Assembly: GCF_013213975.1 (NCBI RefSeq)
Contig: NZ_JABSST010000018.1
Span: forward strand, 1 to 40,943
Source: Winogradskyella sp.
GTDB lineage: Bacteria > Bacteroidota > Bacteroidia > Flavobacteriales > Flavobacteriaceae
Reading direction: 5' to 3'
DNA: 40,943 nt
In this document: in pieces, positions 1 to 40,943 of the stretch
How positions within the stretch are numbered: the first letter of the stretch is position 1
How the letters are laid out: each line of letters begins with the position of its first letter
Program-made: the position numbers and the translations under genes
The notes under the pieces: model-generated
The model's input: only the letters and a program-made list of their open reading frames with translations
Database searches by the model: none
What the model was told of the DNA's origin: nothing

Positions 1-307
1 CTGGCGCTTCTAATCTATCTTGAAAATCAAAATATAATTTAGCTAATTCCAGTTTTTCATTTGAAGCCTTAACTAATTGTGGCCAGTTAACGAAACCTAC
101 CATTTTTGCAATCATGTGTTGTGAATTTCCTAATTTAAAGTTAGTTTCATCTACATTAAATACATCAAAAACCATTGATACTTTAAAGTACTTTTCACGT
201 TCTATTTCGTACTCTAGTTCCCCTCGGTTTTCGAAGAAAGTTTGATTCTCCTTAAAATCTTTCAATAAATTTTTTGCTTGTAATTTGAAATATTTGATAA
301 TATCCAT
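1..307 (-). CDS. partial conserved hypothetical protein (N-terminal part)
   Basis: The reading frame opens with ATG at 307 on the minus strand (MDIIKYFKLQAKNLLKDF) and stays open to the left window edge, so about 102 N-terminal residues are visible and the C-terminus is missing. The visible part is soluble, charged and probably helical. The segment around residues 60-80 (AQHMIAKM-like, then GFVNWPQLVKAS) resembles the small 'glyoxalase-related' helical domain found in many short bacterial proteins, in which a conserved GF.nW.eL motif follows a predicted helix. That family assignment is from memory of the pattern and is weak; no enzymatic role is claimed. No signal peptide or membrane segment is seen. 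Confidence 0.55.
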   Translation of the reverse strand, partial: MDIIKYFKLQAKNLLKDFKENQTFFENRGELEYEIEREKYFKVSMVFDVFNVDETNFKLGNSQHMIAKMVGFVNWPQLVKASNEKLELAKLYFDFQDRLEAP

Positions 308-322
308 AATATATTCTTTTGC

Positions 323-484
323 TCAAAAATTATTATTCTGAAGAAAGCGTTCGTAATCTATTAGTGAATAATAATTCTTGAAAGTTATATTATAATTATC
401 AAATTGGTAGATGAAATCTTTGCACGAACGAACAGGCTTACCAATTAAGTACCTAATCCAAAAATATATAATATAGTTGTTAAT
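323..484 (-). other. possible ORF remnant, no start codon
   Basis: Between a TGA at 487-485 and a TGA at 325-323 the minus strand reads as about 53 coherent codons (for example FWIRYLIGKPVRSCKDFIYQ) with a protein-like composition. There is no ATG, and the frame is closed on both sides. It sits directly upstream of the partial gene at 1-307. It may be the decayed tail of a gene or simply a chance open frame in AT-rich DNA. The family is not recognised. Confidence 0.25.
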
Positions 485-570
485 TCAAAGACAATTCTCT
501 AATTTAGATAAACCATGTTCCATTCAAAATGCCGATTTAAGCATTAAATGCGGTTATCAAAACCATTCCA

Positions 571-710
571 CACACATTATGCTTCCCTCCTGCGTCGTCG
601 CATAAAAAGTGTTCCATTAACATTGTAAAGAAACTTTTGAAAAAAAAATTTTTTGAAGAAACTTTAGTAAGAACTTTTCGCTTTTATCCAAAGCTCAAGT
701 TACATAACGC
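571..710 (+). repeat. dispersed intergenic repeat, copy C (diverged, internally shortened)
   Basis: Two blocks match the better copies at about 2880-3090 and 9064-9262. The first is a 'TTATGCTTCCCTCC' block near 578. The second runs 'ATTAACATTGTA' (616) to 'CTTTTCGCTTTTATCCAAAG' (675-694), followed by 'CAAGTTACATAAC'. The central part found in the other two copies is missing or replaced by A/T runs. The alignment was done by eye. Confidence 0.5.
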
Positions 711-813
711 AAGTACATTATAGGACAGTTGTATCATAAAGACAATCTAAGCGTATTAGCGCTGAAAGTGATATTTGACATAATCTTAGCCATAAGTTAA
801 AACCATTAATTTC

Positions 814-1356
814 TCAAGGCACCAAAAATTCACCCTTCCAACCGTCTGCGTTGTACTCAAATTTTATCCGTAAATGGTTTGGACGCTTTAGTTGTAGGTA
901 TTCTAAAGTTTTTGGAATAATACGTATGGCCGTAAAATAGCTGTTTTCAAGATCGTAATGTACTTGATCTGAATTGCTAATAGTAGTACCTGGACTATCA
1001 ACTGTAATGTAATCTTTTCTTGAATTTTCAGGAATATTCTGCCAATAACGTTTTAACTGATCAGCATCTGTAATAATTTCTGCTTTGGCATCAATACGTA
1101 TTTGTAATAATTGCTTTGGATGATAAAACAACGCGTTAACGTTTGGGTTATTAGCTATATCAGCAACCTTTTGCGAGCGTTCATCTGTATACACCAAAAG
1201 TACAAAATCATCTACAATTTTGCGTAATACGACAGTCCGCTGCCTTGGTTTACCATCTTCTATCGTAGCTAATGTAAAATACCGAAACGGATGACGCTTT
1301 TTAACATAGCCATTAATAAGTTCGCGTCTCGCTTTCTCTAAAAATTCTAATTCCAA
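814..1356 (-). CDS. pyridoxamine 5'-phosphate oxidase-like flavin-binding protein
   Basis: This 180-residue protein has the split-barrel PNPOx-like fold signature. An N-terminal helix leads into HPFRYFTLATI, then GKPRQRTVVLRKI, the usual FMN-phosphate-contacting Arg-rich strand, then a segment ending QLLQIRIDAKAEI, and a C-terminal ...KPNHLRIKFEY-type strand. Proteins of this kind are usually annotated as pyridoxamine 5'-phosphate oxidase family but often lack proof of PNPOx activity. The substrate is therefore open, and oxidation or reduction of a small molecule with FMN is the reasonable family-level role. It is cytoplasmic, with no signal or membrane segment. The gene stands alone, divergent from the DUF2237 gene that starts 100 bases away. 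The ATG at 1356 is followed directly by the first conserved helix. Confidence 0.8.
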   Translation of the reverse strand: MELEFLEKARRELINGYVKKRHPFRYFTLATIEDGKPRQRTVVLRKIVDDFVLLVYTDERSQKVADIANNPNVNALFYHPKQLLQIRIDAKAEIITDADQLKRYWQNIPENSRKDYITVDSPGTTISNSDQVHYDLENSYFTAIRIIPKTLEYLQLKRPNHLRIKFEYNADGWKGEFLVP

Positions 1357-1455
1357 GATTTTTTTTAATCAATATAATCATTCAATCTAAGTATAATTCT
1401 TAAGGATTTTGTAAATTTCACTTAGCGTAATAAACACTATTTTAAAAACATATAA

Positions 1456-1821
1456 ATGGCCAATAATGTCTATGGCAAACCTTTAATCGCTTGTTGTACA
1501 AATCCTATGACTGGCTATTTTAGAGACGGATTTTGTAGAACGATGCCGCAAGATTATGGCACGCACGTGGTTTGCGCAGAAGTCACTAAGGAATTTTTAG
1601 AGTTCAGTAAACGTCGTGGTAATGATTTAACAAGACCAATACCACAATGGCAATTTCCGGGTTTACAACATGGTGATAAATGGTGTTTGTGCATATCACG
1701 TTGGTTAGAAGCTTATAAAGCGGGTGTAGCACCTAAAATTGATCTAAATGCCACCCATGAAAAAGCACTAGAATTTACTACACTGGATGTCTTAGAGGAA
1801 TTTTCGATAAAAATCTCATAG
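1456..1821 (+). CDS. DUF2237 family protein
   Basis: The 121-residue protein matches the DUF2237 pattern along its whole length: NVYGKPLIACC near the start, then TGYFRDGFCRT, a DYGTHVVCAEVTKEFL segment, PQWQFPGLQHGDKWCLC, and a C-terminal APKIDLNATHEKAL. These proteins are small, soluble and conserved from bacteria to plants; no biochemical function is established. The several conserved Cys residues (positions 13-14, about 27, 40, and the WCLC pair) would suit metal or redox chemistry, which is inference only. The start ATG has an A-rich upstream region. It is probably monocistronic; 161 featureless bases separate it from the end of the convergent nagB. Confidence 0.85.
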   Translation: MANNVYGKPLIACCTNPMTGYFRDGFCRTMPQDYGTHVVCAEVTKEFLEFSKRRGNDLTRPIPQWQFPGLQHGDKWCLCISRWLEAYKAGVAPKIDLNATHEKALEFTTLDVLEEFSIKIS

Positions 1822-1982
1822 TTATAAATGCTTTAAAGCAACGTATCTAAGCGCTCAACAAGCGAATGAGGTTTGCTCCAAAAATTGATCGTTCCAAGCA
1901 TATGGATTGTCCATACATTATTCCTGAGCGGGCTTGATCTCATTTACATGCTATCGCATCTCAAATAATGAATCTAATTATA

Positions 1983-2786
1983 TCAAATTTCCTGTACGCT
2001 GTTTAGTTCTTCTAATTCTTTAAAATAGCGTACGGTACCAACTCGTAATTCGTGAGTTGCATCATCGTCACAAACAATTATGGCTTTCTTATGAAGTTGT
2101 AAGGCACTGCCTGTCCACATATGGTTGATCGGTTCCTCAATAATATGCCGTAATGCTAGGGCCTTAGAATGGCCACTAACTAACAACAGTACCTCGTTAG
2201 CATCCAAAATGGTCCCAACACCAACAGTTAAGGCAACCGTTGGCACTTGAGAGGTATCCTCATCAAAAAAACGTGCATTATCCATCACGGTCTTATTATT
2301 TAAAGTTTTAAGGCGTGTACGCGATGATAATGACGACCCTGGCTCGTTAAACGCAATATGCCCATCAGAACCTATACCACCAAGAAAAAGGTCAATACCA
2401 CCATACGCATTGATTTTATGTTCATAATCCTCACATTCTTTTACCAGATCTGGTGCATTACCATCTAGAATATTAACGTTTTCAGGCTCAATATCTATTT
2501 TACTAAATAGATTATCCCACATAAACGTATGATAGCTTTGTGAATGGTTCTTAGGTATACCAACATACTCATCCATATTAAATGTAATGACATTATTAAA
2601 TGACACATTGCCAGAATTACAATACCTTATTAGCGCTTTATAAGTGCCTAATGGTGTACTTCCTGTTGGTAATCCAAGAACAAAGGGTTTATCGGTTTCT
2701 GCCTTATGATTGTTTATCTTCTGAACAACATAATGAGCAACCCATTCTGACATTCCAGAATAATCTGTTTTAATCATTAATCTCAT
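1983..2786 (-). CDS. nagB: glucosamine-6-phosphate deaminase
   Basis: NagB converts glucosamine 6-phosphate to fructose 6-phosphate and ammonia in the cytoplasm, the entry of amino sugars from chitin or peptidoglycan into glycolysis. The 267-residue length is typical of the hexameric bacterial enzyme. Visible motifs are the phosphate-binding LGLPTGSTPLGTY (38-49), FNMDEYVG with the catalytic Asp72, and GGIGSDGHIAFNEPGSS with Asp141, His143 and Glu148, the active-site relay of the family. No nagA or sugar transporter is adjacent, so in this window it is a lone catabolic gene. Transcription points away from the ABC exporter module, with repeat copy A lying in its upstream region. Confidence 0.95.
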   Translation of the reverse strand: MRLMIKTDYSGMSEWVAHYVVQKINNHKAETDKPFVLGLPTGSTPLGTYKALIRYCNSGNVSFNNVITFNMDEYVGIPKNHSQSYHTFMWDNLFSKIDIEPENVNILDGNAPDLVKECEDYEHKINAYGGIDLFLGGIGSDGHIAFNEPGSSLSSRTRLKTLNNKTVMDNARFFDEDTSQVPTVALTVGVGTILDANEVLLLVSGHSKALALRHIIEEPINHMWTGSALQLHKKAIIVCDDDATHELRVGTVRYFKELEELNSVQEI

Positions 2787-3158
2787 TTGTGATAAAATTT
2801 AGATGAGACTTAAAATTACTAAATTTTTAGCTAGTTAATTCTTAGATATTTGAGAATCTTATCTACTAGGTTTAGGCGCGTTAAGCTTTCCGCATGTGCC
2901 ATTTCAAAAAAATAAATTACTGGCATTACACTTACATTAAAAATAAGTGCTTGTGAATTCTTAGAATGGATTTGGCTTACCCCCTAATCTCATTCCTCGA
3001 TTTTATTAATAGTGTATAAAGACAATTGTCACTAATAAAATATAGAAAACAAAGTATTAAACTTTCGCTTTCGTCCCAAAGCACAAAATATTTAAAGCAG
3101 TTCATTATCACTATAAGACACTTTTAATATGTAATTATATCATACAAAATTTTATTTG
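2787..3158. other. intergenic region, 372 bases, mostly repeat copy A
   Basis: No reading frame looks coding. Most of the region is occupied by copy A of the dispersed repeat (about 2880-3091). It separates the start of nagB from the end of the permease/peptidase gene. Confidence 0.6.
2880..3091 (+). repeat. dispersed intergenic repeat, copy A
   Basis: The stretch from 2966 (ATGGATTTGGCTTAC) to 3081 (GTCCCAAAG) aligns almost without gaps to 9132-9245, at roughly four identities in five by eye. It includes the shared core ATTTTATTAA...GTATAAAGAC...TTGTCA and AGTATTAAACTTT. Looser similarity extends left to a GCTTTCCGCATGTGC block at about 2886. Within the core, TAGTG (about 3010) can pair with CACTA (about 3030), enclosing the palindrome GACAATTGTC. 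Confidence 0.75.
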
Positions 3159-6100
3159 TTACATTTTTACAGGAATAACTTTTTCAAACAAATCAGAAAT
3201 TACATATTGAAGTGAATCTGAGGTGACCTCTCTAAAATAACCTAATAAATCTTGCGTTGTTGCATATCTATCTGTTGCCATTTTTAGTTTACCATTTTTG
3301 GTATTCCAATCTTGGAGAAAGCGCCTCAACGCCTTATTAACGTTCTCCTCTCCTATTGCTTTTTGAAACTCATACATGTTAATCGCTCCTTTAGCATAAT
3401 AAATGTGGTCTTGATCTTCTACCAATGCCAATGATGGTTCTTTAACATCTTCTCTATCTTTTCCCTTTATGTAATCCTCTTTTTGAGTTTCTAAAAATTG
3501 CAATACTTTTTCTTCGGAATAATATTTTTTCAATACCATAATTGCTGCATATTGCGACAAGGTTTCTAATATGGTTAGTCGTCCTTTAACATTTGCTGCT
3601 TCTACTTGCATGCCAAACCATTGATGTGCAATTTCGTGTGCAGTGACGTAAAATACCATATCAACATCTTTTTGATCATCGATATCTAAAACAAAGCCAA
3701 TAGCCTCTGAAAATGGAATGGTTCCTGGAAATGATTGTGCAAATTTTGCATAACGCGGAAACTCCATAATGCGTAATTGTTCGTTTTGATAAGGGCTAAA
3801 ATTATTACTGAAATACTCTAACGACGCTTTCATAGATGTCATCATTCTATCTATATTGTAATGATGTGCTTTATGATAGTAAATTTCAAGATCAATAGGT
3901 TTTGCTGTAGAATCCTTACGCGCTATCCATACATCTTTTTTTATTTCATATTCGGCTGAAGTGATGGCATAAAAATTAATCATTGATTGCTTCATTTTAT
4001 AATGAAAATAGTTACGGCCATTTTCTGTCCATTCTCTCATTAAATTCCCAGGTGCTAAAGCAATTTGATCTTTTGAAGTTCCAATTATCATTTCAAAGGT
4101 AATACCATCAGAATCACCACCATTTCTTGCATTGTTAAGCTCATTTAGATTATTTCTATTTGCCATACGAATTCTTTTCGGTAAGCCATATTTTTCGCGT
4201 TCATGAGCATCATTTAGTTCATATTTTTTGTTATAGCCCATTGTTGGTAAATCCGTATTATTAAAAAATGTTCCGTTAGAATTTATTTTAACATTAGAAT
4301 TTCCAGATTCAAATCCTTTCGTGGTGAAACTTTGTTTGAAATACATTTTTACGGTATCTCGTGGCTTCAAAGCCTTTTTTAGATTAAAAATGGAATAATC
4401 AAACTTTTTATATTGTTTATCGATTGTAAACTCGCCTTCAAAAACAACTGAATCCAACCTAACATTATCTTCAAGAAGCTTTTGAATGTGAATAGATTTA
4501 ATATCTTCTGTAGTGGTGTTTTTAAGTATGTAATACCCTTCTATGGTATAATCTCTTGTTTTAGGATACAGTTCTACACGCAAGTTAACATCTACTATTT
4601 TAGGTTGTGGTATATATTCATATACTTTGAGTTCTTTTTCATAAGTAACTCTAAATTCTGTTGCTTCAGAATTTGTCCAATAGGTATTTAAAATATTAGT
4701 GCTATAAAAGATAAAACTCCCGGTAGTTATAAATAATATACACACCGTAATTGCTAGGGTAAAAAGTGGCTTACTTAATCTATACTTAATGGCCTTTACT
4801 CGCTTCCACATATTGGTCTCAGCACCTCTTACGTTTACTAAAGAACTCATAATTAGCAATAACAACCCGAAAAGAGACCAGTACAATTTTATAATGAGAT
4901 ATGGTTTTAAAAAATGACCGTAACCACTCATATCTGAATAGGCGCCTAAAGCACTGCCTCCAAAAAAATATAAATCGTGGTCGAAACCAAATAAGCCTAA
5001 AGCGATATTGGCAATAAAGAATATAATCACCAACATAATACCTAAAAACTTGTGATTTACAATAGACTGAATAAAAAATGCAATGCATGTATATAAAGCT
5101 AAAAATGGTAAAATCTCTAAAAAGAAACCAGATAAATACACCTGATATTCATATTTATAATAGCCATTTAAGGTTTGAAATATAATTCCTGAGCCAATTA
5201 AAGCTAACATTAAAACGACATAAATTAGATTCAATCCAATATACTTACCCAATAGTTTTAAGAAACTAGACATTGGTGTTGCGTCGTAGATTAAATCTAG
5301 TTTTCCACCTCGTTCTTTCCAAACTAATTCTCCTGAATAAAACACCAAAAGGATAATAAAGAAATACATTGACGTTTCTTTAAGTTCTTCTACAATAAAA
5401 TAGGTTGCGGGATAACTATCCACCCCATATACAGTTCCCAGATTTACAGAATTAATAAGGATGATAATCATACCACAAATAACGATACCCCAAAATGAGG
5501 ATTGTTTAAAAATGCCTGTAAAATAAAATCTTGTAAACTGTTTTAGTTGCGCCCATTTAGATAATAAACCGTACTGCTTTTGGGTATGTGGAATTATTAC
5601 ATCTTCAATTGTAGAGGTTTTTTTAATAGTTAATGATTGATTGCTTTTAGAGCGCTTATCTTTAACTACGTTAAAATTGAATTTCTTATAACCATAAATC
5701 AACGAAATTGCCCCAAGAGTAACCCAAAACAGCTTGTTGTAGAAAATGACACCAAAAAATGGAATATTATGAGTACTTTTTTCTAAAGCAGACCAAGATT
5801 TTGTAACAAAGGTGGTGGTAGTTAGTGAAAATGGATCTAAAATGGCTTGCCAAAACGCATTAGTGATAGCTTTGGTTAACATAAATATCACAAATACAAT
5901 AATACCTTGTGTATAAACAACCACTAAATTTCTACTTAAAGCTCCTGTAACAAAAAATAATGATGCTCCAAAAAATAAGCTTGGTAAGGTTATCATAAAA
6001 AAGGTTTTTACATACACAAATGCATTAAAAACTAATAGATTCTCTGGCTTATGCCATGGCATAAGCTCACCTACCATCATACCAAATACAATTCCTGTAA

Positions 6101-6443
6101 AAGCAAAGAGTAATACCGTAAACGATCCTAAAAATCTGCCAAACAAATAATCTTTTTTACTGATAGGTGCGGTAAAAACTAAGGATTCTATGTGGTATTC
6201 AAAATCTCTTAATACCGAAACTCCCATAATCATAGAAGCTAAAATCATAAATATTCCAGTGATGGCTCCCATTGTTTTTGCAATTACTACAGGTGAGTTT
6301 TTTTTCATTAGCCCCATATCAGATCCTTGAAAAATAAAGTCTACACCAAAAATTGAAAATAAAAAGAGAAACAAAAAGAACACGTAAGTATCAAAACGTT
6401 TGATTCTATATTGTATTTCGAACTTAAAAATATTGTACCACAT
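3159..6443 (-). CDS. ABC-2 type permease fused to an M1-family aminopeptidase-like domain
   Basis: The 1094-residue protein has two parts. Residues 1 to about 560 form an ABC-2 type permease with many hydrophobic helices: one at 21-37, a group at 50-250, another group at 310-560. The rest is a large C-terminal region with a gluzincin domain. The zinc site is HEIAH at 936-940, with the third ligand most likely the Glu in ILETLSQY about 20 residues later, a spacing I recall from this fusion family rather than the classical x18. The exopeptidase GxMEN motif is not evident. The fusion type is known in Bacteroidota as 'ABC transporter permease/M1 aminopeptidase'; the substrate is unknown. The ATPase partner lies immediately upstream, 2 bases apart, and a LytTR two-component pair is divergently encoded. 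Export or processing of a peptide at the cell envelope is inferred. Confidence 0.88.
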   Translation of the reverse strand: MWYNIFKFEIQYRIKRFDTYVFFLFLFLFSIFGVDFIFQGSDMGLMKKNSPVVIAKTMGAITGIFMILASMIMGVSVLRDFEYHIESLVFTAPISKKDYLFGRFLGSFTVLLFAFTGIVFGMMVGELMPWHKPENLLVFNAFVYVKTFFMITLPSLFFGASLFFVTGALSRNLVVVYTQGIIVFVIFMLTKAITNAFWQAILDPFSLTTTTFVTKSWSALEKSTHNIPFFGVIFYNKLFWVTLGAISLIYGYKKFNFNVVKDKRSKSNQSLTIKKTSTIEDVIIPHTQKQYGLLSKWAQLKQFTRFYFTGIFKQSSFWGIVICGMIIILINSVNLGTVYGVDSYPATYFIVEELKETSMYFFIILLVFYSGELVWKERGGKLDLIYDATPMSSFLKLLGKYIGLNLIYVVLMLALIGSGIIFQTLNGYYKYEYQVYLSGFFLEILPFLALYTCIAFFIQSIVNHKFLGIMLVIIFFIANIALGLFGFDHDLYFFGGSALGAYSDMSGYGHFLKPYLIIKLYWSLFGLLLLIMSSLVNVRGAETNMWKRVKAIKYRLSKPLFTLAITVCILFITTGSFIFYSTNILNTYWTNSEATEFRVTYEKELKVYEYIPQPKIVDVNLRVELYPKTRDYTIEGYYILKNTTTEDIKSIHIQKLLEDNVRLDSVVFEGEFTIDKQYKKFDYSIFNLKKALKPRDTVKMYFKQSFTTKGFESGNSNVKINSNGTFFNNTDLPTMGYNKKYELNDAHEREKYGLPKRIRMANRNNLNELNNARNGGDSDGITFEMIIGTSKDQIALAPGNLMREWTENGRNYFHYKMKQSMINFYAITSAEYEIKKDVWIARKDSTAKPIDLEIYYHKAHHYNIDRMMTSMKASLEYFSNNFSPYQNEQLRIMEFPRYAKFAQSFPGTIPFSEAIGFVLDIDDQKDVDMVFYVTAHEIAHQWFGMQVEAANVKGRLTILETLSQYAAIMVLKKYYSEEKVLQFLETQKEDYIKGKDREDVKEPSLALVEDQDHIYYAKGAINMYEFQKAIGEENVNKALRRFLQDWNTKNGKLKMATDRYATTQDLLGYFREVTSDSLQYVISDLFEKVIPVKM

Positions 6444-6445
6444 AA

Positions 6446-7333
6446 TTATAGAGATTTAACGTTCCTAGTATTAAATATTTCGGAGAAATACACATCTTCT
6501 AATTCGGCATTAATAAGTAAAAAGCCATTTCCAGGATTCACATTGCTTAAAATATGAATGGTCGGTTTTCCTAAAAAGAGCTTTTCACTAATGACTTTAT
6601 AATTTTGCTTATACGCTTTTAATTCTGACTTTTGGATTGTTTTTTTATAGACTCTGCCCTTAAGGTTTTCCAGTATTTGTAATGGATTTCCCTTTAAACA
6701 CACTTGGCCTTGATTAATAATTGCCATATGGGTACAAAGTTCTTTAACATCATCAACAATATGAGTAGATAAAATGACGACTGTGCGTTCTCCTAATTCG
6801 CTTAGCACATTATAAAATCGATTACGTTCTACAGGATCTAATCCTGCCGTTGGTTCATCAACAATAAGTAATTTAGGATCATTAAGTAAGGCTTGTGCTA
6901 TACCAAAGCGTTGCTTCATTCCTCCTGAATAGCCTTTAAGATTTTGTTTTCTTACGTCGTATAAATTGGTTTTATGCAAAAGCGCTTCTACTAAGTCTTT
7001 ACGCTCACCTTTTTGCGTAATTCCTTTGAGAACCGCAAAATGATTTAGTAAAACTTCCGCAGATATTTTAGGGTATAAACCAAACTGTTGTGGCAAGTAT
7101 CCTAAAACTTGTCTCAATTCGTTCTTTTGTTTTAACACATCAACGTCCCCAAGTGTAATAGAACCATTGTCTGCGTCTTGTAATGTTGCAATGATTCGCA
7201 TTAATGTTGATTTACCTGCTCCGTTTGGTCCTAGTAAACCAAACATTCCTGTTGGGATTTCTAAAGAGATGTTTTGTAATGCCTTAACACCATTAGAGTA
7301 AGTTTTAGATAAATTGTCAATAATGAGTTCCAT
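6446..7333 (-). CDS. ABC transporter ATP-binding protein
   Basis: This is the nucleotide-binding subunit for the downstream permease/peptidase. It shows Walker A in GLLGPNGAGKSTL, the Q-loop in YLPQQFGLYP, the signature YSGGMKQR, Walker B in LLIVDEPTAGLDP and the switch His in STHIVDD. That is the complete set expected of an active drug/peptide-exporter type ATPase (CcmA/NatA-like). I chose the ATG at 7333 (MELIIDNLSKTYSNG). The frame stays open to a TTG at 7363, but that TTG lies inside a good -7 promoter hexamer (TATGTTTG), so the longer start is unlikely. The stop is 2 bases before the permease start, so the two genes form an operon. Confidence 0.93.
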   Translation of the reverse strand: MELIIDNLSKTYSNGVKALQNISLEIPTGMFGLLGPNGAGKSTLMRIIATLQDADNGSITLGDVDVLKQKNELRQVLGYLPQQFGLYPKISAEVLLNHFAVLKGITQKGERKDLVEALLHKTNLYDVRKQNLKGYSGGMKQRFGIAQALLNDPKLLIVDEPTAGLDPVERNRFYNVLSELGERTVVILSTHIVDDVKELCTHMAIINQGQVCLKGNPLQILENLKGRVYKKTIQKSELKAYKQNYKVISEKLFLGKPTIHILSNVNPGNGFLLINAELEDVYFSEIFNTRNVKSL

Positions 7334-7360
7334 AAGTGTTCGTTTTTTGATTGATTGAAA

Positions 7361-7368
7361 CAAACATA
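7361..7368 (-). promoter_or_regulatory. -7 promoter element of the ABC operon (TATGTTTG)
   Basis: The minus strand reads TATGTTTG, a full match to the Bacteroidota -7 consensus TAnnTTTG, 28 bases before the chosen ATG of the ATPase gene. The -33 box is weaker (a TTT about 21 bases upstream). Confidence 0.45.
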
Positions 7369-7381
7369 TATGTGATTTTTG

Positions 7382-7407
7382 CTTGTGTAAAATATTTGTG
7401 ACACAAG
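7382..7407. promoter_or_regulatory. inverted repeat CTTGTGT-N12-ACACAAG, possible operator
   Basis: A perfect 7-base inverted repeat (7382-7388 and 7401-7407) lies in the 209-base gap between the divergent ABC operon and the sensor kinase gene. It is directly upstream of the -7 box at 7361-7368 on one strand and next to TAGGTTTG (7410-7417) on the other. It could be a regulator site for the module. LytTR proteins usually bind direct repeats, so the protein that might bind it is uncertain. Confidence 0.35.
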
Positions 7408-7542
7408 TATAGGTTTGAATGGCAAACAGATTATGCTATGTTATAAAGGTCTTTTAAAACAACTTTAAAATCGTTTACCACTGATTAAAGGCCGTTTGTC
7501 AACTAATTTGTTTGAGCTGTTTTATTTAATTAATATTGATTT

Positions 7543-8334
7543 ATGAAGTTGACTATATCTGAAAGAAAAAAGAATATTGTAACACGATTTTATAAAATAG
7601 CGCTTGTTATTATAGGCTTAGTCATTGTAATATTTAATGACACTTTTGGTAAACTAGAAGGGTTTGTAGAATTTATGGCATTCTACTTTATACTGGTTTT
7701 GATCACCATTGCATATTGGGCTTTTAAACAAATCAAATCGATCATTAGATTAAAGAATGAAAAAGCAAAAACAGAACTGTTGCATTTAAAAAGTCAAGTA
7801 AACCCTCATTTCTTTTTTAATATGCTCAACAACCTGTATGGGTTAGTTGATAAAGATTCAAAGAAAGCCCAAGTGCTCATCCTTAAACTTTCTGACATGA
7901 TGCGTTATAGTATTTATGAAGGTGATAAAGACACGGTTTTATTGTCCGATGAAATTACGTATTTGAAAAACTACATCGAACTTCATAAAATGCGTTATCA
8001 CAAGACTATTGATATACAGTTTAATATTGAAATAAACGACACTAATTATGAAATAATGCCGCTTCTTTTAATTATTCTTCTAGAAAATGCATTTAAACAT
8101 GGAGTTGAAAATTTAAGGGAAAATGCTTTTGTACATATTAATTTAAAAGCTCAAAACAATAAAATAGAATTCGAAATTGAAAATAATTGTGATGCATCAC
8201 AGAGCAATCATAAAGTTGGTATTGGTTTAACTAATTTAAGACGACGATTAGCACTAGCATATCCAAAAAAGCATTATTTTGAAGTCTCTGAAATCGATGC
8301 TATTTACAAGGCTAAATTGAATATAACATTATGA
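7543..8334 (+). CDS. LytS-type sensor histidine kinase
   Basis: The 263-residue kinase has two membrane helices (about 16-32 and 43-61), a short linker helix and a His_kinase (PF06580-type) domain. The phospho-acceptor box is LKSQVNPHFFFNMLNNL, with His89. The dimerisation segment LSDMMRYSIYE follows, then the N-box LLENAFKHGVEN and the glycine motif VGIGLTNLRRRL of the GHKL ATPase fold. There is no periplasmic sensor domain, since the loop between the helices is about ten residues, so it probably senses within the membrane or through a partner. The adjacent exporter is the obvious candidate. It overlaps the response regulator gene by 4 bases (ATGA), indicating translational coupling. Confidence 0.93.
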   Translation: MKLTISERKKNIVTRFYKIALVIIGLVIVIFNDTFGKLEGFVEFMAFYFILVLITIAYWAFKQIKSIIRLKNEKAKTELLHLKSQVNPHFFFNMLNNLYGLVDKDSKKAQVLILKLSDMMRYSIYEGDKDTVLLSDEITYLKNYIELHKMRYHKTIDIQFNIEINDTNYEIMPLLLIILLENAFKHGVENLRENAFVHINLKAQNNKIEFEIENNCDASQSNHKVGIGLTNLRRRLALAYPKKHYFEVSEIDAIYKAKLNITL

Positions 8335-9032
8335 TTACGTACATAATAGTAGATGACGAGCATATTGCTCACGACATTATTAAAAACTACTGCGATATGC
8401 TACCAAATTTAGAATTCAAAGCCGATTGTTATGATGCTTTAGAGGCTATTGATTATTTGAGTAAACATAAAGTGGATCTGATTTTTTTAGATTTAAACTT
8501 GCCCAAATTAAAAGGGTTTGAATTTTTGAAAACCTTATCATCACCTCCACAAGTTATTGTAACTACAGCATACAGTGAGTTTGCGATTGAAGGCTATGAA
8601 TTGAATGTGGTTGATTATTTATTAAAACCATTTAGTTTTGAACGTTTTTTGAGTGCTGTTAATAAAGTAACAACATTTAACACAAATACGGTAAAAAAGG
8701 AACATAAGATAAATTCAAAATCTAAAGAAAAACACATCTTCCTGAAGCAAAACAACAGTTATATTCAAGTCGATTTAGATAGTATTCTATTTATTGAGGC
8801 CTCCGGAAATTACACTAAAGTCTTTACCACTAACACTACAATAACGATCCGCGAAAAAATATCTGATACGATACAATTACTTTCAAATGAAGATTTTCTT
8901 CAAGTACATAAATCGTTTGCAATTGCAAAAAAGCACATCAGTAGCATAGAAGGAAATAGAATTTATATATCAGACCATATTGTGCCAATTGGAAAACTTT
9001 ACAAAGTAAATATCAAACAACTTATTAAATAG
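8331..9032 (+). CDS. LytTR-family response regulator
   Basis: The 233-residue protein has a CheY-like receiver (1 to about 115), with acidic residues at 8-9, phospho-acceptor Asp54 in IFLDLNLP, the Thr in VTTAYSEFA and Lys99 in LLKPF. A LytTR DNA-binding domain follows (about 133-233; FLKQNNSYIQVD, FIEASGNYTKVF, FLQVHKSFAI, VPIGKLYK). It is the partner of the kinase it overlaps. By the usual logic of such pairs it should control the divergent ABC exporter and perhaps its own operon. Its DNA site is not identified here. A strong terminator lies about 270 bases downstream, beyond repeat copy B. Confidence 0.94.
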   Translation: MITYIIVDDEHIAHDIIKNYCDMLPNLEFKADCYDALEAIDYLSKHKVDLIFLDLNLPKLKGFEFLKTLSSPPQVIVTTAYSEFAIEGYELNVVDYLLKPFSFERFLSAVNKVTTFNTNTVKKEHKINSKSKEKHIFLKQNNSYIQVDLDSILFIEASGNYTKVFTTNTTITIREKISDTIQLLSNEDFLQVHKSFAIAKKHISSIEGNRIYISDHIVPIGKLYKVNIKQLIK

Positions 9033-9063
9033 ACTTGTATTAATTCTAACTATTTCATCTCAC

Positions 9064-9262
9064 ATACCTTGTGCTTCCCACCCATGTGCTTGCTTCAGAC
9101 GTATTTAATAACTATGGGCTTATGAATCAAAATGGATATGGCCTAACTCTAATCTCACTCCTAGATTTTATTAACATTGTATAAAGACCTTTGTCAACAA
9201 TAAGATATAAAAAAGAAGTATTAAACTTTTGCTTTTGTACTAAAGTTGAAATCACATAACCC
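9064..9262 (+). repeat. dispersed intergenic repeat, copy B
   Basis: It is the counterpart of copy A, in the same orientation. It has a GTGCTTCCCACCCATGTGC block near 9071, then 9132-9245 aligned to 2966-3081, and then AAATCACATAACC, which matches copy C (CAAGTTACATAAC). The central hairpin is only partly kept: one pair has changed from G-C to T-A while two outer pairs are lost. Confidence 0.75.
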
Positions 9263-9297
9263 TGTATATTAAAATGAATTAGAACTAGTATGATGTT

Positions 9298-9330
9298 AAA
9301 GGCCAACTTGAAATAAAGTTGGCCTTTTTT
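9298..9330 (+). terminator. rho-independent terminator
   Basis: The stem AAAGGCCAACTT (9298-9309) pairs with AAGTTGGCCTTT (9316-9327) around a six-base loop, and a T-run follows. The orientation fits transcripts coming from the LytTR regulator gene. Confidence 0.8.
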
Positions 9331-9356
9331 ATATTACACGCAATAAAAACAGTGTT

Positions 9357-10013
9357 TTATATTTTTCTTACTAATAAAATTGCATTAGAGTTAAAACAAG
9401 AGCCCAGAAATGTCTCGCCTCCAAAATTAGAATCAAAACTCATGACGTAAGGTTGATAGCCTGCCTTTGATGATGTCCAATAAAACAATGTTTCGTCAAA
9501 ATTCCCAATATCTTGAAGGTGAAGATTATTAAAAATTGCTTCTATAGATTGGCGACTTGGTATAAACCAATCGTCATAGGCATTATAGTTTAAATCATAA
9601 GCAATCTTAAAGGCATAGTCGTCACTTCCATATTCTAAACCATTTGGCACATTACTATTATCGGCCAAATTTCCATTAACAATTTGCTCTGTATTGAATT
9701 CCCCATCGCCAAAAGCCTCACCATTGGTTAAATCAAAATGGTCACCCCAAGATTTAGTTCCGATTTGAGAATAATTAGTTGCAACCATTAAAGTACCATC
9801 GATCTCATCAACATGATAAATATAACCACCACCATATTCTAAACCATATAAAACCTCTGCACCTAAGGTATTTGTAATATCTAGAACTGGGACGCCATTT
9901 TCTAAATTTTCTATTATTGAAAGATTTTCGTTAAAAATTGTTGGATCTACGGTGTCGTCTTCTGAACAGTTGAAAACTAATAAGGCTAAAAGAACTAAAA
10001 GACATTTTTTCAT
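9357..10013 (-). CDS. secreted lipoprotein with a DUF1566-like domain
   Basis: The 218-residue protein starts with a lipoprotein signal (MKKCLLVLLALLVFNC, acylated Cys16, then SEDD), so it should be membrane-anchored. The body contains YGGGYIYHVDEIDGTLMVA, an ASN/GDGEFNT region and DDWFIPSRQSIEAIFNNL, ending in TLFYWTSSKAG and a C-terminal LLVRKI. The W.iPSr...yWtSs pattern is that of the DUF1566/Lcl-type fold of many Bacteroidota surface proteins, related to C-type-lectin-like folds. The function is unknown; binding a ligand at the cell surface is only a guess. It is transcribed alone, with 106 bases between its start and the stop of the DUF2452 gene upstream. Confidence 0.75.
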   Translation of the reverse strand: MKKCLLVLLALLVFNCSEDDTVDPTIFNENLSIIENLENGVPVLDITNTLGAEVLYGLEYGGGYIYHVDEIDGTLMVATNYSQIGTKSWGDHFDLTNGEAFGDGEFNTEQIVNGNLADNSNVPNGLEYGSDDYAFKIAYDLNYNAYDDWFIPSRQSIEAIFNNLHLQDIGNFDETLFYWTSSKAGYQPYVMSFDSNFGGETFLGSCFNSNAILLVRKI

Positions 10014-10119
10014 AATTAATTGAATTTAAAATTTTATTGTGTTTATGTATAAAACAACACAAGTTTTAAAACTCCTGAATAAATTTAATTAATTAGAAAG
10101 CGTTATTATTTACTGCAAC

Positions 10120-10569
10120 TTAAACTTTCACTAAATCCTTATTTGATTTTTCTTCTACAATTTCCCATAGATAATCTGAGGTTAAACGGAAACTTCCCAA
10201 GTGTTGAAAATCGCAGCTATCTGGCTCTATAATGGATAAAAAGGGTTGTTCCTTAGTATTATTGTACAAATGATACACCTCACCTATCAGTGGTTCAAAT
10301 GTAAATTTAGACGCTGTCACCAACTCGTTGTACTCCAAAATTTTAAGTAAGGCATCGTATTCTGCTTTTAAGGCCTCATACTTGGCTTTTAGATGCTTAT
10401 TAGCTTTATAAATTTGGGAATTTTTCCAGCTGCCATTATTGGGCAACTTTATTTGTGGTGCACCAACATTAGTTGCATACGGTCTAAAGGCCGCATCGTA
10501 GCGCTGCTTGTCCTCATCAAACACCACTAAATCAGGTCGTTTGACTTTTTGTTCTCCTTTTTTTTCCAT
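10120..10569 (-). CDS. DUF2452 family protein
   Basis: The 149-residue cytoplasmic protein matches DUF2452. A basic N-terminus leads into RPDLVVFDEDKQRYDAAFRPY, then a VGAPQI segment, a coiled helix (WKNSQIYKANKHLKAKYEAL), and the C-terminal half with FEPLIGEVYHLY, FLSIIEPDSC and a terminal YLWEIV. The family is common in flavobacteria and eukaryotic relatives exist; no function is established. The ATG at 10569 is preceded by a perfect TAnnTTTG element (10591-10584), leaving a very short leader. It is probably monocistronic. Confidence 0.8.
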   Translation of the reverse strand: MEKKGEQKVKRPDLVVFDEDKQRYDAAFRPYATNVGAPQIKLPNNGSWKNSQIYKANKHLKAKYEALKAEYDALLKILEYNELVTASKFTFEPLIGEVYHLYNNTKEQPFLSIIEPDSCDFQHLGSFRLTSDYLWEIVEEKSNKDLVKV

Positions 10570-10583
10570 AACATTTTGTATGA

Positions 10584-10591
10584 CAAAGATA
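10584..10591 (-). promoter_or_regulatory. -7 promoter element of the DUF2452 gene (TATCTTTG)
   Basis: The minus strand reads TATCTTTG, 14 bases before the start codon at 10569. A clear TTG or TTTG box at the right spacing is not seen, so the call rests on the -7 box and position. Confidence 0.4.
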
Positions 10592-10787
10592 CGGATTTCG
10601 CAGTTAAGCCGCTATTTAATTGCTTTTCTAATTCGGTAATCTACTTTTTGCAGATTTAGGGAGCTGACAAATAGCATAACCTTTTAAAGTACATTAGGTA
10701 AAATAACTTGGGAAGATTATTAGTCAATATCGTAGAGAGATCATATTAAATCTGCGTACCATTTTTCTTAAAATCTTATACTAAAAT

Positions 10788-12341
10788 TTATTCTTCGGGC
10801 GGATACCCATGAATTTCTTCGAACTTCTCATCGAAATTAGCTCGTAAGTAGGAGTTCAATTTCTTTTTGTAATCGTCTTTTAACCATTTTAAAAAATTCC
10901 CTGTACTCTTACTGATTAATTTGGCATAAATTTCTATCCGCTGACTAATATCATCTTTTAACAATTTAGCCAACCCAAGTGCATCATAGACATCCTCACT
11001 ATTTTCAATGCATATCTTAGCATGTTGCTCAATAGAACGTTCAAGAACAACTTTTGAGGATTCTCCTGCATCTACAGCATTTTTATACGTTTGCCTTATA
11101 TCAAAGTAGGTGTCTGCTGACTTTGAGAATTCATCTTTAATTTCATCAGCAAGTTCGTGCTTAAAATTGGCTTCAATAGATTCGTCACTCTTAATGCGGT
11201 CAGCAAACCAATTCGGTGATCTAAAAATCAATTGCCAGTCTAAATCGGCTCCCCAAGGCCCAAAACGGTATAAGTTATTCCCCAAATCAATAACCGTAAA
11301 TTTTGACTTATTGTTAAGAATACGAGACCCACGACCAATCATCTGGTAGTATAAGGTTAGTGATTTTGTTGCTCTGTTTAGAATAATCGTATCAATAGTT
11401 GGCTCATCAAAACCAGTGGTTAAAATACTTACTGAGGTTAAGATAGCATTGGGTGTTTCATGAAACCAATCTAATATCTGTTTACGCTGCTTTTTAGTGG
11501 CTGTGTTATCTAAATGCATAATTGGTAAACCTGCTTGTCTGAAAGCATAATAAACACTTATTGACGTGTTAATACCATTATTAAATATTAGGGTCTTTTT
11601 GTTTAATGCGTGCTTTTTATAAGCATCAACAGTCTTTTGAAGCATTGCTGGACTGGTGTATAAATCCTCAGATGATTTTACCGTATAATCACCATTAGAC
11701 CCAACTTCTAAGGACGTTAATCCCATATCATATGCATATGTTTCACAACGTGCTAAAAATTCGTTTTCAATAAGGTTTTCAATAGTTTCGCCAGTGATTA
11801 ATTCACTATAATTACCCTTCATAGGTAGCTCCTTATTAGAACTTAACGGTGTGGCAGTCACGCCCAGAATAAAAGATTTTTCAAAAAACTTAAATAGCTT
11901 GGTAAACGAATTGTAATGTGCTTCATCAATAATTACTAAACCAACATCTGAAATGTCTAGTTTATGATCATTAAGCCTGTTGTTTAAAGTTTCAACCATA
12001 GCTACAAAGCAAGAATAATCAGCCTGATCATCTAGATTAGCCTTACTATCTACCACTTTATTCGTTACGCCGAAACTAGTCAGCATTTCTGAGGTCTGTC
12101 TGCATAACTCGATACGATGCGTCATAACCAAGACCTTCTTATTATGGTTTTTAAGATATTGACGCACCATTTCAGAGAAAATTACGGTTTTACCACCACC
12201 TGTTGGTAATTGGTAGAGCAAATGGTAGTCTTCTGGTGCATTATCAAACTTTTCGAATATCTGATTTATAGCGCCTTGCTGATATTCGTATAATTCTTTA
12301 TCGGTCTTTTTATCTTGAATCACTGAATTGGGTTGAGACAT
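10788..12341 (-). CDS. superfamily 2 DEAD/DEAH-box helicase
   Basis: The 517-residue protein has a full SF2 core: a Q-like YEYQQGAI motif (18-25), motif I LPTGGGKT (Lys51), Ia THRIELCRQ (75-82), motif II DEAH (139-142), motif III VTATPLS, and in RecA domain 2 the segments LIFNNGI, TGFDEPTIDTIIL and motif VI QMIGRGSR. The last 150 residues are helical and charged, with no recognised accessory nuclease or methylase. It resembles the DEAD/DEAH helicases of the UvrB/RAD3-like ResIII group common in flavobacteria. DNA or RNA unwinding is the family role; the substrate is unknown. The genes around it are unrelated, so there is no support for a restriction or defence system. Confidence 0.88.
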   Translation of the reverse strand: MSQPNSVIQDKKTDKELYEYQQGAINQIFEKFDNAPEDYHLLYQLPTGGGKTVIFSEMVRQYLKNHNKKVLVMTHRIELCRQTSEMLTSFGVTNKVVDSKANLDDQADYSCFVAMVETLNNRLNDHKLDISDVGLVIIDEAHYNSFTKLFKFFEKSFILGVTATPLSSNKELPMKGNYSELITGETIENLIENEFLARCETYAYDMGLTSLEVGSNGDYTVKSSEDLYTSPAMLQKTVDAYKKHALNKKTLIFNNGINTSISVYYAFRQAGLPIMHLDNTATKKQRKQILDWFHETPNAILTSVSILTTGFDEPTIDTIILNRATKSLTLYYQMIGRGSRILNNKSKFTVIDLGNNLYRFGPWGADLDWQLIFRSPNWFADRIKSDESIEANFKHELADEIKDEFSKSADTYFDIRQTYKNAVDAGESSKVVLERSIEQHAKICIENSEDVYDALGLAKLLKDDISQRIEIYAKLISKSTGNFLKWLKDDYKKKLNSYLRANFDEKFEEIHGYPPEE

Positions 12342-12395
12342 ATATGTTGATTTGAAAGTTGTAAAATTAAGGCTTTTTACGCGATGATTACCTTA

Positions 12396-12427
12396 TTTGA
12401 GGTTAACAATATTTTATAGTAATTTAG
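12396..12427 (+). promoter_or_regulatory. probable promoter of the M23 peptidase gene
   Basis: TTTG (12396-12399), 20 bases of spacer, then TAATTTAG (12420-12427), which differs by one base from TAnnTTTG. The start codon is 34 bases further on. Confidence 0.45.
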
Positions 12428-12461
12428 CGTTTCTTAAAACGATTGATTTTTTTAAACATTA

Positions 12462-13394
12462 ATGAAGACCCCTTTATTTACTTTCGTTTTTTTATTGGCA
12501 GTGACAACAGTTTTTGCCCAGAATGACAGCCTATTACAATCTATAAAAATTAAAATTCCAACACCTGCAGGAAAAACACTACTGATGGAAGAAGTTGAAA
12601 TTCCAATGGTTAGTTCTGGAGATAAAGCAATTCAAAAGCAAGCGGATATTAAAAGCGAATTCTGGGAAACTACAGTATACAATCCTTATCGTTACACCCC
12701 TATAGACTTTCCATTTCAAATAACGTTTGATGATTCTACCTATGCTTCTCCAGTTAAGCATGAAAAAGTGATCACCTCACGGTATGGCTGGAGACGTGGT
12801 CGGCCCCATAAAGGTATTGATATCGACTTGGTAACAGGAGACTCTGTTGTAAGTATGTTTGATGGTATTGTGCGCTTTGCTAAATATAGTAGCGGCCATG
12901 GAAGAACCGTTGTAGTGCGCCATTACAATGGACTAGAAACCACATACGCGCACCTATCAAAAATTGCTGTTAAAGCCAATGACTCTGTTTCAAAGGGGCA
13001 GTTTATAGGAAAAGGGGGAAATACAGGAAAATCAACAGGAAGCCACTTGCATTTATCAACAACCTATAAAGGTGCGTTTATTCACCCCGAATACCTGTTT
13101 AATTTTGACGATTCTAATTCTATACGATCAAAAAACCTATGGGTTACCCGAAAATGGACGAGAGCAAGTTACCACAGCTCTAGACGCATGTCAAAATTAG
13201 CCTTGTATGAAACTAAAGAAGATGCTCTAGCAAGTTTAGAGAAACAGCGTAAAATATATGTTGTAAAAAAGGGTGATACATTATCTCGCATTTCGAGACG
13301 AAATAATACAAGTATCGCTTCAATTTGCCGGACCAATAAGATTAAAAAATCGTCCACACTTAGAATTGGTCAAAAGTTAATTCTTGAGCTATAA
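12462..13394 (+). CDS. M23 family metallopeptidase with C-terminal LysM
   Basis: The 310-residue exported protein has a cleavable signal peptide (1 to about 19, ending VFA|Q). The M23/LytM endopeptidase domain spans about 100-215, with zinc ligands His116 and Asp120 in RPHKGIDID, plus His164 (YAHLS) and His195/His197 in GSHLHL. A LysM domain is at the C-terminus (about 266-310; YVVKKGDTLSRIS, NKIKKSSTLRIGQKLIL), suited to binding peptidoglycan. It therefore most likely cleaves peptide cross-links in the cell wall in the periplasm, during growth or division. All metal ligands are present, so it looks catalytically active rather than an EnvC/NlpD-like activator. Its stop overlaps the end of the convergent GyrI-like pseudogene. 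Confidence 0.93.
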   Translation: MKTPLFTFVFLLAVTTVFAQNDSLLQSIKIKIPTPAGKTLLMEEVEIPMVSSGDKAIQKQADIKSEFWETTVYNPYRYTPIDFPFQITFDDSTYASPVKHEKVITSRYGWRRGRPHKGIDIDLVTGDSVVSMFDGIVRFAKYSSGHGRTVVVRHYNGLETTYAHLSKIAVKANDSVSKGQFIGKGGNTGKSTGSHLHLSTTYKGAFIHPEYLFNFDDSNSIRSKNLWVTRKWTRASYHSSRRMSKLALYETKEDALASLEKQRKIYVVKKGDTLSRISRRNNTSIASICRTNKIKKSSTLRIGQKLILEL

Positions 13395-13860
13395 TTTTTC
13401 TATAGGAACGTAGACATCCTCTTCTGAATCTTGACACCCATTATTGTACTTCTCACCCATCACTTGAAAATGTGGTCTATTAGCAATTTTATAACCAGAT
13501 GTTGGTAACCATTCTGTGATTATCTTTTGATAGGTTGCACCAGCATCCATACCTTTATGTAAGACAATGGCATATTGACCTTATGGAATTTTCATGAACC
13601 ACATCCCTTCTGGCAAAAAACTACTATTTGATGCTTCTACACAAGCCCAAAATTCAAAGTTGTCTGTACTATTTCCAAAATCAGAATAGTTTTGAAGTGC
13701 TATGAATTCTTGAGTTAAGCGATTTTTAATTTGTGTCTACCGAGGCATAAATTGCTTCCATAAAGCTACAATATTCTGATATTGAAGCTGTTGCATTTTG
13801 CTTTTCATGCCAACCACCAGCTTTTCTCGTAAATATCCTACACGCAGGTCCAAAACAGGA
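13389..13860 (-). pseudogene. GyrI-like small-molecule-binding (effector) domain protein, broken
   Basis: The minus strand reads one conserved frame from about 13860 to the TAG at 13391-13389. In order it gives YLREKLVVGMKSKM, NIVALWKQFMPR, stop, FEFWACVEAS, PEGMWFMKIP, stop, GQYAIVLHKGM, then a YKIANRPHFQVMGEKY segment and the end EDVYVPIEKL. This is the GyrI-like/AraC effector-binding (SOUL-like) fold, including the typical C-terminal PHFEvyg...vyiPI signature. Two in-frame stops (TAG at about 13739, TAA at about 13580) and the absence of a start codon make it a pseudogene. It is a short stand-alone effector domain without a helix-turn-helix. Its 3' end shares bases with the stop of the convergent M23 gene. 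Confidence 0.8.
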
Positions 13861-13909
13861 CTTAATTATGTATGGAAAATTAAATAATTATTTAAGTCAA
13901 AAATTATTT

Positions 13910-14284
13910 TTAGAGCATTTTCACCTTAACAGCATTCATGCCGCGTAGCCCTTTTTCTAATACAAAAGAAACTTTGTCATTCTCACAAACCTTATCTATC
14001 ATTCCGCTAATATGAAAGAAATGTTTTTCATTGGTTACAGTGTCGACAATAAATCCATAGCCTTTAGAACCGTCAAAATAAGAGACCTTTCCGTTTCTTA
14101 ATGGATCCGATTCAAGCTCGCTATCATCTTTCTTTGGTATGCTTATTTCAATGTTTTTGGCTTTAACCTTAACTTTCATAGAAGGATCAGGAGGAATATC
14201 TGTTAGGTTGCCATTATGATCTACATAAGCTAAGGGAATCCCAGCAGACCCGTTTTCTTCTCTAGCTAGTTTTCGTGCTTCCAT
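13910..14284 (-). CDS. cold-shock-domain protein, N-terminally shortened frame
   Basis: The C-terminal half (about 62-124) is a cold-shock domain: GKVSYFDGSKGYGFIVD contains the RNP1-like aromatic motif, HFFHISGM stands for RNP2 (FVHxS), and the end is KGLRGMNAVKVK. The N-terminal part is basic and includes YVDHNGNLTDIPPDPS, typical of the longer flavobacterial cold-shock proteins. These bind single-stranded RNA or DNA. Family members normally begin further upstream with MxKSQ...FxKxE followed by a Lys/Arg/Glu-rich helix. That whole sequence is present upstream (14365-14285) but broken by a TAG at codon 6. The frame given here starts at an internal Met and may or may not be translated. The gene is either a new pseudogene or survives by reinitiation. 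Confidence 0.7.
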   Translation of the reverse strand: MEARKLAREENGSAGIPLAYVDHNGNLTDIPPDPSMKVKVKAKNIEISIPKKDDSELESDPLRNGKVSYFDGSKGYGFIVDTVTNEKHFFHISGMIDKVCENDKVSFVLEKGLRGMNAVKVKML

Positions 14285-14365
14285 TTTTTTGCGTTTTTCT
14301 TCGCGCTTTTTTAATCGTTTTTTCTCTTTTTCTATTTTACTAAAAATCTATTGCGATCTACCCAT
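14285..14365 (-). other. original 5' end of the cold-shock gene, with nonsense codon
   Basis: From ATG 14365-14363 the frame reads MGRSQ, then TAG (14350-14348), then IFSKIEKEKKRLKKREEKRK and straight into the shorter downstream frame. The match to the family N-terminus on both sides of the TAG shows that the stop has replaced one sense codon (one base change from CAG or GAG). Confidence 0.75.
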
Positions 14366-14642
14366 TAAGGGTATTTAAGTTAAAAATATATGCCTAAGAA
14401 AATAGCAAAGCAAACACTTTCAAAAACTAAACAATACCGAATATTAAATCAGAAAAGAATGAAAGAAAAACCTAGTAAACTCGTTTGAAGTATTTTCTAT
14501 AACACGAAGTGAATACACGACTTTAAAACTTCTATTATTTCATCTTGAAAATAGTTTTACCAAAACTACCTATAACCGCACAATAAATTAATAATTCATC
14601 TTAATGTGCTTGCGAATCAATAAACTCACTTACTGTCTTAAA

Positions 14643-15923
14643 TTAAATATATTCTGATGCTATTTCTTCAACCTTCAAACCATCTTCTAATGCCATAATA
14701 ACTCCTTGAGCTGCCCGCTCACCCGAAGTCATAGCAGCATTTAGAGAACCATTAAGAAGATGATCACCCGCTAAAAATATTGTAGGCTTCAATTGAGTTT
14801 CAGTTGGTGAAATATCATTTTCTAAATGTTTTAAATTTGGTAGAGCTTGTCTTATGTGATAACACTTAATACATTTTTCTGCGCTTATATTACAGAAGCC
14901 TTTTAATTCATTTTGCACCCTATCAATCAATTCCGCTTCACTTAATTGATGCTTTTTAACAACAGTTACTGATAATAATTCCTGAGATCCTTTAGAAGAT
15001 GTTGCCATACTATTATGAAAAAAAATGTTATTAATTAATGCATCATCTTCTGCAACAAGTCCAATAATGGGCTCTTTTATACTGCGCTTTTCAACTTCAA
15101 AGTAGAGTGTGTAACACGATTTCCATGACGTTTTTTGAGCTTTCAAATTAGGAATTAAAACGCTAGCATCAGTTGCTATTATAGTAAAATGCGTGCCAAT
15201 TTTAGTGCCGTTACTCGTTAATATATGATCATCATTTACAACACCGACTTTATTATTAAAAATAAATTCTGTGTGATGGAGTTGCGCTTGTAATTGTTTT
15301 GGTATAGCCCCTATTCCATTCTTTGGTAAAACAGCATAGCCTTGACCAAACATTTTATAGACAAACTTAAACATTCTACTGCTTGTATTTAAACTAGGCT
15401 CCAAAAAAATACCCGTAAAAAAGGGCTTAAAAAAATTAGCTATTATCGCATCTGAAAACCCAAAATCTTTTAAATAATTTAAAGTACTGGTTCCTGAAGA
15501 TTGAAAGATAGCATCAATTGATTTCTTTTTTAATATTTTTTCAAGTTTTAATATTTTGATTTTGTCCGCTACAGAACCCACCGAGGATAATAATGTGGGT
15601 AATAATAAACCGAGATGTCTTGATGGATCACCGATACGTTGCGCCTTACCGTTATTGTAGATCACTGCTCCTGGTAAGAATCGTTGCAATTGCAAATTGC
15701 TATAATCTAAGTGCGCTTTTGCCATAGGATAGGCATCAAGTAACACCTGAAAGCCATGATCTAATTGATAGCCTTCAACTAGATCTGTTTTAACGCGGCC
15801 ACCAACACGATCAGTAGCTTCTATAATTGTTGGTCTATAACCGTTCTTTTCGAGTGTTTTTGCAGCAACTAATCCACTAATACCAGCCCCTATAATATGT
15901 ATTTTATAATCCTCTCTATTCAC
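14643..15923 (-). CDS. FAD-dependent amine-oxidase/desaturase-like oxidoreductase
   Basis: The 426-residue flavoprotein opens with the Rossmann dinucleotide motif IHIIGAGISGLVAAKTLE (GxGxxG at about 12-17), followed by the acidic strand end IIEATDRVGGRVKTD, the usual R-x-G-G-R amine-oxidase signature. Near the C-terminus, TIFLAGDHLLNGSLNAAMTSGERAA is the second FAD contact (GD...aa.aSG). The family covers amine oxidases, phytoene desaturase-like and protoporphyrinogen-oxidase-like enzymes; the substrate cannot be deduced. No carotenoid or haem genes are adjacent. It is cytoplasmic or membrane-peripheral. The start at 15923 places the Rossmann motif at the usual distance. It is monocistronic, with AT-rich flanks and no clear promoter. 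Confidence 0.88.
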   Translation of the reverse strand: MNREDYKIHIIGAGISGLVAAKTLEKNGYRPTIIEATDRVGGRVKTDLVEGYQLDHGFQVLLDAYPMAKAHLDYSNLQLQRFLPGAVIYNNGKAQRIGDPSRHLGLLLPTLLSSVGSVADKIKILKLEKILKKKSIDAIFQSSGTSTLNYLKDFGFSDAIIANFFKPFFTGIFLEPSLNTSSRMFKFVYKMFGQGYAVLPKNGIGAIPKQLQAQLHHTEFIFNNKVGVVNDDHILTSNGTKIGTHFTIIATDASVLIPNLKAQKTSWKSCYTLYFEVEKRSIKEPIIGLVAEDDALINNIFFHNSMATSSKGSQELLSVTVVKKHQLSEAELIDRVQNELKGFCNISAEKCIKCYHIRQALPNLKHLENDISPTETQLKPTIFLAGDHLLNGSLNAAMTSGERAAQGVIMALEDGLKVEEIASEYI

Positions 15924-16054
15924 AATTATAGCTTTTTTATTATTGATTAATTTGTGATCAACGATTAATGTTTAGCCTATTTGTTTAGGTTATTCTATAA
16001 TGTAAAATTACATCATATTCTTCAATTCATTTTCAGTGTAGAATTAAAAGATTT

Positions 16055-16088
16055 TAATAAAAAAGCCAATATCTATAGACATTGGCTT
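16055..16088 (-). terminator. rho-independent terminator after the DUF4251-like gene
   Basis: On the minus strand AAGCCAAT (16088-16081) pairs with ATTGGCTT (16070-16063), with the inner palindrome TCTATAGA, followed by a U-run. It lies 22 bases after the stop at 16111. Confidence 0.8.
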
Positions 16089-16110
16089 GTGATTATGTAT
16101 TGTACTTGTT

Positions 16111-16569
16111 TTATAAACGTTCTACACTTCCTATTTGATTAATTGTATCATCACCAGACTTAATAGCCAAAAAAGTATAACCATTAGCTTTAATATCTAT
16201 ATAAAAATTGCGTTGTGCACATAGAAATGATATTGAAATAGCCTGCTTTTCGTCATTATAATCAACTTTATAATCACTAATTTGACCATTTAATACGATA
16301 CTTTTATCGTTTATTTCTAACGTTGATGTTTGTCCCGAAAGCTCATTTCCATTAATAAATATTGTGTTTAATGCAGTGTCTAGGGCCTTGCGCTGTGAAC
16401 TATCATACACGAAATTACCAATAAACTTGAACGAATTACCTTGCACCGTTGCCTTTAATTTCTCGTAAGTGGCTTGGAACGTTTCATTTTTCATAACCCT
16501 TGATTGTGCAGAACTTGAAGATGTTGCACAAAGGGTAAATACCAAGACCATTAAGATCACATATCTCAT
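16111..16569 (-). CDS. secreted small protein, probably DUF4251 family
   Basis: The 152-residue protein has a signal peptide (1 to about 21, ATSSSSAQ) and a beta-rich remainder: FKFIGNFVYDSS, a STLEINDKSIVLNG segment, ISISFLCAQRNFYIDIKANG, and a C-terminal NGYTFLAIKSG...GSVERL. The order of strands, in particular 'v.lnG.isdy..d' followed by a late 'NG.tf.ai.S' strand, is similar to DUF4251, a family of periplasmic proteins limited to Bacteroidota with no known function. The assignment is from memory and moderate. It has no lipobox. It is followed closely by its own terminator and is independent of its neighbours. Confidence 0.65.
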   Translation of the reverse strand: MRYVILMVLVFTLCATSSSSAQSRVMKNETFQATYEKLKATVQGNSFKFIGNFVYDSSQRKALDTALNTIFINGNELSGQTSTLEINDKSIVLNGQISDYKVDYNDEKQAISISFLCAQRNFYIDIKANGYTFLAIKSGDDTINQIGSVERL

Positions 16570-16716
16570 AGACTTTATTTTGGCTCTAAGATAGTATTAA
16601 TTCTTCCAACTTTATAATGAATATCTGAAATAGACATTTTATTAATTCCTTTTAAAATTCTATGGCAATTATTCAATTGTAAAGTATTTTTGCAACATGT
16701 TTTTAATTCATTAAGT

Positions 16717-17004
16717 ATGTTGTTGTCTACCTTTAGAATTATTGCATTATTAGAAGGCACATCTTATATTTTGCTTTTATTTATTGCAACACCCATAAAG
16801 TACTTAGCAGATGATCCTCAATATGTAAAATTATTAGGTATGCCTCATGGATTATTTTTTATAATTTATGTGGTTCTAGCTGTAATAATAAGTAAAGACA
16901 TGAATTGGACAAATAAAACCTTTTGGATAGTTTTAATTGCGTCTATTATTCCGTTTGGTACCTTTTATATTGACAAAAAGTATTTGAGAACAAAACATGC
17001 TTAA
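16717..17004 (+). CDS. DUF3817 family membrane protein
   Basis: The 95-residue protein has three hydrophobic helices (about 4-21, 42-60, 65-82). FRIIALLEGTSYILLLFIA and KLLGMPHGLFFIIYV carry the Gly and His-Gly pattern of DUF3817, a small family often called YdzA-like. No function is established. I start it at ATG 16717 (MLLSTFRII). A TTG at 16690 gives a longer frame, but those extra residues (MQHVFNSLS) are not typical. Its stop overlaps the start of the MscS gene by 8 bases, which points to a two-gene operon and translational coupling. Confidence 0.82.
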   Translation: MLLSTFRIIALLEGTSYILLLFIATPIKYLADDPQYVKLLGMPHGLFFIIYVVLAVIISKDMNWTNKTFWIVLIASIIPFGTFYIDKKYLRTKHA

Positions 17005-18235
17005 AATTAAACATTACATATACGATTTACTCATTGAACGCGGGCTTTCAGAAACTTCAGCCAAGTACTTAAATATGTTGGCTTTATTAGTGGCCTTACT
17101 TATTGCTGCATTCATTATCGACTTTATTACAAAACGAGTTTTATGGAGGTTTTCTACAGGAATAGCAAAATCAACTAAGACAAATTTTGATGATATACTT
17201 CTTAGCAATAAACTACCTCGAAACATTGCACATATCATTCCGCTTGTAATACTTATTGAGTTTGTGCCTCAAGTATTTTCTGATTTTGATTATACTGAAA
17301 ATATAATTGAAAAAACACTAAAGGTAATAGCCATATTTCTTACTCTGAGAATCATCAAGAGTTTCTTCTATTCACTCAGGGATTACTTGAAGACTTTACC
17401 GAGATATAAAGACAAGCCTGTTTATAGCTACATCCAAGTGGTTATGATTTTTCTTTGGATATTGGCTGTATTTTCGATATTCGCTATTGTTACAGGGATT
17501 TCATTCATTCAGTTTTTTGCTGGTATTGGTACGGCATCTGCAATTATTGTTTTAGTGTTTAGAGATACCATTCTTGGTTTTGTTGCCAGTATCCAAGTGA
17601 CCGTAAATGACATGGTTAGAATAGGTGATTGGATTACGTTTGAAAAATATGGAGCCGATGGTGATGTTATAGAAATTACCTTAGCTACCGTTAAAGTACA
17701 GAATTGGGATAAAACCATAACTACTATTCCAACTTATGCCTTAATATCTGACTCTTTTAAGAATTGGAGAGGTATGATGGCTTCTGGGGGACGACGCATA
17801 AAACGTTCTGTTATTATAAAAACCTCAAGCATTAAGTTTCTGTCTGATCAAGATATTGAACGCTTTAAAAAGATTGAATTGGTTACCAACTATCTCAATA
17901 AACAATCCGAAGAGATTAGAAAACACAATACTGAAAAGGGAGTTGATAAATCTGTGCTTATAAATGGTAGAAATCTGACAAATTTCGGAGTATTTAGAAA
18001 ATACCTAATAACGTATATGGAAAATCATGCCGCTATAAATAAAGATATGACCTTAATGGTTCGTCAATTAGAGCCTACATCTCAAGGTATTCCCATGGAG
18101 ATTTATGCCTTTAGTAGTGATATTCGTTGGCAAAACTACGAATATATAATGGCAGATATTTTTGACCACGTATTGGCTTCAGTGAACTATTTCGATCTTG
18201 AAATTTATGAGTTAGTCGTTGCTAATGTAGATTAG
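16997..18235 (+). CDS. MscS-family mechanosensitive channel, YbdG-like
   Basis: The 412-residue inner-membrane channel has five hydrophobic helices in the first 190 residues. The pore helix region, FFAGIGTASAIIVLVFRDTILG, leads into the cytoplasmic beta domain (VRIGDWITFE, ADGDVIEITLATVKVQNWD). The segment PTYALISDSFKNWRGM followed by SGGRRIKRS is characteristic of the YbdG/miniconductance-type MscS subgroup rather than E. coli MscS itself. Its role is release of small solutes under hypo-osmotic stress. It is translationally coupled to the small DUF3817 membrane protein upstream. Its TAG shares bases with the stop of the convergent thioesterase gene. Confidence 0.92.
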   Translation: MLKIKHYIYDLLIERGLSETSAKYLNMLALLVALLIAAFIIDFITKRVLWRFSTGIAKSTKTNFDDILLSNKLPRNIAHIIPLVILIEFVPQVFSDFDYTENIIEKTLKVIAIFLTLRIIKSFFYSLRDYLKTLPRYKDKPVYSYIQVVMIFLWILAVFSIFAIVTGISFIQFFAGIGTASAIIVLVFRDTILGFVASIQVTVNDMVRIGDWITFEKYGADGDVIEITLATVKVQNWDKTITTIPTYALISDSFKNWRGMMASGGRRIKRSVIIKTSSIKFLSDQDIERFKKIELVTNYLNKQSEEIRKHNTEKGVDKSVLINGRNLTNFGVFRKYLITYMENHAAINKDMTLMVRQLEPTSQGIPMEIYAFSSDIRWQNYEYIMADIFDHVLASVNYFDLEIYELVVANVD

Positions 18236-18627
18236 TCATTACCCTCTAGCCTATTCTTTACAAATTCTACTTCTGTTTTACCGTGCGGAGCAGGTTTACC
18301 CTCTGGTCCAAGATTAACCATCGTCATATTTTCAACGGTAAGTATGGTTTCTCGGGTCATTTTATTACGCGCTTCACATTTCATGGTTATTGAAGTACGT
18401 CCAAACTTGGTAACCTCAATGCCTATTTCTACAATATCACCTTTTTTAGCTGAAGCCATAAAATTAATTTCGGACATGTACTTAGTCACAATTTTAGAGT
18501 TTTCTAGTTGTATAATTGTATATAAAGCGGCTTCTTCATCAATCCAGGCCAATAACTGACCACCGAATAATGTACCATTAGGATTTAAATCTTCGGGTTT
18601 AACCCATTTACGCGTGTGAAATCTCAT
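18232..18627 (-). CDS. acyl-CoA thioesterase (hotdog fold)
   Basis: The protein is about 131 residues with a single hotdog domain: PNGTLFGGQLLAWIDEEAALY holds the YciA/Acot-type GGxxLxWxDxxA catalytic segment, followed by INFMASAKKGDIVEI and FGRTSITMKCEA. It hydrolyses acyl-CoA in the cytoplasm; chain-length preference cannot be read. I start at ATG 18627 (MRFHTRKWVKPEDLNPNG). The frame is open to a TTG at 18645, but that codon lies in the promoter -7 box TATCTTTG (18650-18643). The 3' end overlaps the MscS stop by 4 bases in a convergent arrangement. Confidence 0.9.
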   Translation of the reverse strand: MRFHTRKWVKPEDLNPNGTLFGGQLLAWIDEEAALYTIIQLENSKIVTKYMSEINFMASAKKGDIVEIGIEVTKFGRTSITMKCEARNKMTRETILTVENMTMVNLGPEGKPAPHGKTEVEFVKNRLEGND

Positions 18628-18642
18628 ACTTTTTATTTTTAT

Positions 18643-18650
18643 CAAAGATA
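18643..18650 (-). promoter_or_regulatory. -7 promoter element of the thioesterase gene (TATCTTTG)
   Basis: A perfect TAnnTTTG on the minus strand, 15 bases before ATG 18627. The -33 region (CTTAAT) is poor. It helps to exclude the upstream TTG start. Confidence 0.45.
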
Positions 18651-18807
18651 CAGTTTAGTATCACCATTAAGTCGTATTTTAAAAGGCTTTTATCCATGCA
18701 AAAATTGGCAATGTTAATAAGACCGTTAACAAGAATAAGTCTATGAATTAGGGAACACTTGATTAATAGTTAACTTTAAATCAACATTAATTCTTATTCA
18801 CTTAACC

Positions 18808-19224
18808 ATGACTACGCGATCTGAGCAATTATTAGCGATTCGTCCAGAAATTCCAAGTGCTAAAATTTTTGATGCTATGAGTGCTGATGAATTGTTTCAA
18901 AATAAAACATTACGTCCTATCATTAAAATGCAGCACGACTTATTTATAGCTGTTTTTAATAATTATATAAGAAAACGTAAAAATGTGTTTTATGATCTCA
19001 ACATTGAGAAGCAGTTAGCATATGTAGATAATGCTATTCATAAAGACATGAAATTTAGAAACTCTGTAAAAGGAATGATTATTGGTCAATTTACTACAGA
19101 AGAATATGAACTCTATATTACAAACTCATCAGCATTGAATAAACGAATGATGAATATCGTAAAAGAACGCATAATCAGTAGTCTACAATTATTTACAAAA
19201 CCAGAAGTTTTAAAAGCCGTTTAA
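18808..19224 (+). CDS. conserved flavobacterial protein of unknown function
   Basis: The 138-residue soluble protein begins MTTRSEQLLAIRPEIPSAKI and is predicted mostly helical. A basic patch NNYIRKRKNVFYDL is followed by QLAYVDNAIHKDMKFRNSVKGMIIGQFT and a C-terminal helix. There is no signal peptide, membrane segment or known catalytic motif. I recall similar short proteins across Flavobacteriaceae, some labelled 'glyoxalase' without support; no glyoxalase metal ligands are visible here. The start fits: the first in-frame ATG, preceded by an A/T-rich leader. It is alone between a divergent thioesterase and the SDR pseudogene. Confidence 0.75.
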   Translation: MTTRSEQLLAIRPEIPSAKIFDAMSADELFQNKTLRPIIKMQHDLFIAVFNNYIRKRKNVFYDLNIEKQLAYVDNAIHKDMKFRNSVKGMIIGQFTTEEYELYITNSSALNKRMMNIVKERIISSLQLFTKPEVLKAV

Positions 19225-19348
19225 GTATTTAGTATTGTTTTAGCATTTAACAACAGATGTTGATAAAATTTAAAACAATCATTTCAAATAAAATGCTAAG
19301 AGTATAGCTATTCATTAGAAAAGAGGTCTTAGATAAAGTGATTGTAGT

Positions 19349-20088
19349 ATAATAAAAATAGGCCTTATTACTTGGGCACATGGCGATTTAGGTTTCGCTG
19401 AGGTATAATTATGTTTTAAAGAAGGAACTAAAGTAGTTTTATCTGGACGATGGCAAAAGATCTTAGATAATGTCGCTAATGAATTTACTGGCGATTTAAC
19501 AACAATCTTTACTGACGTCTCTAAACATGAAGACAAAAACACCTAATCGAACAATCCTTTGCTAAGTATGCTAAGATAGATATCCTGTTTTTAAATGCAG
19601 TAGTAACCTTTCCTTCTCCTGAAACAGATATTAGTGAATTGCACTACGATATAACACTTAACATTTATAATACAAAAGACCCGTTTTGGCTACCAAGAAA
19701 ATACTAACACATATAAATGATGGTGGTAGCATTTTATTCACAAATTCTATAGTACGCTACAAAGGATTTGAAGACATGTCTGTGTGCTCTTAGCTTATAA
19801 GCGTCCTTAAGTACATGTATAAGAGTCTAACCACTGCAGTAAAAGATTGTGGTATTAGAGTTAATTCAATTGCTCCGGAGCCAATTGCCACTCCGATTTA
19901 TATAAAAATGGATTTACTACAAGAGATTGCAGAGACAAATGGGTAAAGGCTTTGCATTTCGGTTGCTACTGCCTCGCTTCGTAACGTCTGAAGAAATTGC
20001 AAATGCAGCGCTTTTCTTTGCGACTCATGATGCGTCCTACATTAATGGCATTGCGTTAGAAGTTCATGGTATAATAAACCAAATTTAA
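19349..20088 (+). pseudogene. short-chain dehydrogenase/reductase, degraded
   Basis: Joining the frames gives an SDR of about 245 residues: GLITWAHGDLGFAEV (the glycine-rich TGxxxGxG site, damaged), KEGTKVVLSGR, a DLTTIFTDVSKHED segment, AKIDILFLNAVVTF (the NNAG position), GGSILFTNSIVRYKG (catalytic Ser region), DCGIRVNSIAPEPIATP (post-catalytic PG motif) and RVTSEEIANAALFFA ending YINGIALEVHG. There is no start codon. Stops lie at about 19411 and 19543, a frameshift near 19540 and more stops at about 19704 and 19789, and the Tyr-Lys catalytic segment is disrupted. It is clearly inactive. The best living relative would be a generic SDR; the original substrate is unknown. Confidence 0.85.
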
Positions 20089-20110
20089 TTCGTTAAAAGA
20101 CTAAACAAAC

Positions 20111-20144
20111 AAAAACACCAAGTAATCTAGCTTGTTGTGTTTTT
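20111..20144 (-). terminator. imperfect terminator hairpin after the DUF2461 gene
   Basis: AAAAACACCAAG (20111-20122) pairs with CTTGTTGTGTTTTT (20131-20144) with a two-base bulge, in an arrangement usable from either strand. It overlaps the DUF2461 stop codon. Confidence 0.5.
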
Positions 20145-20811
20145 ATAATAATGATTCACCATTGAGATTTGTAGTGAGCACATCACTCATGTAATCAAAA
20201 AATGGCCTAATAGTGATAAAAGCTTCGTTAACATTTTCCAAGAAGCCGTCTTCTAATACGTCTTTATCTGTGTATGATTTTATGAAAATAAATTGCTTCC
20301 TTCTAATAAGATCAATGGCAGGGTGTTCTTTATTAAAACCCTTAGGTGCGGTTTTTAATTCATCACCTACAAAACCTCCCCAAGTGGCACTAAATTTTTT
20401 GTCATTTAAAATATCGCGCATTTCACTGTCATCCATTTCAAACTCCTTACGAATTCTAAATAAGTCTTCTTTATTTGGCTCCCAAAAACCAGTTGCAATA
20501 AAAGATTCGTTGTTTGGCTGTATATGTAAATAATAGCCACCTCTTAATTCCGGTTTTTTTCTGGTAAAAGAACCACCAAAATGAGTTTTATAAGGTAATT
20601 TATTTTTGGAAAATCGTACATCTCTATATATTCTAAATATTTTGATCTTTTCAATTTGATCATGAGCAGTCATCATTTCTCCTAATGTATTATACGCCAA
20701 CTTAACCTTAGCTTCAATAGCTTTAAATTCTGGTTTATGCGCATTAAACCAGTCTCTGTTATTATTTTTGGTCAATTTTTTAAAAAAAGGAAAGGTTTCT
20801 TTTGGGATCAT
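20143..20811 (-). CDS. DUF2461 family protein
   Basis: The protein, about 222 residues, follows the DUF2461 (TIGR02453) pattern: FPFFKKLTKNNNRDWFNAHK at the start, IFRIYRDVRFSKNKLPYKTHFGG, GGYYLHIQPNNESFIATGFW and a C-terminal PFFDYMSDVL. These are cytoplasmic proteins of unknown function found widely in bacteria and fungi. I start at ATG 20811 (MIPKETFPFF). The frame is open further up to an ATG at 20880, but that 23-residue hydrophobic extension (FSQSFWLFLRN) is not part of the family. It is divergent from the small protein at 20987. Confidence 0.85.
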   Translation of the reverse strand: MIPKETFPFFKKLTKNNNRDWFNAHKPEFKAIEAKVKLAYNTLGEMMTAHDQIEKIKIFRIYRDVRFSKNKLPYKTHFGGSFTRKKPELRGGYYLHIQPNNESFIATGFWEPNKEDLFRIRKEFEMDDSEMRDILNDKKFSATWGGFVGDELKTAPKGFNKEHPAIDLIRRKQFIFIKSYTDKDVLEDGFLENVNEAFITIRPFFDYMSDVLTTNLNGESLL

Positions 20812-20986
20812 GAACTTAAAATTTAGACTAGAATTTCTTAAAAATAACCAAAATGATTGACTAAATTTCACAAAAGCCATTTATAATACACTTGTTAAAA
20901 ACTCCGTTTAGAATTGTTTTAAATAAACTTGTTTGTTGCAAGAATTTTCAGTATAATGCACTACTTTTAAAACATTCACAATTTTT

Positions 20987-21208
20987 ATGGGTAGACCAGC
21001 AACAAGACCAACAAAACTCAAAGACGGTTACTATATCGAGATTAGAAACAAAGGTTCAAAATCGGGAGTAAAACTATATAGTGGCACTAAATTACAGATG
21101 CATCGTGCAATAAAAATGTACGAGCGTTCTAAAGAAGTTTTAATTTTAGGCGAATCTGTTAATGGGAAGTTTGTTGATAAGGAACCTAAATTACATGTAG
21201 TAGAATAA
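20987..21208 (+). CDS. small conserved protein of unknown function
   Basis: This 73-residue basic protein starts MGRPATRPTKLKDGYYIEIR, continues with KSGVKLYSGTKLQMHRAIKMYERS and ends GKFVDKEPKLHVVE. The MGRP start and the Lys/Arg density suggest nucleic-acid or ribosome contact, but I recognise no family with a function. I believe related short proteins occur in other flavobacteria. The gene has its own perfect terminator 20 bases after the stop, so it is a real, independently transcribed unit rather than a chance frame. Confidence 0.75.
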   Translation: MGRPATRPTKLKDGYYIEIRNKGSKSGVKLYSGTKLQMHRAIKMYERSKEVLILGESVNGKFVDKEPKLHVVE

Positions 21209-21228
21209 CTATATATATAATGGTATTG

Positions 21229-21264
21229 AAAAGGGGTAGAATTAAAAATTCTACCCCTTTTTTG
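21229..21264 (+). terminator. strong rho-independent terminator
   Basis: A perfect 15-base stem (21229-21243 with 21247-21261, core GGGGTAGAATT) encloses an AAA loop and continues into a T-run. It ends the small gene at 20987-21208. Confidence 0.92.
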
Positions 21265-21372
21265 TGGGTAGTAATCAACCTAAAGAATGTATTTATGTTA
21301 TATTTCATAAATTACTAGTCCATTCGGTTTACTTTAAAACCCAATAACTAACTAAACTAAATCATCATTATT

Positions 21373-21807
21373 ATGACAAATTCAACAAAAAGACCACCAA
21401 TATGGTTTTGGATTGTAAGTGTTATTGCCCTTATCTGGAATGGACTTGGTGTTCATGGTTATTTAAGTCAAGCATACAATACAAGTGCCTATACTGATGC
21501 ATATACATCTGAACAACTTGAAGTAATGAATAATTTACCTGCTTGGTATACTGGCTTGTTTGCAATAGCAGTCTTTGCTGGTGCTTTGGGAAGCTTGATG
21601 ATTATCTTAAGAAAAAAAACAGCGAAGTTTCTCTTTATTATGTCTTTTTTCGCGGCAACAGCTCAAATGACTTACTTTTTATTTCTGGCTGATTTAAAGG
21701 ATGTTGACTTTAGTGTTAACAAAATTACAGCATACATCATTATTATTTTTGCTGCTTTCTTGGTATGGTTTACAAAAAATGCTCTTTCAAAACATTGGAT
21801 CAACTAG
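21373..21807 (+). CDS. four-helix membrane protein of unknown function
   Basis: The 144-residue protein has four hydrophobic helices: WFWIVSVIALIWNGLGVHGY (11-30), the segment around FAIAVFAGALGSLMII (61-78), FLFIMSFFAATAQMTYFLFL (86-105) and AYIIIIFAAFLVWF (120-133). A short polar loop (AYTDAYTSEQLEVMNNLPAW) lies between helices 1 and 2. There is no catalytic motif. Similar proteins in flavobacteria are usually hypothetical. The start at 21373 follows an AT-rich leader, and a terminator shared with the truA gene follows. Confidence 0.78.
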   Translation: MTNSTKRPPIWFWIVSVIALIWNGLGVHGYLSQAYNTSAYTDAYTSEQLEVMNNLPAWYTGLFAIAVFAGALGSLMIILRKKTAKFLFIMSFFAATAQMTYFLFLADLKDVDFSVNKITAYIIIIFAAFLVWFTKNALSKHWIN

Positions 21808-21825
21808 ATATTACCCAACCAATCT

Positions 21826-21863
21826 TAAAAAGGGATGCGTATTTAATATTCGTCCCTTTTTTT
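21826..21863. terminator. bidirectional terminator between the membrane protein and truA
   Basis: AAAAAGGGATG (21826-21836) pairs with CGTCCCTTTTTTT (21851-21863) with one G-U pair. A-runs and T-runs on both sides make it usable by both convergent genes; it overlaps the truA stop codon. Confidence 0.75.
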
Positions 21864-22647
21864 ATTCAAAGTCAAGTTTATGCAAAATTAATCCCGAAGC
21901 TGGTGCGATATAATCCATGACTTCAGTGCTTGTTTCTAGGAGCGTAGAATCTATATAATCTAAAGTAATTTCGCCTCTACCCAATTTAATGAGGCAGCCA
22001 ACCATAAGTCTAATTTGATTACGCATAAAGCCCTTTCCTCTTACTTTTAACACATAAGATTTTTTTGGAAAAAAGCTTGCAGTATAAAGGGTATTGTCAA
22101 CAATTTCACATTGGTTTATGGTGCGTATATATTCGCCTTTATCAGTGGCTTTATAACAGTAGGTTTTAAAATTATGCGTGCCTTCAAAGTGTTTTGCTCC
22201 TTGCTTCATCAAATCCACATCCAAAGTTTCCAATATTGTTGTTAATATAGGTGCGCAAAATGGATGGTTTTTCTGCCCTTGAGAAAAAATATAATGGTAC
22301 TCCTTAATCTTTGAGTCCTGAATAATATTAAAGTCCTTATTAACTTGCTTAATAGATAGTGCTCTAATATCCTGAGGAAGATTAAGATTAAAGAGATCTA
22401 AAAAGCAATCAAAATCCGTTATAGGATTATTATAAATAAAAAGCTCTAAAGCCGCCTCATTCGCTGAAACCATTGCATCCGTTCTACCTGCTCCTAAGGT
22501 TTTAAATTTAGTATCCTCGAGGATATATTTTAAGGTTCTGTCTATCATAAGGTGAATCGTTTTAACATCAGGTTGTTTTTGCCAACCATGAAAACGATAT
22601 CCTAAATATTGAAACTTAATCAGGTAATAATAACGCTTATCAAACAT
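21862..22647 (-). CDS. TruA-family tRNA pseudouridine synthase, divergent
   Basis: The 261-residue protein is TruA-like throughout. The N-terminal strand YYYLIKFQYLGYRFHGWQKQP is followed by the catalytic loop LGAGRTDAMVSA, with Asp57, and the C-terminal half has HFEGTHNFKTYC, a VRGKGFMRNQIRLMVGCLI helix and an ending typical of the fold. TruA converts U38-40 in tRNA anticodon arms to pseudouridine. The motif after the catalytic Asp is AMVSA instead of the usual tGVHA, and the N-terminus is MFDKRYYYLIKF. It may be a second, diverged TruA paralogue rather than the housekeeping copy. The start is the first Met, at the expected distance from the first strand. Confidence 0.85.
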   Translation of the reverse strand: MFDKRYYYLIKFQYLGYRFHGWQKQPDVKTIHLMIDRTLKYILEDTKFKTLGAGRTDAMVSANEAALELFIYNNPITDFDCFLDLFNLNLPQDIRALSIKQVNKDFNIIQDSKIKEYHYIFSQGQKNHPFCAPILTTILETLDVDLMKQGAKHFEGTHNFKTYCYKATDKGEYIRTINQCEIVDNTLYTASFFPKKSYVLKVRGKGFMRNQIRLMVGCLIKLGRGEITLDYIDSTLLETSTEVMDYIAPASGLILHKLDFE

Positions 22648-22668
22648 TGTAGCAAGAACGTTATTTTA

Positions 22669-22699
22669 TTGAAGATTCCAAAAGCAATATGTATTTTTA
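22669..22699 (+). promoter_or_regulatory. probable promoter of the membrane LytTR gene
   Basis: TTG (22669-22671), 20 bases, then TATTTTTA (22692-22699), one base off TAnnTTTG. The predicted start of transcription is about 14 bases before the TTG initiation codon. Confidence 0.4.
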
Positions 22700-22719
22700 T
22701 ACTCATAAAATAGTAGCGT

Positions 22720-23517
22720 TTGAACCGAAAATATCCATTCGACCCATTATTAAAGCATCACCTTGTAATTGCTTTATTATTAGTAGTTTGGATATTCGTA
22801 TTTTTATATTTTACAGAGCCCTTAGATGTCAATGAATTTGGTGATAATGAAAAACTAATTTATCTCCCAATTTATGGTTTATTAGGAGCACTTCTTTATG
22901 TGATACATCTACCGTTTCAGAATTGGCTTTATAAAAGAGAGCAAAATTCATGGACTATGAGCTCTGAACTTATTTGGCTTCTGCTCTTTATTACTGTATC
23001 ATCGCTTGTCTTAAGACTCTACTATTTACAAGTTATTGTTGAGTGGAATCCAAACGCCTATAAGTTATGGTATCATTTAAGAGCTATAATTTTTCCTGCG
23101 ATACTCACCATTTTACCTATTATATTAATCGGTCGATTCGCATTGGGAAAATATCATGAAAAACTATTAGAAGACAAAAAGATTGAATTAAAAGGAGAAG
23201 GCAACTATGAAGGTTTAAGACTTCAACTCAACGATATTATAAGTATTCAATCTTCAGACAACTACATTGAAGTGTTTTACTTATCAGGAACTAATCTTAA
23301 AAAGACTTTGATTAGAGCTAAATTATCTGCAATAGATGATGAATTTGACTTCTTACTAAGAACACATCGTTCGCATCTCATAAATCCTTTTCATTTTCAG
23401 CAATGGAAAACTGAAAATGGCAAACATTTTCTTATCCTTAATTATGATATTATTGTTCCAGTTTCAAAAACTTATTTAGAGCACATTAAATCTTTCATTA
23501 ATTCTACCACAAACTAA
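22720..23517 (+). CDS. membrane-anchored LytTR transcriptional regulator
   Basis: The 265-residue protein has four membrane helices in the first 150 residues (17-31, about 48-63, about 84-102, about 125-143) and a cytoplasmic LytTR domain (about 165-260; LNDIISIQSSDNYIEVFYL, FLLRTHRSHLINPF, IVPVSKTYLE). It has no receiver domain and no kinase beside it, so it probably senses a signal through the membrane part and acts directly on DNA. The start must be TTG at 22720: a stop (TAG) lies two codons upstream and no ATG occurs before the first conserved residues (NRKYPFDPLLKHH). It is followed, 95 bases later, by the S41-like gene, its most obvious possible target. Confidence 0.88.
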   Translation: MNRKYPFDPLLKHHLVIALLLVVWIFVFLYFTEPLDVNEFGDNEKLIYLPIYGLLGALLYVIHLPFQNWLYKREQNSWTMSSELIWLLLFITVSSLVLRLYYLQVIVEWNPNAYKLWYHLRAIIFPAILTILPIILIGRFALGKYHEKLLEDKKIELKGEGNYEGLRLQLNDIISIQSSDNYIEVFYLSGTNLKKTLIRAKLSAIDDEFDFLLRTHRSHLINPFHFQQWKTENGKHFLILNYDIIVPVSKTYLEHIKSFINSTTN

Positions 23518-23546
23518 GGGTGTTTGGCCCCAAACCCTTATCATTA

Positions 23547-23579
23547 TTGTCATAGGTTATATTTTCAAACTTAGATTTG
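23547..23579 (+). promoter_or_regulatory. promoter of the S41-like gene
   Basis: TTG (23547-23549), 22 bases, then a perfect TAGATTTG (23572-23579), 33 bases before the start codon. It sits between the LytTR gene and the S41 gene, so the latter has its own promoter. Confidence 0.6.
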
Positions 23580-23612
23580 CTTCATAAAGTTTAATCAAAA
23601 ATCTATTAAATC

Positions 23613-24842
23613 ATGAAAAAGCTGGTCTTAATTATTGGAATTTCACTCTTCTCAAGTTCTTTTACTAACGCACAAATTGAAACTTGTGATTGTAAAATGG
23701 ATCTCGATTTTATAATTGAGAAAATACGAAAAATGCCCTCGTACAAAAAGCAAATAAAAGGTCAAAATGCTGAAGAATTTGAAAAACTATATTCAGACCT
23801 AAGCTCTAAAATGAACATACCGATTAGCATCGAATCTTGTTACAAAATGCTACTTCAACCTATGGCCTTGATAAATGACATTCATGCCTCTATAAAAGTA
23901 AATACCGAGTTTTTATCAAATGCTATAAGAAAGGATAAAGAAAAGTCTCAAACCTTTAAAACTTCAAAACGTTTTAAATCACATCCAAAATTTAATAAAG
24001 ACTTATCGCTTCTAAAGGCAGAACTTAAAAAGAAGTTAGCTACAGAAAAAGAAGGTATTTATCTTCTGGGTAAGCATGAAAAAATTGGCATTTACTATGA
24101 CACCAATAAAAAGGACTTTATAGGAGTACTATTAGAATCTAACCTAATACACTGGGAGCTGGGAGAAATTAGATTTTACCTAAAACACACCAACGGTAAT
24201 AAATACAACATGTATTTCTACGATATTGATACAAGAACACCAAGATTAGTGAAAAGTTTATCCTTTGAGAATGGTAGGATATGGAATTATAAAAAGCAAG
24301 GCAATCCGTTTAATAACGAATTATTATCTGAAAATATTGAGGTTGCCACCTTTAAACAGATTAACGAAAACACCCAATATCTCTATTTCGCAACATTCAG
24401 CAATAACAAGCGTAGAGAATTAAAAGCCTTTATTGAAGACACTAAGACCAAATTAACTGCAGATAATATCATTATAGACTTGCGCAGTAATAACGGCGGG
24501 AATAGTAAATACTCAGACCCATTCCTAAAACTATTGAAGGATAAAAATGTCTACGTTATTACCAATTGTTTTACTGGTAGCAACGGGGAGCAGTTTACCT
24601 TAAAACTCTTAAGAAATAAAAAGGCTATACATTTAGGTCAAACCACAAGAGGTATAATAGCATATGGGATGAACTACGGCTATAGCTACGCTACACCCTC
24701 TGGTCATTTTGAAATAACACCAACAGATATGAATTTTCATAAATACATTGCTTACGAAGGAAAAGGTATTATTCCGGAAGTTCAATTAGATTTTGAGACT
24801 GATTGGATAGAACAAACTTTAGATATTATAAATAGTTACTAA
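23613..24842 (+). CDS. secreted S41-family peptidase-like protein
   Basis: The 409-residue protein has a signal peptide (1-20, ending TNA|Q) and then a CDCKMDLDF segment. The C-terminal third resembles the S41/CtpA tail-specific protease core: IIIDLRSNNGGNSKYSDPFL is the conserved 'D.R.N.GG' strand, and ITNCFTGSNGEQFTLKLL aligns with the nucleophile-Ser segment (tSaSEi.a), with Ser in the TGS. It then has GQTTRGIIAYGM, where the catalytic Lys would usually be found (GxxtxGk), and a typical closing FEITPTDM...GKGIIPEV. The nucleophile region is altered and the Lys is not obvious, so activity is uncertain. It acts in the periplasm or outside; the substrate is unknown. It has its own promoter behind the LytTR gene. 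Confidence 0.78.
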   Translation: MKKLVLIIGISLFSSSFTNAQIETCDCKMDLDFIIEKIRKMPSYKKQIKGQNAEEFEKLYSDLSSKMNIPISIESCYKMLLQPMALINDIHASIKVNTEFLSNAIRKDKEKSQTFKTSKRFKSHPKFNKDLSLLKAELKKKLATEKEGIYLLGKHEKIGIYYDTNKKDFIGVLLESNLIHWELGEIRFYLKHTNGNKYNMYFYDIDTRTPRLVKSLSFENGRIWNYKKQGNPFNNELLSENIEVATFKQINENTQYLYFATFSNNKRRELKAFIEDTKTKLTADNIIIDLRSNNGGNSKYSDPFLKLLKDKNVYVITNCFTGSNGEQFTLKLLRNKKAIHLGQTTRGIIAYGMNYGYSYATPSGHFEITPTDMNFHKYIAYEGKGIIPEVQLDFETDWIEQTLDIINSY

Positions 24843-24888
24843 GCGCTTATGATGCTCTATGAAGCAACGTTTTTTACCTAAATTTATA

Positions 24889-24926
24889 AAAAAAAGGCTG
24901 CTATTTTCTAATGATAATAGCAGCCT
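24889..24926 (-). terminator. terminator of the histidine operon
   Basis: AGGCTGCTATT (24895-24905) and AATAGCAGCCT (24916-24926) form a perfect 11-base stem. Read on the minus strand it is followed by a U-run (24895-24889). It lies just past the hisIE stop. Confidence 0.9.
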
Positions 24927-24941
24927 AATTTTACATATTAT

Positions 24942-25544
24942 TTAGTTGTTATGCCTACTCTCTAAGATATTAATCACATGTTCAAGCCTAAATCCTTTTG
25001 CTTGCAATAAGATCAAATAATGAAATAGTAAATCGGCACTTTCTTCTAAGAAAAGATCGTCATTATTATCCTTTGCTTCAATAACAACTTCTACCGCCTC
25101 TTCACCAACTTTTTGCGCAACCTTATTAATACCCTTTGCAAACAGTGAAGCTACATAAGATTTCTGTCCTTCTGCATTTTCAACTCGAGAGGTAATTACG
25201 TCTTCTAAAGTACTCAGAAATCCATAAGACTGAACATTCTGCTCATGCCAGCAGGTATCGGTTCCTGTATGACATGTGGGGCCCTTAGGATGAACACTTA
25301 CTAATAGCGTATCATTATCACAATCTATTTTAATATCAACCAAGCTGAGGACATTACCACTCTCCTCACCTTTAGTCCACAGTCTTGACTTAGAACGACT
25401 ATAGAAAGTTACTAGTCCTATTTCATTTGTTTTATCGTAGGCCTCTTGGTTCATATAACCTAGCATCAATACATTTTTAGTTTTAGCGTCTTGTATTATT
25501 GCAGGCACAAGGCCATCACTACTTTTATTGAAGTCTATTTTCAT
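24942..25544 (-). CDS. hisIE: bifunctional phosphoribosyl-AMP cyclohydrolase / phosphoribosyl-ATP pyrophosphatase
   Basis: HisIE carries out steps 2 and 3 of histidine synthesis: removal of pyrophosphate from PR-ATP (HisE) and opening of the PR-AMP ring (HisI). Residues 1 to about 105 are HisI, with [13 protein letters not shown], the metal-binding DCDNDTLL and the Cys/His cluster [12 protein letters not shown]. Residues about 110-200 are the helical HisE part with the MazG-like [26 protein letters not shown]. The fused form is standard in Bacteroidota. It is the last gene of the operon, overlapping hisF by 4 bases, and the terminator follows. Confidence 0.96.
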
Positions 25545-26296
25545 AATCTCACTTCTATTCCGTTTCTTTTTAATTCTTGTTTTAATTCTAAAATTGGAAT
25601 CTCACCAAAATGAAAAACACTTGCGGCTAGTGCAGCATCAGCCTTGCCAAACATAAAGGTATCTACAAAATGTTGTTTTGTCCCAGCGCCACCAGAGGCA
25701 ATAATTGGGATATTAACAAGATCTGAAAGCTTTCCTATAGCTTCATTGGCAAAACCACCTTTAGTACCATCATGATTCATTGACGTGAACAGTATTTCAC
25801 CCGCACCACGTTCTTCAACTTCCTTTGCCCATTTAAATAGTCCAATATCTGTAGGGATTGTACCTCCTGCTAAATGAACCATCCACTCCTCTCCTATTTT
25901 TTTTGCATCTACAGCAACAACGACACATTGGCTACCGAATTTTTTTGATAGCTCATTGATTAATTCTGGACGTTTTACTGCTGCAGAATTTATAGAAACC
26001 TTATCGGCTCCGCAATGCAATAAATCATCCACATCCTCAACAGAAGAAATTCCACCTCCAACAGTAAATGGAATGTTGACCTGTTCTGCAACTTTTAAGA
26101 CCATATCATGCATGGTCCTTCGTTTTTCCTGCGTTGCAGAAATATCTAAAAACACGAGTTCATCTGCACCTAATTCCGCATATTGCTTCGCCAATATCAC
26201 AGGATCACCAGCATCTTTTAAGTCGACAAAGTTGACACCTTTTACTGTGCGACCATCTTTTATATCTAAACAAGGAACAATTCGTTTTGTGAGCAT
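25541..26296 (-). CDS. hisF: imidazole glycerol phosphate synthase, cyclase subunit
   Basis: HisF, with HisH, makes IGP and AICAR from PRFAR and the ammonia delivered by HisH. The 251-residue TIM barrel begins [23 protein letters not shown] (catalytic Asp11). It has the second catalytic Asp in VVVAVDAKK (near 130), [13 protein letters not shown], and the phosphate loop [11 protein letters not shown]. All expected residues are present. It overlaps hisIE (4 bases) and lies 2 bases after hisA in the operon. Confidence 0.97.
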
Positions 26297-26298
26297 GG

Positions 26299-27024
26299 CT
26301 AATTATTTAAAATAAATTGTTCTAATTCCTTTAATGAAATTCTATTTTCATAAATCGCTTTACCTACAATGACACCTTCACATCCCATTTCTTCTAATCG
26401 AGGTAATTCGTCAAACTGTGAAATACCACCAGAGGCTATAAGCCTTACGGCTGTAGTCTCTTGTAGGATCCGCTCATACAATTGAAAAGATGGTCCCTTT
26501 AACATCCCATCTTTGGAAATATCTGTACAAATCACATACTGAATGCCTTTTGATTGATAGTTATGTATAAATGGTATCACTTTTAAATCCGATTCTTCTT
26601 GCCAGCCAGAAATGGCAATATTTTCATCCTTACAATCTGCCCCAAGTATAATTTTATCAGCACCGTATGTTGTAATCCAACCTTGAAATACCTCTGGGTT
26701 TTTGACAGCAATACTTCCTCCTGTTATTTGATTGGCGCCAGACTCAAAGGCAATTCTCAAATCCTCATCAGATTTTAATCCACCACCAAAGTCGATTTTG
26801 AGGTTTGTTTTTGATGCGATAGTTTCTAGCACTTTATAGTTTACAATATGGCTCGCTTTCGCACCATCTAAATCGACCACGTGTAAGAATTGAATTCCTG
26901 AGTCCTCAAAAGCTTTGGCCACTTCTAAAGGATTTTCATTGTAGACTTTTTTAGTGTCATAATCGCCTTTTGTAAGACGTACACATTGTCCATTAATAAT
27001 ATCTATTGCTGGTATTATTCGCAT
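26299..27024 (-). CDS. hisA: ProFAR isomerase (1-(5-phosphoribosyl)-5-[(5-phosphoribosylamino)methylideneamino]imidazole-4-carboxamide isomerase)
   Basis: HisA isomerises ProFAR to PRFAR, step 4 of the pathway. The 241-residue TIM barrel has the catalytic Asp8 in [32 protein letters not shown], the Asp of [16 protein letters not shown], and the C-terminal phosphate site [11 protein letters not shown]. Its half-barrel duplication with HisF is visible in the paired IDI...D motifs. It lies tightly between hisH (1 base) and hisF (2 bases), consistent with a single transcript. Confidence 0.97.
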
Positions 27025-27025
27025 C

Positions 27026-27607
27026 TTATAATTCTAAAAAGTTCATTAATAGCTGTTCGCCCACCTTTCCTGATTTCTCTGGATGAAATTGTACACCAAA
27101 GAAATTATCATTTTCTAAAGCAGAGGCATACTCCAACTCATAATCGGTCGTTGCAATATTCTGATTGCAATTTTCAGCATAATAGCTATGTACTAAGTAC
27201 ATATAAGCCCCTTCCGCAATTGACTTAAATAAATTAGAGTTTAGGTTAGTTACCGTGTTCCATCCCATTTGAGGCACTTTCACCTCATTTGAAAAACGTT
27301 TTACATCGGTATCAAATATGCCTAAACCTTTTGTATCACCTTCCTCAGTAGACTTGCACATTAGTTGCATCCCCAAACATATACCTAAAACTGGCTGTTT
27401 GAGTTCTGGAATTAAAGTATCTAGTCCGCTTTCCTTCAATTTGCGCATGGCAGAACTCGCTTCACCCACACCTGGAAAAATAACTTTGTCAGCTCTCAAT
27501 ATAGCTTCTGGATCAGCAGTTAAAACTGCATCATACCCTAAACGTTGAAAAGCAAACTGAATACTTTTAATATTACCGGCTCCGTAATTGACTATTTTCA
27601 AATCCAT
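27026..27607 (-). CDS. hisH: imidazole glycerol phosphate synthase, glutamine amidotransferase subunit
   Basis: HisH supplies ammonia from glutamine to HisF. The 193-residue class I amidotransferase has [21 protein letters not shown], the oxyanion segment [11 protein letters not shown], the nucleophile Cys77 in GICLGMQLM, and the His/Glu pair in [12 protein letters not shown]. Its start codon shares the last base of the hisB stop region and its end is 1 base from hisA, so it is translationally packed in the operon. All triad residues are present. Confidence 0.97.
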
Positions 27608-28740
27608 TAGAGCATACCCTTTGTAGATGGTAGAATCATCTTATTCACATCACGCTTCACAGCCATTTTTATAGCCTTTGCAAAGGCTTTGAAAATAGCT
27701 TCAATTTTATGGTGCTCGTTGGTTCCTTCTACTTTTATATTCAGATTACATTTAGCACCATCAGTAAAGGATTTAAAAAAATGATAAAACATTTCCGTTG
27801 GCATTTTACCGATCATTTCACGCTTGAATTCAGCATCCCAAACTAACCAATTTCTACCTCCAAAATCTATGGCAACCTGCGCTAAGCAGTCGTCCATCGG
27901 TAAACAAAAGCCATAACGTTCAATACCTAGTTTATTACCTAGTGTTGTAGCAAACACCTCACCTAGTGCAATTGCTGTATCCTCGATAGTATGGTGCTCA
28001 TCAACTTCTAAATCACCATCAACTTTAATATTTAGATCTATTTGACCGTGTCTTGCAATTTGATCTAGCATATGATCGAAAAAGGCAATTCCTGTGTCAA
28101 TATTACTTTCCCCTTTACCGTCTAAATTTAAATCAATTTTAATTTGAGTCTCATTAGTATTACGCTCAATGCTACCTTTCCGTTCTGTAGTTTTCAGAAA
28201 CTCATATATTTCTTTCCAATCATTGGATTCAAGAGCTATAAATTTATCCAGTTCAGAGTCACTAACGGTCACTTCATCAGTTCCCAGATTTGTATTGTCG
28301 TTAATAAAAATACCTTTCGCTCCTAAATTCTTGGCTAACTCAACATCTGTAAGACGATCACCAATAACAAATGAATTTGCTAAATCATAGTCATCGGAAA
28401 AATATTTGGTTAAAAGACCAGTATTCGGTTTGCGTGTAGGTGCATTATCTTTTGCAAATGTTCGATCAATAAATTGCTCCTCAAATACAACACCTTCCTG
28501 TTCGAATGATTTAATTACAAAATTATGCACAGGCCAAAACGTGTTTTCAGGATACACCTCAGTACCCAAACCATCTTGGTTAGTAATCATCACGATTTCA
28601 AAATTCAATTCATTAGCTATTTTACTTAAGTACTGAAATACCTTAGGGTAAAACTCTAACTTCTCAAATGAATCAATTTGTTCATCTGCTGGTTCGCGTA
28701 TAAGTGTACCGTCTCTGTCTATAAACAAAACTGGTTTCAT
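27607..28740 (-). CDS. hisB: bifunctional histidinol-phosphatase / imidazoleglycerol-phosphate dehydratase
   Basis: This single 377-residue protein performs two steps: dehydration of IGP to imidazole acetol phosphate, and the later dephosphorylation of histidinol phosphate. Residues 1 to about 165 are a HAD phosphatase ([12 protein letters not shown] with Asp8 and Asp10, [21 protein letters not shown]). Residues about 180-377 are the IGPD half, with [33 protein letters not shown] and a matching late [11 protein letters not shown] motif for the manganese sites. The fused form is also seen in enterobacteria and Bacteroidota. It overlaps hisC by 4 bases. Confidence 0.97.
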
Positions 28741-29774
28741 GAAAGCTGATTTAATATCTTAATTAATATGTTGTTCTCTTCTGCTGTACCAACTGTAAAA
28801 CGTAGGCAGTTTTCGCAAAGTACTTGTGTTGTTCTATTTCGTACCACAATACCTTTTTCAATAAGCTGGTGATATCGCAAATTGGCATCATCTACCTTTG
28901 CCAAAATAAAGTTTGCATCCGATGGATAAATCTGTTTTATAAATGTTATTGGAGCTAATGCATTTCTAAGAATATTGCGTTGCTCCAAAATATTTTGAAC
29001 CTCATTTTTTACATCTGAAAGGGCTTCAAGTCTCTCTAAGGCTTTTATCTGCGTTAATTGATTAATATTGTACGGTGGTTTAATTTTATTAAGCACTCTA
29101 ATTATAAATTCTGATGCATAACAAATCCCTAATCGAATTCCTGCTAAGCCATAAGCCTTAGAAAGGGTTTGTGTTACAATAAGATTAGGAAATTCACTCA
29201 GTCGACTTACCCAACTCTTTTGAGTTGAAAAATCGATGTATGCCTCATCAACGACAACGATTCCTTTAAATCCTTTGATTAATCTTTCTACTTTATCGGC
29301 ATTGAAACTATTTGCTGTTGGGTTATTTGGTGAACACAAGAACAACAGCTTTGAGTTACTATTTTGAATTTTTAGTATCTCATCCACTTTAGGTTCAAAA
29401 TCAGATTCTAGCACGACAGAAAGGATGTCTATGGCATTTAAATCTGCTAACACCTTATACATACCATAGGTTGGTGGTAAAGTAATAACATTATCTGTTT
29501 TGGGTTCACAAAATGCCCTGAAGATTAAATCTAAAACTTCATCACTACCATTACCTAAAAGTATTTGTGATTTCTCAACGCCTTTTAATACTGACAATCT
29601 TTGCTTTAAAGCAGTTTGTTGTGGATCTGGATAACGATTAACAGTTGACTCAAATGGATTCTCATTAGCATCAATAAAAACCATGTCTGCAGAAGCATCT
29701 TTATATTCGTCTCTTGCTGATGAATAGGCCTTAATGCTTTTTATATTATCACGAAGTAGACGTTCTATATTCAT
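28737..29774 (-). CDS. hisC: histidinol-phosphate aminotransferase
   Basis: HisC transfers an amino group from glutamate to imidazole acetol phosphate. The 345-residue fold-type I PLP enzyme has [19 protein letters not shown] at the substrate site, [34 protein letters not shown] and the PLP lysine Lys206 in [15 protein letters not shown]. The C-terminal half carries VRNRTTQ and LRFTVGT (Arg for the phosphate/carboxylate). It overlaps hisB and hisD by 4 bases each. Confidence 0.97.
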
Positions 29775-31057
29775 GATTCTAAATCTTTTAAACGTAATGT
29801 GACGGCGTTTTTGTGTGCCTGTAGTCCTTCCGCTTCTGCCATCAACTCTATAGCAGGTCCAATATTTCTTATCCCTTTTTGAGATATTCTCTGGAAGGTC
29901 ATACTCTTTTGAAAACTATCTAAGTTAACACCTGAATAAGCCTTCGAAAAGCCATTTGTTGGTAATGTATGATTTGTTCCAGAGGCATAATCACCAGCGC
30001 TTTCTGGTGTATAATCACCAATAAAGACAGAACCTGCGTTACCAATGTTTTCTACAAAGTAATCGTTGTCATTTGTAGAAACTATAAAATGTTCTGGACC
30101 ATAAGCATCAATCAACTCGAGTGCTAATGTATTATTATCTACTACGATTGATTTAGAATTATTAATAGCATCAGAAGCCATAGCCTTTCTTGGTAAGACC
30201 TCTAGTTGTGATTTAACTTCTAAATTGACTTTTTCGGCAAAACTCTTAGACGTTGTTACTAGAATAACCTGACTATCAGACCCATGTTCGGCTTGACTTA
30301 ATAAATCTGATGCAACATAGGCTGGATTTGCTGACTCATCTGCCATTACCAATAATTCACTTGGCCCTGCAGGCATATCAATGGCTACCCCATACTTTGT
30401 TGCTAATTGCTTTGCCACAGTTACATATTGATTCCCAGGACCGAAGATTTTGTAGACCTGAGGAATGGATGCTGTACCAAATGTTAATCCAGCAATCGCC
30501 TGAATGCCTCCAACCTTGACTATTGTTGTTACACCACATAGTTTTGCGGCATATAAGATCTCATCTGCAATCTTACCCTCTTTATTTGGTGGTGAGCATA
30601 ATACAATGTCTTTACAACCTGCAATTTTAGCCGGTATAGCCAACATTAATACTGTTGAGAATAAAGGAGCGGTTCCACCAGGAATATACAAGCCAACTTT
30701 CTGAATAGGTCGCTTTTCTTGCCAACAAGTCACACCCTTCATTGTTTTAAGAACTACCTTATCTGTTTTTTGCGCTTTATGAAACGCCTTAATATTACTC
30801 TTGGCTAATTTCATGGCTTTTTTAAGCTTCTTAGAGGTACGCTTTCTTGCTTCCTCTATTTCTACATCAGAAACTACTAAACTACCAAGGTCTACCTTGT
30901 CAAATTTAGAGGTGTATGATTGTATAGCCTCGTCACCCTTAGCTTTTACCTCACTAAAAATGTCATTGACGATAGCTTCGATATCATTAACAGTTTTGGT
31001 GGGTCTCTCTAAGAGTTTTGTCCAGTCCTTTGGATTTGGATTTTCAAAAATCTTCAT
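29771..31057 (-). CDS. hisD: histidinol dehydrogenase
   Basis: HisD performs the last two steps, oxidising histidinol to histidine with NAD and a zinc ion. The 428-residue protein contains VGLYIPGGTAPLFSTVLM, the NAD-site KIFGPGNQYVTVAKQ, DMPAGPSELLVMAD, the catalytic SQAEHGSDSQVILV and the late HTLPTNGFSKAY. I start at ATG 31057 (MKIFENPNPKDW). The upstream Met at 31078 adds an unlikely MKIWCCN and would overlap hisG by 20 bases; with the chosen start the hisG stop is 1 base away. Confidence 0.96.
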   Translation of the reverse strand: MKIFENPNPKDWTKLLERPTKTVNDIEAIVNDIFSEVKAKGDEAIQSYTSKFDKVDLGSLVVSDVEIEEARKRTSKKLKKAMKLAKSNIKAFHKAQKTDKVVLKTMKGVTCWQEKRPIQKVGLYIPGGTAPLFSTVLMLAIPAKIAGCKDIVLCSPPNKEGKIADEILYAAKLCGVTTIVKVGGIQAIAGLTFGTASIPQVYKIFGPGNQYVTVAKQLATKYGVAIDMPAGPSELLVMADESANPAYVASDLLSQAEHGSDSQVILVTTSKSFAEKVNLEVKSQLEVLPRKAMASDAINNSKSIVVDNNTLALELIDAYGPEHFIVSTNDNDYFVENIGNAGSVFIGDYTPESAGDYASGTNHTLPTNGFSKAYSGVNLDSFQKSMTFQRISQKGIRNIGPAIELMAEAEGLQAHKNAVTLRLKDLES

Positions 31058-31058
31058 A

Positions 31059-31916
31059 TTACAACACCATATTTTCAATTGGACAAACTAAAATTCCCTC
31101 AGCACCATTAGCCTTAAGCTCATCAATGACATTCCAAAAATCATTCTTATTAATTACGGAGTGTAATGAACTCCAACCTTTTTTAGCTAAAGGTAAAATG
31201 GTTGGACTGTTCATTCCAGGTAAAATATTTACAATCTTGTTCAACTTATCATTTGGTGCGTTTAATAAGACGTATTTATTTTGCCGGCCTCTTAAAACAG
31301 ATTTTAATCGAAACTGAATTTTATCAATAATGACTTGATTCTCAGGTGAAATTTTTGGTGAAGTAGCTAAAACAGCTTCAGATTTTAGTAAAACTTCAAT
31401 TTCCTTTAAACCGTTTTTAAACAAGGTGCTGCCACTTGAAACGATATCGCAAATACCGTCCGCTAAACCAATATTTGGCGCAATTTCCACAGAACCATTA
31501 ATAATGTGCAAGTTGGCGTTCACGTCATTTTTAGCTAAAAATTGGTTAACTGTGTTAGGATAAGATGTAGCAATTTTTTTCCCCTCTAAATCTTTAAGAC
31601 TTTTAGCCTCAGATGATTTTGGTACTGCTATAGAAACTCGGCATTTTGAAAATCCTAATTTTTCTACAACAGTGATGTCCTCTCCTTTTTCTACAAGCAC
31701 ATTTTCACCAATTATAGCAGCATCCACAACTCCGTCTCTTAGATATTGTGGTATGTCGCCATTTCTTAAATAAAATACTTCAAGTGGAAAATTTCTGGCA
31801 GATGCCTTGAGCTGATCCTTACCATTATCAATAGAAATACCAATTTCCTTAAGAATCTTTAATGAATCTTCATTTAACCTTCCTGATTTCTGAACTGCAA
31901 TTTTTAGTGTACTCAT
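31059..31916 (-). CDS. hisG: ATP phosphoribosyltransferase (long form)
   Basis: HisG starts the pathway by joining ATP and PRPP, and is normally inhibited by histidine. The 285-residue length is the long type with its own C-terminal ACT-like regulatory domain, so no HisZ is needed. Visible parts are LKIAVQKSGRLNEDSLKIL at the start, NGDIPQYLRDGVVDAAIIG, LGFSKCRVSIAVP and, in the PRPP region, GLADGICDIVSSGSTL; the C-terminal 80 residues are the regulatory part. It is the first structural gene of the operon, behind the attenuator. Confidence 0.96.
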   Translation of the reverse strand: MSTLKIAVQKSGRLNEDSLKILKEIGISIDNGKDQLKASARNFPLEVFYLRNGDIPQYLRDGVVDAAIIGENVLVEKGEDITVVEKLGFSKCRVSIAVPKSSEAKSLKDLEGKKIATSYPNTVNQFLAKNDVNANLHIINGSVEIAPNIGLADGICDIVSSGSTLFKNGLKEIEVLLKSEAVLATSPKISPENQVIIDKIQFRLKSVLRGRQNKYVLLNAPNDKLNKIVNILPGMNSPTILPLAKKGWSSLHSVINKNDFWNVIDELKANGAEGILVCPIENMVL

Positions 31917-31953
31917 TTTGTCTTTATTGATTTGAACCTATCAATTGAGTCAA

Positions 31954-31987
31954 TAAAAAAACCCATTTGATATTTTCAAACGGGTTT
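31954..31987 (-). terminator. his attenuator (rho-independent terminator in the leader)
   Basis: On the minus strand AAACCCGTTTGA (31987-31976) pairs with TCAAATGGGTTT (31970-31959), twelve pairs with one G-U, around a five-base loop, followed by U7. It lies between the leader peptide and hisG, so it must be conditional. Its 5' arm can instead pair with the end of the leader reading frame (see findings). Confidence 0.88.
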
Positions 31988-32013
31988 ACTTTTTATGTTG
32001 AAATTAATCAATA

Positions 32014-32048
32014 CATTTTCACCTCGCTTGAGCGATTACCTGAAAATG
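32014..32048 (-). promoter_or_regulatory. his leader pause hairpin and antiterminator segment
   Basis: CATTTTCA (32048-32041) can pair with TGAAAATG (32021-32014), with an inner TCGCT-CA-AGCGA hairpin (32035-32024). The segment CAAGCGAGGT (32030-32021) is complementary to the terminator's 5' arm (ACCCGTTTG, 31985-31977): six pairs, a bulged A and three more. Folding was judged by eye. Confidence 0.65.
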
Positions 32049-32072
32049 ATGATGTAATTGATTGTTTAACAT
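32019..32072 (-). CDS. hisL: histidine operon leader peptide
   Basis: This 17-residue frame, MLNNQLHHHFQVIAQAR, contains three consecutive His codons (CAT CAT CAT) at 7-9. It lies 103 bases before hisG and directly before a terminator hairpin, the arrangement expected of a leader peptide that measures charged tRNA-His by ribosome stalling. The third His codon is the first base-paired codon of the pause hairpin. The last codons (CAA GCG AGG TGA) are the antiterminator arm, so a ribosome that reaches the stop codon would mask it and let the terminator form. It is too short to have a function as a protein. Confidence 0.88.
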   Translation of the reverse strand: MLNNQLHHHFQVIAQAR

Positions 32073-32136
32073 GATTTGTTTGTTGAAACAAAGTTTGTAA
32101 AAATAATTTTAGAATTCCAAGTGTTTTTTAAAAAAA

Positions 32137-32952
32137 TTATTGGTTGCCTAATATAATAGGCATTCCGCTCTCTCCAGAGCCGATAACAACTACCTTACTG
32201 TTAGGCGATTCTGCCAATTTGTTGGTGGCTTCAATTCCTTTATCCTGTAAAATCTTATCAGTCAAAGAGGCGCTTAAAATTCTGTTAGCATCAGCCTTTC
32301 CTTGAGCTTCAATTCTTTGACGTTCTGCTTCTTTTTGAGCAGTAACCAACCTGAACTCATATTCTAAAGATTCTTGCTCTTGTTTTAGTTTTCGTTCAAT
32401 GGCCTCTTTAATTGTCGGCGGTAACGTTACATCACGCACCAAAATTTCATCCAAAACGATATATTGCTCGTCTACAATTTTCTTTGTTTCTTCAAAAATT
32501 TCTTTTTGTATCGCATCACGCTTACTCGAATAAAGCTGTTCTGGTGTATAGCGACCAACAACACTACGCGCTGCAGAACGAATGGTTGGTAAAATAATTC
32601 TATTTAAATAATTGTCACCGATCTCTTGATGTAGCTTTCCAAGGTTTTTTTCGTCTGGCTTATACCATGCAGATGCATCCAATTGAATATCTAATCCGTT
32701 AGACGATAATACTTTCATTTTTTCGAAGATCTCTTGACGTCTTACTTCATAAATGTAAACCTTGTTCCAAGGTGCTACAATATGAAAGCCTTCACCTAAG
32801 GGTGGTTCATCAGTAACTACACCACCACCAAATGTCTTATAAAGTACCCCTGCTTCACCAGATCCTATTGTAACAGCTGATTTAGCAATGATTACAATAG
32901 TAAGTATGATTCCTAATAAAATTGGCAAGCCAACTTTTGGTAATTTCTCCAT
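32137..32952 (-). CDS. prohibitin/SPFH-domain membrane protein
   Basis: The 271-residue protein has one N-terminal membrane helix (about 9-25) and a prohibitin-type SPFH domain (about 28-190; GEAGVLYKTFGGG, LGEGFHIVAPWNKVYIYEVRRQE, IRSAARSVVGRYTPEQLYS, ILVRDVTLPPTIKEAIE). A coiled-coil helix rich in Gln/Glu/Arg follows (about 185-240; KLKQEQESLEYE..., QKEAERQRIEAQGKAD). Such proteins form large membrane rings, often as chaperones for membrane proteases such as FtsH. It is transcribed after the von Willebrand A protein gene (10 bases apart). It ends 65 bases before the his leader. Confidence 0.9.
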   Translation of the reverse strand: MEKLPKVGLPILLGIILTIVIIAKSAVTIGSGEAGVLYKTFGGGVVTDEPPLGEGFHIVAPWNKVYIYEVRRQEIFEKMKVLSSNGLDIQLDASAWYKPDEKNLGKLHQEIGDNYLNRIILPTIRSAARSVVGRYTPEQLYSSKRDAIQKEIFEETKKIVDEQYIVLDEILVRDVTLPPTIKEAIERKLKQEQESLEYEFRLVTAQKEAERQRIEAQGKADANRILSASLTDKILQDKGIEATNKLAESPNSKVVVIGSGESGMPIILGNQ

Positions 32953-32962
32953 GTTTTTGTTT

Positions 32963-34996
32963 TTAAATTAATCCGTTATACTTTCTTATAAACCACTCAG
33001 AAAAAAGACACAATGCTATAATTCCAAGTAAATATTTCCAGCGTATCAAAGGTACGATATTTTTAGTGCTTTTTTGAATGATTTGATAGCGCGAATCATT
33101 TAATAAATCATTGACCAAGCTATCAAATTGATCCGAAAAATAACCATTTCCTTCACTTGAACGTGCTAAGGACATTAACTTATTTATATCTGCATTTAAG
33201 AATTGCTGTTCCACATTATATTCTAAAACTTCAAAGCTACCCGAAGTCGAAACTGATTCTGTGTTATGTTTTAATGTAAACTTATAAATACCTGAGTCAA
33301 CTCCGCTTAAATCGACACGATAATTACCTTCATTTAATAACAAAGGAAACTCACGAACAGTATTGTTTTCTTCATTCCTTAAAACTAACGTTAATGCTGC
33401 GGAATTGTCAAACTCAAAATTCTTATTGAAGTACTGTGCTGAAATTATAATGTCATCATTACCATTGTAAAATGATTTATAATCAATATTAATTCTATTT
33501 CGTTGTTTATTTGAACTTAAATACTGTACTATTTTTCCTATAAAATTATCAAAGTCATTGAAGCTCTCGGTATCCAAATATGACTGAGCACGCCATCTCC
33601 ATAAACCTTCCCCATTTAATAAGGCAAATTTACATCCATCTGCTTCAAAGGTTGAAAACATGGACTGTCCCGTATCAACCCTATTAACTGTTTTAGTCAA
33701 AACAATATCATTTGGAATACTGAAACTAATATTACCAAATTCCGATTGTAAAGGTGGATAGTCTTCGAAATTAAGTTTATCAATTATAAACGTACTATAA
33801 TTTCGATTCAAGGTAGGTTGAAAATCTTCGGATTGGTTCGTGATGGTTTGCTTAAAATATGACTGAGCGTTATTTAGTAAATTCCAATTGGTGGTATTAC
33901 CTGTAATAATCATGGTATTGCGTCTTTCACTAAAAATTTCCTCTAAGACATTAATGAAGGTATTAGTTGGCTGATAAACTACAACCAACTGAAAATCATT
34001 AACGTTGTTAATATACTCGATAGGTTCTAAAATAGAAACACTGCGTTGTTCGTTACTTTCTATGGCTTTCTTTAAAGCACCAATGTCGGGATGTAAACGC
34101 TCGGTAACAATAGCAATATTTGTTTTTTGATCGATAACCTCCACACCAAAACTCTTAACGTTATTAACTGTATTTTTCTCATGGTCATGTGGTGATAATT
34201 CCACTCTATATGTTTTTGCACCAACCCTATTAGCTAATAATGTTGTTGAAATAATTTCAGAGGTTTTATCTGGATTAAAATATAATGTTTTTCGAAATAC
34301 TACAGAATTTCCGGACCAGATTTTGAGTTCAGTAGTAACTTCTATTTCTCCTTTATAATTAGCAATAATTTCAACTGGAAATCGATTCTTTAGATACACA
34401 TAGCGGTTTACATTTAGCTGCTTGATATTTAAATCAGAATATACTGTTGAATCCCCAAGTATAACGGGATAAATAGGCTGATTGATAGAATTTGATATGA
34501 AACTATAATCACTGCCATAAGTCTGGTTTCCATCGCTGACCAAAATGATAGGTGCTACTTGATTTGCATAGACTTCCCCAAACTGTTTTAGAGCTTGTGA
34601 AATATTTGATTGTGGCTCATTATAACTAAACGTGTCTACCTCACTCACATTCTTTCCAAGACTAAAGGTCTCAATGTTAAAACGCTGATTTAAAGCTTCA
34701 TTCCCTTTCAGACCACTATATATTGCGTTAGCATTAGCGTCTTGTTCTAAGTAGGAAACAGACTCAGAATTATCTACTGCAATAACTAGTGATGGTTTCT
34801 CATCATAATACGACTTAGACTCAAATTTTGGATTAATTAATAACAGTAGAATTCCAAAAATGGAAAGCGTGCGCAATGCCAAGAGGCTATACTTGAGTTT
34901 AGTATTTAATTTCGATTTATATATATACTGAAACAGCGCTAATAAAAGCGCCGCTATCCCAGCAAATATGATATAGAAAATCGATTCTGTTTGCAT
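32963..34996 (-). CDS. membrane-anchored von Willebrand A-like protein
   Basis: The 677-residue protein has two N-terminal membrane helices (about 7-25 and 37-54), a large extracytoplasmic part and a last helix (LLGIIALCLFSEWFI) near the C-terminus. A VWA-like domain starts at about 70, with VIAVDNSESV giving the MIDAS DxSxS (75-79) and ILVSDGNQTYG giving a later Asp/Gly loop; metal binding is likely. It resembles the BatA/BatB-like or 'DUF4159/VWA' membrane proteins of Bacteroidota, which serve envelope stress or aerotolerance, but no MoxR ATPase is adjacent. It lies between fabG (8 bases) and the prohibitin gene. The exact function is unknown. Confidence 0.82.
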   Translation of the reverse strand: MQTESIFYIIFAGIAALLLALFQYIYKSKLNTKLKYSLLALRTLSIFGILLLLINPKFESKSYYDEKPSLVIAVDNSESVSYLEQDANANAIYSGLKGNEALNQRFNIETFSLGKNVSEVDTFSYNEPQSNISQALKQFGEVYANQVAPIILVSDGNQTYGSDYSFISNSINQPIYPVILGDSTVYSDLNIKQLNVNRYVYLKNRFPVEIIANYKGEIEVTTELKIWSGNSVVFRKTLYFNPDKTSEIISTTLLANRVGAKTYRVELSPHDHEKNTVNNVKSFGVEVIDQKTNIAIVTERLHPDIGALKKAIESNEQRSVSILEPIEYINNVNDFQLVVVYQPTNTFINVLEEIFSERRNTMIITGNTTNWNLLNNAQSYFKQTITNQSEDFQPTLNRNYSTFIIDKLNFEDYPPLQSEFGNISFSIPNDIVLTKTVNRVDTGQSMFSTFEADGCKFALLNGEGLWRWRAQSYLDTESFNDFDNFIGKIVQYLSSNKQRNRINIDYKSFYNGNDDIIISAQYFNKNFEFDNSAALTLVLRNEENNTVREFPLLLNEGNYRVDLSGVDSGIYKFTLKHNTESVSTSGSFEVLEYNVEQQFLNADINKLMSLARSSEGNGYFSDQFDSLVNDLLNDSRYQIIQKSTKNIVPLIRWKYLLGIIALCLFSEWFIRKYNGLI

Positions 34997-35004
34997 TAAC
35001 CTTT

Positions 35005-35751
35005 TTAAGTTAGCATACCACCATCAACATTAAGAACTTGTCCTGTAACATAAGCACTTAAATCGCTCGCTAAATAAACACATGTATTTGCTATATCTTC
35101 TGGTGTACCTCCACGTTTTAATGGAATTGCAGCCCGCCAGCCTTTTACCGTTTCTTCATCTAACTTCGCAGTCATTTCAGTTTCAATAAAACCTGGTGCA
35201 ATAACATTACTGCGAATATTACGCGATCCTAATTCTAAAGCTACAGATTTAGAGAATCCTATGATTCCCGCCTTTGACGCAGCATAATTGGTTTGCCCAG
35301 CATTACCCTTAACACCCACCACTGAAGACATATTAATTATAGATCCTTTTCTTTGTTTTAGCATGGTGCGTTGTACTGCCTTAGTCATATTAAATACTGA
35401 CTTTAGATTGACTTCGATAACCTTATCAAAATCCTCTTCTCCCATGCGCATTAATAAATTATCCTTGGTGATACCAGCATTATTTACAAGAATGTCAATA
35501 GAACCAAACTCAGCGAGCACATCTTCTGCTAACTTCTGCGCGTCATCAAAACTCGCCGCATTACTCTGATATCCGACCGCTTTAATACCTTGAGAATTTA
35601 AATCTTCTTCTAATGCTTTCGCTGCATCTTTAGATGAACTGTATGTAAATGCGACATTAGCACCGTGTTGTGCAAAAACTTCCGCAATACCCTTACCAAT
35701 TCCTCGACTTGCACCAGTAATAATTGCTGTTTTTCCTTCTAGTAATTTCAT
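35005..35751 (-). CDS. fabG: 3-oxoacyl-[acyl-carrier-protein] reductase
   Basis: FabG reduces 3-oxoacyl-ACP with NADPH in fatty-acid elongation. The 248-residue SDR has TGASRGIG (12-19) for the cofactor, NNAG (90-93), the catalytic Ser143 in NMSSVVGVKG, Tyr156 and Lys160 in NYAASKAG, and the C-terminal GFIETEMT...LASDLSAYVTGQVLNVDGGM, all typical of FabG. It is the first gene of the fabG-VWA-prohibitin row and lies 133 bases from sucD. A TATATTTG box (a good TAnnTTTG) is in that gap on the minus strand. Confidence 0.95.
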   Translation of the reverse strand: MKLLEGKTAIITGASRGIGKGIAEVFAQHGANVAFTYSSSKDAAKALEEDLNSQGIKAVGYQSNAASFDDAQKLAEDVLAEFGSIDILVNNAGITKDNLLMRMGEEDFDKVIEVNLKSVFNMTKAVQRTMLKQRKGSIINMSSVVGVKGNAGQTNYAASKAGIIGFSKSVALELGSRNIRSNVIAPGFIETEMTAKLDEETVKGWRAAIPLKRGGTPEDIANTCVYLASDLSAYVTGQVLNVDGGMLT

Positions 35752-35832
35752 GTTGTTATTTTTCGATTAGTTGGTTTATACAAATAGGATAATACCATAT
35801 TCAAATATACCAATTACAATTTACGACGACAT

Positions 35833-35864
35833 AAAAAAACCTCACAAGATTTTGTAAGGTTTTT
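35833..35864 (-). terminator. terminator after sucD
   Basis: On the minus strand AAAAACCTTACA (35864-35853) pairs with TGTGAGGTTTTT (35846-35835), with one U-G pair, and the U-run continues to 35833. It is 20 bases after the sucD stop and separates sucD from fabG. Confidence 0.85.
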
Positions 35865-35884
35865 AACAGTTTTAGAGAAAATCA

Positions 35885-36757
35885 TTAGCCTAATACTTCA
35901 GCCACTTTCTTTCCTATTTCGGCAGGTGAATCTACAACGTGAATTCCGCATGCTCTCATGATTTTCTTTTTTGCTTGTGCTGTATCGTCACTACCTCCAA
36001 CAATAGCACCAGCATGTCCCATTGTTCGTCCTGCAGGTGCTGTTTCACCAGCAATAAATCCTACAATTGGTTTTGAGCTCCCACTCTCTTTATACCAATG
36101 AGCTGCATCAGCTTCTAACTGACCACCTATTTCGCCAATCATTACAACGGCTTCAGTTTCAGGATCGTTAATTAATAACTCAACAGCTTCTTTCGTTGTT
36201 GTACCAATGATTGGATCTCCACCAATACCAATAGCTGTAGTTATTCCTAAACCTTGTTTTACCACCTGATCAGCAGCTTCATAAGTTAACGTACCCGATT
36301 TTGATACAATACCAACTTTACCTGACTTAAAAACAAAACCTGGCATAATACCCACTTTAGCCTCACCTGGAGTAATTACACCTGGACAATTAGGGCCAAC
36401 AAGTCTGCAGGCTTTATCTTTTATATAATCTGCAGCTTTAATCATATCAGCTACAGGAATACCTTCTGTAATTGTGATAATAACTCTAATACCAGCATCT
36501 GCGGCCTCCATAATTGCGTCTGCTGCAAATGCAGGTGGAACAAAGATAATTGTGGTGTCTGCACCAACTTCTTCAACGGCCTCTGCAACCGTATTAAATA
36601 CTGGTTTGTCTAAATGTGTTTGACCACCTTTTCCTGGTGTAACACCACCAACAACATTTGTTCCGTAATCAATCATTTGACCAGCATGGAAAGTACCCTC
36701 ACTACCAGTAAAACCTTGAACTATAATTTTAGAATTTTTATTAACTAAAACGCTCAT
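35885..36757 (-). CDS. sucD: succinate-CoA ligase, alpha subunit
   Basis: SucD is the CoA-binding and phosphohistidine subunit of succinyl-CoA synthetase in the TCA cycle. The 290 residues include the CoA site [19 protein letters not shown] (15-34), [22 protein letters not shown], the Rossmann [16 protein letters not shown] and the active-site His248 in [12 protein letters not shown]. All are conserved. The beta subunit sucC is not in the window, the usual split arrangement in flavobacteria. It has its own promoter (36807-36800) and terminator. Confidence 0.97.
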
Positions 36758-36799
36758 TAGATATTTGTGTTTTTAAATTTATTGTTCTTTTTTGTTGTG

Positions 36800-36807
36800 C
36801 AAAAATA
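36800..36807 (-). promoter_or_regulatory. promoter of sucD (-7 box TATTTTTG)
   Basis: The minus strand has TATTTTTG, a perfect TAnnTTTG, 42 bases before the sucD ATG. A GTTTAT stretch about 20 bases upstream is the candidate -33 box. Confidence 0.5.
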
Positions 36808-36849
36808 AGAGTTTTGCGATGTATAAACGAGCGCTTTTAAAATTTTTAT

Positions 36850-37248
36850 TTAGGAATATGATGCCATGCTTTGGGCATTACTTTCATCAGCTTGTTGGCT
36901 GATTTCATAACCTCTGTACAACTTACCATCTTTAACTTCCCAAATGGTTGAAAAGTGCCCTAAAGCAGATTCATTGGAAGCATCTTCTATAATAGAACCA
37001 TACAAGGTATGTCTCGTTATAATTGTAGTGCCTGCTGCGATAAAATGAGTGAATTCAAATCTGAGATTATCATAGGCCTTTCTTGTCTGCTCAAAAAACA
37101 CAAAAAGGTCATTGTAATTTAATATTTGAAACCCTTGACTACTCGTCCAATGTAATTGGCATTCTTTATGAAAGAATTTTGAGATAACATCTGGATCATT
37201 CGCCAAATCTGAATCATAAAAGCCCTTGACTATATCTTTAGCTGACAT
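36850..37248 (-). CDS. NTF2-like/SnoaL-like protein
   Basis: The 132-residue protein has the cone-shaped NTF2-like fold pattern: an N-terminal helix (KDIVKGFYDSDLANDPDVISKFF), HKECQLHWTSSQGF, and strands such as FEFTHFIAAGTTIITRHTLYG, with a C-terminal FSTIWEVKDGKLYRGYEISQ. Such domains bind or isomerise small molecules; no active-site assignment is possible. Its stop is 92 bases before the sucD start. Its start codon is next to the end of the lpxD-like gene, so it likely belongs to the lipid A/EF-P transcript although it shows no link to it. Confidence 0.82.
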   Translation of the reverse strand: MSAKDIVKGFYDSDLANDPDVISKFFHKECQLHWTSSQGFQILNYNDLFVFFEQTRKAYDNLRFEFTHFIAAGTTIITRHTLYGSIIEDASNESALGHFSTIWEVKDGKLYRGYEISQQADESNAQSMASYS

Positions 37249-38184
37249 CTATTTATCTTTTAATTTTTCTAGTATCTCAGGAATTTTTCGAATCGAAGCA
37301 ATTTCCTTGTATTTAGATCTAAAATCATCCGCTGGAATACCAAAATAATGTTTACCACCTTCCAAAGATTTACTCACACCAGCTTTAGCCGAAATAATGG
37401 CTTTTTTTCCAATAGTAACACCACTTGTTATACCAACTTGTCCCCAAATTGTAACTTCATCTTCAATTATTGTGCAACCGGCAATTCCAACTTGAGAAGC
37501 TATTAAACACTTTTTACCAATAATTGTATCATGACCAATCTGAACTTGGTTGTCTATTTTAGCACCTTCCTTAATTGTTGTATCTGCGGTTACTCCTCTA
37601 TCAATTGTACAAGCCGCACCAATATCAACATTATCCTCAATAACAACGCGTCCACCAGATTTAAGCTGATCATATCCTTCTGGTCTATTTTTATAATAAA
37701 AGGCACTGGCACCAAGTATTGTGCCTGCATGAATTATGACGTTATCACCAATCACAGCATCATCATAAATACTGACATTTGAGTGAATGACACAATTTTT
37801 GCCAATAACTACATTATTTCCAATAAAACAATTGGGTTGAATTACTGTACCTTCACCAATAATAGCATTTGCAGCAATTGCCGCATTACTTGCTTTGAAC
37901 GGCCTAAAATGATTGGTTAGTGTATTGAAATCACGGAAAGGATCGTCAGAAACTAAAAGAGCCTTTCCTTCAGGGCAATCGACCGCTTTATTAATTAACA
38001 CAATGGTCGCAGCAGATTCTAATGCTTTGTCGTAATACTTAGGATGATCTACAAAAACAATATCCCCAGGTTCAACGACATGAATTTCATTCATTCCCAA
38101 AACAGGAAAGTCATCATCACCTACATAGGACGTACCAATGAGATCGGCTATTTCTTTTAACGTATGGGGTTTTGGAAATTTCAT
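37249..38184 (-). CDS. LpxD-like hexapeptide acyltransferase
   Basis: The 311-residue protein has a LpxD-type N-terminal domain (1 to about 100; [16 protein letters not shown], the [14 protein letters not shown] segment, [14 protein letters not shown]) and a left-handed beta helix of hexapeptide repeats (about 105-265; [20 protein letters not shown] and following). The end is [20 protein letters not shown]. LpxD adds the second 3-hydroxyacyl chain in lipid A synthesis. This gene is a second, shorter LpxD relative, often found in this position in flavobacteria, so it may be a paralogue with another acceptor. The catalytic His region is near [14 protein letters not shown] and QIGHDT. It is 0 bases from efp. 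Confidence 0.85.
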
Positions 38185-38751
38185 TTACTCCTTTATACGC
38201 TCTTTATACGTTCCTTTTTCAGTTTCTACTTTGATTTTATCACCTTCGTTAATAAATAAAGGAACATTCACTGTAGCCCCAGTTTCCACAGTCGCAGGCT
38301 TTGTCGCATTTGTTGCTGTATTTCCTTTAACACCTGGCTCCGTATGTGTTACTTCTAATATAACACTGGCTGGCATATCTACAGATAATGGCATATTATC
38401 TTCAGAATTAATCTGAATTGTAACTACTTCCCCTTCCTTCATTAAATCTGGTCGATCTAGAGCACCTTCCATTAATTGAATCTGAGTATAATCTGCTTCA
38501 TTCATAAAATGATAATACTCACCATCATTATACAAATACTGAAATTTATGAGTTTCAACTCTGACATCCTCAATCTTGTGACCAGCAGAAAATGTATTAT
38601 CAATAACTTTACCCGTCGTTACACTTTTAAGTTTAGTTCTTACAAAAGCAGGACCCTTACCTGGTTTTACATGTAAAAACTCAATAATTTTATAAATATC
38701 ATGATTATACCTAATGCATAATCCATTTCTTATGTCTGATGTACTTGCCAT
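38185..38751 (-). CDS. efp: elongation factor P
   Basis: EF-P lets ribosomes pass polyproline stretches by contacting the peptidyl-tRNA in the P/E site. The 188-residue protein has the three-domain form: the KOW-like N-terminal domain with the tip loop LHVKPGKGPAFVRTK (Lys32 at the usual modified position), then the central OB domain (YYHFMNEADYTQIQL) and the C-terminal OB domain with GVKGNTATNATKPATVETG, the conserved family signature. No modification enzyme (epmA, earP, ymfI) is visible here. It is embedded in the lipid A cluster, in the usual flavobacterial place, 18 bases from lpxA. Confidence 0.96.
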   Translation of the reverse strand: MASTSDIRNGLCIRYNHDIYKIIEFLHVKPGKGPAFVRTKLKSVTTGKVIDNTFSAGHKIEDVRVETHKFQYLYNDGEYYHFMNEADYTQIQLMEGALDRPDLMKEGEVVTIQINSEDNMPLSVDMPASVILEVTHTEPGVKGNTATNATKPATVETGATVNVPLFINEGDKIKVETEKGTYKERIKE

Positions 38752-38769
38752 TATTAGTTTGGTTCTTTG

Positions 38770-39555
38770 TTAATTTGATTTGAAATAGCCTTTCATAATT
38801 CCTCGATGCGAATTCTTTATAAATTGTAAGATTTCGTCACGCTCAGGTGTGGCTTGCATTTCAGCTTCAATAATTTCTGAAGCCTGAGTATTATTATAAT
38901 TTTTTTGATAAAGTATTCTGTAAATGTCTTGAACCTCTCTAATTTTTTCAGTGGTGAATCCTCGTCGTCTTAATCCAACAGAATTAATCCCCACATAAGA
39001 TAATGGTTCACGAGCAGCCTTAACATAAGGCGGAACGTCTTTTCTAACTAAAGAACCACCAGTTACAAAGGCATGCTTTCCAACAGATGCGAACTGATGC
39101 ACTGCTACCATACCGGCTAATACCACGTTATCACCAATAGTTACATGTCCCGCTAAGGTTGTATTATTTGAAAAAATACAGTAATTACCAACGATACAAT
39201 CATGTGCAATATGGCTGTAAGCCATGATTAAGCAGTTATTACCAATAACCGTTTTCATTTTATCTGAAGTACCTCTGTTAATAGTAACGCACTCTCTTAT
39301 GGTAACATTATCACCAATTTCAACAGTAGTGTCTTCATCATTATATTTTAAATCTTGTGGAATTGCAGAAATTACGGACCCTGGAAAAATATTACAGTTT
39401 TTTCCAATACGAGCTCCTTCCATAATGGTTACATTACTTCCAATCCATGTGCCTTCACCAATTTTCACATTATTATGAATAGTTGTAAAGGGCTCTATTA
39501 CTACATTCTTTGCAATTTTTGCTCCAGGATGTACGTATGCTAAAGGTTGGTTCAT
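38770..39555 (-). CDS. lpxA: UDP-N-acetylglucosamine acyltransferase
   Basis: LpxA starts lipid A synthesis by moving a 3-hydroxyacyl chain from ACP to the 3-OH of UDP-GlcNAc in the cytoplasm. The 261-residue protein has about nine turns of hexapeptide repeats (7 to about 185: AYVHPGAKIAKNVVIEPFT and similar), the catalytic His118 in AYSHIAHDCIVG, the substrate-site TINRGTSDK, and a C-terminal helical part with GINSVGLRRRGFTTEKIREV. It follows lpxC/fabZ by 2 bases. Confidence 0.96.
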   Translation of the reverse strand: MNQPLAYVHPGAKIAKNVVIEPFTTIHNNVKIGEGTWIGSNVTIMEGARIGKNCNIFPGSVISAIPQDLKYNDEDTTVEIGDNVTIRECVTINRGTSDKMKTVIGNNCLIMAYSHIAHDCIVGNYCIFSNNTTLAGHVTIGDNVVLAGMVAVHQFASVGKHAFVTGGSLVRKDVPPYVKAAREPLSYVGINSVGLRRRGFTTEKIREVQDIYRILYQKNYNNTQASEIIEAEMQATPERDEILQFIKNSHRGIMKGYFKSN

Positions 39556-39557
39556 TA

Positions 39558-40943
39558 TTATTTAACTTTTGAGATTTGAGCCATCAGCTCTGCTTCTGCA
39601 CAAAGCTTACCATTGGTGTAAGCGTAGCCTTGCATATGGCAAATTCCTCTTCTAATTGGTGTAATTAACTCACATTTGAAAATTAAGGTATCGCCAGGCA
39701 CCACTTTTTGTTTGAATTTTACATTATCCATTTTCATGAAAAATGTTAAGTAATTTTCTGGATCTGGAACAGTGCTTAAGACCAAAATACCGCCTGTTTG
39801 AGCCATGGCTTCAACAATTAAAACGCCTGGCATAACAGGCTGACCTGGAAAATGCCCTTTAAAGAACTCTTCGTTCATTGTGACATTTTTCATACCGATG
39901 ACATAATTCGCCGTGAGCTCATAAACCTTATCTAGTAATAAGAATGGTTGTCTGTGCGGTAACATATTCATGATCTGATTCACATCCATTAATGGTGCAG
40001 AATTCAAATCAACTGTTGGTACATTGTTTCGGCGCTCATTCTTAATCATTTTAGACATTTTCTTTGCGAATTGTGTATTTACAAAGTGTCCTGGTTTATT
40101 TGCAATGACCTTGCCTCTAATTCGTGTTCCAATTAAAGCTAAGTCACCAACAACATCTAACAACTTATGTCTGGCTGCCTCATTGGGATGGTGCAGTGTT
40201 AAATTATCTAATATACCGTTAGGCTTTACAGCGATATTATCTTTATTAAAGGCTATCCTAAGCTTATCCATGGTAGCTAGGGATAATTCCTTATCGACGT
40301 AAACAATAGCATTATTTAAGTCTCCACCTTTAATTAAACCGTTTTCAAGAAGCATTTCAATTTCGTGCAAAAAACTAAATGTTCTGGCATCTGCAATTTC
40401 AGTTTTAAATTCTGAAATGGAATTCATGGTGGCATTCTGTGTTCCTAAAACCTTAGTTCCAAAATCAACCATTGTTGTTATTTTATAGGAATCTGAAGGC
40501 ATTAAGATAATTTCACTTCCAGTAGATTCATCAGCATAAGACACCACTTCCTTAACTGCATATTCTTCTCTAAATGCATCTTGCTCTACAATTATTGCTT
40601 TTTCAAGGGCTTCCACGAAGAATTTAGAAGACCCATCCATAATTGGTGGTTCCGAAGCATTAAGTTCAATGACCGCGTTATCAACATCAAGTCCTACGAG
40701 AGCTGCAAGTACGTGTTCACATGTCTGAATGGTAACACCATTTTTTTCTAAACAAGTGCCGCGTTGGGTGTTTGTAACATAGTTGGCGTCTGCTTCAATT
40801 TTAGGATTACCTTCTAAATCAACACGCTCAAATAAAAATCCAGAATTTTCGACACCTGGTTTAAACACTAAGGTAACATTTGCACCTGTATGTAACCCTA
40901 CTCCTTTTAAGGTTACTTCGTTTTCAATGGTCTTTTGTTTTAC
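39558..40943 (-). CDS. lpxC/fabZ: bifunctional UDP-3-O-acyl-N-acetylglucosamine deacetylase / 3-hydroxyacyl-ACP dehydratase, 5' end beyond the window
   Basis: This fused protein, typical of Bacteroidota, combines LpxC (committed step of lipid A synthesis, Zn deacetylase) and FabZ (dehydratase of fatty-acid synthesis). The frame runs open to the right edge (VKQKTIENEVTLKGVGLHTG), so only the first few codons are missing. A GTG near 40868 is internal and not the start. LpxC zinc ligands are His in TCEHVLAAL and the His/Asp of AARHKLLDVVGDLALIG; the general-acid His is in NKPGHFVNTQF. FabZ begins at MDVNQIMNMLPHRQPFLLLDK, with the catalytic His in GHFPGQPVMPGV and Glu in EAMAQTGG. All catalytic residues are present. 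It is 2 bases from lpxA. Confidence 0.95.
   Translation of the reverse strand, partial: VKQKTIENEVTLKGVGLHTGANVTLVFKPGVENSGFLFERVDLEGNPKIEADANYVTNTQRGTCLEKNGVTIQTCEHVLAALVGLDVDNAVIELNASEPPIMDGSSKFFVEALEKAIIVEQDAFREEYAVKEVVSYADESTGSEIILMPSDSYKITTMVDFGTKVLGTQNATMNSISEFKTEIADARTFSFLHEIEMLLENGLIKGGDLNNAIVYVDKELSLATMDKLRIAFNKDNIAVKPNGILDNLTLHHPNEAARHKLLDVVGDLALIGTRIRGKVIANKPGHFVNTQFAKKMSKMIKNERRNNVPTVDLNSAPLMDVNQIMNMLPHRQPFLLLDKVYELTANYVIGMKNVTMNEEFFKGHFPGQPVMPGVLIVEAMAQTGGILVLSTVPDPENYLTFFMKMDNVKFKQKVVPGDTLIFKCELITPIRRGICHMQGYAYTNGKLCAEAELMAQISKVK

Follow-up and report, generated by a model that had tools for sequence, protein, structure and literature searches.

A very probable ribosome-mediated histidine attenuator ahead of hisG in Winogradskyella and other Flavobacteriales, with an additional conserved pairing segment downstream of the terminator in many relatives

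The closest described system to the locus analyzed here is hisL of Escherichia coli and Salmonella, in which a leader ORF with His codons, a pause-type helix, and an antiterminator opposed to a terminator precede hisG. Ribosome-mediated attenuation of this kind requires that the ribosome follows close behind the RNA polymerase. As far as the available portions of the following papers go, leader genes have been treated generally (PMC4833913), and in 2010 leader-peptide systems were known to the authors of one study only in Proteobacteria and Actinobacteria, to which Firmicutes were then added (PMC2965389). Small ORFs reminiscent of leader peptides are described for Bacteroides thetaiotaomicron in the accessible part of another report (PMC7366714), and an article covering the his genes of the superphylum does not use the word "leader" in its main text, to the extent that this text was available (PMC8305728). 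A first-pass annotation of the DNA studied here considered switches of this type to be less well studied in this phylum, an opinion that is fair but not absolute: the available part of a study of Flavobacterium psychrophilum already describes structured elements in the 5' regions of hisG and pheA that recur in other genera, together with strong clues that leader peptides attenuate amino-acid operons of this flavobacterium (PMC9723704).

Here, we analyzed a 40,943-nt stretch of Winogradskyella sp. DNA (the window), in which hisG is the first gene of a his operon on the minus strand (Table 1). The names of hisG, hisD, hisC, and hisB come from NCBIfam matches, and the ORFs located 3' of these genes look, judging by sequence, like hisH, hisA, hisF, and hisIE; HisG of the window is 93% identical to HisG of W. 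tangerina. A same-strand gene (32137-32952) stops just upstream of the leader region, and the switch elements span positions 32072-31955 (minus strand), ahead of hisG. The first-pass annotation had proposed a His-codon leader followed by a terminator with U7, a pause-type hairpin over the end of the leader, and complementarity between the last leader codons and the 5' arm of the terminator; direct reading of the minus strand recovers every one of these elements where they had been placed, including the two complementary stretches, CAAGCGAGGT at 32030-32021 and ACCCGTTTG at 31985-31977. Minus-strand positions 32090-31940 (151 nt) fold at -35 kcal/mol (z = -4.74; 0/200 shuffles as good), with the pause-type helix, a small hairpin within it, and the terminator all present in the minimum-energy fold.

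Table 1. Features of the hisG control region in the window (coordinates of the window; A1, alignment of 108 leaders)
Feature	Position	Strand	Basis
Promoter-like -7 box AAACTTTG	32089..32096	-	TTTG begins 20 nt 5' of leader ATG
Leader ORF, MLNNQLHHHFQVIAQAR then stop	32019..32072	-	direct reading; recurrence in relatives
Helix 1:1' around His codons	32006..32063 (32063-32053 with 32015-32006)	-	A1 pairing and double changes
Three His codons in a row, CAT CAT CAT	32046..32054	-	direct reading; A1
Pause-type helix	32014..32048 (32048-32041, CATTTTCA, with 32021-32014, TGAAAATG)	-	direct reading; A1
Segment 2, antiterminator strand TCAAGCGAGGT, in last leader codons	32021..32031	-	pairs with segment 3
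Segment 3, terminator 5' arm, common to antiterminator and terminator	31976..31985	-	A1 columns
Intrinsic terminator hairpin 3:4	31959..31987	-	window fold; A1
T7 tract	31955..31961	-	direct reading
Segment 5, degenerate in window	31930..31942	-	11/13 pairs with 31981-31969 (upper 5' arm and loop)
hisG, first gene of his operon	31059..31916	-	TIGR00070 and TIGR03455 above cut-off

For the comparison with other genomes, HisG was searched in relatives, the family, the order, and the phylum, and the upstream DNA was then collected; a leader was called where an ATG-started short ORF contained at least two His in H.?H context, and a terminator where a hairpin reached -10 kcal/mol or better. Absence of such a leader or terminator from related genomes, which would have spoken against the attenuator, is not what these data reveal. 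Within the order, a His-rich leader ORF precedes hisG in 172 of 179 upstream regions (a count that leaves out 15 further HisG matches from 0.6 Mb genomes, with which the share would be lower) and a terminator in 176 of 179. The seven regions where no leader ORF was found by this rule are L092 (just 118 nt of upstream DNA present), L099 (where a His-rich ORF appears once non-ATG starts are permitted), L149, and L176-L179; no terminator was found at the -10 kcal/mol threshold in L091, L162, and L179. L176-L179 come from four 0.6 Mb genomes of the order that carry hisG without the leader ORF, and a terminator-like hairpin is retained in three of them. The leader ORF was also present in 79 of the 80 named loci (some of which duplicate unnamed loci), the exception being L286, with only 51 nt of upstream DNA. 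Given this recurrence in the order and the named loci, together with the fold of z = -4.74, the structure upstream of hisG is more than chance.

The resulting Flavobacteriales set with leader and hairpin comprises 249 loci (234 distinct), and the leader encodes 3 to 6 His in 245 of these, with M...IQLHHHFH..AQAR or similar as the typical peptide; a Shine-Dalgarno-like motif precedes the leader in 6/249. The box ahead of the leader in the window was compared with TAnnTTTG, which we take to be the -7 motif of Bacteroidota. TTTG occurs 14-40 nt 5' of the leader ATG in 224/249 loci, 179 of them with it at -20 to -24, vs. 96/742 control windows further upstream, and the complete TAnnTTTG occurs in 88/249. 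That is, the promoter-like box sits at a near-fixed distance before the leader, and transcription would probably start ~10-15 nt 5' of the leader ATG, based on the position of this -7-like box.

The helices were assessed on alignment A1, which extends from the leader ATG to the hisG ATG and whose 108 leaders were picked by spacing and <85% identity, not by pairing; the shuffles used for covariation ignore relatedness. All four classical helices are conserved with compensatory changes, and they include the elements drawn in the first-pass annotation. The terminator (3:4) is paired in 97% of cells, with double changes in 10/12 pairs, and the pause helix in 85.5%, with double changes in 6/8 pairs. 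Helix 1:1', which joins leader codons 4-7 to bases past the stop and was absent from the first-pass annotation, has 65% of cells paired in its outer ten pairs (nine with double changes) and 96% in its inner two, and the figures for this helix and the terminator together were reached by no shuffle and no slide. In the window, the antiterminator (2:3) has one bulged A and one G-U, and amounts to ten pairs with the adjoining T-A; on A1, 87.2% of its cells are paired, vs. at most 52.7% in slid versions. Double changes occur in 5/10 of its pairs (25 double-changed cells vs. 9.9 in shuffles), although several slid versions equal or surpass it in the number of pairs with double changes, the two upper G-C pairs of this helix are unpaired in 33 and 56 of the 108 loci, and the swap test for 2:3 is weak (21/147 loci under 5%). 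The elements themselves, their conservation, and their covariation are direct observations.

The arrangement of these elements is that of a transcription attenuator, with a short ORF encoding many residues of the amino acid that the pathway yields, an intrinsic terminator before the first gene, and an antiterminator strand placed where a ribosome at the stop would cover it and a stalled one would leave it free. The stall logic, i.e., that a ribosome halted on the His codons leaves segment 2 free to block the terminator, agrees with the folding of partial transcripts that end before the 3' arm of the terminator, in which the ribosome is modeled by masking bases (226 loci). Compared to transcripts without a ribosome, placing one on the His codons raised the mean fraction of the 5' arm paired with segment 2 from 0.28 to 0.65, and the number of loci exceeding 0.5 from 70/226 to 201/226; for the window, the antiterminator fraction went from 0.01 to 0.82. 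The value for a ribosome at the stop is zero by construction, because those bases are masked, and the coverage of segment 2 by that ribosome is assumed from the standard footprint. Equilibrium folding of the full read-through RNA with the native hisG start was uninformative as a test of the switch, since 3:4 exceeds 0.5 in 216 to 225 of 226 loci in every ribosome state. Because the terminator dominates the complete RNA in all states, the decision of the switch must be kinetic.

Accordingly worded as a model, we infer the following response to histidine starvation. When His-tRNA is scarce, the first ribosome would halt on the His codons, covering segment 1 and disrupting the pause helix as well as helix 1:1'; segment 2 would then pair with segment 3 as the latter emerges, 3:4 would come too late, and the operon would be transcribed. 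When His-tRNA is plentiful, the ribosome would reach the stop and cover segment 2, 3:4 would form, and transcription would end at the T7 tract. In this model, the his genes probably stay on while a ribosome is held up for want of histidine, and we are confident that a classical ribosome-mediated transcription attenuator governing hisG and the his operon behind it is the best explanation of the region.

Two other readings of the region as a whole should be considered. The terminator could merely end transcription of the upstream gene, with the short ORF arising by chance, and the same-strand gene that stops just upstream is indeed where a terminator would make sense; we regard this as almost certainly wrong in view of the His-rich ORF in nearly all loci of the order, the leader codons conserved on A1, the covarying antiterminator inside the ORF, and the promoter-like box ahead of it. 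It is also very improbable that the leader RNA senses a ligand or a protein in a riboswitch-like manner, with the ORF being incidental. While strong structural conservation of the region would suit such a sensor, no Rfam family matches the window at gathering score and the lesser matches lie far under their gathering scores (relaxing the cut-off to E = 10 gave 11 matches for positions 31700-32300, none of them to His_leader, presumably RF00514), and the feature that is conserved consists of codons for the product amino acid. Further, in other leaders of this family, Trp codons precede trpE and Phe/Tyr codons precede the gene for prephenate dehydratase, which also argues against a sensor of this type.

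Specifically, short runs of two or three consecutive Trp codons, followed by a terminator shortly before the ATG, are seen ahead of trpE in the window's own genome (L384) and in L371-L391, L393, and L394; a Trp run was recognized by eye in 23 of the 24 trpE regions (L371-L394), and the terminator reads GGCTTGTC..GACAAGCC in most regions with the run. This is likely a Trp attenuator. Like the his leader, the trp leaders of the family consist of an ORF rich in the product amino acid and then a terminator, but the latter is mostly no more than ~45 nt away from the trpE ATG, and a segment 5 would hardly fit in between. A Phe/Tyr-rich short ORF is present ahead of the prephenate dehydratase gene in at least L346-L348, L350, L366, and L368-L370 (8 of 25 regions), with a terminator in most, and no Phe/Tyr-rich ORF with a script-chosen start was found in the other prephenate dehydratase regions among those listed. 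No obvious leader was recognized by eye in the 21 ilvD regions.

Outside the order, a His-rich ORF by the script's rule precedes hisG in 20/22 loci of the class (the exceptions being L196 and L204) and in 2/6 located loci of the phylum outside the class (L184 and L205). The retention of the leader across the order and in these class loci represents evidence that transcription and translation are coupled in Bacteroidota, a phylum with few Shine-Dalgarno motifs. Sixteen of the loci from the class or phylum (not counting L184) combine a leader with a hairpin, and in ten of these, 2:3 beats at least 95% of shuffles (L185-L192, L195, and L200), with antiterminator sequences unlike those of the order; in L189, for instance, the leader ends in GGGTAAGC and the terminator is GCTTACCC. 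The antiterminator was below this mark in L181 and L205, and in L201 a terminator was present and no antiterminator was found. No convincing terminator or antiterminator was found in L207-L209, members of class family f17. Even so, hisG of this family has retained a His-rich leader ORF (L207, L208, L209, and L210), and the read-out there may differ. Segment 5 (below) was clear in only two of the 17 loci beyond the order with a long enough spacer, L182 and L184, and marginal in L192 (0.02); L182 is a Flavobacteriales locus met again. L184 belongs to another family of the phylum, its HisG is 62% identical, and it carries a leader, terminator, and segment 5 of the Flavobacteriales type; its hisG was possibly transferred together with the control region.

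What is new here is not attenuation, which is of a known kind and an ordinary switch, but a fifth segment, downstream of the terminator and complementary to the top of the terminator 5' arm and the loop. The first-pass annotation did not contain it, and we found no fifth segment in the titles and abstract openings listed for the open-licence literature. On A1, this pairing (3:5) involves 83.8% of cells over 13 pairs, ten of which have double changes. It has 127 double-changed cells, whereas shuffles have 45.2 (sd 5.2) and slides no more than 54, and its covariation score of 0.338 is the highest among the helices counted (maximum in slides, 0.109). Compared to shuffles, two of the five measures were not extreme (pairs with double changes, 43/500 shuffles; further pair types, 14/500), and one slide equals 3:5 on both. 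Loop columns 136, 138, 141, and 142, which are unpaired in 3:4 and 2:3, show 46, 15, 20, and 14 double-changed cells in 3:5, and therefore, 3:5 does not simply follow from the other helices. Swapping the partners weakens the mean 3:5 energy from -11.95 to -7.81 kcal/mol, and less than 5% of swapped partners were as good in 82/147 loci (32/66 after collapsing identical partners). A tree-based test (119 rows, a quick HisG tree, independent pairs on supported branches) gave, for five loop pairs, 2.9, 1.4, 1.3, 3.0, and 2.3 for the partner base going the same way vs. 0.0, 0.0, 0.1, 0.1, and 0.1 for the other way, with no single pair being significant and no difference for the remaining 3:5 pairs.

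The signal is hardly present in loci with a short spacer: at most 2% of spacer shuffles were as good in 168 of the 227 loci with a spacer of at least 28 nt (no signal, i.e., over 20%, in 25) vs. 1 of the 22 loci with a shorter spacer. In the window, segment 5 reaches -5.9 kcal/mol, with 15.5% of spacer shuffles as good, compared to -10.2 kcal/mol and 1% in W. tangerina (L211). Where the duplex is -8 kcal/mol or better (193 of 233 loci tested), segment 5 ends 13-16 nt before the hisG ATG in 106 loci, up to 49 nt from it in some, and once 72. Collectively, segment 5 is a well-supported, unexpected extra pairing in many relatives, and one without a place in the textbook four-segment model.

Being downstream of the terminator, segment 5 exists only in read-through RNA. 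Pairing with segment 3 and the terminator loop, as in many Flavobacteriales, may tune hisG translation, and our best guess is that it couples translation of hisG to the read-through state. Stable pairing of segment 5 with the completed terminator hairpin, whether in cis or in trans, is not supported energetically: opening that hairpin costs a median 12 kcal/mol, and the net balance is a median +4.6 kcal/mol, favorable in 9/179 loci. It could instead enter from the antiterminated state, in which 2:3 would leave the loop free as a foothold. One tentative proposal, which we consider possible but leaning toward unlikely, is that segment 5 sequesters the hisG start until 3:5, formed in antiterminated RNA via the free terminator loop, frees this start, and that efficient translation is thereby reserved for transcripts made under starvation. 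The covariation of 3:5 in the loop columns and the prevailing 13-16 nt distance to the ATG fit this proposal, as do local pairing with the hisG start region above 0.3 in 115/193 loci and the increase of mean AUG openness in those 115 loci from 0.33 to 0.50 when segment 5 is masked. However, masking also helps loci without local pairing (0.41 to 0.51), complementarity to the start codon beats at least 95% of shuffles in only 100/193, hisG often does not follow changes of the loop, equilibrium folding of read-through RNA puts 3:5 above 0.3 in just 2 to 9 of 226 loci, and the arrangement as such is absent in the window. In the latter, ACTCA at 31950-31946 pairs with TGAGT of the hisG start-codon region in the predicted local fold and lies away from the aligned position of segment 5. 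TGAGTAAA is frequent both in the terminator loop and in hisG after the first A of the gene (exact match in 57/186), and the loop and hisG prefixes agree more than in 1999/2000 shuffles (89 distinct combinations, relatedness ignored); many clades break the match. As evidence that segment 5 pairs with the start codon of hisG, these data are suggestive only.

Alternatively, the terminated leader RNA might act in trans on segment 5, or segment 5 might contribute to a hairpin that makes RNA polymerase pause where hisG starts. The pairing spans the loop and the upper 5' arm, as loop-started antisense pairing would, and the hairpin ends at a near-constant distance from the ATG; the trans version faces the cost of opening and the rarely favorable net binding given above, the pause version is an inference, and we consider the pair of them improbable. 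To return to sequestration of the hisG start, its fullest form would be a five-segment device in Flavobacteriales, with segment 5 itself complementary to the hisG start codon in many genera, which we judge rather unlikely as a complete account: a stalled ribosome would permit 2:3, the free loop would capture segment 5, and the hisG start would open, leaving leak transcripts with a finished terminator closed. If true, one stalled ribosome would set both transcription and translation of the his operon, and segment 5 makes such a dual read-out testable by compensatory mutation.

In the trp leader of Bacillus subtilis, which is controlled by TRAP, the trpE start is also blocked in read-through RNA. 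The idea of one leader controlling both transcription and translation would be shared with that system, but TRAP is a protein sensor, whereas the his leader would use the ribosome, and its translational layer is putative: 3:5 is conserved, pairing with the start codon occurs in part of the loci, and 3:5 is unpopulated at equilibrium. For the hisG element of F. psychrophilum, no helices, antiterminator, or fifth segment are described in the available part of the report (PMC9723704). Compared to hisL as generally described, rather than by direct comparison of sequences, the his leader studied here shares the His-codon ORF, the pause-type helix, the antiterminator opposed to a terminator, and the position ahead of hisG; it differs from hisL in having no Rfam match, few Shine-Dalgarno-like motifs, and, in many relatives, a segment 5.
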